Of a stretch of 64,000 nucleotides of DNA, positions 1 through 64,000 are shown in pieces. The position numbers and the translations under genes are program-made. Numbering within the stretch: position 1 is the first letter of the stretch; each line of letters opens with the position of its first letter. The notes beneath the pieces are model-generated. The model made no database searches. It was not told the DNA's origin and was given only the letters and a program-made list of their open reading frames with translations. This stretch comes from Tatumella morbirosei (lineage in GTDB: Bacteria > Pseudomonadota > Gammaproteobacteria > Enterobacterales > Enterobacteriaceae): assembly GCF_000757425.2 (NCBI RefSeq), contig NZ_JPKR02000002.1, positions 1-64,000 of the forward strand, given 5' to 3'.

Positions 1-29
1 GAGCGAAGCGAGTCATCCTGCACGACCAC
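1..29. repeat. tRNA-Lys-derived repeat, copy A (3' end only)
   Basis: The window opens inside a copy of the repeat seen complete at 59-161 and 348-450. Visible are the GAGCGAAGCGAGTCA segment and then TCCTGCACGACC, which is the 3' strand of the T arm and acceptor stem of the tRNA-Lys at 202-277. A TTTTAGAAA stretch follows, resembling the sequence just downstream of the tRNA gene. The rest of the copy lies left of the window. Confidence 0.75.
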
Positions 30-58
30 CAGTTTTAGAAATACGCAGTGATAGTAGA

Positions 59-161
59 CGTGCAGCATGAGAACCTGCTGCAGGTTCGAGTCGAACGCAG
101 TCAGACAACGTTGTTAGCAACGGCCCGCAGGGCGAGCGAAGCGAGTCATCCTGTACGACCC
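59..161. repeat. tRNA-Lys-derived repeat, copy B
   Basis: This 103-bp unit is about 94% identical (six differences counted by eye) to copy C at 348-450. It begins CGTGCAGCATGAG and ends GTCATCCTGTACGACCC, so its ends are nearly inverted repeats. Inside are small hairpins: AACCTG/CAGGTT, TTCGA/TCGAA, CGTTG/CAACG and GCCC/GGGC. GCAGGTTCGA and the final TCCTG(C/T)ACGACCC are the two strands of the T arm plus acceptor 3' end of tRNA-Lys, split by about 60 bp. It lies directly upstream of the intact tRNA-Lys and may be in the same transcript. E. coli tyrT has an analogous arrangement (rtT repeats carrying a tRNA 3' end). Function unknown. Confidence 0.8.
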
Positions 162-201
162 AGCATTTAGAAAGAGTGTCGCAATACAAAAATCCCTTAA
201 G

Positions 202-277
202 GGGTCGTTAGCTCAGTTGGTAGAGCATTTGACTTTTAATCAATTGGTCGCAGGTTCGAATCCTGCACGACCCACCA
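202..277 (+). tRNA. tRNA-Lys (anticodon TTT)
   Basis: A full 76-nt cloverleaf with encoded CCA. The acceptor stem GGGTCGT pairs with ACGACCC, the D arm is TAGCTCAGTTGGTAGAGCA, the anticodon loop is CTTTTAA with anticodon TTT at 235-237, and the T arm is GCAGGTTCGAATCCTGC. It matches the E. coli lysT family almost base for base. In E. coli this lysine/valine tRNA cluster precedes nadA, pnuC, zitB and aroG; here zitB and aroG follow about 5 kb downstream, so it is probably the last tRNA of the equivalent operon. A terminator follows within 15 bp. Confidence 0.98.
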
Positions 278-289
278 ATTTAGAAAAGA

Positions 290-324
290 GCACCCCGTTG
301 TTATAAACAGCGGCGTGCTTTTTT
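290..324 (+). terminator. Rho-independent terminator of the tRNA-Lys transcript
   Basis: An imperfect stem GCACCCCGTTGT/ACAGCGGCGTGC with a short loop is followed by six T residues at 319-324. It begins 12 bases after the tRNA CCA end, so it should end the tRNA operon transcript before repeat copy C. Confidence 0.85.
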
Positions 325-347
325 CGTTTCAGAGCTCAGAAGCAAAA

Positions 348-450
348 CGTGCAGAATGAGAACCTGCTGCAGGTTCGAGTCGAACGCAGTGAGACAACGT
401 TGTTTACAACGGCCCGAAGGGCGAGCGAAGCGAGTCATCCTGCACGACCC
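348..450. repeat. tRNA-Lys-derived repeat, copy C
   Basis: A second complete 103-bp unit, downstream of the terminator. It begins CGTGCAGAATGAG and ends TCATCCTGCACGACCC, an almost perfect 12-bp terminal inverted repeat. Relative to copy B, the CGTTG(TTAG)CAACG hairpin becomes CGTTGT(TT)ACAACG, so pairing is kept despite the base changes. The final 13 bases equal the 3' end of tRNA-Lys without CCA, followed by a CAGAAAA stretch like that downstream of the tRNA. No ORF covers it. It could be a structured RNA or a mobile palindromic element. Confidence 0.8.
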
Positions 451-1534
451 TCCCATTCAGAAAATACCCCCCGTTTTTGGTTAAAAATAGTTCTGTTCGC
501 TGAAGCAGCATGACTCTGGATAGCTGAACGCTGTCACCCTGTTTAGTCAGAAGGTACGAAGGGCTGATAATATGAATAACCCCTGTGTGCGATCCTCTCA
601 GACGCTGTCAGAGCAATAATAATGTTGCTGGTCCGGGTTATATGGTGATCAAGCACTTCTGTGTCAATGAGTGCGTGGCATGGCTACGGAAACGGGTGCC
701 TTGTTATGTTGAATCTGTGAAACACAGAAGTCTTTCCTGCCTCTTATTAGCCCAGAAGCTCATCGCCAGATAAGTATTCAATTGTAATATTCTTTATATC
801 GTGAAGATTAATCAGAAGAAGACTGCACTGGTTTATGTAAATAGCCTGCTAAGTTTGTAGGGTAAAGGTTAGCTCTGAATTCAAGGAGTTTAAACTTCCG
901 GGGTGAGATTATTTCTAAATAAATCTTAAGCGGAATGTCATTAATTATAGTTTTGAACTTATTAATTATTAAGATTAAATTATGAATGTTAATAAATCAC
1001 CTGCGGTGAATTAAATATTTTTACTGTTTTTCAGGCCAGGAAGATCAGCATCTCTGATATTAAACCGAAATTAAACCATGACGTTTTTTCTCGTGTGAAA
1101 TATCAGGGTTGATACTATTCTTGTACAGAAGGTGATTTCTGTTATTACATGGGTTTTTGAGTGTATTTTTAGTGTAACAATATGATTGTATGTTTTTTTA
1201 GTGGTGGTGATTGGTATGTTACGGTGACGATAGTGATTTGTTCGTAAGAAATTTTTTTTCCGTGAAATAATTAAAAACACATCTGTCAGATTTTTAAAAA
1301 TTGAATAAGATTACCAGGCGTATTTCCAAGGGTGATTTAATGTTCTTTATTACAGTTTGCTATTGGGTGAATGGTTTGCTGTCGTGGAGTGAACGTCGCG
1401 TACATAAAATAGGGGAGAGGTGTTTTCTCTGCCCGGCCAGGTAAAACAATAATTGCAGTAGAATGCAGGCATAACTACACCGGTAGGCCGGATAAATTTT
1501 TTATCTGGCCCTGTGAAGTTTATTTAACAATGAT
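451..1534. other. AT-rich intergenic gap without a supported gene
   Basis: About 1.1 kb between the tRNA/repeat block and the SDR gene. Base composition is clearly richer in A and T than the neighbours, especially 775-1350. Short open frames (for example 585-773 forward and 1071-1280 reverse) have no ribosome-binding site, no recognisable family and unnatural composition. The only structure seen is the REP-like hairpin at 1486-1510. This could be scarred island DNA next to a tRNA gene, but no integrase or att repeat was found. Confidence 0.6.
1486..1510. repeat. REP-like hairpin upstream of the SDR gene
   Basis: GGCCGGATAAA at 1486-1496 can pair with TTTATCTGGCC at 1500-1510, with one G-T pair and a three-base loop. 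The GCCGGAT sequence resembles enterobacterial REP palindromes. It ends about 25 bp before the SDR start codon and could form in its leader. A REP-like role is inference. Confidence 0.45.
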
Positions 1535-2647
1535 ATGGTTATGAAAAAAATATTAATTACAGGTTCTACAGGTTTTCTTGGCGGAGCAGTTGTTGCCAGC
1601 CTTATCAAAAATCATCAGGACAGTCTGTTTCTACTGGTCAGAGCGAACTCAGCAGAAGAGGGCTGCCATCGGGTGCAGGCCAATCTGAAGAATTTTGGGC
1701 TGACTGAATCACAAATAAGGCGTATCACCCCTGCAGATATCATTCCAGGTGATCTTAGCTGTCCTCAGGATTTTATTGAGGATAACCGACTGGATGAAGT
1801 TACCCACGTTATTAATTGTGCTGCGGTAGCTTCGTTTGGTAATAATCCATCCATATGGAAAGTTAATGTCGATGGCACTTTTTTGTTTGCGCAACGGATG
1901 AGCAGGGTTGAAACACTGGAAAAGTTTATCCATGTTGGCACTGCGATGTCATGCGTCCCTCAACCAAATAGTCTTGTCACTGAAAACAGCCTGAATTCTA
2001 CCCGCGAGCAACACGTTGTTGAGTACACCTGGAGTAAAGCAGCCATTGAAAAAAAACTCACGGAGTCTCTGGAAAACTTTCCGTTAGTGATTGCCAGGCC
2101 TTCGATTGTGGTTGGACACTCTGATCATGGTTGTTTACCTTCTGCAAGTATTTTCTGGGTATTCCGGATGGTGCTGATGCTGGGGAAATTTACCTGCGGG
2201 CTGCAGGATCGTATTGATGTTATCCCGGTAGATTATTGTGCCGATGCTTTAGTCATGTTGCTGGATGCTAAAGATGTTGTGAATGAGGTTATACATATTT
2301 CTGCTGGCACTCACAGTAGTGTGACTTTTGCTGAAATTGATCAGGCGATGGCGAAAGCTTCCGGAAAAAAAGCGTTGGGGGTTGATTACCAGAGAGTGTC
2401 TTATGAACAGCTCTCCGCCAGCCGCAAAAGTTTTAAAACAGTATTCGGTCCCTGTAATGAACGGATTGTATTACGCGCCATGAAGTTATACGGACATTTT
2501 TCTGAACTTAATGTTGTGTTTGATAATACAAAACTACTGAATCTTGGTATGCAAAAACCTTCCCGTTTCACTGATTACCTGGATAGATGCGTGATATCTA
2601 CGCAGAACTCGACGATTGCTGATCTGATGCAGGTGGATTTCAAATAA
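1535..2647 (+). CDS. Extended SDR, thioester reductase / fatty acyl-CoA reductase-like (NAD_binding_4)
   Basis: A 370-residue NAD(P)-dependent oxidoreductase of the extended SDR class. The Rossmann motif TGSTGFLGG is at residues 10-18, and the catalytic YxxxK appears as YTWSK near residue 168. The segments HVINCAAVASF and NVDGT are typical of male-sterility/thioester-reductase domains (PF07993). Family members reduce acyl thioesters to aldehydes or alcohols. The usual partner adenylation or carrier domains are absent here, so the substrate is unknown. ATG at 1535 or at 1541 (MKK) could be the start; neither has a strong Shine-Dalgarno. It stands alone between a tRNA locus and repair genes, in sequence somewhat AT-richer than the core, which suggests acquisition. 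Confidence 0.8.
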   Translation: MVMKKILITGSTGFLGGAVVASLIKNHQDSLFLLVRANSAEEGCHRVQANLKNFGLTESQIRRITPADIIPGDLSCPQDFIEDNRLDEVTHVINCAAVASFGNNPSIWKVNVDGTFLFAQRMSRVETLEKFIHVGTAMSCVPQPNSLVTENSLNSTREQHVVEYTWSKAAIEKKLTESLENFPLVIARPSIVVGHSDHGCLPSASIFWVFRMVLMLGKFTCGLQDRIDVIPVDYCADALVMLLDAKDVVNEVIHISAGTHSSVTFAEIDQAMAKASGKKALGVDYQRVSYEQLSASRKSFKTVFGPCNERIVLRAMKLYGHFSELNVVFDNTKLLNLGMQKPSRFTDYLDRCVISTQNSTIADLMQVDFK

Positions 2648-2692
2648 CTCTTCCAGCTCTTTGATTAAAATATGCTATCAGGGATCGTTTCA

Positions 2693-2720
2693 CTGTTACT
2701 GGCGGGTCAGTCAGTAACAG
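2693..2720 (+). terminator. Possible terminator hairpin after the SDR gene
   Basis: CTGTTACTG at 2693-2701 pairs perfectly with CAGTAACAG at 2712-2720 around a ten-base loop, about 45 bp after the SDR stop. Only a short AGTTTATT follows, so it is a weak candidate intrinsic terminator. Confidence 0.45.
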
Positions 2721-2905
2721 AGTTTATTGCTGGCTAAAAAAGCAGCTCTGGTATTCAGTCAGCGTTGTTATCCCCCCGGACTCATTTTGGTTGTTGTGGC
2801 TGACAGTTATATGGGCGAATCATGAATTTTCTTCAAACTCCATTTATCAAAAGAGCATGAACCGTAATCAGTCATTTCACAGGGGGAAGGTCTGGTTGTT
2901 GCAGA

Positions 2906-4360
2906 TTATTGTGTTCCCAGTGAGCGCCATAGCAGCATAACAGCATAGCTGCGCCACGGGCGCCATGGTTGTGACAACTCTTCGGCCTGCCGGGCGGTGA
3001 CGCCACCTAATGCTTTTCGTATTGCAATATCTTCTTTCGGAAATGCGTCTGTCCATGAAAATGCACGCATCACAATATAGTGTGCGGTCCACGGACCTAT
3101 GCCCGGCAGGCTGGTCAGGGAGTCCAACAGGTGCTGGTGGTCGATAGTATATTTTTCACTGAATAGTCCCCCACGGCAGGCTTCTGCCAGCGCGAGAATA
3201 GCTCTGATCCGACTACCCACGATTCCCAGAGAGCCAATGTCATCCGCGACGGCGTCACTAAAATTCTCTGGTCGCGGCGACAAGCGACTCAGTTCCGGAA
3301 ACGGGGTGGTAACTGGCTGACCAAATCTGCGGGCCAGCCTGCTGCTCAGAGTGGTCGCTGCCGCGACAGTGACTTGCTGCCCAAGAATCGCCCTCAGTGC
3401 CAGCTCAAAGCTATCAAAGCAACCCGGGACTCTTTCCCCGGGATAAGCCTCTACCAGAGGTGCCAGTCTGGAGTCAGTTGCCAGTTGTGCTGCAATCAAA
3501 TCTGGCTGGCAATTTAGGTCAAACAGTTGTCGCAGCCTCTGCAGTAGCAAAGGCAGTACCGGCGCCAGAGAATGACTGAATTCTACCTCAAGGCAGGATT
3601 GTTGAGGATGCTGACCCACTCGGATCCATCCTGAATATTCGCCGATAGCTACCGTTCGCAGGTAATGGCCATTATCGATCCACTCAACTTCTTTAATGCG
3701 TCTTTTTTCAAGAAATCGTAACAGAGCCGCCCAGTCAAAAGGAGGCCGATAAAACAACCTGACACAGGAAGTATCAGCGAAGCCGGTTGAAGGTTGCTGC
3801 GGCGCATTCTTTCTGAATGCCCCAGGAGATAAATGATACTGTTGCAGAAATACTGCATTAAACTGACGAATGCTGCCGAATCCACTGGCAAAAGCGATAC
3901 TGGTGACCGGCAATTGGGTCTCACTAAGTAACTGGCGCGCCAGTCTCAGTCGTCTGCTCTGGCGAAGTTCGCCCGGGGTAACCCCTAACTGCTGGCTGAT
4001 TATACGGCGTAGCTGGCGTTCACTGAGAGAAAACTGGCTGGCAATGGTCGCAATCCGGAAGTGTTGCTCCAATAATCCGGCTTCAACGGCATCGATTAAT
4101 TGCTGACATAAAACGCCAGACTGGTCTATAGGCGCATGGCCCGGGGCCAGCTCCGGACGGCAACGCAGGCATGGGCGATAGCCCGCTTTTTCTGCCTGTT
4201 CGGCATAACGAAAAAACTGACAATTCTTGCGCAGCGGTGTTCTCGCCGGACAGACCGGGCGGCAGTAGATTCCGGTTGAGCGTACCGCGGTAAAAAACAG
4301 ACCGTCAAATCGTCTGTCTCGACTTACCAGCGCCTGGTAAGCACTCTTCTCATCAGTCAT
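2906..4360 (-). CDS. Ada-sensor / AraC / AlkA fusion: DNA-3-methyladenine glycosylase 2
   Basis: A 484-residue fusion for alkylation repair. Residues 1-75 form an Ada Zn-binding domain with Cys33, Cys37, Cys64 and Cys67; Cys33 in GIYCRPVCPAR matches the methyl-accepting Cys38 of E. coli Ada. Residues 85-190 are an AraC-type double helix-turn-helix (SLSERQLRRI, SGFGSIRQFNAVF). From about 200 to the end is AlkA: N-terminal domain, then HhH-GPD with LPGIGPWTAHYIVMRAF and the catalytic Asp in FPKEDIAIRKALG. It should excise 3-methyladenine and also act as a methyl-sensing regulator. The C-terminal methyltransferase of E. coli Ada is missing but is encoded divergently at 4521-5006. Homologous AdaA-AlkA fusions are known in other bacteria. 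Confidence 0.93.
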   Translation of the reverse strand: MTDEKSAYQALVSRDRRFDGLFFTAVRSTGIYCRPVCPARTPLRKNCQFFRYAEQAEKAGYRPCLRCRPELAPGHAPIDQSGVLCQQLIDAVEAGLLEQHFRIATIASQFSLSERQLRRIISQQLGVTPGELRQSRRLRLARQLLSETQLPVTSIAFASGFGSIRQFNAVFLQQYHLSPGAFRKNAPQQPSTGFADTSCVRLFYRPPFDWAALLRFLEKRRIKEVEWIDNGHYLRTVAIGEYSGWIRVGQHPQQSCLEVEFSHSLAPVLPLLLQRLRQLFDLNCQPDLIAAQLATDSRLAPLVEAYPGERVPGCFDSFELALRAILGQQVTVAAATTLSSRLARRFGQPVTTPFPELSRLSPRPENFSDAVADDIGSLGIVGSRIRAILALAEACRGGLFSEKYTIDHQHLLDSLTSLPGIGPWTAHYIVMRAFSWTDAFPKEDIAIRKALGGVTARQAEELSQPWRPWRSYAVMLLWRSLGTQ

Positions 4361-4409
4361 AAGTCTCTCCCTTGAAACCTGATAAGTATAGAGCTGATTG
4401 CGTCAGTTA

Positions 4410-4462
4410 CTGGCGGTATTCGGACATCAAAACAAAATAGACTGATGTCCGAAAACCGCCAG
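4410..4462. repeat. Large inverted repeat between ada-alkA and the MGMT gene
   Basis: Two 20-bp arms (4410-4429 and 4443-4462) are inverted copies with a single mismatch; the left begins CTGGCGGT and the right ends ACCGCCAG, with TGATGTCCGAA in the right arm. A 13-base AT-rich spacer separates them. The repeat lies in the 160-bp divergent promoter region about 50 bp from each start codon. It could be an operator for the AraC-type regulator or a pair of REP elements. No T-run follows, so a terminator is unlikely. Confidence 0.75.
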
Positions 4463-4520
4463 CGTATGCCCGAAACAGTGGCATAATAGGTTATCTGATT
4501 AAGTCACCGGAGCTCACTTC

Positions 4521-5006
4521 ATGTACCGTTATAAACTATTGCTAACCCCGGTAGGAGAACTGACATTGATTGCCGGAGGTCAGGGGCTGGCGGCTGTGGC
4601 ATGGGAAAATGAACGCCCGGCGCGTATCAGGGCCAGCGCTGAGCTAATGTCTCCGAATCATCCGTTACTGCGACAAGCAGCGGAACAACTCACCGAATAT
4701 TTTGCCGGAGAAAGGCTGCGGTTTGAATTGCCTTTGCAGCCGGAGGGGACTGATTTTCAGTTGCAGGTCTGGCAGGCTCTTGCAGAAATACCTTACGGCG
4801 AAACCCGCAGCTATCGTGATATCGCCATCCGTATTGGTCGTCCGAAAGCGGTCAGGGCAGTCGGGGCTGCGAACGGGAGAAATCCTTTGTCGATTATTGT
4901 TCCGTGCCACCGGGTTATTGGAACTAATGGCAGCCTGACAGGTTTTGCCGGCGGTCTGCGGGTTAAACAACAGTTACTGGAACTGGAAGGGATTTATCCC
5001 GGTTAA
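4521..5006 (+). CDS. Methylated-DNA--[protein]-cysteine S-methyltransferase (MGMT/Ogt family)
   Basis: A 161-residue suicide methyltransferase that takes methyl groups from O6-methylguanine or O4-methylthymine. The active site IVPCHRVIG is near residue 131, followed by GSLTGFAGGL; the DNA-binding helix RAVGAANGRNP precedes it. Length fits Ogt or the C-terminal half of Ada. GGAG eight bases upstream supports the ATG. It diverges from the Ada-AlkA fusion, so the two together supply the activities of E. coli Ada plus AlkA. The E. coli ogt gene lies elsewhere, so this may be a second MGMT; the symbol is left open. Confidence 0.92.
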   Translation: MYRYKLLLTPVGELTLIAGGQGLAAVAWENERPARIRASAELMSPNHPLLRQAAEQLTEYFAGERLRFELPLQPEGTDFQLQVWQALAEIPYGETRSYRDIAIRIGRPKAVRAVGAANGRNPLSIIVPCHRVIGTNGSLTGFAGGLRVKQQLLELEGIYPG

Positions 5007-5046
5007 ATAACCTGTTTCAGAGGTTATTCCGGCAGTCACCTGCCGG
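5006..5046. terminator. Paired hairpins between convergent MGMT gene and zitB
   Basis: Two adjacent perfect hairpins: AATAACCT/AGGTTATT (5006-5028) and CCGGCAG/CTGCCGG with a TCAC loop (5029-5046). They fill the 48-bp convergent gap, so a bidirectional terminator role is plausible, though neither side has a clear T-run. Confidence 0.5.
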
Positions 5047-5054
5047 TATTGAGG

Positions 5055-6041
5055 TCAGTGGTCGTGGCTGTCTTTTTGTGCCTCATGTGTATGTGCCCGA
5101 TGAGAATGCGTTGAATGAGAGTGCGTTGAATGCGTCTCTGTGCGATGCATCAACAGGCATTCCATTTGCGGGCAGGGTTGGTATTCTATCTGCACTGTGG
5201 CATGATCTATCGAGTAATGATTCTGTAACCACTGGTGAATACGTTGCAACAGCAGGTCATGCTGATAATTAGGGATGACCTGAGCATGCAGGGTCAGTAT
5301 ATTCTGTTCCCCTACCTGCCAGAAATGCACATGGTGGACATGGCGTACTTCAGCAATATTCAGCGTCAGTTGCCTGGCCAGTTTATTCACATCGATTTCT
5401 GTGGGAGCACTTTCCAGCAGTTCCCGTGAACTTTGCCGCAACAGTTGCCAGGCGCTGCGGACTATCAACAGTGATACCAGTACAGACAGGATCGGATCAA
5501 ACGGCGTCCATCCGGTCCAAATAATTAACAGCGCTGCGATAATTGCCCCGACCGATCCCAGCAGGTCTCCCATTACATGAAGTGCCGCACTCCGCACGTT
5601 CATATTCTGCTCTCCGTCGCCCTGGCGCAGCAGGAAAAAACAGAGAATATTCGCCAGTAAACCGGCCACCGCGATGGCTATCATCAGCCACCCTGAGACT
5701 GGAGCAGGGGAGAAAAAGCGCATGATTGCCTCCCGGACAATCAGCACCGTAATCACCAGTAAAGCCAGCGCATTGACGAATGCAGACAGCGTGGTCAGCC
5801 GTAACATGCCATAAGTCTGATGCGCAGAGGCTTTGCGTTGCGCAAAATGTGTAGCGAGCAAAGAGAGTAGTAATGCTCCGGCATCGGTCAACATATGTCC
5901 TGCGTCGGCCAGTAATGCCAGAGATCCTGATAACCAACCACCAATCACTTCAATCAGCATAAAAATCACAGTGACAATAAAAGCCGCAAATAGCCTGGAG
6001 CGGTTTAGGTTGCTCTGTGTGTGGGGATGAGTATGGGCCAT
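5055..6041 (-). CDS. zitB: Zinc transporter ZitB (cation diffusion facilitator)
   Basis: A 328-residue CDF-family inner-membrane antiporter that exports Zn2+ for protons. Six hydrophobic segments span roughly residues 15-205. The metal sites HMLTD (TM2) and HVMGD (TM5) carry the family's paired His/Asp residues. A cytoplasmic domain follows, then a His-rich tail from about residue 300 made of repeated [14 protein letters not shown] units, encoded by short DNA repeats at 5070-5140. The N-terminus also has HTHPH. The position before aroG matches E. coli. Transcription is monocistronic by layout. Confidence 0.95.
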
Positions 6042-6314
6042 AGCTGCGGGGTCCTGAAATTATTTTAGGATGTTAGTTAAACAGCTACCGTAATCCGGTG
6101 ACTGAGGTGTTGTTGGACTTCAGTATGGCATAAGCCTGCAGGGAGTAAAAAACTGCGCAATTTTTTAGTCGAAAATATTTCTTTTCTCTGGGAGCAAATT
6201 AACAGACAGTGGTGATTATCCGGGCAAAATTGTCCTGTTGAAGCTGATTTACTCCTCTGGTACAGCAAGTTAGAGTACAGGGGACCATGTTGACTTATTT
6301 TTAACGGAAGTATT

Positions 6315-7370
6315 ATGAACTATCAGAATGACGACTTAAGGATCAGAGATATTAAAGAGCTGCTGCCTCCGGTAGCCCTGTTGGAGAAATTTCCGGCTAC
6401 CGCGGAAGCTGCCTCGACAGTATATCGTTGCCGCGAGGCGATTCAGAATATATTACAAGGACAGGATGATCGTTTGCTGGTAGTCATTGGACCGTGCTCA
6501 ATCCATGATCCGAAAGCGGCTCTTGAATATGCCGGACGTTTATTGTCACTGCGTAACGAATTGGCTGCCGACCTGGAAATTGTTATGCGGGTCTATTTTG
6601 AGAAGCCACGCACTACGGTTGGCTGGAAGGGGCTTATCAATGACCCGGATATGGATGGCAGTTTCAGAATTAATGATGGTCTGAAAATTGCCCGGAAACT
6701 GCTGCTGGAGATCAATGACAGTGGATTGCCAGCCGCAGGAGAGTTTTTGGATATGATTACTCCACAGTATCTGGCCGATATGATGAGTTGGGGAGCGATT
6801 GGTGCCCGTACTACTGAATCGCAGGTTCACCGCGAACTGGCTTCAGGCTTGTCCTGCCCGGTGGGTTTTAAAAATGGGACCGACGGTACAATTAAGGTCG
6901 CTATCGATGCTATCAATGCCGCTTCAGCCGGACACTGTTTTCTGTCAGTGACCAAATATGGGCATTCGGCGATCGTCGAAACTCAGGGGAATAAAGATTG
7001 CCATATTATTCTGCGTGGCGGAAAAGTTCCGAATTACAGCGCAGGGGATGTTGAATCTGTTCGTCAGGGGCTGGTAAAAGCCGGTCTTAAGCCACAGATT
7101 ATGATCGATTTCAGCCATGCGAATAGTCTGAAGCAGTTTCAAAAGCAGATGGATGTTGCCGATGACGTCGCAGCCCAGATTGCCGGCGGAGATCGTGACA
7201 TCATGGGGGCAATGATCGAAAGTCATCTGGTAGAAGGAAATCAGAATCCGGACAGCGGTAAACCACTGGTTTATGGCCAGAGTGTGACTGATGCCTGTAT
7301 TGGCTGGGAATCCACCGAAAAGGTGCTGAAACAGCTGGCATCCGCCGTACGTGAACGGCGTCAGAAGTAA
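6315..7370 (+). CDS. aroG: 3-deoxy-7-phosphoheptulonate synthase, AroG (Phe-sensitive type)
   Basis: The 351-residue first enzyme of the shikimate pathway, condensing phosphoenolpyruvate and erythrose 4-phosphate to DAHP. The N-terminal MNYQNDDLRIRDIKELLPP and the core VVIGPCSIHDP, TTVGWKGL and IDFSHANSLKQ are characteristic of class I AroG. Length equals E. coli AroG. CGGAAG just upstream supports the ATG. Gene order zitB-aroG-gpmA is as in E. coli. I looked for a TyrR box in the 270-bp upstream gap and found none convincing. Confidence 0.98.
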   Translation: MNYQNDDLRIRDIKELLPPVALLEKFPATAEAASTVYRCREAIQNILQGQDDRLLVVIGPCSIHDPKAALEYAGRLLSLRNELAADLEIVMRVYFEKPRTTVGWKGLINDPDMDGSFRINDGLKIARKLLLEINDSGLPAAGEFLDMITPQYLADMMSWGAIGARTTESQVHRELASGLSCPVGFKNGTDGTIKVAIDAINAASAGHCFLSVTKYGHSAIVETQGNKDCHIILRGGKVPNYSAGDVESVRQGLVKAGLKPQIMIDFSHANSLKQFQKQMDVADDVAAQIAGGDRDIMGAMIESHLVEGNQNPDSGKPLVYGQSVTDACIGWESTEKVLKQLASAVRERRQK

Positions 7371-7371
7371 A

Positions 7372-7402
7372 GAAAAAAACGGCCGGGTATTTATCCCGGC
7401 CG
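7372..7402 (-). terminator. gpmA terminator (convergent with aroG)
   Basis: A perfect stem CGGCCGGG/CCCGGCCG with a short loop lies between the convergent aroG and gpmA genes. Read on the minus strand it is followed by seven T residues (A-run at 7373-7379 on the plus strand). It therefore fits gpmA best but may also stop aroG transcripts. Confidence 0.85.
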
Positions 7403-7430
7403 CGGATCGCTAACTGATATCAGTCGCGGA

Positions 7431-8183
7431 TTACTTCGCTTTACCCTGATTCGCGACGGCAGCGGCTTTAGCTGCAATTTCGTCGGCATTCCCCAGGTAG
7501 TAGTGTTTCAGTGGTTTGAAGTTTTCATCAAACTCGTACACCAGTGGAACCCCGGTAGGGATGTTCAATTCCAGGATTTCATCTTCAGACATATTGTCCA
7601 GATATTTGATCAGTGCCCGCAGAGAGTTACCGTGCGCTGCAATAATCACTTTCTCACCACTTTTAATGCGCGGCAGAATGGATTGTTCCCAGAATGGGAT
7701 AACGCGCTCAATAGTCAGAGCCAGGCTTTCTGTGGTCGGTAACTGTTCAGCGGTCAGTGAAGCATAACGCGGGTCATGGCCAGGGAAACGTTCATCACTG
7801 CGTTCCAGTTCCGGTGGAGTCACGGCGAAACCACGGCGCCACTGTTTCACCTGCTCATCACCGTATTTTTCTGCGGTTTCTGCTTTGTTCAGGCCTTGCA
7901 GAGCACCGTAATGACGTTCGTTCAGACGCCAGGATTTTTCAACCGGCAGCCACACCTGATCGAGTTCATCCAGCACATTCCAAAGAGTGTGGATAGCACG
8001 CTTCAGCACCGATGTGTAAGCAAAGTCAAAGCTAAAACCTTCATCTTTCAGTAACTTCCCTGCGGCTTTTGCTTCTCCGCGGCCCTTTTCAGACAGGTCC
8101 ACATCGTACCAGCCGGTAAAGCGGTTTTCCTGATTCCACTGGCTTTCGCCGTGACGTACCAGAACAAGCTTGGTTACTGCCAT
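7431..8183 (-). CDS. gpmA: 2,3-bisphosphoglycerate-dependent phosphoglycerate mutase
   Basis: A 250-residue glycolytic enzyme interconverting 3- and 2-phosphoglycerate. The phosphohistidine motif [10 protein letters not shown] is at the N-terminus; [12 protein letters not shown] and the second His in [10 protein letters not shown] are present. Length matches E. coli GpmA. AAGGAG is 7 bases upstream of the ATG on the minus strand. It converges on aroG and lies downstream of galM but with its own 150-bp leader, so it is probably transcribed independently. Confidence 0.98.
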
Positions 8184-8334
8184 CGCTTAACTCCTTAATG
8201 CTTGAAAAGTTCTATGATAATGGAAACTGTGCCAAAACCGGAAATATGCCCCGGACAGTATACTGGTTAACATAGCCGAAAACCGTCTCTGGCGTAAGTC
8301 CGGGCTGCCACTCTGCAGATGATTTCTCTGCAAA

Positions 8335-9366
8335 TTATCGGACAACAAACTGATAACGGGTACAGGTGTTCATTTTTTCACCTGGCTTTAGCCAGCAATC
8401 TGGTTGTGGCCATTCAGAGTGGTTAGGGGAGTCAGGAAGAAAACCGCTTTCTAATGCGATCCCCTGATAGTCCTCATATTCTCCCTGCCTTGCCGGTGTT
8501 CCGGCCAGATAGTTACCGGAATAAAATTGCAATGCTGGTGCATCCGTAAATACTGCCACGCTTAGTTTTCCGTCTTCCGATGTTAAACAGGCCGCAGGTT
8601 CACTGTTATGGTCACGCGGGTTGAGCAGGAATGCATGATCGTAGCCGCGAACTTTTTTCTGGTCAGCATCGGTCAGAAAATCATCTGCGATTTTTTTCTC
8701 ATGACGAAAATCAAATCCGTTTCCTGCCACTGGCTGAAGAGAATTATCCGGAATACCATCGGTGGCCACCGGCAGATAGTGGTCAGCAGTTATTTGTAAC
8801 CTATGCTGGCGAGCATCACCTTGATTCGCGTCAAGGTTAAAATACGCGTGATTAGTCAGTACCACCGGACACAACTGGTCAGTTTCTGCTTCGTAACTGA
8901 TTAGCAGCGAATTGTCGTCAGTGAGTTGGTAGCGTACCCGGGCTGTCAGGTTGCCCGGGAAGCCCTGATCACCGTCAGGAGAATGCAGCTGGTAAAGCAC
9001 TTCATCGGGAGCCTGGCTGACAATCAGCCAACGGCGGTGGTTAAAACCCTCAGGCCCACCATGTAACTGATGTGGTGGCTGATTAGCCGCCAGTTGATGG
9101 CCGGTACGGGTTAACTTTGCCTGATTAATCCGGTTAGCATAACGGCCAATACAGGCACCCAGGTAGGACGACTGGTTCAGGTAATCGGCAGGAGAAGCAC
9201 ACCCCAATACCGCCTCACGCACTGAACCATCGGGCAGTGGCACTCTGGCAGACAGCCAGGTCGCACCCCAGTCCATAAAGGTGACATCCATCCCGTTGGC
9301 ATTACGTAATACGGTCATCCGCCAGGGTTGACCATCAGGTGCTATTGACTGGTTGCTGTGTGACAT
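8335..9366 (-). CDS. galM: Galactose-1-epimerase (mutarotase)
   Basis: A 343-residue aldose 1-epimerase that interconverts beta- and alpha-D-galactose for Gal[22 protein letters not shown] at the N-terminus, [24 protein letters not shown] and the C-terminal [13 protein letters not shown] match E. coli GalM. A longer in-frame start exists at 9393, but MSHS at 9366 has GGGGGCAGG directly upstream and aligns with the E. coli N-terminus, so it is preferred. It overlaps the end of galK by 25 bp, which indicates translational coupling in a galT-galK-galM operon. Confidence 0.95.
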
Positions 9367-10508
9367 GTTCCTGCCCCCTGTGATGCATTGCATACATAAA
9401 AGGTTTCAGTGATTCCCGTCTGCGAAGCATATTGTTCGGCTACCGCCTGACGGACGTTTTCTGCCAATCCTGCCGGTATCAGTGCAACAATACAGCCGCC
9501 GAAACCGCCACCGGTCATGCGAACCCCGCCCTGGTCACCAATCACTGATTTGACTATTTCAACCAGCAGATCAATCTGAGGTACGGTTATTTCAAAATCA
9601 TCACGCATAGAAGCATGAGACTCAGCCATTAAGCGGCCAACCGTCACCAGGTCACCCTGGCTTAACGCTTCAGCAGCATCCAGGGTTCGTTGGTTTTCGG
9701 TCAGGACATGACGGACTCGTTTGGCGACCAGCGGATCAATCTCTGATGCCACCGCATTGAACTCATCCAGTGTAACATCACGCAGCGAGGCTTTGTTAAA
9801 CAGACGGGCGCCGGTATCACATTGTTCCCTGCGGGTATTGTATTCACTACCTACCAGCGAACGTTTAAAGTTGGAATTGATGATAACTACGGCGGCATTT
9901 TCCGGGACAGAAACGGCCCGGGTCGCCAGTGAGCGGCAGTCCAGTAATAAAGCATGATCCTTTTTACCCAGAGCGGAAATCATCTGATCCATGATACCGC
10001 AGTTACAGCCGACAAACTGGTTCTCTGCTTCCTGGCCAATCAGTGCCAGTTCAGCCGGTTCAAGCGGTAAATGCCAAAGCTGCTGGATAGTGGTACCAAT
10101 GGCAACCTCCAGAGAGGCTGACGAACTTAACCCGGCACCCTGCGGCACATTACCACTAATGACTAAATCCATTCCCTTAAACCCGTCATTACGCTGGCGT
10201 AAATGTTTAATCACACCACGAACGTAATTGGCCCAAAGGGGGCTTTTAACACTAACGATGGGTTCTTCCAGGGAAAATTCATCCTGGGCGTTATCATAAT
10301 CGGCGGCAATCACCCGTACCCGATTGTCAGTACGTTTTGCACAACTGATAACTGTCTGATAATCAATAGCACAGGGCAGTACAAAGCCCTCATTATAATC
10401 AGTATGTTCGCCTATCAGATTAACTCGTCCGGGGGCCTGAAAAGTATGAGTTGCCGGATAGCCAAAAAGGGTATTGAAAAGAGTCTGGGTTTTTTCCTGT
10501 AATTGCAT
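9342..10508 (-). CDS. galK: Galactokinase
   Basis: A 388-residue GHMP kinase phosphorylating galactose at C1. The signature [21 protein letters not shown] is near residue 27 ([13 protein letters not shown] is diagnostic), the glycine-rich [13 protein letters not shown] binds ATP, and MTGGGFGGC closes the site. The first Met in frame would add ten residues; the ATG at 10508 aligns with E. coli and sits one base after the galT stop. The C-terminus continues about six residues past the usual SQGAG end, through the galM start. Confidence 0.97.
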
Positions 10509-10509
10509 C

Positions 10510-11553
10510 TCAGCGTGCCTCATTAAAATGGATATCACTTAACGCCCGTAATTTTTCAGCGGCCTGTTCAGCGGTTAAATCACGTTGTGTCTCAGCAAGC
10601 ATTTCGTAGCCCACCATAAATTTCCGTACGGTGGCAGAACGCAATAACGGGGGATAGAAATGCGCGTGGAGTTGCCAGTGCTGATTAGGCTCACCATTAA
10701 ATGGTGCTCCGTGCCAACCCATAGAATAGGGGAAAGAGCAGCTGAACAGATTGTCATAACGACTGGTAAGTTTTTTAAGGATCAACGCCAGATCCCGGCT
10801 CTGTTCCGCATTCAGATCGGTCAGCCGAAGGACATGAGCTTTGGGTAATAACAGTGTTTCAAAAGGCCATGCCGCCCACCAGGGAACCACCGCCAGCCAA
10901 TGCTCTGTTTCTACCACGGTACGCTGGCCGTCAGCCAGTTCTTTGGCGACATAATCCAGTAGCATGGGGGTGCCGTGCCGCTGATAATAGCTCCGTTGGT
11001 GGGTATCTTCGCGCTGTGCTTCATTAGGTAAAAAGCTGTTCGCCCAGACCTGACCATGCGGATGGGGGTTGGAACACCCCATCGCTGCGCCTTTATTCTC
11101 GAATACCTGAACCCAGGGATATTCTTTCCCCAACTCTTCAGTCTGTTCCTGCCAGGTAGTGACTATTTGTTGAAGCGATTCCAGCGGCAATTCAGGCAGG
11201 GTTTTACTGTGATCGGGAGAAAAACAGATAACCCGGCTGGTACCCCGCGCACTTTCACAACGCATCAGCAAATCATCACTTTCCGGAGCCTCCGGTGTGT
11301 CGGTCATCAGTGCGGCAAAATCATTGGTAAATACCCAGGTCCCGGTATAGTCGGGATTTTTATCGCCGGTGATGCGTTGATTACCAGCACACAGGAAGCA
11401 GTCAGGATCATGAGACGGCAGAGATGTTACTGCCGGTGTTTCTTGTGCACCCTGCCAGGGACGTTTTGCCCGGTGTGGGGAAACCAGCACCCATTGATCT
11501 GTCAGGGGGTTATAGCGGCGATGCGGGTGATCGACCGGATTAAATGTAGGCAT
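10510..11553 (-). CDS. galT: Galactose-1-phosphate uridylyltransferase
   Basis: A 347-residue Leloir enzyme exchanging UDP between glucose 1-phosphate and galactose 1-phosphate. The active-site HPHGQVWAN contains the nucleotidylated His; Zn-binding residues occur in CFLCAGN. Sequence and length follow E. coli GalT closely. In E. coli galE precedes galT; here galT is the first gene of the operon, directly behind the promoter and GalR operator, so UDP-galactose 4-epimerase must be supplied from elsewhere. Confidence 0.98.
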
Positions 11554-11603
11554 AAATTATCCTGAATATCATCATGTCTGGTGAGCGGATATGCGATGAG
11601 ACT

Positions 11604-11641
11604 AGCATAGTGAAACCGGAAATTTTGTGATCAGTGTGGAG
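11604..11641 (-). promoter_or_regulatory. gal promoter with -10 element and CRP site
   Basis: On the minus strand TATGCT (11604-11609), identical to the E. coli galP1 -10 element, lies about 50 bp upstream of galT. A CRP half site with TGATCACA (within 11620-11641) sits at the spacing seen in the E. coli gal promoter. This predicts CRP-dependent transcription. The downstream half of the CRP site is poorly conserved. Confidence 0.65.
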
Positions 11642-11643
11642 TA

Positions 11644-11659
11644 ATGGAAACGTTTACAC
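11644..11659 (-). promoter_or_regulatory. GalR/GalS operator
   Basis: On the minus strand GTGTAAACGTTTCCAT differs at only two positions from the E. coli external gal operator GTGTAAACGATTCCAC. It lies just upstream of the CRP site and promoter, as OE does in E. coli. It should bind GalR/GalS and link galTKM to galactose induction. Confidence 0.8.
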
Positions 11660-11743
11660 AACAGGAAAATTGCGCAAACCTGAAGAATTAAGGTGGAGAC
11701 TGATGTCCGGAATTTGGCTGACAACCGGCGGGATGTGTTTGAC

Positions 11744-11765
11744 AGGGCCGGGGAATCCCGGCCCT
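11744..11765 (-). terminator. Hairpin downstream of modF
   Basis: A perfect nine-base-pair stem AGGGCCGGG/CCCGGCCCT with a four-base loop begins seven bases after the modF stop on the minus strand. No T-run follows, so termination may be weak or Rho-assisted. Confidence 0.5.
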
Positions 11766-11772
11766 TCAGTGA

Positions 11773-13254
11773 TTATGAATCTTTCAGAGAATCCTGCTGA
11801 AAGCCATAACCGCCACCTTGCTTAGGCACAAAGGTCAGGCGATGAGTGATACAATCAGGTGCATCTTCGGCATGGTGTGACACAAACAGCAGTTGAGTAC
11901 GGCCTTCACCAATCAACACATTCACAAACTGACGAATCAGTTGCCGGTTAATCGCGTCCAGTCCCTGTAAAGGCTCATCAAGGATCAACACCCGCGGATG
12001 CTTAACCAGCGCTCGTACAATCAAAACCAGGCGTTGCTGGCCCCATGACAGGCTGTGGAAAGGGGCGGAAGCCAGCGAGTTATCCATTCCCAGCAAGGCC
12101 AGCCATTGTGTCGCCAGCTGATTTTGCCGGTCCGATACTGCCTGATATAAACCGATAGAATCGAAGAATCCGGACAGGATAACCGTACGTACTGTCGCAC
12201 TGACACGGTATTCCAGGTGCAGGCTACTGCTGACATAACCGATATGTTGCTTGATATCCCAGATGGTCTCTCCACTGCCACGACGAATACCAAACAGGGT
12301 TAAATCATTACTGTATCCCTGGGGATGGTCGCCGGTGACCAGGCTGAGCAGGGTCGATTTACCTGCACCATTCGGCCCTGTGATTTGCCAGTGCTGGCCC
12401 GGATCTACCTGCCAGTTCAGACCGTCAATGATTAACTTATCGTCCCAGGAGACTTTACCGTTGCGCAGGATAATGGGGGACTGTGTGTCATTCTCACCAT
12501 TGTCAGGTGCAGGATCATCTGCTGCCGGCAACGACACCGATTTTATTTTTTCGCTGTGCGCCAGTTGAATAATCAACGCCTGCTTGAGTATTTCGGCCCG
12601 CGGGCCGATATGGCTTAAGGTTCCTTCAGCCAGTACACCGACATGATCGACAAACTCCGGGATATCTTCAAAACGATTGAGAACCAGCACCAGCGTTGTC
12701 CCTTGCTGGCTCAAAGAATGTAACTGACGGCTCAGGTTTTCTCTGGAGCCGACATCCAGACCGTCAAAGGGCTCATCCAGCACCAGTAAATCCGGGGCAG
12801 ACATCAGTGTTTTACAGAGTAACGCTTTGCGTGTTTCCCCCGTCGACAAAAACTTGAATGGCCGGTCGAGCAAATGCTCAATAGCAAACTGTTCGCTTAG
12901 CATCCGGCAACGCGATTCATCCGCGACCTCATCCATAATAATCTGTCGGGTCAGCCGGCCATCTTCGCTTTCGCCTTCACTGTAGAGGTCAGTATTATTT
13001 CTCTCCCACTCGGCAGCCACCAGTTGTGACAGCTGTTCCAGGGATAAGCGAACGGCACGTTTAAAGCCCTGATGAACGGTACCGGTGGTAGCTGGCAGTT
13101 CTGCGGTCACCGCTTTGGCCAGTGATGACTTGCCGCTGCCATTGGTCCCGACGAAAGCCCAGCTGTCTGCGGATTTTATTTCCAGTTGCTCAATGTGAAG
13201 TTTCCAGTGTTTACCCTGGCGAAACGTGCCTTGCGTTATTTGCAACGATGTCAT
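11773..13254 (-). CDS. modF: Molybdate-associated ABC ATPase ModF
   Basis: A 493-residue protein with two ABC ATPase domains. Walker A motifs are VGTNGSGKSS (about residue 35) and TGPNGAGKST (about 295); Walker B motifs are LLVLDEPFDGLD and VLILDEPLQGLD; signatures are LSTGETR and LSWGQQR. It resembles E. coli ModF (490 residues), whose role in molybdenum physiology is not settled. The start at 13254 aligns with E. coli MSSLQI; a further in-frame ATG at 13275 would add seven residues. It follows modE by about 110 bp, probably as an operon. The transport genes modABC are not nearby. Confidence 0.94.
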   Translation of the reverse strand: MTSLQITQGTFRQGKHWKLHIEQLEIKSADSWAFVGTNGSGKSSLAKAVTAELPATTGTVHQGFKRAVRLSLEQLSQLVAAEWERNNTDLYSEGESEDGRLTRQIIMDEVADESRCRMLSEQFAIEHLLDRPFKFLSTGETRKALLCKTLMSAPDLLVLDEPFDGLDVGSRENLSRQLHSLSQQGTTLVLVLNRFEDIPEFVDHVGVLAEGTLSHIGPRAEILKQALIIQLAHSEKIKSVSLPAADDPAPDNGENDTQSPIILRNGKVSWDDKLIIDGLNWQVDPGQHWQITGPNGAGKSTLLSLVTGDHPQGYSNDLTLFGIRRGSGETIWDIKQHIGYVSSSLHLEYRVSATVRTVILSGFFDSIGLYQAVSDRQNQLATQWLALLGMDNSLASAPFHSLSWGQQRLVLIVRALVKHPRVLILDEPLQGLDAINRQLIRQFVNVLIGEGRTQLLFVSHHAEDAPDCITHRLTFVPKQGGGYGFQQDSLKDS

Positions 13255-13336
13255 GTTGTGTTCCGTTTTATGCATTGTTTTACACAGTTGTATCTGCCCG
13301 GGGAATACTTGTCAAACTTAAAGCAATGCAGACAGG

Positions 13337-13357
13337 AGGCAGGAGGGATTCCTGCCT
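13337..13357 (-). other. Hairpin between modE and modF
   Basis: AGGCAGGA/TCCTGCCT forms an eight-base-pair stem with a five-base loop in the modE-modF gap. It lacks a T-run, so it may attenuate or stabilise the transcript rather than end it. Confidence 0.4.
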
Positions 13358-13364
13358 GAGTGGG

Positions 13365-14138
13365 TTAGTTCAGACTGGCCAGTAAGGCATTTTCGGGGCG
13401 AAAGCTGGCTTGTACGTGCTGGCCAACAGTAAAATTATGCTCACCAGACGGATACGTGGCACATAACGTTTCACCATTCGCCAGTTGCATAATCACTTCA
13501 TCACTGGCGGGTCCGTGGGCAATATGGCTGATCACGACCGGGAACTGGTTGGCAGCGTTGACCGTTTCCGGATGAATCTGTAGCCAGGAAGCTTTAATCA
13601 ATACCAATACCTCTTTACCGTCAGACAACAAAAGCCGGTGACTGCTGTCGCGGGTAATTGAAACCCGGACAATAGTCTGTTTATCGCTGAGCAGAACGCT
13701 GATGATGTCAATCGGCCCGGCATGGTCTATAGCACTGACGGTGCCGAACAACTGATTGCGGGCACTGGTCTGTAGTGAGGATCGGGCGATGGCCGCCAGC
13801 AGGCTGTTAAGGGGTAAGGTATCTTTTTGCAAATTATCGAAGGCTTTTTGCTGAATTTGTTCCAGCAACTGATAAAGCTGAATTAACCGCTCACCATAGG
13901 CAGTGAGGTAAGCGCCACCACCTCCTTTCCCGCCGGTATTACTGGCCACTACAGGGTTTTCTGCCAGTGTATTCATTTCATGTATGGCATCCCAGGCGGT
14001 TTTGTAGCTAATCCCGGCCTGGCGGGCACCCTGGCTGATAGAGCCGGTCTGCTGAATTGCCCGGAGTAACCTGATTCGGCGCGGATCGGCAAACAACTTA
14101 TTGCTGAGGTGGATATTTAATGAGATGTCAGCCTGCAT
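13365..14138 (-). CDS. modE: Molybdenum-dependent transcriptional regulator ModE
   Basis: A 257-residue regulator. The N-terminal winged helix-turn-helix covers about residues 15-90 (GSISQGARQAGISYKTAWDA, then GGKGGGGAYLT). Two TOBE/Mop domains follow from about 125 (ARNQLFGTVSAID; VVISHIAHGPASDEV), which bind molybdate. In E. coli, ModE-molybdate represses modABC and activates Mo-enzyme and moa genes. It diverges from acrZ. Since modABC is missing here, the local target is unclear; moaA with its riboswitch leader lies 13 kb away. Confidence 0.96.
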   Translation of the reverse strand: MQADISLNIHLSNKLFADPRRIRLLRAIQQTGSISQGARQAGISYKTAWDAIHEMNTLAENPVVASNTGGKGGGGAYLTAYGERLIQLYQLLEQIQQKAFDNLQKDTLPLNSLLAAIARSSLQTSARNQLFGTVSAIDHAGPIDIISVLLSDKQTIVRVSITRDSSHRLLLSDGKEVLVLIKASWLQIHPETVNAANQFPVVISHIAHGPASDEVIMQLANGETLCATYPSGEHNFTVGQHVQASFRPENALLASLN

Positions 14139-14298
14139 AGTCGCTCCTGCTTCGGGATATTTACCGGATTACCGGCGGGATAGTAGCATCAGCCAGGTGC
14201 ACGGAATAAGCCCCGCCCGCGTTAAAGCACAAAAAGCAATGGGCTTTCATCGATCCTCCCGGTAAACTGGCTTTTTTGGTGAACCTACCGAGGTTGAT

Positions 14299-14457
14299 AT
14301 GCTCGAACTGCTCGAAAGCCTGCTGATGGCGATTATCATGGTACCTGTTGTGATGGCCCTTATGTTGGGACTGATCTACGGACTGGGAGAATTATTCAAC
14401 CTGATTTCTGGTTCACGTCGTCATGACCAGGCATCACAACAGACGACTCATTCGTAA
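14299..14457 (+). CDS. acrZ: AcrZ small membrane protein (AcrAB-TolC accessory)
   Basis: A 52-residue single-span membrane protein beginning [20 protein letters not shown] and continuing [18 protein letters not shown]. It aligns closely with E. coli AcrZ (49 residues), an inner-membrane peptide that binds AcrB and modulates drug export. GAGG lies about seven bases upstream of the ATG. Position between modE and the ybhA end is as in E. coli, except that modABC is absent downstream. The polar tail ends QQTTHS. Confidence 0.93.
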
Positions 14458-14466
14458 TCTGTAAGT

Positions 14467-14495
14467 GTCTGCCTGTCCGGAAAAGGCAGGCAGAC
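14467..14495. terminator. Hairpin between acrZ and ybhA
   Basis: GTCTGCCTG/CAGGCAGAC is a perfect nine-base-pair stem around an 11-base loop, placed between the convergent acrZ and ybhA stops. No T-run is present; a bidirectional terminator is the likely role. Confidence 0.5.
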
Positions 14496-14505
14496 CATCT
14501 CAGAA

Positions 14506-15324
14506 TCACAGCACCTTTGCGTAAATCGCTTCTGCAATCGATGGACGGTTATTATCACCAATTACCCATCCGGCTTTGTCCTTAATGGCCTCATCTGCAT
14601 TACCCATAGCAACACCCAAACCGGCGGTTTCCAGCATGCTCAGGTCATTATAATTGTCGCCGAAGGCAATCACGTCATGCATTGATAATCCCCGGGTTGC
14701 CAGCCACTGGGCCAGACGTTTGCCTTTGCTATTCCCTTGTCGGGCAATATCCACTTGATCCACCCATGACCATTCGCAGGTCACCCGAGCTTCATCGGCA
14801 ATTCGTAGTGCAAAATCCTGTAACTGAGGGATATTGTCGTGAGAGAGGGCAAACTTCCACAACCGGTCTGACTGCCTGGCGGCACCGGCCAGACTTCCGA
14901 CCCTGGTAAAAACCGGACGCTGCTCCACAGGCAGAGTTTCTCCCCAGGCTTTGGTTCGGATGACATGTGGGGTGGGTTGTTCGTAGAGCATGGCATCATC
15001 GGCATATAACAGGCCCTTTATGCCTTCTTCATCCAGCCGCTGAATGACTTTTTCAACCTGATCGACAGACATCGGGTCATTGTCCAGCACCTGCCGCTGC
15101 TGATAGTCATACAGATAGGTACCGTTACAGCAAATGGCCGGGGCTGTGAGTTGTAATGTCTGATAAAACGGGTGAATAGCACTATGATGGCGGCCTGTGA
15201 CGATTAATATTTCAATCCCGGCTGCGCGGGCTTTTGACAGAGCTTCAACAGACTCTGGCAAAATCTTTTTTTCAGACGTCAGCAGCGTTCCGTCCAGATC
15301 AAGGGCAATAACACGATAGCTCAT
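14506..15324 (-). CDS. ybhA: HAD-superfamily phosphatase YbhA (pyridoxal phosphate phosphatase)
   Basis: A 272-residue Cof-type HAD hydrolase, the same length as E. coli YbhA. Motif I is ALDLDGTLLTSE, motif II IVTGRHHSA, motif III lies in QGNSKGKRL, and motif IV is AFGDNYNDLSML. E. coli YbhA dephosphorylates pyridoxal 5'-phosphate and other sugar phosphates in vitro. The gene is convergent with acrZ and divergent from pgl, as in E. coli after removal of modABC. Confidence 0.93.
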   Translation of the reverse strand: MSYRVIALDLDGTLLTSEKKILPESVEALSKARAAGIEILIVTGRHHSAIHPFYQTLQLTAPAICCNGTYLYDYQQRQVLDNDPMSVDQVEKVIQRLDEEGIKGLLYADDAMLYEQPTPHVIRTKAWGETLPVEQRPVFTRVGSLAGAARQSDRLWKFALSHDNIPQLQDFALRIADEARVTCEWSWVDQVDIARQGNSKGKRLAQWLATRGLSMHDVIAFGDNYNDLSMLETAGLGVAMGNADEAIKDKAGWVIGDNNRPSIAEAIYAKVL

Positions 15325-15480
15325 AGTGGAGTTTACCTGAAGAGAGAACAGACTTTGGAGTCTACCCCGGTTCCGCAGGTGCCAGCAAAAAACCGCATCA
15401 ATAAATCATTTTTTGCGTCCGGATATTGCGTTACAGTGGGGGAAACCCGAAAAATCACCGATTCCAGGTAAGGAGAATTC

Positions 15481-16473
15481 ATGCAACAAGTTGTTTATAT
15501 TGCCAGTCCCGAAAGCCAGCAAATTCATGTCTGGCAGCTTTCTGAGGCCGGATCACTGACGCTATTGCAGGTAGTTGATGTCGACGGGCAGGTGCAGCCG
15601 ATGGTGGTTAATCCTCATAAATCGGTGTTGTATGTGGGTGTGCGTCCTGATTTTCGTGTGATAGCGTTCGCGATTGCGGCTGACGGCAGCTTAACTGAAG
15701 CCGGGCACGCTGCATTGCCGGGCAGCGCAACTCATTTATCAACCGACCATCAGGGCAACAACTTGTTTGCCGGCTATTATCATGACGGGCTGGTCACGGT
15801 GACACCACTGGATGCACAGGGGTTGCCACAGTCGGTCAGTCAGACTCTCTCCGGGCTGGACGGTTGCCATTCGACCAATCTCAGCAGCACAGAACTGTTA
15901 TATGCTCCTGCTCTGAAGCAGGACCGCGTATGTGCGTTTCGCTGGAATAGCGATGGTACACTGATTGAACCGGCCAGCGGGCAGATTTCGACCCGTCAGG
16001 GCGCAGGGCCACGACATATGGCCTTTCATCCCAACGGTAAATTCGGCTATCTGGTGAATGAACTGGACAGTACGGTGAGCGTACTGAAGCTGAATGCTCA
16101 GGGAGCAGAAACGATCCAGACTCTGGATATGATGCCGGAAGATTTCAACGGTACCCGCTGGGCGGCTGATATTCATCTGACACCAGACGGACGTTTTTTG
16201 TATGCCTGTGATCGTACCAGCAGCACTCTGACTATTTTCTCTGTCAGTGACAGTGGTGATGAATTGGTTATAAAAGGTTTCTGGCCGACGGAAACTCAGC
16301 CACGTGGTTTTAATATTGATAAGTCTGGAAAATATCTGATTGCTGCCGGGCAGAAATCACATCATATCGGGGTCTATGCCATAGCTGCGGATTCAGGGAC
16401 ACTGAGTGATCTGGGACGGTATGCGGTCGGGCAGGGGCCAATGTGGGTGACTATCCATCAGATCAGCGCGTAG
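15481..16473 (+). CDS. pgl: 6-phosphogluconolactonase (YbhE-type)
   Basis: A 330-residue seven-bladed beta-propeller lactonase hydrolysing 6-phosphogluconolactone in the oxidative pentose phosphate pathway. [22 protein letters not shown] and the repeated beta strands are typical of the Pgl/YbhE family. AAGGAGA is seven bases upstream of the ATG. It diverges from ybhA with a 156-bp gap and converges on ybhB. No close alternative function is suggested. Confidence 0.96.
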
Positions 16474-16485
16474 CACTCAGCCCTG

Positions 16486-16522
16486 CAGGGAGGTTGCCCG
16501 CGGGTAAGCGGCAATCTCCCTG
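16486..16522. terminator. Bidirectional terminator between pgl and ybhB
   Basis: CAGGGAGGTTGCC pairs with GGCAATCTCCCTG (13 base pairs including one G-T) around an 11-base loop in the convergent gap. The strong stem suggests termination in both directions even though flanking T-runs are short. Confidence 0.6.
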
Positions 16523-16528
16523 ATAAAA

Positions 16529-17005
16529 TCAGTTAAATGTCACTGTCAGACTGGCACTGGCCAGGGCATGAAAATGGACATTGAAGCCGACCATGGCACC
16601 GCTGGCATCGCTGGAAAGATCCAGTTTATCGGTATCCATCGCATGTACCGTGAACACATAGCGGTGTTTTTCACCCTCAGGCGGTGCAGCACCACCGTAA
16701 GCTGAGGTGCCGAAATCAGTACGGGTTTGTAACGCTCCGGCAGGCAGATCTGCCTTCCCTGACCCGGCACCTTGTTCAATCTCGGTCACTTCTGCCGGAA
16801 TGTTGATGACAACCCAGTGCCACCAGCCACTGCCAGTAGGCGCATCCGGGTCAAAACAGGTAATGACAAAACTGCGTGTTCCTGCCGGTGCACCTTCCCA
16901 CTGTAGCTGAGGTGACAGATTCTTACCCTGATAGCCCATGCCATTAAACACCTGGGCTTGCGGCATAGTTTGTCCGTCTGATAAATCCTGACTGAATAAG
17001 CGCAT
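16529..17005 (-). CDS. ybhB: YbhB, Raf kinase inhibitor-like / PEBP family protein
   Basis: A 158-residue phosphatidylethanolamine-binding-protein fold, the same length as E. coli YbhB. The CFDPDAPTGSGWWHWVV motif and the TRTDFGTSAYGGAAPPEGEKHRY anion-binding region are the conserved core (the key stretch is DPDAPTGSGWWHW). The start at 17005 has AGGAGAG upstream and aligns with E. coli; longer in-frame starts to 17056 lack support. It lies 114 bp after bioA on the same strand, as in E. coli where the two are cotranscribed. Biochemical role is unknown. Confidence 0.94.
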   Translation of the reverse strand: MRLFSQDLSDGQTMPQAQVFNGMGYQGKNLSPQLQWEGAPAGTRSFVITCFDPDAPTGSGWWHWVVINIPAEVTEIEQGAGSGKADLPAGALQTRTDFGTSAYGGAAPPEGEKHRYVFTVHAMDTDKLDLSSDASGAMVGFNVHFHALASASLTVTFN

Positions 17006-17119
17006 TTTGTCTCTCCTGATATCGATAACTCGCAGATTGTAACCCATCACCAGCACAAAATCTGCGTAACAGACAGCCGCCTGGTCAGGCGTTTATCCGG
17101 GGATGGACGAAATAAAAGT

Positions 17120-18418
17120 CTATTCCGGAAGGATAAACAGTGACGGCTGTACAACCGCCATCTGGATGGCCACGGTCAGACGTGACAGCTCTTCAGGCGT
17201 GACAATATAGGGTGGCATCAGATAAATTAGCCGTCCAAAAGGCCGTATCCATACCCCTTGCCGGACAAAAAATTGCTGAATTTCTGCCATTCTTACCGGG
17301 TAATGACACTCAACGACTCCAATCGCGCCCAGTACCCGAACATCGGCAACCAGAGGGCAATCATCCAGTGGCATTAACTGTTTTTTTAGTTGCTGTTCAA
17401 TATGGCTGACCTGCCGCTGCCAGTGACCTTCTTCCAGCAGGGCCAGACTTTCACAAGCCACAGCACAGGCCAGCGGATTGCCCATAAAGGTCGGACCATG
17501 CATAAAGCAGCCTGCAGGACTGCGACTAATTTTATCGGCGACTTTCTCTGTAGTGAGAGTGGCTGAAAGTGTCATAGTACCGCCGGTCAGACCTTTACCT
17601 ACACACATAATATCCGGTGATATACCGGCATGTTCACAGGCGAACAACCGCCCCGTACGCCCAAAGCCGGTGGCTATCTCATCTGCGATCATCAGGACCC
17701 CGTACTGATCACATAATTCTCTGACTTTTCGCAGATATTCCGGATGATAAAAGCGCATTCCGCCGGCGCCCTGAACTATGGGTTCCAGAATGACAGCGGC
17801 CAGTTGCTGGTGTTGTGCCGCCAGCATTTGTTGCATTTCAGCAATATCACTCTCCTGCCATGAGTCATAAAATCTGGTCGCCGGGGCAGAAACAAACAGA
17901 TGCTCAGGCAGGTAACCTTTCCAGAGGGCATGCATGGAATTATCAGGATCACAGACTGACATAGCAGCGAAAGTATCTCCATGATAACCGTGGCGGACTG
18001 TCAGGAATTTATTGCGTGGGAGCGTATCCCCACTGTAATACTGGACAGCCATTTTCATTGCCACTTCAACTGCCACCGATCCTGAATCGGCCAGGAATAC
18101 CTTTTCCAGACCCGCCGGAGCCATAGACACCAGCTTACGGCATAATGCTACCGCCGCAGGATGGGTGATCCCGCCAAACATCACATGTGACATCTGTTCC
18201 ATTTGTTCGGTGAGTGCATGATTCAGTCGCGGATGGTTGTAGCCGTGGATAGCTGCCCACCATGAGGACATGCCCTCGGTTAGCCGGCGACCATCTGCCA
18301 GTGTCAGGGTACATTGGTGCGCTGAAACTACCGGATAACAGGGCAAAGGATCGATCATTGAGGTATACGGATGCCAGATATGCTGGCGGTCAAATGCGAG
18401 GTCTTCGGCTGTAAACAT
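17120..18418 (-). CDS. bioA: Adenosylmethionine--8-amino-7-oxononanoate aminotransferase
   Basis: A 432-residue class III aminotransferase making 7,8-diaminopelargonate from KAPA with SAM as amino donor. [11 protein letters not shown] at the N-terminus, [14 protein letters not shown], the PLP Lys in [16 protein letters not shown] and [13 protein letters not shown] are typical. The ATG at 18418 aligns with E. coli; a frame extension to 18496 would run through the bio operator and is rejected. It diverges from bioBFCD across the BirA operator. Confidence 0.97.
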
Positions 18419-18421
18419 TGT

Positions 18422-18456
18422 CTTGTAAACCAAATTAAAAAGATTTAGTTTACAAG
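18422..18456. promoter_or_regulatory. BirA-binding bio operator (bioO)
   Basis: CTTGTAAAC at the left and GTTTACAAG at the right form the inverted repeat TTGTAAAC-N-GTTTACAA in the bioA/bioB divergent region. Half-site sequences and spacing resemble E. coli bioO. It should bind the BirA-biotinoyl-AMP dimer and repress both directions when biotin is plentiful. It abuts the bioA start codon. Confidence 0.88.
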
Positions 18457-18499
18457 TATACGTATAACAGTCGCATTTGTTAATTATTCGGAGCATGTC

Positions 18500-19531
18500 A
18501 TGTCAGAACGCTGGACGCTTTCCCGGGCCGGAGCCTTGTTTGAAAAACCGCTACTGGAACTCCTTTTTGAAGCTCAGCAGGTCCACCGCCGCCATTTTGA
18601 CCCGCGTAAAGTACAGGTCAGCACATTGTTATCCATCAAAACAGGAGCCTGTCCGGAAGACTGCAAGTATTGTCCGCAGAGTGCCCGTTATAAAACCGGG
18701 CTGGAATCAGAACGCCTGATGGAAGTTGAGGAAGTTCTGGCTTCGGCACGTAAGGCACGACAGGCAGGGTCCGGACGTTTCTGCATGGGAGCGGCCTGGA
18801 AGAACCCGCATGACCGCGATATGCCTTACCTCGAAAAAATGGTCGCCGGGGTAAAAGCGATGGGGATGGAAACCTGTATGACTCTCGGTACACTGACTTC
18901 GGCTCAGGCTGATCGGCTGGCGAAAGCCGGGCTGGATTTTTACAATCACAACCTCGATACCTCTCCTGAATTTTACGGCAGCATTGTGACTACCCGTACC
19001 TATCAGGAACGGCTTGATACGTTAGGTGCGGTCAGGGAGGCCGGGATGAAAATTTGCTCCGGGGGGATCGTCGGGCTGGGAGAAACTGTCACCGACCGTG
19101 CCGGATTACTGGTTCAACTGGCTAATCTGCCGGTTCCACCGGAAAGCGTGCCTATCAATATGTTGGTAAAAGTCAAAGGAACGCCACTGGCCGATAATGA
19201 CGATGTTGATCCGTTTGATTTTATCCGGACTATTGCTGTTGCCCGCATCATGATGCCAGCTTCCTACGTGCGTCTGTCTGCCGGACGGGAGCAGATGAAT
19301 GAGCAGACTCAGGCCATGTGTTTTATGGCAGGTGCTAATTCCATTTTCTATGGCTGTAAATTACTCACCACAACCAATCCTGAAGAAGACAGTGATTTAC
19401 GACTGTTCCGGAAACTGGGTTTGAATCCGGAGCAAAATTATACCGAACAAGGTGATAATGGTCGTGAGCAGGAGTTACAGCAGGCGTTACAGGAAAGTGA
19501 TACCGCATTGTTCTACAATGCGGCGCTGTAA
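18500..19531 (+). CDS. bioB: Biotin synthase
   Basis: A 343-residue radical SAM enzyme inserting sulfur into dethiobiotin. The Fe-S/SAM motif [14 protein letters not shown] holds CxxxCxxC near residue 53; the second cluster residues and the [12 protein letters not shown] segment are conserved. GGAG lies six bases before the ATG. First gene of bioBFCD; its stop codon overlaps the bioF start. Confidence 0.98.
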
Positions 19532-20682
19532 TGAGCTGGCAACAGAGAATCGACACGGCGCTCGATAGTCAGAGAAGTAAAGGGCTATGGCGTCAGATGC
19601 TGCCGGTAACGACCTATCCGCAGGGAATTTTGTCGGATCAACACCGACAGTATATCCATTTTTCCTCTAATGATTACCTCGGGCTCAGTCGGAATCCGCA
19701 GGTTATTGAAGCATGGCAGCAGGGATTAAACCACTGGGGGGCAGGGGCAGGGGCCTCCGGTCACGTCACCGGCTATACTCCGGCCCATCAGCAGCTGGAA
19801 CAGTTATTGGCGGACTGGCAAGGGTATGATGATGCCCTGTTGTTCAGCAGCGGGTTTGCCGCCAATCAGGCGCTAATTTTCGCTCTGACAGGGCAACATG
19901 ATCGTGTACTGGCGGATAAGCTAATGCATGCTTCTTTGCTTGAGGCTGCCTCACTCAGTCCAGCCACCCTGTGCCGGTTTCAGCACAATAGTCCTGACAG
20001 TTTGCAGCGGCTGTTAGCCCGGTCCTGTGACGGTGAAACACTGATCGTTACCGAAGGTATTTTCAGTATGGATGGCGATAGTGCCCCTCTGACAGAGCTT
20101 CGCCAACTTGCCACACAGTCAGAAAGCTGGCTGGTCGTGGATGACGCTCACGGCATCGGCGTTTGCGGGCCAGAAGGCCGCGGCAGCTGTCATCAGCAAA
20201 GCATAATGGCCGATATTCAGATAGTGACCTTTGGTAAAGCATTGGGGGTGGCGGGCGCTGCAATATTATGTTCGAAACCGGTCGCGGATTATCTTCGTCA
20301 GACCGCACGCCATTTGATTTACAGCACAGCAATGCCTCCGGCTCAGGCTGACGCTATTCGTACAGCAATCACGCTGGTGCGTCAGGGCGATGAATTACGT
20401 GAGCAGTTACGGCAGAATATTGCGTTTTTCCGTCGTCAGATGAGTGGACTTAGCTGGGATCTTTTACCTTCGGACAGTGCGATTCAGCCGCTGATCATCG
20501 GTGATAACCATCTGGCACTTCAGTTGTCTGCAGAACTGCGCCAGCGTGGATTCTGGATTAATGCTATCCGGCCACCGACAGTACCGGCAGGCAGCGCCAG
20601 GTTGCGTATAACGTTATCTGCTGCCCATCAGAAACAACAGATAGAACAGCTGGTGGAGCAGTTATATGCACTGGGAAGCTGA
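19531..20682 (+). CDS. bioF: 8-amino-7-oxononanoate synthase
   Basis: A 383-residue PLP-dependent alpha-oxoamine synthase condensing pimeloyl-ACP/CoA with L-alanine to KAPA. NDYLGLS at the N-terminus, VDDAHGIGVCGPEGRG, and TFGKALGVAGA with the PLP lysine are the family hallmarks. Start and bioB stop share TAATG, so translation is coupled. Length equals E. coli BioF. Confidence 0.97.
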   Translation: MSWQQRIDTALDSQRSKGLWRQMLPVTTYPQGILSDQHRQYIHFSSNDYLGLSRNPQVIEAWQQGLNHWGAGAGASGHVTGYTPAHQQLEQLLADWQGYDDALLFSSGFAANQALIFALTGQHDRVLADKLMHASLLEAASLSPATLCRFQHNSPDSLQRLLARSCDGETLIVTEGIFSMDGDSAPLTELRQLATQSESWLVVDDAHGIGVCGPEGRGSCHQQSIMADIQIVTFGKALGVAGAAILCSKPVADYLRQTARHLIYSTAMPPAQADAIRTAITLVRQGDELREQLRQNIAFFRRQMSGLSWDLLPSDSAIQPLIIGDNHLALQLSAELRQRGFWINAIRPPTVPAGSARLRITLSAAHQKQQIEQLVEQLYALGS

Positions 20683-21442
20683 TGAACAACCCACTATACC
20701 GGTCAATAAATCAGCCATCGGCCGGGCATTTGGCCGGGCGGCGGAGAATTACGAACAGTATGCTACTTTGCAGAAAATCACTGGCGATCGCCTGCTAATT
20801 CTTGCGGATCTGCCCAAAAAAGGCCGGGTATTAGACGCTGGTTGCGGAAGCGGAAAATACAGCCGTTATTTTTCAGGCCAGGGCTATCAGGTGACTGCAC
20901 TGGATATTTCCGCAGAGATGTTGCGAACCGCCCGGGAGCGTGATCCGCAACCCTGTTACCTGCAGGCGGATATTGATGCGCTGCCCGTTCGAACGCAAAG
21001 TTTTGATGTTATCTGGAGCAATCTGGCTCTGCAGTGGAGCGCTGATCTGAAAAAGGCCCTGGGAAAGCTGCGTCTGGCATTAACTCCGGGCGGCTCACTG
21101 TGTTTCTCTACTGTGGCAGCAGGGTCACTACCGGAAGTCGATCAGGCATGGAGGGCGTTAGACAATACCAGTCATATAAACCAGTTTTTATCTCCCGGGG
21201 AGATTGCCCGTGCGGCAGAGGGGTATGGCATACGGCTTTACCATGAACAGATTACACTCAGGTTCCCGTCCGTCAGAGCAGCATTGTGGTCGCTAAAAGG
21301 GGTTGGGGCCAGTTATTTGCATCGGCGGGATGAAGGATTACCACTGACCCGACAACGCCTCGCATTGTTGGACGCCGGATGGCCGAAAGACTCTCAGGGT
21401 TACCGGCTGAGTTATCAGATAGTGTATGGAGTATCAGAATGA
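20666..21442 (+). CDS. bioC: Malonyl-ACP O-methyltransferase
   Basis: A 258-residue SAM-dependent methyltransferase that methylates malonyl-ACP to start pimelate synthesis. AFGRAAENYEQYA near the N-terminus, motif I VLDAGCGSGKYSRYF, WSNLALQWSADL and LKGVGASYLH match BioC. GGTGGAG eight bases upstream supports 20666, overlapping bioF by 17 bp. It shares ATGA with the bioD start. Confidence 0.95.
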   Translation: MHWEADEQPTIPVNKSAIGRAFGRAAENYEQYATLQKITGDRLLILADLPKKGRVLDAGCGSGKYSRYFSGQGYQVTALDISAEMLRTARERDPQPCYLQADIDALPVRTQSFDVIWSNLALQWSADLKKALGKLRLALTPGGSLCFSTVAAGSLPEVDQAWRALDNTSHINQFLSPGEIARAAEGYGIRLYHEQITLRFPSVRAALWSLKGVGASYLHRRDEGLPLTRQRLALLDAGWPKDSQGYRLSYQIVYGVSE

Positions 21443-22122
21443 AGAATTGCTGGTTTATCACCGGAACCGATACCGAAGCAGGTAAATCGGTGGCCACCTC
21501 GGCTTTACTACAGGCGGCAATGGGTCAGGGTTGGCGTGCTGCCGGTTATAAGCCGGTGGCCTCCGGTGCTGAGCGTACCCCACAGGGGTTGCGTAACAGT
21601 GATGGCTTACTGTTACAGCGCTCAGGATTGGCCGGGCTAAACTACAGTGAAGTCAATCCGTTGGTCTTCGAAGAGGCGACATCTCCGCATATTGCCAGTG
21701 CCGCAGAAAACCGGCCAATTACGCAGCAGGTCATGTCTGCCGGACTGCGTCATCTGGAACAGAAAGCAGACTGGATTGCGGTAGAAGGGGCGGGAGGCTG
21801 GTTTACCCCTCTGGCAGACGAGTTGCTATTTTCCGACTGGGTAGTATCGGAACAGTTACCGGTTATCCTGGTCGTTGGCATGAAACTGGGGTGCATTAAC
21901 CACGCGTTATTGACGGCTAATGCTGTTCAGTCAGCAGGACTTAAGCTTGCTGGCTGGATTGCTAACAGTGTACAGCCCCCACAACATCGTCATAAGCCTT
22001 ATCTGCAAACACTGATCCAACGGCTACCGGCACCCTTGCTTGGTGAAATCCCACAGTTAAGCGGTGAACAGCAATTTGCTTCCTGCGGGAAATACGTTGA
22101 TTTACCCGCGGTTGTCAGCTGA
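21439..22122 (+). CDS. bioD: Dethiobiotin synthetase
   Basis: A 227-residue ATPase carboxylating 7,8-diaminopelargonate to dethiobiotin. The P-loop is GTDTEAGKS (E. coli has GTDTEVGKT), followed by GYKPVASGAERTPQGLRNSD and VEGAGGWFTPL. The ATG at 21439 overlaps the bioC stop as ATGA; an upstream in-frame start at 21379 inside bioC is rejected. The 3' end overlaps the convergent UrtE-like gene by eight bases. Confidence 0.96.
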   Translation: MKNCWFITGTDTEAGKSVATSALLQAAMGQGWRAAGYKPVASGAERTPQGLRNSDGLLLQRSGLAGLNYSEVNPLVFEEATSPHIASAAENRPITQQVMSAGLRHLEQKADWIAVEGAGGWFTPLADELLFSDWVVSEQLPVILVVGMKLGCINHALLTANAVQSAGLKLAGWIANSVQPPQHRHKPYLQTLIQRLPAPLLGEIPQLSGEQQFASCGKYVDLPAVVS

Positions 22123-22831
22123 CCGTCATCCATTTGTTAATGATACCTTCATCCAGTTGATTGACCCGGCCATTCGCCACATTGCGTCCCCGGTGGAGTA
22201 ACAGAAAATAGTCGGCAACACGACGGATGAAGGATACTCGCTGTTCAAGTAATAATATGGTCATTCCATATTCATGATTCAGACAGCGCAGCAGATTGCC
22301 CATATCTTCTTCCAGCCAGGGCGACATTCCACCGGTGGGTTCATCCAGGATAAGCAACTTAGGTTCCAGGACCAGAGCTCTGGCCAGTGCCAGTTGTTGC
22401 TGCTGATCCAGCGCCAGATCGCCACTGCGTTGATGACGTAAATCATACAGATGAGGGAAAAGATCAAAAATCATTTGTGGTATGGCATGAGGAGGTGTGC
22501 TTTGGGCGGCTTTCAGAGCAATAACCAGATTATCTTCGACACTCATTTGTGAAAATATCTGTCGCCCCTGAGGAACATAACCGATGCCCATTCGGGCGCG
22601 TTGTTCTGAAGGTTGCTGTTTTAAATCTTTGGGTGGGGAATTCTTCTCCTGCCAGGTAATCGTGCCACTATTCACCGGCAGATAGCCCATAATACAGTTC
22701 ACCAGAGTCGTTTTCCCCATCCCCGGCTGGCCCAGCACAGCAGTGCAGGTGCCGGGCATCAGGTCCAAATCTACATCCCAGAGAATATGATTTTGACCAT
22801 AAAACTGATTGATTGCACGTAAACTCAGCAT
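22115..22831 (-). CDS. Orphan UrtE-like ABC transporter ATP-binding protein with decayed signature
   Basis: A 238-residue ATPase closest in pattern to UrtE/LivF-type subunits of urea or branched-chain amino acid importers: INQFYGQNHIL, Walker A GQPGMGKTT, GIGYVPQGRQIFSQMSVEDNL, Walker B LLILDEPTGGM. The ABC signature normally LSGGQQQQ reads LALDQQQQ, losing the Ser-Gly-Gly that contacts ATP. No permease, binding-protein or urease gene lies nearby. The ATG at 22831 (MLSLRAINQFYG) fits the family better than 22867. It may be a relic or may work with distant subunits. The call of urea specificity is tentative. Confidence 0.75.
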   Translation of the reverse strand: MLSLRAINQFYGQNHILWDVDLDLMPGTCTAVLGQPGMGKTTLVNCIMGYLPVNSGTITWQEKNSPPKDLKQQPSEQRARMGIGYVPQGRQIFSQMSVEDNLVIALKAAQSTPPHAIPQMIFDLFPHLYDLRHQRSGDLALDQQQQLALARALVLEPKLLILDEPTGGMSPWLEEDMGNLLRCLNHEYGMTILLLEQRVSFIRRVADYFLLLHRGRNVANGRVNQLDEGIINKWMTVS

Positions 22832-23239
22832 CTGTTGCACTCCTCTGTGTGGGTAACGCCAGGCCAATGAGCGAATGTCCTGTGACTTCGCGCCATCTCT
22901 CCCTCAGGCGACAGCTTTAGAATGATTAAAGCAATTATCAGGCCAGTAATGAAATAATTGGTTTTGAGTGCAGGGAATAGCATCAGGTCTGTGATATGAA
23001 TCCCGTTTCATTGAGACAGGTGTGCGGAACGAACCGGGATTGCACTTTGCAGGTGCTCACCGGAAAGTTTTACGGTGCATTTTGACCTGGAAAAAGGCAA
23101 AAAATCTGAAGAGGACTACTTGATTACAGTTAAATATAACGAAAAAAGTGAGGGTGACAACAAATTGAAAAACGCAGAAGTTTCGCAAAAAAAAAGCTGA
23201 AAAATTTTTTTTGGAGCTGTCCCGGAGGGGATAGGGATT

Positions 23240-23297
23240 TTATTCACAGCTGATTCCGTCAGGGTTAAAAACACTTATCCACCATTCCTGTGGATAA
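23240..23297. promoter_or_regulatory. DnaA-box cluster upstream of uvrB
   Basis: Three nonamers close together: TTATTCACA (23240-23248, plus), TTATCCACC (23275-23283, plus) and TTATCCACA on the minus strand (23289-23297). Consensus is TTATNCACA. A fourth, TTATCCACC on the minus strand, is at 23499-23507. The E. coli uvrB regulatory region is known to contain a DnaA-binding site, so a conserved regulatory input is likely. Confidence 0.6.
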
Positions 23298-23498
23298 CTA
23301 TGTGCATTAGCAGCTTAAAACAGAGCTGACCCAAGGATATATGCGGCCTGGCAACGGGCTGGCTGTAAATCGGACTCCTGATAATAATTCTAAATTTTCA
23401 AATAGTTAATTAAAATCAACCCTGAGCAGGTTGCACCAGAGCATTCTAAGGATAATTTGTTACATTAACTTGACAAACAGAACAACAGCTGAGTTGGC

Positions 23499-23507
23499 GG
23501 TGGATAA
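23499..23507 (-). promoter_or_regulatory. Additional DnaA-box-like site near uvrB
   Basis: GGTGGATAA on the plus strand, i.e. TTATCCACC on the minus strand, one mismatch from the DnaA consensus, about 175 bp before the uvrB start and 80 bp before the LexA box. Confidence 0.45.
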
Positions 23508-23588
23508 CCTGCGGGGCAGAAAATTATCGCCCGTGACGTAAAATTAATTCGTATAGAATTCCGTTACTCACGTTATTCGCCGGGGGCT

Positions 23589-23608
23589 AACTGTGTGCAT
23601 ATCCAGTA
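23589..23608 (+). promoter_or_regulatory. LexA (SOS) box of uvrB
   Basis: AACTGTGTGCATATCCAGTA carries the LexA signature CTG-N10-CAG (23591-23606). E. coli uvrB has a box with the same ATCCAGTA right half. It is 75 bp upstream of the uvrB ATG, consistent with SOS induction. Confidence 0.85.
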
Positions 23609-23682
23609 TTCAGGCTGGCATATTTTGGGGTAGTGAGTAAACTAGTCAGCCCACCCGATAAAAAGCAACAGGTGACCAAACG

Positions 23683-25713
23683 ATGAGCAAGGCTTTCAAA
23701 CTTCACTCCGAATTTAAACCGTCAGGTGACCAGCCAGAGGCTATCCGGCGGCTGGAAGAAGGTCTGGAAGACGGACTGGTACACCAGACATTGCTTGGGG
23801 TTACCGGTTCAGGTAAGACATTTACGATTGCTAACGTCATTGCTGACCTTAACCGGCCAACCATGGTATTGGCTCCGAATAAAACACTGGCAGCTCAACT
23901 CTATGGTGAGATGAAAGCCTTTTTTCCTGACAATGCTGTCGAATATTTCGTCTCTTACTACGATTATTATCAGCCAGAAGCCTACGTTCCCAGTTCAGAT
24001 ACCTTTATAGAGAAAGATGCGTCGGTCAACGAACATATCGAGCAAATGCGATTGTCGGCGACTAAGGCACTGCTGGAGCGTCGCGATGTTATCGTGGTGG
24101 CTTCGGTATCGGCAATCTATGGTTTAGGCGATCCTGACCTGTATCTGAAAATGATGTTGCACCTCAGCCGTGGGATGATTATTGATCAACGCAGTATTTT
24201 GCGACGGCTGGCTGAACTGCAATATACCCGTAATGATCAGGCATTCCAGCGCGGTACTTTCCGGGTACGAGGTGAGGTTATCGATATTTTTCCTGCAGAA
24301 TCAGACGAAATTGCTCTGCGGGTGGAATTGTTTGATGATGAGGTAGAGCGACTGTCGATTTTTGACCCGTTGACGGGGCAGGTAGCGCAAACAGTGCCAC
24401 GTTATACCGTCTATCCTAAAACGCACTATGTCACACCGCGTGAGCGAATTATCCAGGCGATGGAAGAAATCAAGGTTGAACTGGCTGATCGTCGTCGGGT
24501 ATTGCTGGAAAATAATAAATTGCTCGAAGAGCAGCGTATTACACAGCGGACCCAGTTTGACCTGGAGATGATGAATGAGCTTGGTTACTGCTCAGGCATT
24601 GAAAACTATTCCCGTTATCTGTCCGGGCGTGGTCCGGGAGAGCCACCTCCGACGTTATTTGATTATCTGCCGGCAGACGGTTTACTGGTTGTGGACGAAT
24701 CCCATGTCACTATCCCACAGATTGGCGGGATGTATCGCGGTGATCGGGCCCGTAAAGAAAATCTGGTGGAATACGGTTTCCGCCTCCCTTCTGCGCTCGA
24801 TAACCGGCCTCTGAAATTTGAAGAGTTTGAGGCTCTGGTCCCACAGACTATCTATGTCTCGGCGACTCCCGGGGCTTATGAGCTCGAGAAATCTGGTGAT
24901 GAGGTCATCGATCAGGTGGTACGCCCCACCGGATTACTTGACCCGATCATTGAAGTCCGGCCGGTGGCGACACAGGTGGATGACCTGCTGTCGGAGATAC
25001 GCCAGCGAGCTGAAATTAATGAACGCGTTCTGGTCACTACGCTAACCAAACGTATGGCTGAAGATCTGACGGAATACCTGGAGGAGCATGGCGAACGGGT
25101 ACGTTATCTGCACTCTGATATCGACACGGTGGAAAGAATGGAGATCATCCGTGATTTGCGCTTAGGGGAGTTCGATGTGCTGGTGGGGATTAACCTGTTG
25201 AGGGAAGGGCTGGATATGCCAGAGGTTTCTCTGGTCGCCATTCTGGATGCAGATAAAGAAGGTTTTTTACGTTCAGAACGTTCGCTGATTCAGACCATTG
25301 GGCGTGCTGCTCGTAATATTAACGGTAAAGCTATACTCTACGGAGATCGTATTACGCCATCAATGGCACGGGCTATAGAAGAAACCGAACGGCGCAGAGA
25401 GAAACAACAGGCCTGGAATACCGCTCAGGGAATTGTTCCGACACGGCTCAACAAGAAAGTCACCGATATTCTGGAGCTGGGACAGGGCATTGCCCGGACC
25501 AAAGGTAAATCTCATGATAAACGCCAGAGTTCCGGACGTGCGGCGGAGAACAGTGGTCAGTATGCGGCACTGACTCCACAGGCTATGCAGAAGAAGATTA
25601 CTGAGCTGGAAGCCCGGATGAATAAACATGCGATGGATCTTGAGTTTGAGGAAGCCGCACGGGTCCGTGATGAATTGCACGAAATCCGTGCCCTGTTTAT
25701 TGCGGCTTCCTGA
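23683..25713 (+). CDS. uvrB: UvrABC system protein B
   Basis: The 676-residue damage-verification helicase of nucleotide excision repair. Walker [15 protein letters not shown] is at residue 39; the beta-hairpin [20 protein letters not shown] inserts between strands; helicase motifs DESHVTIPQ and QTIGRAARN follow. The C-terminal UVR domain that binds UvrC is [20 protein letters not shown] from about residue 635. Length is close to E. coli (673). It ends two bases before the convergent ybhK stop. A LexA box lies upstream. Confidence 0.98.
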
Positions 25714-25715
25714 TA

Positions 25716-26618
25716 TTAACCCAGACTCTGAACGGCCTGTTCCAGGGCAATATGTAACAAGTGGCGATCATGACGGTATTTAATATCTCCGGCTTCGAGC
25801 GGATGTTGAATCACATGACGCCCTTCAAGGTGACTGATATCGGCCGCCGGGCTGACAACAATGGCATCAATGACACGGCGGCCTATCACCTGTTCGATAT
25901 ACTGCAGTTTATCACTCACGGTCAGTGAACCTGCCGGGCTTTTCTCTTTACCCAGATTACCAATAAAAATCATTTTGGCCGGTGTACGGCGCAGTGCCGT
26001 TGCCATTTGCTCCATTAACAACACCGGCATCAGACTGGTATAAAAACTGCCAGGACCTATCAGAATTAAATCAGCTTCGGCAACCGCCTGCAGGGCTTCG
26101 CGGGTTGGCGAGACATCAGGAAATAATTCAAGCGTGGCAGGAATCTCACTCATGGCATCGATGGCTGTTTCACCATACACGGCATGTCCCTGAGGGTCGG
26201 TAGCCACCAGATCCACTGGCTGCTCAGACATGGGGATCAGAAACGCGTCCACTTTCAGCACATTCCGGATCAGATTAATGGCCTCCAGTGGCCTGACACT
26301 AAGATTATCCAGAGCTTTTAGCATCAGATTGCCCAGATTATGTCCTGCCAGCTCACCCTGGCCACTAAAGCGGTATTCAAACATTGCGGAGGCAATACCG
26401 GGCTCGGTAATCAGCTGGTTAAGGCAATTGCGCATGTCGCCCCAGGCGATACCTCCTTCGGAACGACGAATTCTGCCGGTAGAGCCCCCATTATCCGTGG
26501 TAGTGACAATGCCGGTTAAACGTGAACCCAGAGCGGATAGTGAAGACATCACACGTCCTAAACCATGCCCTCCGCCGATGGCAACTACGCGGTCTAAATC
26601 TGCCAGTGTACGATTCAT
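25716..26618 (-). CDS. ybhK: YvcK/YbhK family protein (CofD-like fold)
   Basis: A 300-residue protein of the gluconeogenesis-factor (YvcK) family. [17 protein letters not shown] at the N-terminus, [12 protein letters not shown] and [15 protein letters not shown] are the conserved nucleotide-sugar and phosphate-binding loops. B. subtilis YvcK binds UDP-sugars and affects carbon metabolism and cell shape; the enterobacterial role is not established. Convergent with uvrB and divergent from moaA, as in E. coli. Confidence 0.93.
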
Positions 26619-26835
26619 AAATCTCCTTTTAATGGCGGCTATCCTGTCAGAATAATACGGATATATAACAGCAAACCGTCCGGAGACCTATTCTCGCTGA
26701 TTGATTGACTGTTTTACAGCGGATTAATCTGCAGGTATCAGTGAACATTTAAAGCGGAGCAACGCTGACAACATGGCTTCTTTATCTGTTTCGCGCTAGA
26801 ATTCAGACACACGATTATCTGTACTGATAATTTAC

Positions 26836-26945
26836 ACTCCAAGCCCCTCGGACCTGTGTTATTGCTGATAATATGGCTGACGGGCCGCAGTTTTAACTGC
26901 CAGGGTGTGGGAAGAAATGACCACATCTCCCGACTTCGGAAAGGT
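26836..26945 (+). ncRNA. Probable Moco riboswitch in the moaA leader
   Basis: The leader of moaA contains ACTCCAAGCCCCTCGGACC, an outer pairing of GCCC (about 26843) with GGGC (about 26882), a GCAG/CTGC hairpin, a GTGG/CCAC hairpin, and finally CTCCCGACTTCGGAAAGG with a CCG/CGG stem next to the ribosome-binding site. This order resembles the molybdenum-cofactor (moaA) RNA motif known upstream of E. coli moaA, where cofactor binding lowers expression. The assignment rests on memory of the motif and on position, not on a covariance search. Confidence 0.62.
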
Positions 26946-26951
26946 GTTCTT

Positions 26952-27938
26952 GTGTCTCAGTTAATTGATACGTTTGACCGGCGTTTTTACTATCTGCGCC
27001 TGTCTGTTACAGATGTATGTAATTTCCGCTGTACTTACTGCCTGCCGGACGGTTACCGGCCAAACAGTGTCCGTAATAAAGGCTTTTTATCACTGGATGA
27101 AATCCGGCGAGTGACCCGTGCATTTGCAGCAGCCGGTACTGAGAAAATTCGCATCACCGGTGGCGAACCCTCCATGCGTCGTGATTTTACCGATATTATC
27201 GCCGCCATTCGGGAAAATTCAGGGTTGCGAAAAATTGCCACCACGACCAACGGTTACCGGATGGCCCGGGATATCCGGGAGTGGCGCGATGCCGGTCTGA
27301 CTGCTGTCAATGTCAGTATCGACAGCCTTGACGCCCGCCAGTTTCATGCCATCACCGGACAGGATAAGTTTCACCAGGTGATGGCCGGGATTGATGCGGC
27401 TTTTGAGGCAGGCTTTAGCATGGTTAAAGTGAATACCGTGCTGATGCGTGATGTAAACAGCCAGCACCTGCAAACTTTTCTTGGCTGGATTCGTACCCGG
27501 CCAATACAACTGCGTTTCATCGAACTTATGGAAACCGGTGACGGTAGTGATTTGTTTAAGAAACACCACATCTCTGGTCAGGTCATTCGTCGTCAGTTAC
27601 TGGAGCACGGCTGGCAGGCCGGAATCAGGGCCAAAGATGATGGGCCTGCGCAGGTCTTTACCCACCCGGATTATCAGGGCAGTGTGGGCCTGATTATGCC
27701 TTACGAAAAAGATTTTTGTCTGAGCTGTAACCGGCTCAGGGTCTCCGCGGTAGGCAATCTGCACTTGTGCCTGTTTGGCGATCACGGAATACCGTTGCGT
27801 GATTTACTAGCCAGTGACCAGCAACAGGAGGAATTACAGGCCAGAATCGCCTCCAGTCTGGGACAGAAGAAACAGACCCATTTTCTGCATCAGGGAATGA
27901 CCGGACATACCCAAAATCTTTCATTTATCGGCGGTTAG
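26952..27938 (+). CDS. moaA: GTP 3',8-cyclase MoaA
   Basis: A 328-residue radical SAM enzyme starting molybdopterin synthesis from GTP together with MoaC. The N-terminal cluster motif is CNFRCTYC, the C-terminal cluster [10 protein letters not shown]...CLFG, and the protein ends in IGG, needed for MoaA function. The GTG at 26952 gives an N-terminus aligned with E. coli and has GGAAAGG upstream; an in-frame extension to 26856 would run through the riboswitch. First gene of moaABCDE. Confidence 0.96.
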
Positions 27939-27952
27939 TCAGGAGAGACATC

Positions 27953-28468
27953 ATGAGTAAATCCCCAAAGGAATTTGTCCCGTTAACCGTGGCTGTGATG
28001 ACTGTTTCAGACAGCAGGGATGAACATAACGATACCTCCGGTAACTATTTGAGCGAAGTGGTGGCTGCTACTGGTCATCATCTGGCAGAGCAGGTTATCT
28101 GTGCAGATAACCGCTACCAGATTCGTGCGGTGGTTTCACGCTGGATTGCCAGTGAACAGATTCAGGTCATTATTATCAACGGTGGCACCGGCTTTCATGT
28201 GAAGAACAGCACGCCGGAAGCACTGTTACCGTTATTCGATCGGACTATTGATGGTTTTGGTGAACTGTTTCGAATGATCTCATTTGAAGAAATTGATTCA
28301 TCCACATTGCAATCCCGTGCGGTGGCGGGGATGGCTAACCAGACATTAATTTTTGCGATCCCGGGGTCCACGGGGGCCTGTCGTCAGGCATGGGAGAGGA
28401 TTATTTCATCGCAGATCGATTCGACTACCGCCCCCTGTAATTTCGTTTCACAATTGAAGAAGTTCTGA
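27953..28468 (+). CDS. moaB: Molybdenum cofactor biosynthesis protein MoaB
   Basis: A 171-residue MogA/MoaB-type molybdopterin-binding fold. [14 protein letters not shown] and [17 protein letters not shown] are the family motifs; the second usually reads GGTG(L/F)xxRD and here has HVKNST, close to E. coli MoaB. It is thought to bind or adenylylate molybdopterin, although MogA does this in E. coli. AGGAGAG precedes the ATG, 14 bp after moaA. Confidence 0.95.
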
Positions 28469-28470
28469 GT

Positions 28471-28956
28471 ATGTCGCAGCTAACCCATATTAACAGTGCC
28501 GGAGAGGCACATATGGTCGATGTTTCGGCCAAGCAGGAAACCGTACGGGAAGCCCGTGCAGAAGCATTTGTTTGTATGAACTCCACCACATTGCAAATGA
28601 TTATCGATGGCAGCCATCACAAAGGGGATGTATTTGCTACTGCAAGAATTGCCGGTATCCAGGCGGCAAAACGTACCTGGGAACTGATTCCTCTTTGCCA
28701 TCCGTTGATGCTGAGTAAAGTTGAAGTTTCCCTTACCGCTTTACCGGAAGAGAATCAGATTCATATTGAGACCTTTTGCCGGCTCACGGGTAAAACCGGG
28801 GTAGAAATGGAAGCGCTGACCGCCGCCTCTGTGGCTGCACTGACTATCTATGACATGTGCAAAGCGGTACAGAAAGATATTGTGATTGACCGATTACGAC
28901 TGATGAGCAAATCCGGAGGCAAGTCGGGGGACTTCAGAGCAGATCACCATGATTAA
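28471..28956 (+). CDS. moaC: Cyclic pyranopterin monophosphate synthase MoaC
   Basis: A 161-residue enzyme converting the MoaA product to c[32 protein letters not shown] and the C-terminal [22 protein letters not shown] motif are conserved. It starts two bases after the moaB stop and overlaps moaD by eight bases. Confidence 0.97.
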
Positions 28957-29194
28957 TATATTATTATTTGCCAGAGTACGTGAGCTCGCGGACACAGCCA
29001 GTCTCGAGATTCCATTTGAGTTCAGCGATGTTGAATCGTTGCGCCTGGCGCTGAGTGGCCGTGATAAAAACTGGGCTCTGGCGATGGAACAAGGAAAATT
29101 ACTGGCGGCGGTAAATCAGACGCTTGTTCCGTTCAGTCACCCTTTAAAGGACGGCGATGAAGTAGCATTCTTCCCGCCGGTTACCGGAGGCTAA
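28949..29194 (+). CDS. moaD: Molybdopterin synthase sulfur-carrier subunit MoaD
   Basis: An 81-residue ubiquitin-like sulfur carrier ending PPVTGG; the C-terminal Gly-Gly is adenylated by MoeB (encoded at 60596-61354) and becomes a thiocarboxylate. [15 protein letters not shown] is the typical N-terminus. It overlaps the moaC end and is followed by moaE after five bases. Confidence 0.96.
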
Positions 29195-29199
29195 CCTCT

Positions 29200-29664
29200 A
29201 TGAATCAGACCCTTATTCGGGTAGGCGAAGCGTCATTTTCAGTGACAGAAGCTCATCAGTGGTTGTCAGAAAATGACGCGGATGGCGCCATTGTGACCTT
29301 TACCGGCAAAGTACGTAATCATAACTCGGGCGACAGTGTGGCAACGCTGACACTGGAACATTATCCGTCTATGACCGAAAAAGTGCTGGAATCAATTGCC
29401 GCTGAAGCCCGGCGGCGCTGGCAACTGCAGAGAATCGTGATCATACACCGCGTCGGTAGCCTGACGGCAGGTGAGCAGATTGTATTTGTCGGTGTCAGTT
29501 CAGCTCACCGTAACAGCGCATTTGCCGGAGCAGAGTACATCATGGATATTCTGAAGACCCGGGCCCCGTTCTGGAAGCGGGAAACGACGCCTCAGGGCGA
29601 TCGCTGGCTGGACGCGAAAGAGAGCGACCATCAGGCCGCCAAACGCTGGTTAGCGTCGGACTGA
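29200..29664 (+). CDS. moaE: Molybdopterin synthase catalytic subunit MoaE
   Basis: The 154-residue large subunit of molybdopterin synthase, which uses MoaD thiocarboxylate to sulfurate cPMP. VTFTGKVRNHN, LEHYPSMTEK, VIIHRVGSLTAGE and FWKRETTPQGDRWLDAKE are family motifs. GGAGG precedes the ATG. Its stop overlaps the next gene's start as TGATG. Confidence 0.97.
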   Translation: MNQTLIRVGEASFSVTEAHQWLSENDADGAIVTFTGKVRNHNSGDSVATLTLEHYPSMTEKVLESIAAEARRRWQLQRIVIIHRVGSLTAGEQIVFVGVSSAHRNSAFAGAEYIMDILKTRAPFWKRETTPQGDRWLDAKESDHQAAKRWLASD

Positions 29665-30800
29665 TGCCGGAGTCAGTGCTGGGTTTTATCTGTCATCGCT
29701 ATTGCAGACTGAGCAGACAGCGGATCACGGGGATGAGTGGTTTACTGGTATTGCTGTTGCTGAACGGTTGCAGTCAGCATTCAGTCACTGCGCCGGCGCA
29801 AAAGCCGGTGACGGTGAAAGCCAAAATTCAGCGTCTGCTGCCGCCAACCGTTACCGATAAAGCGGGCTGGGCGGAGGATATTTATCAAAGCTTTCAGCAT
29901 CAGTCATTATCACCTTCGGCAGATAATGTATGTGCTGTTATTGCTGTTGCTGGCCAGGAATCCGGATTTAATCCGAATGCTCCCGTCAATGGTTTACCCG
30001 CGATTGCTCTGAAAGAAATCTACCGGCGGGCGGCGACTCTTTATATTCCCCGGTTTCTGGTTAACACGGCGTTGAAAATTCCTTCATCAGACGGACGCAG
30101 TTACGCTGAGCGTCTGAATACAGTGCATACCGAAAAACAGTTGAGTGACATTTTCGATGATCTGATCGACAGAGTTCCTCTGGGACAACGGCTGTTTGGG
30201 AATCTGAATCCTGTTCATACCGGGGGGCCAATGCAGGTCAGCATTGCGTTTGCCGAGGCTCACGACGCCGGTTATCCATGGCCAGTGAAACATTCTGTTC
30301 GTCAGGAGGTTTTCAGTCGTCGGGGGGGAGTCTGGTTCGGAACATTGCATCTTTTGGGCTACCCGGCAGATTATCCGGCCATGTTGTACCGCTTCGCGGA
30401 TTTCAACGCGGGGTGGTATGCCAGCCGCAACGCGGCTTTTCAGGCTGCCGTGATGCAACTCACCGGGCGTAAACTTGCTCTGGATGGTGATTTAGTTCGC
30501 TATGACAGTGATGCTGCAGGAGCCACTGAACAGGCAGTCCTCAGCCTGCAGTCACGACTAGGCTTAAGTGCTACAGAGATTCACCGCCAACTCACACAGG
30601 GAGAGTCTCCTGAATTTCAGCAGAGTCAAGTCTGGCAACAGGTTTTCCGGCTGGCTGATAAGCAGAAGGGAAGCGCGTTACCCCGCCAACGGTTACCTGG
30701 CATCGAACTGAACAGTCCCAAAATCACCCGCAATCTGACCACTGCCTGGTTTGCCCAACGGGTCAACAGTCGCTATCAACAATGCCTGGCACGGCAATGA
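29664..30800 (+). CDS. yaiW: DUF1615 lipoprotein, YaiW homologue
   Basis: A 378-residue predicted lipoprotein. A basic stretch (RLSRQRITG) and hydrophobic core end in LLLLNGC, giving a lipidated Cys at residue 36. VIAVAGQESGFNPNAPVNGL, HTGGPMQVSIAFAEAH, RQEVFSRRGGVWFGTLHLL and SPKITRNLTTAWFA match E. coli YaiW. E. coli YaiW is an outer-membrane lipoprotein cotranscribed with sbmA and contributes to uptake of proline-rich peptides. Here it overlaps moaE by one base and no sbmA is near. A Met at 29733 would give too short an n-region, so the earlier start is kept. Confidence 0.85.
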   Translation: MPESVLGFICHRYCRLSRQRITGMSGLLVLLLLNGCSQHSVTAPAQKPVTVKAKIQRLLPPTVTDKAGWAEDIYQSFQHQSLSPSADNVCAVIAVAGQESGFNPNAPVNGLPAIALKEIYRRAATLYIPRFLVNTALKIPSSDGRSYAERLNTVHTEKQLSDIFDDLIDRVPLGQRLFGNLNPVHTGGPMQVSIAFAEAHDAGYPWPVKHSVRQEVFSRRGGVWFGTLHLLGYPADYPAMLYRFADFNAGWYASRNAAFQAAVMQLTGRKLALDGDLVRYDSDAAGATEQAVLSLQSRLGLSATEIHRQLTQGESPEFQQSQVWQQVFRLADKQKGSALPRQRLPGIELNSPKITRNLTTAWFAQRVNSRYQQCLARQ

Positions 30801-30873
30801 TCGGTGACTGGCGTAACTGACCTGATTTGTGTCACACTGTCAATATCTGTTTAACCGTCTAAAGAGGTGAATC

Positions 30874-31584
30874 ATGGAGCGATATCAACGACAGGATAAT
30901 TCGGCATTGCAACGGGCAGGCTCGGGTCTGCAAACTTATATGGCACAGGTCTATGGATGGATGACTTGCGGGCTGTTACTTACGGCGTTTATCAGCTGGT
31001 ATGCGGCCAGAACCCCACGGGTGATGGAGTTCGTTTTCTCCAGTCAGTTGACGTTTTTTGGATTGATCATTATTCAGTTAGCTGTTGTGTTTATCTTATC
31101 CGGAATGGTCCATAAAATGAGCAGCGCACTGGCGACCTCATTGTTTATGCTCTATTCCGCACTGACCGGGCTGACACTGGCAAGTATTTTTCTTGTCTAC
31201 ACGTATTCATCAATTGCCAGCACTTTCTTCGTGACGGCCGGAATGTTTGGTGCCATGACCTTATTTGGCTATACCACCAAACGCGATTTAAGCCGGCTGG
31301 GTAGCCTGATGTTTATGGCACTGATTGGTATTCTGATTGCTTCACTGGTGAATTTCTGGCTGAAAAGCACCGCGATGATGTGGGCTATTACCTATATTGG
31401 TGTTGTGGTGTTCGTCGGTTTGACAGCCTATGACACTCAGAAGCTTAAGAATATTGGCGAATCGATTAACGCTGATGATAAGGAAAATCTTCGCCGATAC
31501 AGTATTGTCGGAGCGCTGACCTTGTATCTTGATTTTATCAACCTGTTCCTGATGCTGTTGCGGATTTTCGGCAACCGCCGGTAA
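30874..31584 (+). CDS. ybhL: Bax inhibitor-1 family membrane protein YbhL
   Basis: A 236-residue protein with seven predicted transmembrane segments and the family end signature YLDFINLFLMLLRIFGNRR (closing residues as in E. coli YbhL). GLQTYMAQVYGWMT at the N-terminus is also conserved. The BI-1/YbhL family includes proton-coupled calcium leak channels in other bacteria; the role here is not known. AAAGAGGTG lies upstream of the ATG. A strong terminator follows. Confidence 0.95.
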   Translation: MERYQRQDNSALQRAGSGLQTYMAQVYGWMTCGLLLTAFISWYAARTPRVMEFVFSSQLTFFGLIIIQLAVVFILSGMVHKMSSALATSLFMLYSALTGLTLASIFLVYTYSSIASTFFVTAGMFGAMTLFGYTTKRDLSRLGSLMFMALIGILIASLVNFWLKSTAMMWAITYIGVVVFVGLTAYDTQKLKNIGESINADDKENLRRYSIVGALTLYLDFINLFLMLLRIFGNRR

Positions 31585-31599
31585 CTACAATACATTCCA

Positions 31600-31630
31600 A
31601 CACAGGGGCCAACCGGCCCCTGTGTTTTTA
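31600..31630 (+). terminator. Rho-independent terminator of ybhL
   Basis: ACACAGGGGCC/GGCCCCTGTGT is a perfect 11-base-pair stem with an AACC loop followed by a T-rich run at 31625-31629, 16 bp after the ybhL stop. Confidence 0.95.
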
Positions 31631-32037
31631 TGCGAACGTCCTCTTGTCTTCCCGTTCCCGGTGATGGCCTTCTGCTGCTTTTGTTCGTGGGTGTCGCACT
31701 GTTCAAAACAGCATTTTTTGCGCCGGGAAAGAGCGGAATATCGACTTTAAACGAAAAAATCTGTTTTTACCTCATCTCACTAAAATCGGGCCTTGCAGGC
31801 GCATAACTGACTGCCTGACGGGGGGCAGGATTGCAAAAAATGAAATAAAAGTGATTTTTGTGGCATAATACTGTCGCTGAGTCACCTGGTCCGCAAAGAA
31901 AACTGGTGTTCTGATCACATTTGAACAACAGAAAATCAAAAATCACAGGTGCTTTTTTTGAAACTGGATTAGTCTGATAATCCTTACCGACATGTCGGTT
32001 TGTATCGGCGGCGTTCTTGCCTGCCAGGAGAGAAAAA
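31631..32037. other. Intergenic region before ybhQ, no gene seen
   Basis: About 400 bp without a supported frame. A 100-codon reverse frame (31767-32069) crosses the ybhQ start and matches nothing known. E. coli ybhM lies near this position but no remnant was recognised. The ybhQ promoter is presumably in the AT-rich part around 31900-31980. Confidence 0.55.
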
Positions 32038-32430
32038 ATGAAATGGTCTAATCGCGTTAAGATTATCACCGGTCAAACCTGCTTCCATATTGCAATGCAT
32101 CTGAGTGTCGTATTGCTGCTGGTGTGGGGCTGGAAACACCGGTTACTGACGGAGGTCAGTGCCAGTCTGGTGACGGCTTATGTCGTATTACTGTTGGCAA
32201 TGATAGTGACGCAACGCTTACCACGTCTGCGGGTCGCGGGCGATTATCTGGAAGAAGCCAGTACCACCTACTATTTTGGCGCAGCTATGCTGTCCCTGTT
32301 CCTGTTCTCACGGGTAATCCATAATCCTTTACTGGTGGGTGCGCTGGGGGTTGTGATGTTGGTAGGGCCGGCGTTGATCTCCCTGTTGGCTAAAGAGCCT
32401 GTCCGTCAGATAGAAAAAAAACGTAGTTAA
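32038..32430 (+). CDS. ybhQ: Inner membrane protein YbhQ
   Basis: A 130-residue protein with four predicted membrane segments. MKWSNRVKIITGQTC at the start, LEEASTTYYFGAAML in the middle and GPALISLLAKEP near the end align with E. coli YbhQ. CAGGAGAG about ten bases upstream supports the ATG at 32038 over an in-frame ATG at 32017. Function unknown. Confidence 0.9.
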   Translation: MKWSNRVKIITGQTCFHIAMHLSVVLLLVWGWKHRLLTEVSASLVTAYVVLLLAMIVTQRLPRLRVAGDYLEEASTTYYFGAAMLSLFLFSRVIHNPLLVGALGVVMLVGPALISLLAKEPVRQIEKKRS

Positions 32431-32653
32431 TTCCGTTAGTTCTGTAGGATCAGTCATGACAATATCTGCTGATCCTTTACCATTCCGCCATCATTGATAG
32501 CCCGGGGCTCTCGCACAGTGACCTTAACTCTGTTAAACTGCCTACATCATGCATCGTAGTTTTTGCCCCTGACTTATCTCTGAGTCACATGACATAACCC
32601 CCTGAAAACTGCACCGTTACTTACGGTCAGGGCGTCCCGGAGTAATATTTTCC

Positions 32654-33970
32654 ATGTCTTTTGAATCTCTCGGTCTTAGTGCCGATATTTTGCGTGCTGT
32701 CAGTGAACAAGGCTACAGCGAGCCGACACCTATTCAGAAACAGGCGATTCCTGTGGTTCTTGCGGGCGGAGACCTGTTAGCCAGTGCTCAGACGGGCACC
32801 GGGAAAACCGCCGGTTTCACCCTGCCGCTATTGCAACGGTTATCCGCGTCACAGCCTTCGGTCATCAAAGGCCGACGTCCGGTCAGGGCATTAATCCTGA
32901 CTCCTACCCGCGAACTGGCGGCTCAGGTGGGGGAGAACGTACGTGAATACAGCCGTTATCTGAACCTGCGTTCGTTGGTCGTTTTCGGTGGAGTCAGTAT
33001 TAATCCGCAGATGATGAAGCTGCGTGGCGGTGTTGATATTCTGGTTGCCACACCGGGCCGGTTGCTGGACCTGGTTCATCAGAATGCCGCTGATTTGTCA
33101 GCGGTCGAAATTCTGGTGCTGGATGAAGCTGACCGTATGCTTGATATGGGCTTTATTCATGATATCCGCCGTGTACTGGCAAAGCTGCCTCCACGCCGCC
33201 AGAATTTACTGTTTTCAGCCACCTTTTCTGACGATATTAAAGCGCTGGCAGAAAAGCTGCTTGATCGTCCGTCATTGATTGAAGTGGTTCGGCGCAATAC
33301 CGCCTCTGAGCAGGTGAGTCAGCAGGTACATTTTGTTGATAAAAAACGTAAACGTGAATTACTGTCTTATCTGATAGGCCGTGATAACTGGCAGCAGGTA
33401 TTGGTTTTTACCCGCACAAAACATGGTGCTAACCACCTTGCAGAACAACTAAACAAAGACGGAATTACAGCAGCAGCGATTCACGGTAATAAAAGCCAGG
33501 GAGCACGTACCCGTGCTCTGGCGGACTTTAAAACTGGTGAAATTCGTGTTCTGGTTGCCACAGATATCGCCGCCCGCGGTATTGATATCGAAGAACTGCC
33601 ACATGTAGTAAATTATGAACTGCCTAATGTTGCAGAAGATTATGTGCATCGTATTGGTCGTACGGGTCGGGCGGCTTCTACCGGCGCTGCATTGTCTCTG
33701 GTATGTGTGGACGAGCACAAATTACTGCGGGACATTGAGCGGTTGCTGAAGCGTGAAATTCCACGTCTGGCTATTCCGGGTTATGAGCCTGATCCTTCCA
33801 TTAAAGCCGAACCTATTCAGAATGGGCGGCAGGGGGGACGTGACCGTCGCCCTGGTGGTCAGGGCCAGGGGGCAGGCCGTGGTCAAAGTTCGCGTCCGCC
33901 ACGTGCGGATAATAAAGGCAGCCAGCGTCCACGTCGTCCGGCAGCAGCAAAGAAAACGGAACGGACCTGA
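32654..33970 (+). CDS. rhlE: ATP-dependent RNA helicase RhlE
   Basis: A 438-residue DEAD-box helicase. [15 protein letters not shown] with the Q motif TPIQKQAIP, Walker [30 protein letters not shown], and HRIGRTGRA are all present. The C-terminal tail from about residue 385 is rich in Gly, Arg and Gln, typical of RhlE. E. coli RhlE acts in ribosome assembly and RNA turnover. The stop codon is four bases before dusC; E. coli has dinG after rhlE, so an insert begins here. Confidence 0.96.
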
Positions 33971-33974
33971 CAGT

Positions 33975-34922
33975 ATGCGGGTATTGCTGGCCCCGATGGA
34001 AGGTGTCCTTGATTCTCTGGTCAGACATCTTCTTTCTGAAGTCAATGAATATGATCTCTGTATCACCGAATTTCTTCGTGTGGTTGATCAGCTTCTGCCT
34101 GCTAAATCTTTCTACCGGCTCTGTCCCGAATTACATCATGCCAGCCGGACCTCCTCCGGCACTTTGGTCAGAGTTCAGTTGCTGGGGCAGCACCCGGGCT
34201 GGCTGGCAGAAAATGCTGCCAGAGCGATTGAGCTCGGATCATATGGTGTCGATCTTAACTGCGGTTGCCCATCAAAACTGGTGAATGGCAGTGGTGGCGG
34301 AGCCACGCTGCTTAAAGACCCTGCTGTGATTTATCAGGCGGCTAAAGCGATGCGCGAAGCCGTACCTGCTGAATTGCCGGTAACAGTCAAAGTCAGGCTG
34401 GGGTGGGATTCGATTTCCCGTTGCCATGAAATTGCTGATGCCGTCGCTAGTGCCGGCGCGACAGAAATTGTGGTTCATGGGCGAACCAAAGAAGATGGTT
34501 ATCGTGCCGAGGCTATTAACTGGCAGGCGATTGGTGAAATACGTCAGCGGTTATCAATTCCGGTAATTGCCAACGGCGAAATCTGGGATCATGAAAGTGC
34601 CGCCGCTTGTCGTACGGTTACCGGGTGCGATGCGGTGATGGTCGGCAGAGGAGCGCTGAATATCCCTAATCTCAGCCGGGTCATCAAGTATAATGAAGCC
34701 CCGATGCCCTGGACACAGGTCGTTCAGTTGCTAAATAAATACTGTCAGCTGGAAAAGCAGGGAGATACCGGGTTATACCATGTTGCGCGGATTAAACAGT
34801 GGCTGGGTTATCTGCGTAAAGCTTACCCTGAGGCCATTGAAACATTTACCCGTGTGCGGGCATTAAAAACCTCCGCAGAGATTGCACAGACGGTCAGTAC
34901 GATTGCAGCTAACACGTTGTGA
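33975..34922 (+). CDS. dusC: tRNA-dihydrouridine(16) synthase DusC
   Basis: A 315-residue FMN flavoenzyme reducing U16 of tRNA, identical in length to E. coli Dus[18 protein letters not shown] at the start, [18 protein letters not shown] with the catalytic Cys, [11 protein letters not shown] and IANGEIWD are conserved. The ATG at 33975 follows the rhlE stop; a longer frame to 33753 lies inside rhlE and is rejected. In E. coli dusC is at 48 minutes, close to yohD, pbpG and bglX, which also occur downstream here. Confidence 0.95.
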
Positions 34923-34996
34923 CATATAGATGTTGTGATCATCATCAACTGTGATAATGTGCATTTAGTCCTTCTTCTCCGGGTTTTCAGTTTATC

Positions 34997-36193
34997 ATGT
35001 CCGAATCAGTGGTACTGAGTCGTTCTCAGTTAAACAAACGAATCTTATCTGTCATTATTTTTACCTTTTTCTGCTATTTATCCGTCGGTCTGCCACTGGC
35101 GGTGTTGCCTGGTTTTGTCCACCACCAGCTCGGCTTTAGTTCCTTTATTGCCGGAGTGATTATCAGTCTGCAATATTTCTCTACTCTGGTCAGTCGCCCG
35201 CAAAGTGGCAGGCTTGCCGACAGTATGGGGCCAAAAAAGGTCGTTATGCTTGGCCTGGTATTATGTGGAATGAGCGGCGTACTGACGATTATTGCGGCCT
35301 GTTTAACCTCCAGGCCGTTACTGAGCTTATCGCTACTGGCTGCTGGCCGGATATTCCTTGGATTTGGCGAGAGTTTTAGCAGTACCGGTTCTACGTTATG
35401 GGGTATGAATATTGCGGGTCCGGTACATACGGCGCGGGTCATTTCATGGAATGGCGTCGCCACCTATATGGCAATGGCGATTGGCGCCCCACTGGGAGTG
35501 ATGTTGAATCAGGGCCTGGGAGTGTTTGGCTTTGCCGGTCTGGTTGCACTGATGGGTGCTGCAGGTTTCTTTCTGGCTAGCCGGAAACCCGCGGTGGTGG
35601 TGACGGTAGGCCAACGGGTTCCGTTTAGTCAGGTATTTCGCCGGGTCTGGATTTATGGTGTTGCCCTGGGGCTGGGAACCATTGGTTTTGGAGTGATAGC
35701 GACCTTTATCACCCTTTACTTCAGCAGCCGGGGCTGGAGCGGTGCGGCCATGACCCTGACTCTCTACAGCCTGGGTTTTGCAGGTGTCCGGTTAGTTTCA
35801 GGCAATGCGATCACCCGGTTTGGGGGCATCAAAGTATCGCTGGTGTCGTTTATTGTCGAAGCTATAGGATTGTTTCTGTTATGGCATGCAGATTCAGTAC
35901 TGGCGGCAGATATCGGGGCATTATTGACCGGTTGTGGTTTTTCCCTGATTTTTCCTGCTCTGGGAGTAGAAGCCGTAAAACAGGTAGAACAGCAAAGTCA
36001 GGGTTCGGCACTGGGTACCTATTCAGCATTTTTGGATTTTGGCCTGGGCATTACCGGACCTGTTGCCGGACTATTGATGAATCATCTTGGGATTCGTTCG
36101 GTCTATCTGGCTGCATCACTGGTAGTGGTTGCCGGGATACTCATGATGATTCGGCTACTTATGCGCCCGGCTAAACCATTACCAACCAGTTAA
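34997..36193 (+). CDS. Major facilitator superfamily transporter, YhhS/YfcJ type
   Basis: A 398-residue porter with about twelve membrane segments. GLPLAVLPGFVHHQLG, the MFS loop GRLADSMGPKK, GFGESFSSTGSTLWG, and GCGFSLIFPALGVEAVK resemble E. coli YhhS and YfcJ (arabinose-efflux-like permeases). The substrate is not known. It starts 74 bp after dusC and ends before a strong hairpin. Confidence 0.88.
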   Translation: MSESVVLSRSQLNKRILSVIIFTFFCYLSVGLPLAVLPGFVHHQLGFSSFIAGVIISLQYFSTLVSRPQSGRLADSMGPKKVVMLGLVLCGMSGVLTIIAACLTSRPLLSLSLLAAGRIFLGFGESFSSTGSTLWGMNIAGPVHTARVISWNGVATYMAMAIGAPLGVMLNQGLGVFGFAGLVALMGAAGFFLASRKPAVVVTVGQRVPFSQVFRRVWIYGVALGLGTIGFGVIATFITLYFSSRGWSGAAMTLTLYSLGFAGVRLVSGNAITRFGGIKVSLVSFIVEAIGLFLLWHADSVLAADIGALLTGCGFSLIFPALGVEAVKQVEQQSQGSALGTYSAFLDFGLGITGPVAGLLMNHLGIRSVYLAASLVVVAGILMMIRLLMRPAKPLPTS

Positions 36194-36343
36194 CTGGTCA
36201 GTGATTGCCTGGCCAATATAACGCTCTGTTTATCAGTGCGTTTTTTACCCGCAATAGAGTGAGCAGATATGACAGGAGAGGCCGAAAGTGCGGGTGCTGG
36301 TTGACACCTGCGGATGGGCAGTTTGTCGGAAAAATAAGATCGT

Positions 36344-36424
36344 AAAAAAACTGCCTGTTCGGAACTACACCTTACTCAGTGGATGATCCAACTTTTGGGG
36401 TGTAGTACTTCGCGGGCAGTTTTA
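36344..36424. terminator. Long bidirectional stem-loop between MFS gene and ldtB
   Basis: An outer stem AAAACTGCC (36347-36355) pairs with GGCAGTTTT (36415-36423), and an inner stem ACTACACC (36364-36371) pairs with GGTGTAGT (36399-36406), leaving a 27-base loop. A-run and T-run at the ends give an intrinsic terminator in both directions for the convergent genes. The two-tier stem is longer than usual and could also be a small structured RNA. Confidence 0.65.
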
Positions 36425-36445
36425 TATTTCAGTCAGAGCCAGTTT

Positions 36446-37528
36446 TTACTCAACAGGACCAGGCTGAGTAATGGTTGCCGGGGCATTGGTCTGAATGATA
36501 TTGGCACCTTGGTCAGACATTGGAGTCATCGGTTCTTCTTTGGGTAACGCAGAGTCATTTTCAGGCACAGGATGCGGAGTAGTATCGATATTGTTTTCCA
36601 CACCATTAATTTTCACTGGCATTCCGCTACGGGCTTTCAGCGCTGCATTCAGTACGTTCTGATTAATACTCGGGTCTGACAGCAATTTACTGACCGCCGG
36701 AGTTATCGTCAGAGGGACCTCAACGTTAGAAGTAAACTGTTCTTCTGTGGTAGACAGAGGGTTATGTACTTCGATATAACGCGAGCCGTCAGGTTCGACG
36801 GCAGCCTTGACAGGTTCATTGATAAATTGCACACGGGTTCCGACCGGCACATTTTCAAACAACCATTTAATGTCGTCAGCGCGAAGGCGGACACAACCAT
36901 GGCTAACACGTAATCCGATACCAAAGTTAGCATTGGTACCATGGATGGCATACAGGTTTCCGATATACAGCGCAAACAGACCCATAGGGTTATCAGGACC
37001 CGCCGGGAAGACCGTGGGGATATTTTGACCGTTAGCAATATATTCTGCGTGCATTGCTTTAGTCGGAGTCCATGTCGGGTTAGGACGTTTAGACTTAATA
37101 GTGGTGACCCAGTTCAGAGGTGTGTCTTTACCTAACTGACCGATACCGATAGGCAGTACTACGACGGTGTTGGTACCCTTCGGATAGTAGTACAAGCGCA
37201 TTTCAGCACTGTTAATAACGATACCTTCACGCGGTGCATCAGGTAACAGTAATTGCTGTGGAATGACCAGATGGGTTCCGCCTTTTGGCAAATAGACATC
37301 CACACCAGGATTGGCTTCCAGAATATTACTTAGCCCCATCTGATACTGAGAAGCAAAAGCTTCCAGTGGCAAATGGTTGTTCTGCGGAAGGGTGATCTGC
37401 AGATTCTCACCAATCAGACTGCTCTTCGCCGGGGGCAAAGGGTAAACCACTGCTAACGCTGAATGGCTGTAAGCCGCTAATGCCAGCGCAAATGAAGCTA
37501 AGACGCGAATGCTATTTTTCATGATCAT
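36446..37528 (-). CDS. ldtB: L,D-transpeptidase LdtB (YbiS)
   Basis: A 360-residue periplasmic enzyme attaching Braun lipoprotein to peptidoglycan. A signal peptide ends near residue 26 (AYSHSALA). A LysM-like segment spans about 40-95, and the YkuD domain about 98-235 contains [20 protein letters not shown] with the catalytic Cys. Sequence follows E. coli LdtB closely. The C-terminus is extended by about 50 acidic and Pro/Thr-rich residues (E. coli has 306). In E. coli ldtB lies next to ybiT; here it is over 20 kb away. MIMKNS or MKNS could be the start. Confidence 0.92.
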
Positions 37529-37669
37529 ATAACTTATTAGTGCCTGAATATGGGCTTGTTAAGGTTCCTGTAGCAGGACCGTGTTCTGTCCGGCTGCACA
37601 TTATATGGGCTAAACCCGGAATCGGAAACTGACATTTTACAACCAGGCAGTTCTCCCGCGGTTCACCGG

Positions 37670-38245
37670 TCATTGTTGTCGTCGTTGCCGCAAAAAGCGA
37701 ATACCTTTCCAGACTATGTACAATACCACTGCGATTCCTGCAACCCAGAACACCGGTTTCAGATACTCATCCAGCCTGTCAAACCATGGGGCAATCAGTT
37801 TCCCGGCAAAGTAACCAAGACTGACAAAAATTAACGCCCAGACTAACGCACCAATCACATTGAAAATCAGAAACCGGCGGGGTGATAGCTGGCTTGACCC
37901 AATAATAATGGGTCCAATAATGCGGAAACCATACATAAAACGTACACCAATCACAAATAAACTGGGGTGACGGTTGATCAGTTCACTGGCCCTGGCCACC
38001 TTATCCTGGTGATTATTGAACTTAGACAGTAGCCGGGTTCCATAACGGCGGCCTAGCCAGTACAGCAATTGATCGCCAATGATCCCTCCGGTCATGGCGG
38101 CCACGACCACGCCGGCAAAATGCAGTAATCCTTTATGAGCTGCGATGCCGCCAAGTAATACAAAAGTCTCACCTTCAGCCATACAACCCAGTAACAGGGC
38201 GAAATAACCGTAATGGTGAATCAGTGAGTTAATATCGATATGCAA
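37670..38245 (-). CDS. yohD: DedA family inner membrane protein YohD
   Basis: A 191-residue DedA/VTT protein with four to six hydrophobic segments. GYFALLLGCMAEGETFVLLGG and FMYGFRIIGPIIIGSSQL are signature segments, with the conserved acidic Glu and Arg residues; the best match is E. coli YohD. DedA proteins support membrane homeostasis and lipid-carrier flipping. It diverges from pbpG; the two genes are near neighbours in E. coli too (with yohC between them). Confidence 0.9.
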   Translation of the reverse strand: MHIDINSLIHHYGYFALLLGCMAEGETFVLLGGIAAHKGLLHFAGVVVAAMTGGIIGDQLLYWLGRRYGTRLLSKFNNHQDKVARASELINRHPSLFVIGVRFMYGFRIIGPIIIGSSQLSPRRFLIFNVIGALVWALIFVSLGYFAGKLIAPWFDRLDEYLKPVFWVAGIAVVLYIVWKGIRFLRQRRQQ

Positions 38246-38510
38246 CGTTACGAGTCCTGGTCTGGTTCAGCAAAATTTAAGTTTACACGGCATTACGCTT
38301 TGGTGCGATGCCGGGACTCTGAGATATCATGTCTGCGGGATCACGGGTTTGTCAGACTTTCTTACAAATTCCGTGTCATAGCGACTCTCTCTGTTTTGGG
38401 CATTTTTCCTGTGGAAGGCGTATGATGCTGCCGCCAGCGGCATAAAATCGGCTATGGCTCCGCGGCCTGTGCCTGCACAGCATTAAATACATTCAGGTAT
38501 CTTTGAGAAA

Positions 38511-39419
38511 ATGTCCTTAAAATTACGCCATTCTTTACTTTTTTTTGCACTTTGTACCCCTCTGACAACTGCCATCATACCGGCTCAGGCTGAACGCAGT
38601 ACTCCGGATGTTGTCAGTACAGTACAGCCTCAGATTGCTTCCGGGAGTGCGTTGGTGATTGACCTGAACACCAATAAAGTACTGTTTTCCAGCCACCCTG
38701 ACAGGGTACGGCCGATCGCCTCACTGACCAAACTTATGACGGTAATGGTGGTCCTGGATGCACATCAGTCGCTGGATGAAGTGATTAATGTGGATATCAG
38801 CCATACTCCTGAAATGAGGGGGGTATTTTCGCGGGTAAAGCTAAACAGTGAAATCAGCCGTCGTAATATGATGTTGCTGGCACTCATGTCTTCAGAAAAC
38901 CGGGCCGCTGCCAGCCTGGCAGCTCATTACCCTGGAGGGTATCAGGCATTTATCGTGGCGATGAATAATAAAGCCCGTTCACTTGGCATGATGCATACTC
39001 ATTATGTCGAGCCCACGGGTTTATCACTGCAAAATGTCTCCACCGCCAGTGATTTAGTAAAGTTACTGAAAGCCACAGAACGGTATCCTCTGATAGGTGA
39101 ACTGAGTAAAACGAAAGAAGAAACTGCGGTATTCAGTCATCCGGCGTATGCTCTGCCTTTCCGTAATACGAACCATCTGGTGTATAACGATAAATGGAAT
39201 ATCCGTCTCACCAAAACCGGTTATACCGATGAAGCGGGTCATTGTCTGGCCATGAGAACCACTATCAATGGCCGTCCGGTTGCCCTGGTGGTGCTGGATG
39301 CTTTCGGTAAATATACCCATTTTGCGGACGCCACCAGGATTCGAAGCTGGCTGGAAACCGGCAAAGCGGCTCCGGTGCCAGCGGCAGCTCTGGCGTATAA
39401 GAAAGAGAAAGCGCTGTAA
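38511..39419 (+). CDS. pbpG: D-alanyl-D-alanine endopeptidase PbpG (PBP7)
   Basis: A 302-residue periplasmic S11 peptidase cleaving D-Ala-mDAP crosslinks. The signal peptide ends near AQA at residue 27. SxxK is SLTK in [12 protein letters not shown], SxN is SSEN, and KTG is in [10 protein letters not shown]. Length is close to E. coli PbpG. It is followed by a mechanosensitive channel gene where E. coli has dld. Confidence 0.95.
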
Positions 39420-39606
39420 CCCAATCCGGTACTGCTGAATTACTGGTTACGTGGCCAGATTTTCGGGAGATCAGCTTATCCGGGCTTTCCGGAAGTCCAT
39501 TTTCAGTGCCATTCTTATAGCTGAGTGGGGCATAACCCTCTACAACCTATAGCTGGCCAGTTATTTTTGAATTCATTGTTCTGCTATCTTTGGATACAAC
39601 GTCATT

Positions 39607-42057
39607 ATGCGTATTTTATCGATCACCTTTAGACTATTTTTATTACTGATAGGCTTGCAGATTTCGGTGCAGGTCTATGCGGACAATACTGATAACGGCC
39701 AGCAAACCACCGCAGCGCCCCAGGTGAATGCCAGCCGTGAACTGTCCAAAATGCAGATCATCCTCGATAAAATTAAAGGGCAGGTGTCAGGATCGACCAA
39801 CGATGCATCACTAAGTCAGCTGAATGATATGGCGCAGCAGTTGTCAGAAAATGCGGATACCCTGGGACAGAGTCTTATTCCCGAACGACAGAAAGTGGAG
39901 GCTCAGCTTGCTGTGTTGGGCGCCGCTCCAGCCCCCGGCAGTGGTGTCAGGGAAACGGCGGATGTTACTAACCAACGTCGTTCTCTGGAAGCCAAAAAAA
40001 CTGAGCTGGACAATCAGATTAAGCAGGCCGACAGCCTGAAAAATGGCAGTCTGAATCTGTCTGCTCAAATTCTTAATTTACGTCGCGACCAGCTAAAAAC
40101 GCAACTGGCGTTGAATTCAGGCAGTATTTTATCGTCAGCGTTTTGGCAACCACTGTATAACAGTAATCAGTTTGACCGGGAGAAGATCACTAATTTCGGG
40201 GCTGAACTACTCAATACGGTGACACTTTCGTGGGCGCCGGAATGGAGGGCAGGCACCCTTTGCTGGTTATTAGCGGCAGTGTTGGTGATGGTGTTAGGTC
40301 GCCGATATATGGAAGAGTTCCTGGCCTGGGTCAGCATTAATAAATTACCTGAAGGACGGCTAAGACGCAGTTTTTTGGCAACGGCAGTAGCCCTGACGAC
40401 CCTGCTGGCTATCGTTTTGTCATTCAATTTCCTGGCACATGCCTTTACCCGGATTGACGAGGTGAACAGTGATGTGGAGGACTATGTTACTCGTCTGGTC
40501 TATCTGAGTATCAGTTGTGGTCTGATTGCGGGACTGGGCAGAGCATTTTTATCAACCCGTCGTCCTTCGTGGCGTCTTGCCAATATCAGTAATGAAGTTG
40601 CGCAGGCGATGAAGCCTTTTCCGACGATTATTGCCTCACTGGTATTTATTTTTCAGGCTCTGGAAAGTTTTAACTACAGTGTCGGCACTAGTGTAAATAC
40701 CACAGTATTTGGTAATGGTTTGACCGCATTACTGATCGGAATATTCTGCGTGGTGATTGTGCTGCGGATCAAACGTACCCGTCGGCGAATGAAAAATGAA
40801 GATAATACCCCTCCGGCTCGTTCGACACTGGCCGCACTGATTGAGTTTGCGTTGTTCGTTACCGGCCTTGTGATTCTGCTGTCACTGATGATTGGATATG
40901 TGTCGTTTGGTCGCTTTGTCAGTTATGAAACGGTCTGGGTTGGTATTTTGTTCAGTTCGTTCTATTTGTTGAGCCATCTGGCTGGTGACAGCAGTGAAGC
41001 CATTTTTTCTACCAGTAATGCCTGTGGTCGGCGGGTACAAAGTTCGTTGAATATTCAGGAACGTTACCTGACTCAGTTTTCTTCGCTGCTGGCCGCAGTA
41101 TTAAAATCTGTGCTGGTACTTCTGCTGGTGTTCGGCTTATTTAACGGCACCATTACCTCTTCCTCACCGGCTGACATGCTTCAGAAAGCCCTGGCGTTCT
41201 GGGGAGGTAAAGGGCTGGAAAAGCTGAACATCGTGCCTTCACAGGTCGTCAATGCCATTATTATGTTGATTGCCAGTATCTGCGTTTTACGCCGAGTACG
41301 TCGTTGGCTGGACGATGAATTCTTACCTAAGACCGCGATGGACAAAGGGATGCGGGTATCCGTGGTCACCTTGTTCAGTAACGTTGGCTATGTGTTAGTG
41401 GTACTGATGACACTGTCTGTGATGGGGGTACAGTGGAACAAACTGGCCTGGATTGTCAGTGCATTATCGGTAGGGATTGGTTTCGGTCTGCAGGAGATTG
41501 TTAAAAACTTTATTTCTGGTTTGATTCTGCTGACAGAACGCCCGGTGAAGGTCGGAGATCTCGTCGGGATTGGGGGTTATGAAGGGGATATCCGTCGTAT
41601 TAATGTCAGGGCTACTGAAATCCAGCTGTCGGATAAATCTACGGTCATTGTGCCAAATTCTCAGCTGATTTCTCAGAATGTGCGTAATGCGACCATGGGC
41701 AATGCTCAGGGGGTGGTGACTATTCCGATGACCTTCCCGTTGGATATAGACCCGGTTAAAGTCAAAGAGATTTTACTCAGTGTTTATAGTGAAAATGAAC
41801 GCATACTTGAGAACTCGGCACCTTCGGTAAGTTTTAAGGATCTCTCTTCACAAGGGATTTCACTCAGCGTCACCGGTAATGTCGCGACTCAGCGTCTGAT
41901 TTCGTCAGTGAAAAGTGAGTTGCTGTTTGAGATCCTGGTGCGTCTGAGAGATGAAGGCATTGCACTGTCATCTCCACAGACCATGGTGATTGAACAGAGA
42001 TCATCAGCCGGTGCGGCGGATCCTGTAGAGATATTATCTGCTGATCGTCAGGGATGA
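39607..42057 (+). CDS. DUF3772 mechanosensitive ion channel (MscS family)
   Basis: An 816-residue MscS-type channel. A signal peptide ends near residue 25; a periplasmic coiled-coil DUF3772 domain spans about 45-200; then about ten hydrophobic segments; the MscS pore helix and beta domain are near 615-700 with SVGIGFGLQEIVKNFISG and TERPVKVGDLVGIGGYEGDI. VIVPNSQLISQNVRN follows. It differs from E. coli YbiO and MscK in domain order. Likely an osmotic safety valve. It lies between pbpG and bglX. Confidence 0.9.
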   Translation: MRILSITFRLFLLLIGLQISVQVYADNTDNGQQTTAAPQVNASRELSKMQIILDKIKGQVSGSTNDASLSQLNDMAQQLSENADTLGQSLIPERQKVEAQLAVLGAAPAPGSGVRETADVTNQRRSLEAKKTELDNQIKQADSLKNGSLNLSAQILNLRRDQLKTQLALNSGSILSSAFWQPLYNSNQFDREKITNFGAELLNTVTLSWAPEWRAGTLCWLLAAVLVMVLGRRYMEEFLAWVSINKLPEGRLRRSFLATAVALTTLLAIVLSFNFLAHAFTRIDEVNSDVEDYVTRLVYLSISCGLIAGLGRAFLSTRRPSWRLANISNEVAQAMKPFPTIIASLVFIFQALESFNYSVGTSVNTTVFGNGLTALLIGIFCVVIVLRIKRTRRRMKNEDNTPPARSTLAALIEFALFVTGLVILLSLMIGYVSFGRFVSYETVWVGILFSSFYLLSHLAGDSSEAIFSTSNACGRRVQSSLNIQERYLTQFSSLLAAVLKSVLVLLLVFGLFNGTITSSSPADMLQKALAFWGGKGLEKLNIVPSQVVNAIIMLIASICVLRRVRRWLDDEFLPKTAMDKGMRVSVVTLFSNVGYVLVVLMTLSVMGVQWNKLAWIVSALSVGIGFGLQEIVKNFISGLILLTERPVKVGDLVGIGGYEGDIRRINVRATEIQLSDKSTVIVPNSQLISQNVRNATMGNAQGVVTIPMTFPLDIDPVKVKEILLSVYSENERILENSAPSVSFKDLSSQGISLSVTGNVATQRLISSVKSELLFEILVRLRDEGIALSSPQTMVIEQRSSAGAADPVEILSADRQG

Positions 42058-42126
42058 CCCTTAAGCACGGTGGCATTCGTTCCCGACGTCCGTGATGCAT
42101 GCTATGCTTTTCATAAGCCTTTTCAG

Positions 42127-42150
42127 ACCGGTGCAGGACGTTGCACCGGT
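42127..42150. other. Perfect hairpin upstream of bglX
   Basis: ACCGGTGCA and TGCACCGGT form a perfect nine-base-pair stem with a six-base loop, ending 35 bp before the bglX start. No T-run follows. It could be an operator or a leader hairpin; nothing in the sequence decides. Confidence 0.45.
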
Positions 42151-42184
42151 TACGAGCCTGCCATCTACCGCCGAGAATCTGCTG

Positions 42185-44479
42185 ATGAAATGGATTTACC
42201 CGTTACTGTTTGCCAGTATTACCCTTCCTTCGGCCATCGCTGCTGCGTCACAACCTGCTGCGTTTGGGGATGAGAAGGCACGCGATGCTTATGTCACTCA
42301 GTTGCTGGCAAAAATGACCCTTAACGAAAAAATCGGTCAGTTACGTCTTATCAGTGTTGGTCCTGATAATCCCAAATCAGCCATTCGCGAAATGATCCGC
42401 AAAGGGCAGGTCGGGGCAATCTTTAATACCGTCACCCGTCAGGATATTCGTGCCATGCAGGATCAGGTGATGCAGTTAAGTCGCCTGAAAATCCCGTTGT
42501 TCTTTGCTTATGATGTGGTTCATGGTCAGAGAACGATCTTTCCTATCCCGCTGGGACTGGCTGCCAGCTGGGATTTGGATGCCATAAAAACCGTAGGTCA
42601 GATCTCCGCTTATGAAGCCGCAGATGACGGGCTGAATATGACCTGGGCGCCGATGGTTGATGTCAGCCACGAACCCCGCTGGGGACGTATGTCTGAAGGT
42701 TTCGGTGAAGATACCCTGCTGACTTCTGAAATGGGACGAACCATGGTACAGGCTATGCAGGGCAAGAGCCCGGCAGATCGCTATTCTCTGATGACCAGCG
42801 TAAAGCATTTTGCACTGTATGGCGCGGTGGAAGGCGGGCGGGAATATAATTCTGTTGATATGAGCCCGCAGCGTATGTTCCAGGAATATCTGCCTCCTTA
42901 TAAAGCGGCGTTAGATGCCGGCAGCGGCGGCGTGATGGTGGCACTTAATTCAATCAATGGTGTACCCGCCACCGCAGATAGCTGGCTGCTAAAAGATGTG
43001 TTGCGGGATCAGTGGAAATTTAAAGGGATCACCATCAGTGATCACGGTGCGATAAAAGAACTAATCAAACATGGTGTCGCCAGTGATCCACAGGATGCGG
43101 TGCGTATTGCGCTGAAATCCGGGATCGATATGAGCATGAGTGATCAGTATTACAGCCAGTATCTCCCCGGGCTTGTGAAAAGCGGTGCAGTGACGATGGC
43201 TGAAATTGATGATGCTACCCGCCATGTGCTGAACGTCAAATACGATATGGGTCTGTTCCGCGATCCTTACAGTCATCTCGGGCCGGCGGGCAGTGATCCG
43301 GCGGATACCAATGCGGAAAGTCGTCTGCATCGTCAACAAGCTCGCGACGTCGCGGCTGAAACCTTAGTTTTGCTGAAAAATCGCTTAGGCATTTTACCGC
43401 TGAAGAAACAGGGAACCATTGCACTGGTGGGGCCACTGGCAGATAGTCAGCGCGATATTATGGGTAGCTGGTCAGCAGCCGGCGTCGCAGGACAGTCAGT
43501 CACTTTATTGCAGGGAATGCGCGAAGCGCTGGACGGTAAGGCCACGCTGCTCTATGCCAAAGGTTCGAATATTACCGATAATCCGTTGGTACAGAAATTT
43601 CTTAACAGCTATGAGCAGGCGGTGACAGTGGATAAACTGCCTCCGCAACAATTGCTGGATCAGGCCGTTGCGGCAGCCAAAAAAGCCGATGTTATTGTTG
43701 CCGCGGTGGGTGAGTCTCAGGGAATGGCACATGAAGCTTCCAGCCGCAGTGATATTCGTATTCCGGAAAGCCAGCGTAAGTTACTGGCGGCACTGAAAGC
43801 TACTGGTAAACCCTTGGTGATAGTATTAATGAACGGCCGTCCTCTGGATATCAGTCAGCAGGATACGCAGGCAGATGCGATTCTGGAAACCTGGTTTAGT
43901 GGTACTGAAGGTGGCCATGCTATTGCTGATGTCCTGTTCGGCGATAAAAACCCGTCAGGCAAGTTGCCCGTCTCTTTCCCGCGTTCTGTGGGGCAGATTC
44001 CGATTTATTACAATCACTTGCCAACGGGGCGTCCGTACAATTATCTGCATCCGGATAAATATACCTCGCATTATTATGATGCGATGAACGGACCGCTGTA
44101 TCCGTTTGGTTATGGTCTGAGTTACACGAAATTTACGGTGTCTCCAGTGACATTATCCGCCAGCCACTTTTCACGCGGCGGGAGCCTGCAGGCGAGTGTG
44201 ACTGTCACTAACAGCGGTAAACGTGACGGAGCCACCATCGTGCAGATGTACCTCAATGATCCGGTGGCGAGTCTGAGCCGACCTGTCGAAGAACTGAAAG
44301 GCTTCCGTCGGGTCAACCTGAAAGCCGGAGAATCACAAAAGGTGACATTTACGGTGGATGAAGGTGCTCTGAAATTCTGGAATTCTCAGATGAAGTATGT
44401 GGCGGAACCCGGTAATTTCAATCTGATGATTGGCCTGGATTCAGTACGTACTCAGAAAACGCAGTTCACCTTTCAATAA
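42185..44479 (+). CDS. bglX: Periplasmic beta-glucosidase BglX
   Basis: A 764-residue glycoside hydrolase family 3 enzyme. A signal peptide covers the first 20 or so residues (MKWIYPLLFASITLPSAIAA). The catalytic nucleophile Asp is in GITISDHGAIKELIKHG, and KIGQLRLISVGPDNP, PRWGRMSEGFGEDT and the C-terminal fibronectin-III-like domain are conserved with E. coli BglX (765). The ATG at 42185 gives the signal peptide; an in-frame ATG at 42092 is rejected. It hydrolyses beta-glucosides in the periplasm. Confidence 0.96.
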   Translation: MKWIYPLLFASITLPSAIAAASQPAAFGDEKARDAYVTQLLAKMTLNEKIGQLRLISVGPDNPKSAIREMIRKGQVGAIFNTVTRQDIRAMQDQVMQLSRLKIPLFFAYDVVHGQRTIFPIPLGLAASWDLDAIKTVGQISAYEAADDGLNMTWAPMVDVSHEPRWGRMSEGFGEDTLLTSEMGRTMVQAMQGKSPADRYSLMTSVKHFALYGAVEGGREYNSVDMSPQRMFQEYLPPYKAALDAGSGGVMVALNSINGVPATADSWLLKDVLRDQWKFKGITISDHGAIKELIKHGVASDPQDAVRIALKSGIDMSMSDQYYSQYLPGLVKSGAVTMAEIDDATRHVLNVKYDMGLFRDPYSHLGPAGSDPADTNAESRLHRQQARDVAAETLVLLKNRLGILPLKKQGTIALVGPLADSQRDIMGSWSAAGVAGQSVTLLQGMREALDGKATLLYAKGSNITDNPLVQKFLNSYEQAVTVDKLPPQQLLDQAVAAAKKADVIVAAVGESQGMAHEASSRSDIRIPESQRKLLAALKATGKPLVIVLMNGRPLDISQQDTQADAILETWFSGTEGGHAIADVLFGDKNPSGKLPVSFPRSVGQIPIYYNHLPTGRPYNYLHPDKYTSHYYDAMNGPLYPFGYGLSYTKFTVSPVTLSASHFSRGGSLQASVTVTNSGKRDGATIVQMYLNDPVASLSRPVEELKGFRRVNLKAGESQKVTFTVDEGALKFWNSQMKYVAEPGNFNLMIGLDSVRTQKTQFTFQ

Positions 44480-44530
44480 TCCTGGAAACTCTCAGTTCAG
44501 GGCAATCCCTTTGTCCTGAACCACAACAGT

Positions 44531-45406
44531 ATGATAAATGTAATACGCGATAAAATAGCCCGACAGGTATACCGGTTGAACGGGTTATCTCTGAATGAGT
44601 TTGATCTGACGCGGCCGGTCGGCGACCCAGGGCTGTTCGGACCTGACAGTATGGTATGGACTGTTCACGGCGATTTCTCATCGATGATGTGTGGCGGGAT
44701 TGCCGCCTTGTTACTTCAGATGCAGCACCCCTCTGCTCTGGCCGGTGTCTGGGATCACTCTGACTTTAGAAGTGATCTGTTCGGGCGCTTGCGCAGAACC
44801 AGTCAGTTCATTGCCGTCACCAGTTTCGGTAATCGCCAGGATGCTGAATTTTTGATTGATAAAGTCAGGCGTATTCATCTGCGGGTTTCAGGTATCAACC
44901 CCGATGGGGAGCAATATCAGGCCAGTGACCCCGGTTTATTGCGCTGGGTTCATGTGGCAGAAACCTCAAGTTTTCTGGCTGCCCATCTGCGCTATAAAAA
45001 TCCTTCTCTCAGTGTGGCCGAGCAGAACCGTTATTATGCGGAAGCTTCACTGACCGGCCATGCTTTGGGGGCAACGGACCTTCCGCTCACGGTGAGTGAT
45101 GTTGAGGACTATCTGGCGAGTATGCGACCACAATTACGTACCGATGAACGAACTCTGGAGGTTAGCCGGTTATTATTTTCTGCGCCCGCTCCGTCAAAGG
45201 CAGCCCGGCCGGTAATGAATATCATGCTCAGGGCAGGGGCCGATCTGCTGCCGGTATGGACTCAGGTTCCCGGAGTCCCACTACGCAGTGCCAGACAACA
45301 GGCGGCCACCCGATATAGTATGCACTGCATTGCCAGGCTACTGCGTTGGTCAATCCGACAGGGGGCCTGGCATAAAGCGATGCAGCGCGTTGGGAGGATT
45401 TCCTGA
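44531..45406 (+). CDS. Oxygenase MpaB family protein (DUF2236)
   Basis: A 291-residue protein of the MpaB/DUF2236 family (PF09995), which also includes the rubber-cleaving latex-clearing proteins. The N-terminal GPDSMVWTVHGDFSSMMCGG and LLQMQHPSALAGVWDHS, the RTSQFIAVTSFG segment and LRWVHVAETSSFL with a conserved His are visible. Members bind haem and cleave or hydroxylate hydrophobic substrates. The substrate here is unknown. It lies between bglX and idi, same strand, gap of 51 bp. Confidence 0.82.
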   Translation: MINVIRDKIARQVYRLNGLSLNEFDLTRPVGDPGLFGPDSMVWTVHGDFSSMMCGGIAALLLQMQHPSALAGVWDHSDFRSDLFGRLRRTSQFIAVTSFGNRQDAEFLIDKVRRIHLRVSGINPDGEQYQASDPGLLRWVHVAETSSFLAAHLRYKNPSLSVAEQNRYYAEASLTGHALGATDLPLTVSDVEDYLASMRPQLRTDERTLEVSRLLFSAPAPSKAARPVMNIMLRAGADLLPVWTQVPGVPLRSARQQAATRYSMHCIARLLRWSIRQGAWHKAMQRVGRIS

Positions 45407-45469
45407 GGCAAACAATTTCATGGTGCAGTACAGAGGTATATACTTGCCGCAGGTTAATTAAGGAATTTT

Positions 45470-45988
45470 ATGCCAGTGATCGAAGTTATTCTTGTTGATC
45501 AAGATGATAACCCCACAGGAAAAATGGAAAAACTGGAGGTGCATCAAAAAGGACTGATGCACCGGGCGGTGACTGTCTATGTTTTCAACGCCAGAGGTGA
45601 ACTCCTGTTACAGCGACGCGCTGAAAATAAGTACCATTGCGGTGGTTTATGGAGTAATACCTGTTGCGGTCACCCTTTTCCTGGTGAGACGACACAGCAT
45701 GCCGCGGAACGACGTTTACAGGAAGAAATGGGAATATCGCTTGCTTTGAATCCGGCGTTTGAGATCAGTTACAAACTGGCCCTGGATAACGGCTTAACTG
45801 AACACGAATATGGTCATATATTTTTTGGGGTGACTGACGCATTGCCAGAGTTAAATCCACAGGAAGCGGATGCATGGCGCTACAGCAGTCTGGCCGGGGT
45901 ACAGCTGGAAATTGCCGCTAATGCTGAAAGGTTTACTCCCTGGTTCCTGTATACGATCCAGAAAGTTTTAGACAGTCAACGGCCATAG
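45470..45988 (+). CDS. idi: Isopentenyl-diphosphate delta-isomerase, type I
   Basis: A 172-residue Nudix-fold isomerase interconverting IPP and DMAPP. GLWSNTCCGHPFPGE holds the catalytic Cys and metal His; the Nudix helix is AERRLQEEMGI; HEYGHIFFG carries the catalytic Glu. AAGGA is upstream of the ATG. In many Pantoea strains idi belongs to carotenoid clusters, but no crt gene is nearby. Confidence 0.95.
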   Translation: MPVIEVILVDQDDNPTGKMEKLEVHQKGLMHRAVTVYVFNARGELLLQRRAENKYHCGGLWSNTCCGHPFPGETTQHAAERRLQEEMGISLALNPAFEISYKLALDNGLTEHEYGHIFFGVTDALPELNPQEADAWRYSSLAGVQLEIAANAERFTPWFLYTIQKVLDSQRP

Positions 45989-46002
45989 CCCCTGGTGGGC
46001 GG

Positions 46003-46042
46003 ACGGGCAGAATGGATGTTTACCCGCGGTGAATCTGCCCGT
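46003..46042. terminator. Possible terminator between idi and the small membrane peptide
   Basis: ACGGGCAGA at 46003-46011 pairs perfectly with TCTGCCCGT at 46034-46042 around a 22-base loop in the convergent gap. There is no T-run, so the call is weak. Confidence 0.4.
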
Positions 46043-46050
46043 AGCCGTGA

Positions 46051-46155
46051 TTATTTACCGATGATAATGCTGTAGCCGACCAGCATCAGGCCACCCATAC
46101 CGCCAAGTGCCATTAACAGGAAAAGGAAAGTAATGCCGATTTTTTGCAGGTTCAT
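46051..46155 (-). CDS. Small hydrophobic membrane protein, 34 residues
   Basis: A 34-residue frame starting MNLQKIGITFLFLLMALGG, with one transmembrane segment and ending SIIIGK. AGGAG lies about ten bases upstream of the ATG. The glycine-rich hydrophobic core and short charged ends resemble the regulatory small membrane proteins of enterobacteria, but I do not recognise the family. It lies between idi (convergent) and dinG (divergent). Leader and codon content look natural; homologues in related genomes would confirm it. Confidence 0.6.
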   Translation of the reverse strand: MNLQKIGITFLFLLMALGGMGGLMLVGYSIIIGK

Positions 46156-46360
46156 TTCTAGACCACTCCTCGTTCAGAGAACTGATAATAACTCTTAACG
46201 GGCTTGTGATAAACGTTAACATTATGTTGGACAGGAATTTTGATTTTTGCAGGGTATTTTTCTGTATAGCAACGGCCTGTTTCATCAGAAGTTGTCGTTT
46301 TACAAAAAAGCATGCTGTTTTTTTAGACTAATAGTCAGACAGGACTGCCGTCAAAAGAAA

Positions 46361-46380
46361 TACTGTGTAAAAATACAGGC
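46361..46380 (+). promoter_or_regulatory. LexA (SOS) box of dinG
   Basis: TACTGTGTAAAAATACAGGC contains CTG-N10-CAG with an AT-rich centre, a strong match to the LexA consensus. It ends about 25 bp before the dinG start, so dinG should be damage-inducible as in E. coli. Confidence 0.88.
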
Positions 46381-46404
46381 TGATTCTTTCAGCCGATGGT
46401 CGTT

Positions 46405-48607
46405 ATGGTTCTGACACCTGCAATAAAATTACAGATTGGTGAATGGTATAAGCAGTTACAGGCACAGGTGACTGATTTTGTACCCCGCCAGCCTCAGCGT
46501 CAAATGATCGCAGAGGTCGCCAAAACGCTGTCAGGGGATGAAGGACGACATCTGGCTATTGAAGCCCCGACCGGAGTTGGCAAAACTCTGTCCTATCTTA
46601 TCCCTGGCATTGCCATTGCCCGTTCCACCGAAAAAAACGCTGGTGGTCAGCACCGCAAATGTGGCCTTACAGGATCAGATCTTTGACAAAGATTTACCTC
46701 TTCTTAAACAATTTATTCCCGATCTGACATTTACCGCCGCTTTTGGTCGCCGTCGTTATGTTTGCCCGCGCAACCTGAGTTTTATGACCGAACAGCAGGA
46801 TGCGCAGGGTGATCTGCTGTTCTATCTTGAAGAGGGATCGCCGACCAGTGATAAAGGTTTGTCAGGTGAAGCGCAGCAACGACAGCAAAAAATCGCTAAC
46901 CGGTTACAGAAATCGCTCAATAGCGGGGAGTGGGATGGCCTGCGTGATCACTGTAGTGTTCAGATTGAGGATGTTCACTGGTTGCGTATGTCTACGGATA
47001 AAACCAGTTGTCTTGCTCATCATTGCCAGTGGTATCGCGAATGCCCGTTTTTCCTTGCCCGTAGGGAAATTGAACACTCCGACGTGGTGGTGGCTAACCA
47101 CGCTCTGGTGATGGCGGCTCTGGAAACTGACGCTGTGTTACCCCCGGCGAAAGAAATGCTGTTAGTGATGGATGAAGGCCACCATCTGCCCGAAGTCGCA
47201 CGGGATGCATTGGAGATGAGCAGTGATATATCGCCAGCCGGTGCAGGGCTTCAGCTGGATCTATTCTGTAAGCTGGTGGAAACCTTGCGCGGCTGGTTTA
47301 CCTTTAAATCTCCCCCCTCACTGGCTAATCCTGAGAGGCTCGCTGAACATTGCGCTATCGTTCGTCAGTTGATAATGGAACTGGTGGCAGAGATGCTGCC
47401 ATTATTACCCGAACAGGGAGAGACTCCGGTTGAATACCGTTATGTGCTGGGTGAACTTCCGGAAGAGACTGAGGAGCGTTGCCAGCGGTTGTTTAAGCTG
47501 AGTGATGCCTTACTTGGGCTGACCGAAAATCTGATTAATATGCTGGGAGAAATGACCGGCAAAGAAGACATTGTCCGTATTCATCGCGGGCTGTTACAGC
47601 TGAACCGTTTTCTGGGGTGGTTTGAATCATTGAGCAAACTGTGGTGGCTGGCGGGTCTAAAACAGTTGTCGGGGGCACCCGTCTCAAAATGGCTGACCAC
47701 CGAATGGCATGAAGGTAAACGCCAGTTGTTCTTTCACTGTGCTGGTATTCGGGTGAGTGACCAGTTGGAAAAACTACTGTGGCGCAAAGTCCCGCATGTC
47801 ATTCTGACGTCAGCGACGTTGCGTTCGCTGAACAGCTTCCGCAGGCTGAGTGAGATGTCCGGATTGAACGAAGCCGCCGGGGATCGTTTTATTGCTCTGG
47901 ATTCTCCCTTTGATCATGTCAGGCAAGGTAAGCTGGTGGTTCCAAAAATGCAATACGAACCACACATTACTCAGGAAGCTTCGCATATTGCGGAAATGGC
48001 CCGTTACTTCCGACAGCAGGTTGAACAGAAGAAGCACACCGGGAGTCTGGTATTATTTTCCAGTGGTCGGGCAATGCAGTTATTCCTGAATGAAGTGGCT
48101 GATTTACGGCTTATGTTGTTGGTGCAGGGCGATCAACCCCGTTCCAGGTTAATTACTTTGCACCGGCAGAGGGTTAAGGATGGACAGCAGAGTGTACTGG
48201 TTGGGCTGCAGTCATTTTCAGAAGGACTGGACCTGAAGGGGGAATTGCTGACTCAGGTTCATATTCATAAAATATCTTTTCCTCCTGTAGATAGCCCGGT
48301 TATTGTCACAGAAGGAGAATGGCTCAGGAGCCAGCAACGTTACCCGTTCGAAATCCAAAGTTTGCCGAGTGCTTCATTTACCCTGATCCAGCAGGTCGGG
48401 CGATTAATTCGTAGTCACCAGTGCTTCGGTGAGGTGATTATTTATGACCGAAGGCTGTTCAGCAAGGCTTATGGCAGCAGGTTGTTGGCAGCTTTACCGG
48501 TGTTTGCCATTGAGCAGCCGGATATTCCACCCGCGGCTGTGAGTAAAGCTAAAAAAACGACAGTGACCAGCGGCAAAACTCAGAACCGGCGCCGTCCACG
48601 ACGTTAG
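46405..48607 (+). pseudogene. dinG: ATP-dependent helicase DinG, frameshifted at an A7 tract
   Basis: An XPD-like Fe-S helicase that unwinds R-loops and forked DNA. MVLTPAIKLQIGEWYKQL starts as in E. coli. Walker A APTGVGKTLSYLIPG is in the first frame; after GIAIARSTEK at 46621-46640 the homology continues as KTLVVSTANVALQ in the +1 frame, through TDKTSCLAHHCQWYRECPFF (Fe-S cysteines), VMDEGHHLPEVARDA and the C-terminal helicase motifs. Removing one A from the seven at 46631-46637 restores a 733-residue protein (E. coli 716). The rest is well conserved, so the change is recent or a sequencing error. Transcriptional slippage on A7 might partly restore the frame. As read, the product stops near residue 94. 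Confidence 0.9.
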
Positions 48608-48658
48608 CCGGATATGGCTATTTTGAGCAGTATTGACTGCATACAGACAGGATATCAG

Positions 48659-49627
48659 ATGGATATTACCCGGATAGTTAAAGAGATTGGGCGTGGAAAA
48701 AATCATGCCCGTGATCTCGACCAACTGACAGCCTGCCAGCTCTATCAGGCGATGCTGGATGATGAGCTCGACCCGTTAATTCTTGGTGCCGTTTTGATTG
48801 CTCTGCGGATTAAAGGCGAGAGCGAAGGTGAAATGCTGGGGTTCTGGCAGGCGTTGCAGGAAAAGTTGCCAAAGCTGCAGGTACCGGAACATCAGCCTAT
48901 GCCGATAGTTATACCGAGCTATAACGGAGCCCGTCGCCAGGGGAATCTGACCCCGTTACTGGCCTTGTTACTGGAGAAAGTGGGTTTTCCGGTATTTGTC
49001 CATGGTGTTGATTATGATCCGACGCGGGTCACCACCGAAGCGGTACTGGCGGAATTGCAGATTTTTCCTGTCAGCAGCATGGCAGAAGCGCAACAACGCC
49101 TGAATCAGGGGAAGATGGTATTTATGACCGTTAGCCAGTGGTGCCCGCCACTGGCCAGGCAACTGGCCTTACGCTGGCAACTCGGACTACGTAACAGTGC
49201 GCATACGCTGGCTAAACTGGCGACACCCTTTCCGGACAGTGCTGCATTACGTCTGTCAGCCGTCTCTCATCCTGAATATATTCCGAAAGTGGCGACATTT
49301 TTTCAGCAAACCCGGTCCCCTGCCTTATTACTGAATGGTTGTGAAGGGGAGGTCTATGCTAACCCGCAGCGTGGACCCGCACTCTATTGGATTAACAGCC
49401 AGTTAAATCAGCCGGAGCAGTTGACGGAACGTCTGCCAGAGCAGCCGGTTGACTTGCCGCGATCAAAAACTGCAGAGGACACAGCGCGATGGATTAACGC
49501 GGTACTTGAGCGAAACATTCCGGTACCCCGGGCGTTGCGTTTACAGATTGCCTGCTGTCTGATTGCAACCGGTCGTAGCACGACAGTTGAACAAGGGTTA
49601 GCTGTGTTAGAGAGCCACGGCTACTAA
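48659..49627 (+). CDS. ybiB: YbiB, TrpD-like glycosyltransferase-family protein
   Basis: A 322-residue member of the anthranilate phosphoribosyltransferase fold family that binds nucleic acid rather than acting in tryptophan synthesis in E. coli. IVKEIGRGKNHARDL at the start, IVIPSYNGARRQGNLTPLLALLL and RNSAHTLAKLATPF match E. coli YbiB (320). AGGA six bases upstream supports 48659 over the in-frame 48614. It follows dinG by 51 bp; E. coli YbiB is also LexA-linked through dinG. Confidence 0.93.
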   Translation: MDITRIVKEIGRGKNHARDLDQLTACQLYQAMLDDELDPLILGAVLIALRIKGESEGEMLGFWQALQEKLPKLQVPEHQPMPIVIPSYNGARRQGNLTPLLALLLEKVGFPVFVHGVDYDPTRVTTEAVLAELQIFPVSSMAEAQQRLNQGKMVFMTVSQWCPPLARQLALRWQLGLRNSAHTLAKLATPFPDSAALRLSAVSHPEYIPKVATFFQQTRSPALLLNGCEGEVYANPQRGPALYWINSQLNQPEQLTERLPEQPVDLPRSKTAEDTARWINAVLERNIPVPRALRLQIACCLIATGRSTTVEQGLAVLESHGY

Positions 49628-49720
49628 TGGCCGCCGATCCTTTTTGCACAGTGGTGAAGTCATCATTTTATATTATCGGCCGGCAGGCGAGTGAACTGCC
49701 GGTCTTTCCTGCGAAGCCCC

Positions 49721-50659
49721 ATGAAAAAAACAATACTTAAACGCGCACTGCATCCCAGAAACCGTTATCAGGGACAGTATGATATTGAACTTTTATGCAG
49801 TATTAACCCGCAACTACGGCAGTGGGTAACCACGACACCTGCGGGCACAACTTCGGTAAATTTTGCAGAACCGGATGCTGTCAGAGCACTTAATCAGGCC
49901 TTGCTGAAACAGTATTACAATCTTAACTGGCAGTTAGCCGAAGGTTTTCTCTGTCCACCGGTACCTGGCAGGGCGGATTATATTCATCATATTGCTGATT
50001 TACTGGCTACAGACCTGGGCAGCCTTCCGGCGGCAATGGATGTTCTGGATATTGGATGTGGTGCAAACTGTATTTATCCGTTAATTGGTTATGCAGAATA
50101 TGGATGGCGTTTTACCGGAACGGATATTAATCCTGCCTCGATAGCTTCTGCTAATGCCATTATTCAGAAAAATCCCGGATTGCAGCGTGCAATCAGACTG
50201 AGGCTGCAAAAACAGTCTGCTGCTGTGTTTGACGGCATTATCCGTAGAGATGAATTTTACCATCTGACAATATGTAATCCACCGTTTCACCGGTCTGCGG
50301 AAGACGCTCGTCAGGGGAGTGAGCGGAAATCCCGTAATCTGGGTCAGCCCGGTGACAGTAAACTAAATTTCTCCGGGCAACATAATGAACTATGGTGCGA
50401 AGGCGGAGAGCAGGGGTTTGTCGGGAAAATGATTCGTGAAAGTGTGCGGTTTGCCGATCAGGTTATCTGGTTCAGTAGCCTGGTGTCTAAAAAAGATAAT
50501 CTTCAGCCGTTAAAACTGCTTTTACGACAATATGGTACCAAAGAGGTCAGGGTAGTGGAGATGGGACAAGGACAGAAACAGAGCAGGATACTGGCATGGA
50601 CTTTTCTTTCAGGCGAGACCAGGAAAAAACGCCTTAGTCGATGTGCGACTGATAAATAA
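49721..50659 (+). CDS. rlmF: 23S rRNA (adenine(1618)-N(6))-methyltransferase RlmF
   Basis: A 312-residue SAM-dependent methyltransferase modifying A1618 of 23S r[12 protein letters not shown] at the start, [19 protein letters not shown], motif [17 protein letters not shown], catalytic CNPPFH, and the C-terminal [15 protein letters not shown] align with E. coli RlmF (308). The ATG at 49721 fits best; an in-frame ATG at 49691 would add ten residues. A terminator follows. Confidence 0.96.
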
Positions 50660-50690
50660 AAACAAGGTGCCCCGACTGGGGGCACCTTTA
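50660..50690. terminator. Bidirectional terminator between rlmF and dps
   Basis: AAGGTGCCCC and GGGGCACCTT form a strong stem with a short GACT-centred loop at 50664-50688, flanked by an A-rich and a T-containing stretch, in the convergent gap. Confidence 0.85.
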
Positions 50691-50711
50691 GCGAATTGGC
50701 AATTGCCTGAA

Positions 50712-51215
50712 TTACTCAATATTAGCTTCGATAAACCACAGGAATTTATCTAAATCTCTGGAGGCTGCGGTAAAGATATCTGCGCTGTCTTCATCCGGAA
50801 CTTCGTCAATGGCTTTACGGACATCATTGGCGACCAGAGCATAGCGTTCTGCCAGTGCGACCAGATGCTCCTGAACAGTATGGATATCTAACGGATAAGC
50901 CTTCAACGGTGATTTATCATTCACCACCTGAGTCGTACCCAACGCAACTCCCCCTAACTGAACGACACGTTCAGCCACGGTATCCTGATGCTCGGTAATC
51001 GCGGTACGAAAGCCATCCAGCATTTCATGGACAGCGATGAAGTTTGCACCACGCATATTCCAGTGAGCTTGTTTGGTAATCAGCGAGAGATCAATTAACT
51101 CAACCACCACGCGGCTTAACACTTTGATCGCTGCCTTTTTATCTTTCTCGACAACATCGTTGCGGGTGTAAATCAGATCAGAAGCCTTTGTTTTTACCAG
51201 TTTTGCGGTACTCAT
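50712..51215 (-). CDS. dps: DNA protection during starvation protein Dps
   Basis: A 167-residue ferritin-like dodecamer subunit that condenses DNA and oxidises iron with peroxide. The Lys-rich N-terminus ([11 protein letters not shown]) binds DNA. Ferroxidase residues are in [22 protein letters not shown] (His and Glu/Asp). Length equals E. coli Dps. GAGAGGAAA precedes the ATG. A sigma-S-like -10 element is upstream. Confidence 0.98.
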
Positions 51216-51272
51216 TTAATGATTTCCTCTCTTCGTTGATCTTGTCTGTCAGATCTCGTGAACACGCAAACA

Positions 51273-51278
51273 AGTATA
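51273..51278 (-). promoter_or_regulatory. dps promoter -10 element (sigma-S type)
   Basis: On the minus strand TTGCTATACTTG contains CTATACTT, the extended -10 form preferred by sigma-S and present in E. coli dps. It lies about 58 bp upstream of the ATG. OxyR or IHF sites were not identified. Confidence 0.55.
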
Positions 51279-51299
51279 GCAACCTTAATCATTTTTGCA

Positions 51300-52018
51300 C
51301 GGAGGCGATACCAATCACTGACATTGCCAGAAACAATAAGGGCCAATATTCGCGGGCCGCAGTCGGAGAAATTAAAATTGTAAAGGTCATGGGGAGGGAT
51401 AGTCGATACCGGTAGTGATATCAGGGAGCCTGCAGTCCGGTGACAATTAATCCCGAATCTACAGCTGATGTTTATTACGGTGAGCACCGGCAGAGATGAG
51501 GAGATGCCCTGTCCGGACTCCGGGCCGGGTAGCCATCTGACCAGATTTTCCGGATTAGTTAAAACAAAGCCCGTGATCTTTTAATTTCACTCTGCGGGGC
51601 AACTCCTGAGTTGAACTCATAGTGTCGTCAGCAATACCGTTGTTTCCGGAGAGAGGGCTTTACTCAACTCTCAAGGGGCAGTCATACCCTAAATTAACCG
51701 GGGGTGTCAGCGCTCAGAATCCGCAGAGGATCCTCACTGGATTCATGCCTGACTGACATGATTACAGAAAAAAATTTAAATGAGGAAATTTTGCACTTTA
51801 ACTGCTCACTTTATAGACAGGAAAGCTTTTAAAACGTAAAGAAATGTCCGTGTTTTTTAAGATTATCCTTAAAGATTTGTCGATAGCACAAAATAATTAC
51901 GAAGAGATTACGGGGTTAAATTAAAATAAAATCATGGCATTACAGAATTCTGTTTACTTTCTGTTACACCAAACAATCTGTTAGACAATAAAATTCCGGC
52001 AGAGTTTCTCGCTGTTTT
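51300..52018. other. Long dps-ompX intergenic region, no gene seen
   Basis: No supported coding frame occurs between the dps promoter and the ompX leader. E. coli has rhtA here; no trace of it was recognised. The segment from about 51770 to 52010 is markedly AT-rich and should contain the ompX promoter. Confidence 0.6.
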
Positions 52019-52072
52019 TTGTTATATTTTCCCTGTTGTCAGAAAAAAAGTCGTTTCACATTTGAGGTGATT

Positions 52073-52585
52073 ATGAAAAAAATTGCATGTCTTTCAGCAT
52101 TAGCTTGCGTACTGGCGGTTTCTGCCGGTTCAGCAATGGCACAGAGCACCGTTAGTGCAGGTTACGCACAGAGTGATTATCAGGGCGTACTGAACAAAGC
52201 TAATGGCTTCAACCTGAAATATCGTTACGAAGATGGTTCTAACCCACTGGGCTGGATCGCATCTTTCACTTACACTGAAAAAGACCGTAACACCGGTAAT
52301 GATTATCAGAAAGGTCAGTACTACGGCTTTACTGGTGGTCCGGCTTACCGTCTGAATGACTGGGCCAGCATCTACGGTGTAGTAGGTATCGGTTACGGTA
52401 AATATCAGCTGAACAACCAGACTTCTTATCAGAAACAAGATACCAGCGATGTTGGTTTCTCTTATGGTGCAGGTCTGCAGTTTAACCCAATCGAAAACGT
52501 TGCTATTGACGTTGGTTACGAGCAGAGCCGTATCCGCAGCGTTGACGTGGGTACCTGGATCACTGGTGTTGGTTACAGCTTCTAA
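52073..52585 (+). CDS. ompX: Outer membrane protein X
   Basis: A 170-residue eight-stranded outer-membrane barrel. The signal peptide MKKIACLSALACVLAVSAG ends at AMA near residue 23. GFNLKYRYED, GPAYRLNDWASIYGVVG, and the C-terminal RSVDVGTWITGVGYSF ending in Phe are conserved with E. coli OmpX (171). TGAGGTGATT upstream gives a good ribosome site for the ATG at 52073. The E. coli gene is regulated by small RNAs at its leader; this was not assessed. Confidence 0.97.
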   Translation: MKKIACLSALACVLAVSAGSAMAQSTVSAGYAQSDYQGVLNKANGFNLKYRYEDGSNPLGWIASFTYTEKDRNTGNDYQKGQYYGFTGGPAYRLNDWASIYGVVGIGYGKYQLNNQTSYQKQDTSDVGFSYGAGLQFNPIENVAIDVGYEQSRIRSVDVGTWITGVGYSF

Positions 52586-52604
52586 TAAGCTGGTTAACCA
52601 GTAC

Positions 52605-52632
52605 AAAAAAACGGCCCCCAGGGCCGTTTTTT
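52605..52632 (+). terminator. Rho-independent terminator of ompX
   Basis: ACGGCCC/GGGCCGT stem with a three-base loop followed by TTTTTT and preceded by an A-run, 26 bp after ompX. The A-run also allows function for the convergent cytochrome gene. Confidence 0.95.
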
Positions 52633-52643
52633 ATTTTTGCTCA

Positions 52644-53942
52644 TTACTTAGCAGCGTCTGGTGTGGGTTTCGGGACTAATTTGCGGATATCTGCGACCTG
52701 GCTAGTCGTCACCGCGGCAGCATGATTCCCCCATCCCTGTCGGATAAAGGTGGCGACATCCGCGACCTGCTGATCAGATAAACGCCAGCCAAAGTCCGGC
52801 ATCGTTAATCCGGTCGGCATATCGGATGTGACTGCCCGTTGTCCTCCCTGCAAAATGATATGAATCACCGATGAAGGGTCACTGCTCAGTACTGCGGAAT
52901 TGCCTGCCAGTGCCGGGAACGTTTTATCATAGCCTTTGCCATCTGAACGATGACAGGCAGAACAGTTATCCAGATAAGCTTGTGCACCGGTAGCAGAGAC
53001 ATCACCTTTAAAAAGTGCCTGAGCGGTAGCATCATTACTGGCCGGTGCTGCCGTCTGATGAGCGGCAGGTAACGATTTCAGATAGACGGCAATCGCCTGC
53101 AGATCACCGTCATTCAGATAGCGGGTACTGTCATGAACCACTTCGGACATAGAGCCAAATGCAGCACTCTGTGCCGTCACACCATTTTTCAGGAAACTGA
53201 CAATATCCTGCTGTGACCATCGACCCAGTCCTTCAGACTGCGTGCCGGTGAGGTCTGGGGCATACCATCCCTCCAGAGTGTTGCCCGTCAGATAAACCGG
53301 ATCGCTTTGATCAAGTGCTTTTTCCTGGAAAGCTATGCCCCTCGGGGTATGGCAGGCGCCGCAATGCTCTAATCCCTGAACCAGGTAAGCCCCCCGTTGC
53401 CATTCCGCTGATTTACCCTCGACAGGCTGAAAACGTTTATCGTCGGTAAATGTCCAGCGCCAGAACGCCAGTGGCCAGCGCATACTCAGAGGCCAGGGAA
53501 TATCGGAAGCTTTATTCTGCTGGCTGACCGGTTTAACCTGTTGCATAAAATAATCATACAGGTCATGCATATCCTGATCCGATATCTTCGCAAAAGAAGC
53601 ATATGGCATAGCCGGATAGAGAGTGGCACCAGATTTACTGATTCCCTGGCGGACAGCTTTGACAAAGTCATCATAACTGTAATTACCAATTCCGGTCTCT
53701 TTGTCCGGGGTGATATTAGTTGAGTAAATTGCCCCTACCGGAGTCGTCATCCTGAGTCCCCCGGCGAACGGTTGGCCTCCCTCCGTGGTATGGCAAGCCA
53801 CGCAGTCACCGGCCCTGGCCAGATATTCGCCACGAGAGAGCGCGGTACTTCCTGACAGGGAGGGAGAGTTAGCCGCGTAAACAGAGCCCCAAACCCCTGC
53901 CAGCAAAATGGCTAACGGGGTAAACACACTTAATTTCTGCAT
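52644..53942 (-). CDS. Triheme cytochrome c subunit of a periplasmic FAD dehydrogenase
   Basis: A 432-residue exported cytochrome with a signal peptide (MQKLSVFTPLAILLAGVWGS, cleavage near YAA). Three haem motifs are CVACH, CGACH and CSACH, with distal methionines in MPYASF and MPDFG regions. This layout is that of gluconate, 2-ketogluconate, sorbitol or alcohol dehydrogenase cytochrome subunits, which pass electrons to ubiquinone. AAGGAG precedes the ATG at 53942; a frame extension to 54104 overlaps the upstream gene and is rejected. Last gene of a three-gene operon. Confidence 0.92.
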   Translation of the reverse strand: MQKLSVFTPLAILLAGVWGSVYAANSPSLSGSTALSRGEYLARAGDCVACHTTEGGQPFAGGLRMTTPVGAIYSTNITPDKETGIGNYSYDDFVKAVRQGISKSGATLYPAMPYASFAKISDQDMHDLYDYFMQQVKPVSQQNKASDIPWPLSMRWPLAFWRWTFTDDKRFQPVEGKSAEWQRGAYLVQGLEHCGACHTPRGIAFQEKALDQSDPVYLTGNTLEGWYAPDLTGTQSEGLGRWSQQDIVSFLKNGVTAQSAAFGSMSEVVHDSTRYLNDGDLQAIAVYLKSLPAAHQTAAPASNDATAQALFKGDVSATGAQAYLDNCSACHRSDGKGYDKTFPALAGNSAVLSSDPSSVIHIILQGGQRAVTSDMPTGLTMPDFGWRLSDQQVADVATFIRQGWGNHAAAVTTSQVADIRKLVPKPTPDAAK

Positions 53943-53952
53943 ACCAGGCTCC

Positions 53953-55731
53953 TTATAGTGCCACCAGTGGTCCGGGTGCAGCCAGATAACGGGTTTTAAT
54001 CGCATGTGCCGAGAACAAGGCCGTGGCACAGACAATACCTGTCGGGTTGTAGGCCAGATTTTGCGGAAAACAGCAGGCCCCAAGGACAAACAGGTTAGGA
54101 ACATCCCAACTTTGCAGATATTTGTTTACAACGCTGGTACGGGGGGAATCACCCATCACAGCACCACCGGTGGTATGTGTCGACTGATAAGGGCGAACAT
54201 CGTAATGACTGTTCATGTTCATAAAGCCCATTTCGTAATGCGGTGGATTGATGACTTTTATGATCTCCTCGACTTTCCTGCCGATAAATTCCGTCATCTT
54301 CAGTTCATTAGGTTGCCAGTCAAATGTCATTCTCAGCAGAGGCTGACCGTGAACATCGCGGTAAGTCGGGTCGAGGTCGAGATAACATTGCCGGTATGGC
54401 ATTACCGAACCAGAAGCGCCAATAGCCATGGTGTGGGCATAATGGGTCTTAATCGCCGTTTTCCAGCCACTTCCCCAGCGGGGAGCATCAGAAGGTAGCA
54501 ATGTCTGCTGGATAGGACGGCCACCACTGAATGCTGCTGAGATAGTCGAGCCACCGACGAATCCCAGCGATGAATGGTCGAAGTTTTCGGCATTAAAGTT
54601 ATCGATGAATGTTGCTGTGGTTCCACTGGCGGCGTAGGGTTTAAAATCCTGGTCGGGGCCAAAAAAAAGTTTCGCGCCCCCGGTCATCTGATAAGCATAG
54701 TTGCGTCCCACAACACCTTCGCCGGTTTGTGGATCATACGGCTTACCGATTTTGGATAATAATAACAACCGTACGTTATGTAGCTGGAATGCACTGAGGA
54801 TCACCAGCGACGCTGGTTGTTCCACTTCATTACCACTGTCATCAATATAGGTCACCCCGGTGGCTTGTTTGCCGGTGTTGTCTGTGTTTACCCGAATGAC
54901 CTGGGCGTTAGTCCGCAATTCGAAATTATCATAGGGTTTAAGTGAAGGAATGACACAACTTTGCGGAGATCCTTTGGAGTAATTGAAACAACCAAAGCGT
55001 TCACAGAAACCACAGTAGTTACACACCCCAATCTGAACCTTATATGGGTTCGTCCAGGGTTCGGTACAGTTAGCGGCGGGACAGGGGAATGGATGATAGC
55101 CCAATTTTTCCGCCGCATTTGCAAACAGATCTCCGGAATACAAACGTTGCAGGGGTTTGGTGGGATAGGGGTGTTGTCTTGGTTGCTCAAAAGGGTTTCC
55201 GCCAGTCTGAATTTCGCCTTTCAAATTACCAGCCTGACCTGAGGCACCACATATTCTTTCGAATTTATCGAAGAAGGGCTCCATCTCTTCGTAAGTAAAG
55301 GGGTAATCCTGGACAGTCATATCCGGAGGAATAAAGCTCTGACCATATTTCTCCACTAACGTGGTGTGCATTTGTAAATCTGCAGCCAAGGGGCGCCACA
55401 GCATTCCATTCCAGTGAACACCTGCGCCACCGACGCCATTACCTGGCAGAAAAGACCCAAAACGGCGATAGGGAAGCGCGGTTTGTGATGAAGTATGGCG
55501 GACGGTGACCGTTTCTCTGGCGGCATTCTGAAATAATTTTAGCCGGATACCATAGGTGAGTTCGTCAGTAATACGTGGATAGGCAAAATCCGGATAAGTA
55601 TCCCGTTGCTCCCCCCTTTCCAGTGCCACAATTTTTAATCCGGAGTCGGCTAATTCGCGGGCCATCAATGAACCTGTCCATCCAAAGCCAACAATAACGA
55701 TATCGGTGGCTGTTTTTTTTATTGTTGCCAT
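53953..55731 (-). CDS. GMC-family FAD dehydrogenase large subunit (gluconate / 2-ketogluconate dehydrogenase-like)
   Basis: A 592-residue flavoprotein. The FAD Rossmann motif is VIVGFGWTGSLMARELADSG near residue 12. A cysteine cluster CNYCGFCERFGC near residue 250 fits the iron-sulfur centre of this family. GVGGAGVHWNGM and the C-terminal HTTGGAVMGDSPRTSVVN and NPTGIVCATALFSA are typical. It oxidises a sugar acid in the periplasm and passes electrons to the cytochrome encoded next. Substrate cannot be fixed from sequence: D-gluconate or 2-keto-D-gluconate are likeliest. It overlaps the small-subunit stop as TGATG. No signal peptide of its own; presumably exported with the Tat partner. Confidence 0.9.
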   Translation of the reverse strand: MATIKKTATDIVIVGFGWTGSLMARELADSGLKIVALERGEQRDTYPDFAYPRITDELTYGIRLKLFQNAARETVTVRHTSSQTALPYRRFGSFLPGNGVGGAGVHWNGMLWRPLAADLQMHTTLVEKYGQSFIPPDMTVQDYPFTYEEMEPFFDKFERICGASGQAGNLKGEIQTGGNPFEQPRQHPYPTKPLQRLYSGDLFANAAEKLGYHPFPCPAANCTEPWTNPYKVQIGVCNYCGFCERFGCFNYSKGSPQSCVIPSLKPYDNFELRTNAQVIRVNTDNTGKQATGVTYIDDSGNEVEQPASLVILSAFQLHNVRLLLLSKIGKPYDPQTGEGVVGRNYAYQMTGGAKLFFGPDQDFKPYAASGTTATFIDNFNAENFDHSSLGFVGGSTISAAFSGGRPIQQTLLPSDAPRWGSGWKTAIKTHYAHTMAIGASGSVMPYRQCYLDLDPTYRDVHGQPLLRMTFDWQPNELKMTEFIGRKVEEIIKVINPPHYEMGFMNMNSHYDVRPYQSTHTTGGAVMGDSPRTSVVNKYLQSWDVPNLFVLGACCFPQNLAYNPTGIVCATALFSAHAIKTRYLAAPGPLVAL

Positions 55732-56459
55732 CAGACGCTCCTTTTGCCAGAGATACTCACAGGTCCCAGCGGATAAGGAACATTTGGTTGAGCGACGGTA
55801 TCGGTGTAGTCTGCCCGGGCCCCGGGAAAGCCTATCAGTTTCCAGGAGGCCAGTGTCTGGTTACCACCATGGACCGGGTCTGCCAGATATCCTTCCCTGG
55901 TATTCTCCAGCAATTGTTCGAAAAACAGGGAACCACTGAGAGTGGTATCACTCAGTGTGTTTTTTTCCAGCTGTTGTAACACCTGATCCTGTTGTCCGGA
56001 CGTGAGTTGAGCAAATGTCTTATGGAATGTTTGCTGACAGTAATGTTCGGTTAACGCAATTCCTTGTCGATAAAGCTCGCGGGGAACCAGTGGAGACTGA
56101 TAGCCCAGTGTCGGATCACTGTGTGGCGCAAACGGAGGCTGCATATACCAGAGGTGCCCGTACCCATAAGGCAGTTCCATCTGACGATCGATATAGACCG
56201 GGACTCCTTCACTGACGGCACCAGCACCATTATGGTCCTCCGGGATTAACCGATCGACGGCTGCGTTAATAAAAGCCCATTGTTGAGGATCAAAAAATTG
56301 CGGAACATAATCTGCGGTGACTGCCGGTGCTTTTTTTTCTGCAGCCTGGCCGGCTGAGAAGGCGCTGCCAGTCACTGCCACTAACGGGATAATAGATAAT
56401 GAACGTTGTAAAAAAAGTCGTCTGCCGATGGAGTCCTTACTGCGGGGAATATTTTTCAT
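55731..56459 (-). CDS. Gluconate 2-dehydrogenase subunit 3 family protein (Tat-exported)
   Basis: A 242-residue small subunit. The twin-arginine motif GRRLFLQRS near residue 12 and a hydrophobic stretch mark a Tat signal. DRLIPEDHNGAGAVSEGVPVYIDRQ is the core of the gluconate_2-dh3 family. It escorts the FAD subunit across the membrane and stabilises it. First gene of the operon small-large-cytochrome; no regulator gene is adjacent. Confidence 0.92.
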   Translation of the reverse strand: MKNIPRSKDSIGRRLFLQRSLSIIPLVAVTGSAFSAGQAAEKKAPAVTADYVPQFFDPQQWAFINAAVDRLIPEDHNGAGAVSEGVPVYIDRQMELPYGYGHLWYMQPPFAPHSDPTLGYQSPLVPRELYRQGIALTEHYCQQTFHKTFAQLTSGQQDQVLQQLEKNTLSDTTLSGSLFFEQLLENTREGYLADPVHGGNQTLASWKLIGFPGARADYTDTVAQPNVPYPLGPVSISGKRSV

Positions 56460-56658
56460 ACCATTGCTCCTTCCATAAGTATTCTCAGGTAGCGGCCTGT
56501 GACTTAAGGCTCTATGGCTAATTAAGCACCTGAAAATAGAAGTTACAATGTAAAAAGATAGCGTGCTATCTATCTGAAAAGGAGGGGCTGTTTATTTATG
56601 TTATAAAACAAGCTTATACCCATGACTGAAGTGAGGGTATAAAATGTAAATATTTATT

Positions 56659-56892
56659 TTATGTAACCTTTATGTTAATTTTCTGTAATTTCTGGAACGG
56701 GTGTTCAGCGCGAACGACTGAATGATTGTTGGGAATCATTCTTTTCAACTGATGAAACACCATAGTGACCAGCATCAGGCGTAAACTAAAAGGGGTACGG
56801 GTAAACAGGCATTGCAGTGACTGAGAACTGCTTTTAGTCGTTTCTGCTGAGAAGCGCTCCTTGCAGTTACTACATTGTATTGAGCTTTCCAC
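56659..56892 (-). CDS. mntS: Manganese chaperone-type small protein MntS, N-terminally extended
   Basis: A 77-residue protein. Residues about 28-50, CLFTRTPFSLRLMLVTMVFHQ, align with the centre of E. coli MntS (42 residues; CMRVFSHSPFKVRLMLLSML). The GTG start at 56892 has GGAGAG six bases upstream, better than any internal site. The first 27 residues, absent in E. coli, contain CSNC. Location divergent from mntR matches E. coli. MntS raises usable Mn2+ by inhibiting the MntP exporter. Two MntR boxes lie 90-125 bp upstream. The similarity was judged by eye. Confidence 0.75.
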   Translation of the reverse strand: MESSIQCSNCKERFSAETTKSSSQSLQCLFTRTPFSLRLMLVTMVFHQLKRMIPNNHSVVRAEHPFQKLQKINIKVT

Positions 56893-56983
56893 CGTAATCT
56901 CTCCGTTTTCCGGACATCTGTCAGCTAATCATCCCCTTTTGTTACCGGAAAAGTACTGGCAAATGTATAATCGATGATTAAGG

Positions 56984-57018
56984 TATAGCATTAGCTATAA
57001 GATTTAGCCACGGCTATT
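56984..57018. promoter_or_regulatory. Tandem MntR boxes between mntS and mntR
   Basis: TATAGCATTAGCTATA (56984-56999) is a perfect palindrome of the TAGC-N4-GCTA form bound by MntR. A second site, TTTAGCCACGGCTATT (57003-57018), keeps TAGC-N4-GCTA at a 19-bp centre-to-centre distance. They lie in the divergent region, so Mn-bound MntR should repress mntS and possibly mntR itself. Confidence 0.75.
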
Positions 57019-57115
57019 GATGAAAAATTTGAGCTTCTGCACAGCTGGTTTACAATACACGGCAGATTGCCGGTTTCTAATCAGGAGACCGGCAAGATTA
57101 TAAAGAGGAAGTTGA

Positions 57116-57583
57116 ATGAATCGTCGAGCAAATAATGTCAGCACTCTTTTGGGTGCAATAAAGGATGTTGAAGAACATGTTGAAGGGTTCCGGCAGGTCA
57201 GGGAAGCGCATCGCCGCGAGCTTATTGATGATTACGTTGAGCTAATCTCTGATTTGATTCATGAATTTGGCGAAGCACGCCAGGTAGATATGGCTGCCAG
57301 ACTCGGTGTTTCTCAACCGACGGTAGCAAAAATGCTAAAGAAACTTGCCAGTACCGGGCTGGTGGAACAGATCCCTTATCGTGGTGTTTTCCTGACCCCC
57401 GAGGGGGAAACTTTGGCGGAGCAAAGCAGGGAACGTCATCATATCGTCGAAACGTTTCTGTTGGCATTAGGTGTGAGCCAGGATATTGCTCACCGCGATG
57501 CTGAAGGCATTGAACATCACGTCAGTGAAGAAACTCTGGCCATATTCAAAGCTTTTTATCAAAAGCAGCAATCAGGAAAATAA
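57116..57583 (+). CDS. mntR: Manganese-binding transcriptional regulator MntR
   Basis: A 155-residue DtxR-family repressor. [31 protein letters not shown], the helix-turn-helix [21 protein letters not shown] and the C-terminal metal-binding HHVSEETL agree with E. coli MntR. GAGGAAG precedes the ATG. In E. coli ybiR follows; it is absent here. Confidence 0.97.
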
Positions 57584-58250
57584 ATCACCGGCAGTTAAGT
57601 TCCGCAGCAAAACACATATATCAGCCTGCCTCGCATTTCCGTGGTTGAATCTTCCCCCGGGTTCCCCAGCCAGGGGCAAAGCGGTATCCGTCTTCTTAGC
57701 TGCGGGTACCGGCAACAGACTACTTTATTCTTAATGAAAAAAAATAAAGCTTTGTATATCCCTTTAGAGGTGACAGTAAGAATTTTGTCGGTAAAACACT
57801 GTAGTATCTACAGTAATAGCCAACTATTTTGACAATTAATCCTGTTGGCAACTGCCATTTCTCACTAAAGGCTCATTCCCTGGCGGGTTATTGAGTCAAA
57901 TTTTGATTAATCGCCTTCCCGTCGGTATCTATATAAGCAATCGCCCTGATTTTTCTGTCATGTTATGATCAGAAAAGAAGACTTAAGTAATTAATCCCGA
58001 CGAAATGTAATGGAGTGCTTATCTCATATACAGATAAGCGATATCTTAGCGGGGGGCTTAGCTACAGAGAAGGTAGAGACATAAAACCACCTACTGTTAA
58101 ACAACCGTTAATTCTTATTCGGCCTGTAACCGATAATGCTAATTTCAAAATTTAAATTATATAATCAGTAACAGGCTATTTATTTTTCAATTTAAATTAG
58201 GTACCCTCAGCCCCACAGTTAATTGTACCCGGATAAGCAAGGAAAATATG
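57584..58250. other. AT-rich gap upstream of the H-NS family gene, no gene seen
   Basis: About 670 bp without a supported frame, becoming strongly AT-rich from about 57720 onward. An odd-length palindrome ACTGTAGTATCTACAGT is at 57798-57814. AT-rich curved DNA would suit autoregulation by the downstream H-NS-like protein. ybiR, expected here by synteny, is missing. Confidence 0.55.
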
Positions 58251-58649
58251 ATGAGTGATGCATTTAAAGTTCTCAATAACATTCGTACTCTGCGTGCGCA
58301 GGCCCGTGACCTGGCATTGAGTGATCTGGAAGAAGTTCTGGAAAAACTGACCGTTGTTGTTAATGAGCGTCGTGAAGAAATTGAAGCTGAACAAGCGCAG
58401 AACCGTGAAAAAGAAGAGAAACTGACAAAATACCGTGAAATGTTGTTGGCAGATGGTATTGACCCTAACGAATTACTGGGTGCGATTGAAGTCAGCAAAA
58501 AACGTGTCAAACGTGCCCCGCGTCCTGCTAAATATAAATACACCGACGAAAATGGTGAAAGTAAATCATGGACCGGTCAGGGCCGTACTCCAGCTGCTAT
58601 CAAAAAAGCGCTGGACGAAGGTAAAAGCCTGGACGATTTCCTGATCTAA
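58251..58649 (+). CDS. H-NS/StpA family nucleoid-associated protein
   Basis: A 132-residue nucleoid protein. The N-terminal oligomerisation region [13 protein letters not shown]...LEEVLEKL, a charged linker, and the C-terminal DNA-binding core [13 protein letters not shown] and [15 protein letters not shown] are conserved; the DNA-contacting QGR is intact. The N-terminus is closer to H-NS, whereas the end GKSLDDFLI without KQ resembles StpA. The position by ybiT is not that of E. coli hns (near galU/tdk), so it may be a paralogue or a relocated hns. The ATG at 58251 aligns with E. coli; AAGGAAA is upstream. Confidence 0.93.
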
Positions 58650-58678
58650 TCAGGCGCAATACTCCTTGTTAATGGGAG

Positions 58679-58708
58679 AGCCAGTGACACTTTGTTGCTG
58701 GCTTTTTT
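58679..58708 (+). terminator. Rho-independent terminator of the H-NS family gene
   Basis: AGCCAG/CTGGCT stem with additional inner pairing (TGACA/TTG) followed by TTTTTT at 58703-58708, 30 bp after the stop. Confidence 0.88.
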
Positions 58709-58913
58709 GCTTTTAATCAGTAGCATGATTATTTTGTCAGGGACTCTCTGTTAATTGTCCGTGATCTCACCGGCAGTGTTCCGGTATCGGGGCTGTCAGC
58801 CAGTTGCCAGCAGTCCCCTGCAACCATAGTATCCCGAGGTGTCAGAAGCCTCGTGTTTAGGCGACGTTCTGACAGCATTCTACCTGAGTTTGATTTATCT
58901 ATAAGGCTATCCC

Positions 58914-60506
58914 GTGTTAGTAACCAGTAATGTGACGATGCAGTTTGGCAGTAAGCCATTGTTTGAAAATATCTCTGTAAAATTTGGCGGAGGAAATCGT
59001 TATGGTTTAATTGGTGCCAACGGCAGCGGTAAGTCAACGTTTATGAAGATCCTTGGCGGCGATTTACAGCCAAGTAATGGTAATGTCTCTTATGATCCCA
59101 ATGAACGTATTGGTAAATTACGCCAGGATCAGTTCGCATTCGAAAACTTCACCGTCCTTGATACTGTCATTATGGGACATAATGAACTTTGGGAAGTAAA
59201 ACAGGAACGTGATCGTATTTATTCCTTACCTGAAATGAGTGAAGAGGAAGGGTATAAGGTGGCTGAACTGGAGGTTCAGTATGGTGAAATGGATGGTTAT
59301 ACTGCTGAATCCCGTGCCGGCGAGCTTTTATTAGGAGTGGGGATTCCTCTGGAGCAGCATTATGGTCCGATGAGTGAAGTCGCACCTGGCTGGAAATTGC
59401 GTGTGCTTTTGGCGCAGGCACTGTTTTCTAATCCCGATATATTGTTACTCGATGAACCGACCAACAACCTTGATATAGATACTATCCGTTGGCTGGAGCA
59501 GGTTTTAAACGAACGTAACAGTACCATGGTGATCATTTCGCACGACCGTCATTTCCTGAATATGGTTTGCACCCATATGGCTGATCTGGATTATGGTGAA
59601 CTACGGGTTTATGCCGGAAATTATGATGAATATATGACGGCGGCCACTCAGGCCCGTGAACGTTTATTATCAGACAATGCGAAGAAAAAAGCTCAGATTG
59701 CTGAATTGCAGTCGTTTGTCAGCCGTTTTAGTGCGAACGCTTCTAAATCACGTCAGGCAACCTCCCGGGCTAAACAAATCGATAAAATTAAACTCGACGA
59801 AGTTAAAGCTTCCAGCCGTCAGAATCCATTTATCCGTTTTGAACAGGACAAGAAACTGTTCAGAAATGCTTTGCAGACTGAAGAGTTAAGTAAGGGATTT
59901 GATAAAGGGTTACTGTTTGACCGTTTCAACCTGTTGCTTGAAGTCGGTGAAAAAGTGGCCATTATCGGTGCCAACGGTATCGGTAAAACTACATTGCTGA
60001 AAACACTGGTAGGGGAGTTGACTCCGGATAACGGTACCGTTAAATGGTCTGAAAATGCCAGCCTGGGATATTATGCACAGGATCATGCGGCAGACTTTGC
60101 CAATGACCTGACGGTGTTTGACTGGATGAGCCAGTGGAAGCAGGAAGGTGATGATGAACAGGCGGTTCGCAGTATCCTTGGACGTCTGTTGTTTTCTCAG
60201 GATGATATTAAAAAGCCCGCTAAGGTTCTTTCCGGTGGCGAAAAAGGGCGGATGCTGTTTGGTAAATTAATGATGGAAAAACCAAACGTGTTGGTTATGG
60301 ATGAACCGACCAACCACCTGGATATGGAATCTATTGAATCCCTGAATATGGCCCTGGAAATGTATGAAGGAACACTGATCTTTGTCTCTCACGACCGTGA
60401 ATTTGTCAGCTCACTGGCCACCAGAGTGATTGAGATTAAATCCGGAGATATTACCGATTTCTCCGGCAGCTACGAGGATTATTTGCGCAGTCAGGGTATT
60501 TCCTGA
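58914..60506 (+). CDS. ybiT: ABC-F family ATPase YbiT
   Basis: A 530-residue duplicated ABC protein without membrane domains; ABC-F proteins act on ribosomes at the E site. The first domain has GANGSGKST and [11 protein letters not shown]; the second [18 protein letters not shown] and [10 protein letters not shown]. The linker with [15 protein letters not shown] is the P-site tRNA interaction motif region. The GTG start at 58914 matches the E. coli gene, and AAGG is upstream. Length equals E. coli YbiT. Confidence 0.96.
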
Positions 60507-60510
60507 TAAC

Positions 60511-60588
60511 CCGGCTGTCCGTCAGGGCAGCCGGCAAATGTTCTGTTGTCAGTGCAGAATGCAGGTTCGGTTGGTCAGTATTCTGCAC
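60511..60588. terminator. Two hairpins between convergent ybiT and moeB
   Basis: CCGGCTG/CAGCCGG at 60511-60534 and GTGCAGAAT/ATTCTGCAC at 60552-60588, both perfect, occupy the 90-bp convergent gap. Weak T-rich sequence follows the second (GGTTGTTTTA). A bidirectional terminator role is likely. Confidence 0.55.
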
Positions 60589-60595
60589 GGTTGTT

Positions 60596-61354
60596 TTAGT
60601 GGCCAGAATGTCCGCAAACTTCGCAGTCAGGATCGCGCATCAGCCGGATTTCGCGAAACTGTGATGTCATTGCGTCATACAGCATAATTTTACCGCTTGC
60701 AGTCTCGCCATATCCGGTCACTACCTTGATAGCTTCCATCGCCTGCATCGCCCCAATAACCCCGACCAGTGGCGCCATTACACCGGCTTCAACACAACTC
60801 AGGTTTTGCTCACCAAACAGTCGGCTCATACAACGATAACATGGTTCGTTTTCCCGCCAGCGAAATACCGATAACTGGCCTTCCATCCGAATTGCTGCAC
60901 CGGAGATCAGCGGGACTTTATGCCGGAAGCAGGCAGTATTCAGACATTCACGGGCAACTACATTATCGCTGCAATCCAGCACGGCATCATGACGACTGAC
61001 CAGAGTGTCTGCATTATCTTCATTCAGTGGCTCAGCCAGGGTACTCAGTTCAACCCGGGGGTTAATTTTCTGTAATGCCAGAATGGCGGAATCTGTTTTT
61101 GCCATTCCGAGAGTGTCATCGTTATGCAGTATCTGCCGCTGAAGGTTAGAAAGTGATACGCTGTCAAAATCAACCAGTGTCAGCGCTCCAATGCCAGCGG
61201 AGGCCAGCCAGGGAGCGGCGGCGCAGCCCAATCCGCCAAGACCGACTATCAGTATTCTGGAGGATTTCAGCTGTTCCTGCCGTTCAAAATCAAATCCTTT
61301 CAGTACCAGTTGCCGGTTATAGCGGAGTATCTCGTCATCGTTCAGCGGCATCAT
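60596..61354 (-). CDS. moeB: Molybdopterin-synthase adenylyltransferase MoeB
   Basis: A 252-residue E1-like enzyme that adenylates the MoaD C-terminus. LRYNRQLVLKGFD, ATP loop VGLGGLGCAAAPWLA, DFDSVSLSNLQRQ and zinc cysteines CYRCMSRLFG and DCEVCGH are conserved. It starts three bases after the moeA stop, so moeA-moeB form an operon as in E. coli. Confidence 0.97.
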   Translation of the reverse strand: MMPLNDDEILRYNRQLVLKGFDFERQEQLKSSRILIVGLGGLGCAAAPWLASAGIGALTLVDFDSVSLSNLQRQILHNDDTLGMAKTDSAILALQKINPRVELSTLAEPLNEDNADTLVSRHDAVLDCSDNVVARECLNTACFRHKVPLISGAAIRMEGQLSVFRWRENEPCYRCMSRLFGEQNLSCVEAGVMAPLVGVIGAMQAMEAIKVVTGYGETASGKIMLYDAMTSQFREIRLMRDPDCEVCGHSGH

Positions 61355-61357
61355 GGT

Positions 61358-62593
61358 TTAGTGACTCAGCAGAGAATTAAACGGTTCAATCGTGACTGTT
61401 TCGCCAGGTTGCACGCTACCGCGCTCACGTTCCAGTACGATAAAGCAATTGGCTTTGGAAAATGAACTGAACACATGCGAACCCTGATGAGGGGTCGGGG
61501 TAACCTGCAAACGGCCATCGGGGGCAGTAGAAAAGAATCCACGTTGAAAATCGAGCCGGCCGGGCATTTTTTTCAGCGATGTAGAGGCTCGGGCGATGAG
61601 TCGTTCAGGGAGACTACTTTGTGTCTGACCCAACAAAATCGCCAGCATAGGCTGAACCAGCTGATAGAAGGTGACGACGGCAGAGACTGGGTTGCCTGGC
61701 AAACCACAGAACCAGCTTTCAGATAACCTGCCGAAGGCGAAAGGTTTTCCGGGCTTCATCGCCAGTTTCCAGAAGGTGACTGTTCCCAGTTCTTCGAGCA
61801 TGTCCCGGGTAAAATCAGCCTCTCCGACTGAGACTCCTCCGGTACTGATCACGACATCTGCCTGTCGGTTAGCCTCTTCAAATGCATTTCTTAGTGGTTG
61901 CGGATCATCAGCAATAATCCCTAAATCAACCACCTCGCAGCCGAGCTTTTCCAGCATCAGGCGGATGGCAAAACGGTTGGTATCATATAACTGACCGTCC
62001 TGCAGCGGCTGGCCGACCGGAACCAGTTCATCGCCGGTGGAAAACAGTGCAACCCGTAAGCGGCGCAGAACACTGACTTCACTAATGCCTAATGAAGCCA
62101 GCAGTGGCAATTCTGAAGCACCCAGCCGTATTCCTGCTTCAAGAATCTGTTCTCCGGGTCGAATATCTTCCCCTGCACGGCGAATATTTTGCCCCGCCGT
62201 GACTTCAGCACTAAAACGAATCCCCTGGTCAGTGACTTCGGCCTGTTCCTGCATAATCACGGCGTCTGTGCCGGAGGGGATCGGGGCGCCGGTCATAATC
62301 CGGATGACTGTACCTGCGGGCCAGTCCCCGTGAAAAGGCACACCTGCCAGTGCTTTACCTGCCACAGGTAACGGACGGTTTTCGGTCAGATCAGCCAGCC
62401 GCACGGCATAGCCATCCATCGCTGAGTTATCGAATACTGGCACTGCCATCGGAGAGATTACCGGGTCAGCTGTGATGCGTCCTACCGCATCTTTCAGTTC
62501 AAGACTGACTTTGTCCCGGATGGGAGAGATCTGCTGACGAATTAAATTTTGTGCATCTTCCAGAGAGATTAATCCGGAGGTAAAGGGTTCCAT
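61358..62593 (-). CDS. moeA: Molybdopterin molybdenumtransferase MoeA
   Basis: A 411-residue enzyme inserting molybdate into adenylylated molybdopterin; same length as E. coli Moe[35 protein letters not shown], the catalytic region [13 protein letters not shown] and [11 protein letters not shown]...[10 protein letters not shown] are typical. AGGAGCC precedes the ATG at 62593; the in-frame ATG at 62668 would add 25 unlike residues. Confidence 0.97.
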
Positions 62594-62781
62594 ATTGGCT
62601 CCTGCCTGGTTTACGCTTTGCGGAAAGGGACAAGATGTCAGTGGTACTTGTCCGGTCAGTCGTAACAATGGATTGAGGATAGCATTTTATGGGGGGAACG
62701 GGGAACCGGAAGCGAAAGGGGAGCAGTTTATGGCAAATGCAAAGTGGTCAGGTCACCTGGGGTAGATGTTTGCACCGGAGC

Positions 62782-62808
62782 ACTGTGGCCTGTTCATCAG
62801 ACCACAGT
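62782..62808 (-). terminator. Hairpin downstream of rimO
   Basis: ACTGTGG-CTG pairs with CAG-CCACAGT with one internal mismatch and a five-base loop, 13 bp after the rimO stop on the minus strand. It lacks a T-run, so termination is only probable. Confidence 0.45.
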
Positions 62809-62821
62809 ATAGAAGGATAAA

Positions 62822-64000
62822 CTAATCGACTTTGCTGCCCCATAAATCGTATTCATCGGCATGTTCTACCCGTACACGCACGATATCTCCGGCTTTTACA
62901 GAGAGCTCGCCGTTAAGATAAACCGAGCCATCAATTTCAGGTGCATCTGCCATGCTACGGCCAACCGCACCTTCTTCATCCACTTCGTCAATCATCACCA
63001 TAATTTCCCGGCCGACTTTTTCTGCTAGTCGCTCTGTCGAGATTTGCTGTTGTAATTGCATAAACCGGTGATAACGCTCTTCCTTAACTTCTTCAGGTAC
63101 CTGATCTGCTAACTGATTAGCCGTTGCGCCTTCCACCGGACTGTACTTAAAGCAACCGACACGGTCAAGACGGGCTTCTTTGAGGAAGTCGAGGAGCATC
63201 GCAAAATCTTCTTCGGTTTCACCCGGGAATCCGACAATAAATGTCGAACGCAGTGTCAAATCAGGACAAACCTCGCGCCAGCGTTTAATTCGCTCCAGAG
63301 TTCGCTCCACAGACCCGGGACGTTTCATTAGCTTCAGGATACGTGGGCTGGCATGTTGCAGAGGAATATCCAGATAAGGCAGGATTTTTCCTTCAGCCAT
63401 TAGGGGGATAACTTCATCAACATGCGGATAAGGGTAAACATAGTGCAGGCGAACCCAGACTCCTAGCCGGGCGAGTTGCTCGCACAGGCTAACCATACTG
63501 GTTTTGACCGGTGATCCATTCCAGAAGCCGGTGCGATGTTTGACATCAACACCATAGGCAGAGGTGTCCTGTGATATTACCAGCAGTTCTTTAACACCGG
63601 ACTCCACCAGGCGACGGGCCTCATCCAGAACGGAGCCGATTGGACGACTATCGAGATCGCCACGCATGGAAGGGATAATACAGAACGTACAACGATGATT
63701 ACACCCTTCTGAAATTTTCAGATAAGCATAGTGGCGAGGGGTCAGCTTTACGCCCTGCTCTGGTACCAGAGATAAAAAAGGATTATGGGCGGGTTTAGGT
63801 GCATAGTGATGCACGTGAGATAAAACCTGCTCATAGCTGTGAGGACCGGTGATTTCCAGAACTTTTGGATGAACCTCACGGATTTGGTCTTCTTTGGCAC
63901 CCAGGCAACCGGTTACAATCACTTTGCCATTCTCGGTCAGTGCTTCGCCGATAGCTTCCAGTGATTCCTGTACCGCACTGTCAATAAATCCGCAGGTGTT
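62822..64000 (-). CDS. rimO: Ribosomal protein uS12 methylthiotransferase RimO (partial)
   Basis: The last 392 residues of a radical SAM methylthiotransferase that modifies Asp88 of ribosomal protein S12; E. coli RimO has 441. The frame is open to the window edge, where it reads [14 protein letters not shown], so the N-terminus lies outside. [12 protein letters not shown] holds an N-terminal cluster Cys, GCNHRCTFC the radical SAM cluster, and the TRAM domain covers the last 65 or so residues. In-frame ATGs inside (for example 63922) are not the true start. Confidence 0.97.

Follow-up and report, generated by a model that had tools for sequence, protein, structure and literature searches.

The closest described system is RtT, a known family (Rfam RF00391) that includes rttR and the tyrT repeats of Escherichia coli. 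RtT is reported, in work on E. coli, to have a role in the stringent response. Passages of the literature present the rtT RNA of Salmonella as a 175-bp variable tandem repeat (PMC2658671), place a tandem G-A motif in RtT (PMC7657543), and count RtT among the sRNAs detected by RNA-seq in Pectobacterium (PMC4710047). For Actinobacillus pleuropneumoniae, passages of PMC4986893 describe RtT next to Asn and Lys tRNA genes, Northern signals for RtT RNAs and their release from tRNA operons, and tie RtT to the stringent response by citation. Two other kinds of sequence share features with RtT. The hallmark of REP is a hairpin with a conserved 5′ tetranucleotide in dispersed intergenic copies; BIME/REP are short palindromic intergenic repeats of enterobacteria, as is RtT, but tRNA-derived arms and sites at tRNA genes belong to RtT. 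Some BIME attenuators are called similar to rtT in passages of PMC2965389. Partial copies of tRNAs at integration sites of mobile elements are, like RtT, 3′ tRNA fragments beside the gene; however, in the example in passages of PMC9897764, a paper on tRNA gene fragments whose passages do not mention RtT, the copy lies at the far end of a 21-kb island, whereas RtT copies mostly lie tens to hundreds of bases away, are split by a core, and are paired with an inverted arm.

Here, we analyze RtT units at the start of the window, i.e., the 64,000-nt stretch of the Tatumella morbirosei genome analyzed here, and compare them with units from other genomes. The family itself is known; new here are arms tailored to the neighboring tRNA and tRNA-matched units in records from several phyla. 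Compared with Rfam RtT, the wider set covers 14 isoacceptors, has allele-matched arms, includes units far outside Enterobacterales, and contains many members below the cut-off. In the titles, abstract beginnings, and passages of the open-access literature, we recognized neither an account of RtT arms matched to the neighboring tRNA nor a report of RtT outside Enterobacterales and Pasteurellaceae, although novelty is thereby unproven on both points. The locus contains the following features:

1–31, + strand: RtT remnant, the 3′ end of a unit (ATCCTGCACGACC-ACCA), truncated by the contig start; acceptor strand one C short
46–165, + strand: RtT copy 1 (unit 59–161); RF00391, 64.7 bits versus a cut-off of 45
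202–277, + strand: tRNA-Lys (TTT); ARAGORN, and RF00005 with 77.7 bits
250–254/262–266, 267–273, and 275–277, + strand: T-stem, acceptor 3′ strand, and CCA, respectively, of this tRNA-Lys; ARAGORN
288–324, + strand: terminator-like hairpin with a run of six T, between the tRNA and the last RtT copy; by eye
335–454, + strand: RtT copy 2 (unit 348–450); RF00391, 81.3 bits
348–354, + strand: 5′ arm of copy 2 (sequence CGTGCAG), the complement of the 3′ strand of the T-stem and of the first part of the acceptor strand; from the computed fold
361–378, + strand: arms of the inner hairpin, AACCTGC and GCAGGTTCGA; sequence and alignment
379–436, + strand: hairpin core splitting the copied T arm in two; alignment and fold
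437–450, + strand: copy of tRNA-Lys from T-loop A59-T60 through the 3′ strands of T-stem and acceptor stem (ATCCTGCACGACCC); sequence and positional identity

A preliminary description of the window suggested that its repeats are a lysine-tRNA counterpart of the rtT repeats of E. coli tyrT, and this proved correct. By the covariance model (gathering score 45), copies 1 and 2 match RtT at E values of 1e-11 and 8e-16 in a 3-kb scan, arguing that neither match is due to chance; the window repeats are members of the RtT family. They have in common with rttR and the tyrT repeats the match to the model, the position beside a tRNA, the copied tRNA 3′ end, and the hairpin core. They differ in that their arms are lysine arms while those of the tyrT repeats are tyrosine arms, and in that the last copy in the window sits behind a terminator-like hairpin. 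The search for further copies next to tRNA genes was likewise positive: the same genome contains nine RtT matches at E ≤ 1, eight of them above the cut-off and every one with a tRNA in its flank, and 27 of 60 relatives also have RtT, in 26 cases with a score above the cut-off. Among all listed RtT matches studied, 225 of 237 have a same-strand tRNA within 1 kb in the fetched stretches. The lysine version of RtT is not new because the lysT operon of E. coli K-12 (NC_000913.3, 780000–783500) contains five RtT matches, all above the cut-off (47–60 bits); we note that the NC_000913.3 record leaves these five unannotated. At K-12 tyrT, there are four RtT matches of 133–138 bits, of which the record annotates rttR alone, and a Tpr-type protamine-like reading frame is annotated within rttR.

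The window comprises positions 1–64000 of contig C3 and, thus, starts at base 1 of that contig. The end of another contig, C5, carries cpoB (NCBIfam CpoB, 420 bits), two tRNA-Lys genes, an RtT match, and then, by eye, the first bases of a further tRNA-Lys, while zitB (488 bits) lies downstream in the window. The gene order in E. coli K-12 is cpoB, lysT operon, nadA, and pnuC, and we take zitB to be the next gene after pnuC. Based on this comparison, the locus is most likely the end of a lysT-type tRNA operon that the assembly broke across contigs C5 and C3. Between the tRNA operon and, by eye, an AlkA/Ada-like frame, the window contains a frame (1535–2647, + strand) that resembles thioester-reductase/SDR domains below the curated cut-offs; K-12 has nadA at this place.

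The two full repeats seen by the preliminary description flank tRNA-Lys as direct repeats (58–161 and 347–450; 94% identity over 104 nt), and both contain GCAGGTTCGA, which in copy 2 equals the T-stem 5′ strand of the tRNA plus T54-A58. Several details needed correction. Both copies were said to contain the T-arm and acceptor sequence; in copy 2, all 12 T-stem and acceptor bases equal those of tRNA-Lys, whereas copy 1 has TCCTGTACGACCC, which differs by one base. In the terminal copy 2, the ACCA end is lost. The third copy, described at 1–29, is an RtT remnant, but its truncation is simply the start of the contig, and its GACCC is one C short. Terminal 12-bp inverted repeats are present but imperfect (one A/C mismatch in copy 2; one C/C mismatch and one G-T pair in copy 1). 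The hairpin difference that was thought to preserve pairing lies in a loop (TTAG versus TTTA), and the two window copies, therefore, provide no compensatory change.

To describe the anatomy of RtT, we aligned 108 units, one per genome and isoacceptor. A unit begins with arm A′, the complement of the 3′ strand of the T-stem and of part of the acceptor strand, followed by GAUGAGAACC; in some units, this part is nearly or exactly an antisense T arm, GGATTCGAACC. Then come the sense T-stem 5′ strand and T54-A58 (GGTTCGA), the core hairpins (H1, H2, a near-invariant CCCG-N-AGGG hairpin, and H4), and finally ATCC, the T-stem 3′ strand, the acceptor strand, and CCA. This order places the core between A58 and A59 of the second T-arm copy. 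The earlier suggestion of a palindrome that would insert into tRNA T loops agrees with this anatomy, in which the core interrupts the additional T arm at T-loop position 58/59. In computed folds, an A′:A helix closes 79 of the 108 units; as modeled, it would resemble the acceptor/T-arm minihelix of a tRNA with a 3′ NCCA overhang. Copy 2 has a minimum free energy of −38.4 kcal/mol (z = −3.43), and none of 200 shuffled sequences folds as stably; copy 1 (−36.2 kcal/mol; z = −1.84) is only weakly better than its shuffles, 11 of 200 of which reach its energy. For both window copies, the opposite strand folds about equally well, and over the 108 units, the mean folding energies of antisense and sense are −0.427 and −0.428 kcal/mol per nt. 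Because antisense is as stable as sense, energy is uninformative with respect to the strand. RNAalifold on a MAFFT alignment of all 108 sequences gave nearly no structure (−2.4 kcal/mol), which we think is caused by hairpin lengths that differ between groups, and smaller alignments were used instead.

More importantly, the arms follow the neighboring tRNA. The sample comprised 237 matches with their tRNAs: 148 of the 150 listed matches in relatives (two partial ones on contigs of one genome, G029, were left out) and 89 of the 105 listed matches from a sample across the class that lay outside the window's own genome (16 weak ones were excluded). Of these, 12 had no tRNA in reach and three no tRNA ending in CCA, leaving 222 usable listed matches from 67 genomes and 14 isoacceptors (Lys, Tyr, Pro ×3, Ser ×4, Gln ×2, Arg ×2, and Glu). 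In 181 of these 222 listed matches, the unit repeats without mismatch the 12 nt that make up the T-stem 3′ strand plus acceptor strand of its own neighbor, compared with a mean of 15.8 and a maximum of 27 when tRNAs were shuffled. The own tRNA fitted better than all 42 other tRNA ends in 200 of the 222, tied in 8, and was worse in 14. Because tandem copies are not independent, we also counted one match per genome and isoacceptor, and identity held in 106 of 126 (shuffled mean 6.1, maximum 14). The copying extends to alleles: among the alleles of the same isoacceptor, the own allele matched the 3′ end better in 173, equally in 9, and worse in 7 of 189 listed matches. In relatives, the T-stem 3′ strand of tRNA-Ser(GGA) occurs in four versions (CCCTC, CCCTT, CCCCC, and CCCCG), with matching differences in the two outer arms of the adjacent RtT.

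The 5′ arm tends to track the tRNA less strictly than the 3′ end does. Among the listed matches, it pairs in a run of at least 8 in 69 of 196 (shuffled, 11.7), and exact 8-mer matches numbered 62 against a shuffled mean of 5.7 and maximum of 13. Compared with all other alleles of the isoacceptor, the own allele was better in 81, tied in 28, and worse in 17 of 126. Ranking by the best 8-mer was weak, with the own tRNA better in 60, tied in 62, and worse in 100 of 222. In a separate test on the window's own genome, which did not detect the RtT with N letters where C5 ends, a downstream copy of the 3′ end was found at 6 of 78 tRNA genes, all of them at RtT loci; a copy within 700 nt upstream was found at 4 of the 78, and some tRNAs lie downstream of another tRNA's RtT. 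Altogether, most RtT elements end in an exact copy of the end of the neighboring tRNA, within a conserved fold.

The multi-hairpin fold is conserved with compensatory changes, for which the preliminary description had proposed a search and which are strong in the alignments of relatives. In an alignment of 11 Ser-GGA units, 95.1% of the cells at paired positions are paired, both sides changed in 10 of 28 pairs (shuffled mean 5.1), and the covariation score was 0.308 versus 0.091 for shuffles; none of 500 shuffles was as high on either of these two measures, and shifting the columns by 1–3 lowered the score to 0.026–0.094. In an alignment of 23 Lys, Tyr, Pro, and Arg units that includes the window, both sides changed in 13 of 24 pairs (6.4 in shuffles), and the covariation score was 0.321 versus 0.136, again with 0 of 500 shuffles as high; one of five measures, the number of further pair types, was not raised (26 versus 24.9; 185 of 500 shuffles as high). 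Covariation of the arms is in part the copying of the tRNA itself; H1 and H2 are independent of this copying. In the Ser alignment, H1 and H2 together have 25 cells changed on both sides, none changed on one side, and eight unpaired. The combination of 25 both-sided and no one-sided changes is unusual for RNA drift and counts against a reading of RtT as purely an RNA.

The mismatches in the core hairpins bear on the same question. Beside 1889 Watson-Crick pairs, the core hairpins contain 23 G·T, 15 A·C, and 45 other mismatches; the tRNAs used for comparison contain 23, 5, and 0, respectively, beside 1006 Watson-Crick pairs, and in background DNA, the ratio of G·U to A·C is 203:180. An excess of G·U over A·C in the core hairpins is, thus, not clear (23:15 versus 23:5 in tRNAs; Fisher P = 0.10). 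An earlier parse with rough helix borders gave ratios of 13:2 for H2, 3:0 for H4, 2:9 for H1, and 44:59 for the closing helix and was redone on the core hairpins.

Where an RtT copy is flanked by tRNA genes within an operon, transcription would be expected to run through it, barring a separate promoter for the following tRNA. The suggestion that the repeat is a structured RNA processed with the tRNA fits such intra-operon copies; in contrast, the last copy in the window (348–450) lies behind what by eye is a terminator-like hairpin, which is bulged, so that our automatic terminator test scored that gap as having none. Counting one copy within 100 nt per tRNA locus, a terminator-like hairpin separates the tRNA from RtT at 69 of 133 tRNA-proximal copies (Pro, 18/18; Ser, 25/38; Lys, 14/24; Gln, 8/20; Arg, 2/3; Glu, 2/3; and Tyr, 0/27), compared with 43 of 1480 random 60-mers, the tested gaps being up to 82 nt long and the controls 60 nt. 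Because 69 of the 133 lie behind such a hairpin, many copies may be transcribed by read-through alone.

The likeness of the tails that follow the copies and the tRNA (TTTAGAAA and CAGAAAA), noticed in the preliminary description, is an instance of a wider pattern. Over 108 terminal copies, the acceptor strand is 92–96% identical to that of the tRNA gene, CCA is 86–94% identical, and the next 30 bases are 55–78% identical to the tRNA tail; 34 of the 237 matches were skipped, and the comparison was anchored on the T-stem, whose own identities are, therefore, high by construction. This likeness indicates that tail and terminator were duplicated too and that the copied tRNA end has been better kept. 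Several last copies lack the CCA end. In E. coli, the number of tyrT copies varies mostly by one unit, in steps of ∼178 bp: in the 20 records (of 40 listed) with both flanks, the tyrT span is 1401 bp in eight, 1224–1226 bp in two, 1045–1049 bp in three, and 870–871 bp in six, and the remaining record has 752 bp and a single tRNA. Because strains of E. coli differ in copy number, no fixed dose of RtT seems to be needed. Four listed E. coli records (H42–H45, one named ST131) match no more than 29% of the tyrT region at their best place, which may reflect an interruption of the locus near tyrV.

The distribution of RtT is patchy. In addition to the 27 of 60 relatives, RtT occurs in at least 51 of 274 genomes sampled across the class, up to 11 candidates being scored per genome; of these 51, 19 exceed the Rfam cut-off. 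Among relatives, the nearest core from another genome lies at the same isoacceptor for 50 of 58 (expected, 11.2), and cores at different tRNAs of the same genome (0.488; 61 pairs) barely exceed unrelated pairs (0.467) in similarity. In the class sample, by comparison, the nearest core lies at the same isoacceptor for just 14 of 50 (expected, 6.9), and same-genome cores at different tRNAs reach 0.585 (17 pairs); when genome labels were permuted, the mean was 0.485 and the maximum 0.580, and 0 of 1000 permutations reached 0.585.

A strict pattern scan of named genomes yielded at least 116 stretches, with names for 80 of the 116. The pattern requires GGATGAGAACC and, thus, selects for that arm; it is strict in that none of the nine RtT matches in the window's own genome fits it, and it was found in 8 of 398 genomes of the phylum. 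Among the 116 listed stretches, 87 have an upstream tRNA within 1.5 kb, at a median distance of 55 nt. The exact end of the upstream tRNA is present in 51 listed stretches (shuffled mean 1.7, maximum 5) and is found with up to two mismatches in 62, while 33 of the 103 listed pattern hits with an upstream tRNA have no copied end within two mismatches. The tRNA-matched records include ones named as Alpha-, Beta-, and Gammaproteobacteria, Opitutaceae, Akkermansiaceae, Lishizhenia, and Owenweeksia, and also as Gracilibacteria, Saccharibacteria, an archaeon, and Nanoarchaeota, i.e., they extend to other proteobacterial classes, Verrucomicrobia, Bacteroidota, candidate-phyla bacteria, and archaea; the taxon labels of metagenome bins may be wrong. 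The locus named Nanoarchaeota (L302) has a frame with six hits, all below cut-offs and all to the ribosomal protein L10 group PRK04019, which we take to be archaeal. In the 62 listed tRNA-matched stretches, the copy includes CCA at 50 of 55 genes that encode CCA and lacks it at 6 of 7 genes that do not; at the seventh, L302, CCA follows slightly further on. At three tRNA-Phe loci (L254, L275, and L277), the T-stem 3′ strand is copied and the acceptor end is not, and in a Roizmanbacteria bin (L313), a unit with a tRNA-Trp end lies 978 nt from tRNA-Trp, with an apparent reading frame between them by eye. A phage origin was not supported: among 2.9 million viral contigs, the pattern occurs three times, each time in a stretch without a tRNA by ARAGORN.

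How do these units arise and persist? We give even chances to the model that RtT is a multi-hairpin unit closed by a copied tRNA helix and cut out as RNA by tRNA processing. In this model, a unit is made up of five small hairpins, and its closing helix is a copy of the neighbor's T-stem and of part of its acceptor stem. The last bases of the unit are the 3′ sequence of that tRNA, in most cases including CCA if CCA is encoded by the gene. If co-transcribed, the closing helix could imitate the acceptor/T-arm helix, such that tRNA-maturation enzymes would release a small stable RNA. We speculate that copies are gained and lost by recombination via the tRNA end and tail that they have in common with the gene, and that selection on the fold keeps the 5′ arm complementary, possibly aided by template switching between the inverted arms. 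The Northern signals in A. pleuropneumoniae favor this model; the copies behind terminators, the unclear G·U excess, the pattern of changes in H1 and H2, the equal folding of both strands, the weak folding of copy 1, the one covariation measure that was not raised, the differing copy number of E. coli strains, and the pattern hits without a copied end count against it. The unit steps in E. coli copy number, the copying of tail and terminator, and the loss of the CCA end in several last copies would also fit a functionless, neutral tandem duplication of tRNA 3′ ends homogenized by gene conversion; however, compensatory changes in a multi-hairpin core at a fixed locus, the better conservation of the copied end than of the tail, and the tendency of the inverted 5′ arm to track tRNA alleles, for which the gene offers no inverted copy as a source of conversion, make this improbable. 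It is very improbable that the units are leftover attachment sites of phages or islands integrated at the tRNA 3′ end. An integrated element is known to carry part of the tRNA on its far side, as described in passages of PMC9897764, but in RtT, a conserved core divides the copy, an inverted copy stands before it, and units repeat in tandem; among the listed matches with an upstream tRNA, 196 of 208 lie at most 400 nt away, and in the window, tRNA-Lys and unit 2 are just 70 bp apart (278–347), with no integrase gene or island between them.

Rather unlikely, but more probable than these two readings, is the idea of a mobile or selfish element: RtT would be a small piece of DNA, non-autonomous, that settles at tRNA T arms. 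Its arms would be rebuilt on arrival from the local gene, with T arm, acceptor end, tail, and often terminator duplicated, so that the host gene would never be damaged, and the hairpins would act as folded single-stranded DNA. The patchy distribution among relatives and in the class, the likeness, in the class sample, of the cores that a genome has at different tRNAs, the lack of a clear G·U excess, the copies behind terminators, the occurrence of tRNA-matched units in records whose names point to several phyla and to archaea, and CCA in the copy following the gene all argue for such an element. By contrast, the cores of relatives stay with their isoacceptor, indicating long residence, cores within one of these genomes are little more alike than unrelated ones, and the near absence of the pattern from viral contigs, with no tRNA in the three exceptions, speaks against mobility. 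More broadly, we tentatively propose that RtT is a wide bacterial and archaeal family of tRNA-homing elements, in which the core spreads across tRNAs while the arms are rebuilt in both orientations as an acceptor-helix mimic. Arms that track the neighboring gene allele by allele at many tRNAs need a mechanism that rewrites or selects their ends. If RtTs act as RNA, they would be acceptor-helix mimics that could engage tRNA enzymes; if they act as DNA, they would be a widespread class of tRNA-bound elements that leave the host gene intact. Genome scans would have a simple readout, namely a tRNA end that is duplicated and has its core at T-loop position 58/59.

Elsewhere in the window, we found matches to two other Rfam families on the + strand, i.e., a molybdenum/tungsten cofactor riboswitch (RF01055; 26825–26962; 78.2 bits) and a Peptidase-S11 RNA motif (RF03039; 38419–38502; 47.5 bits).
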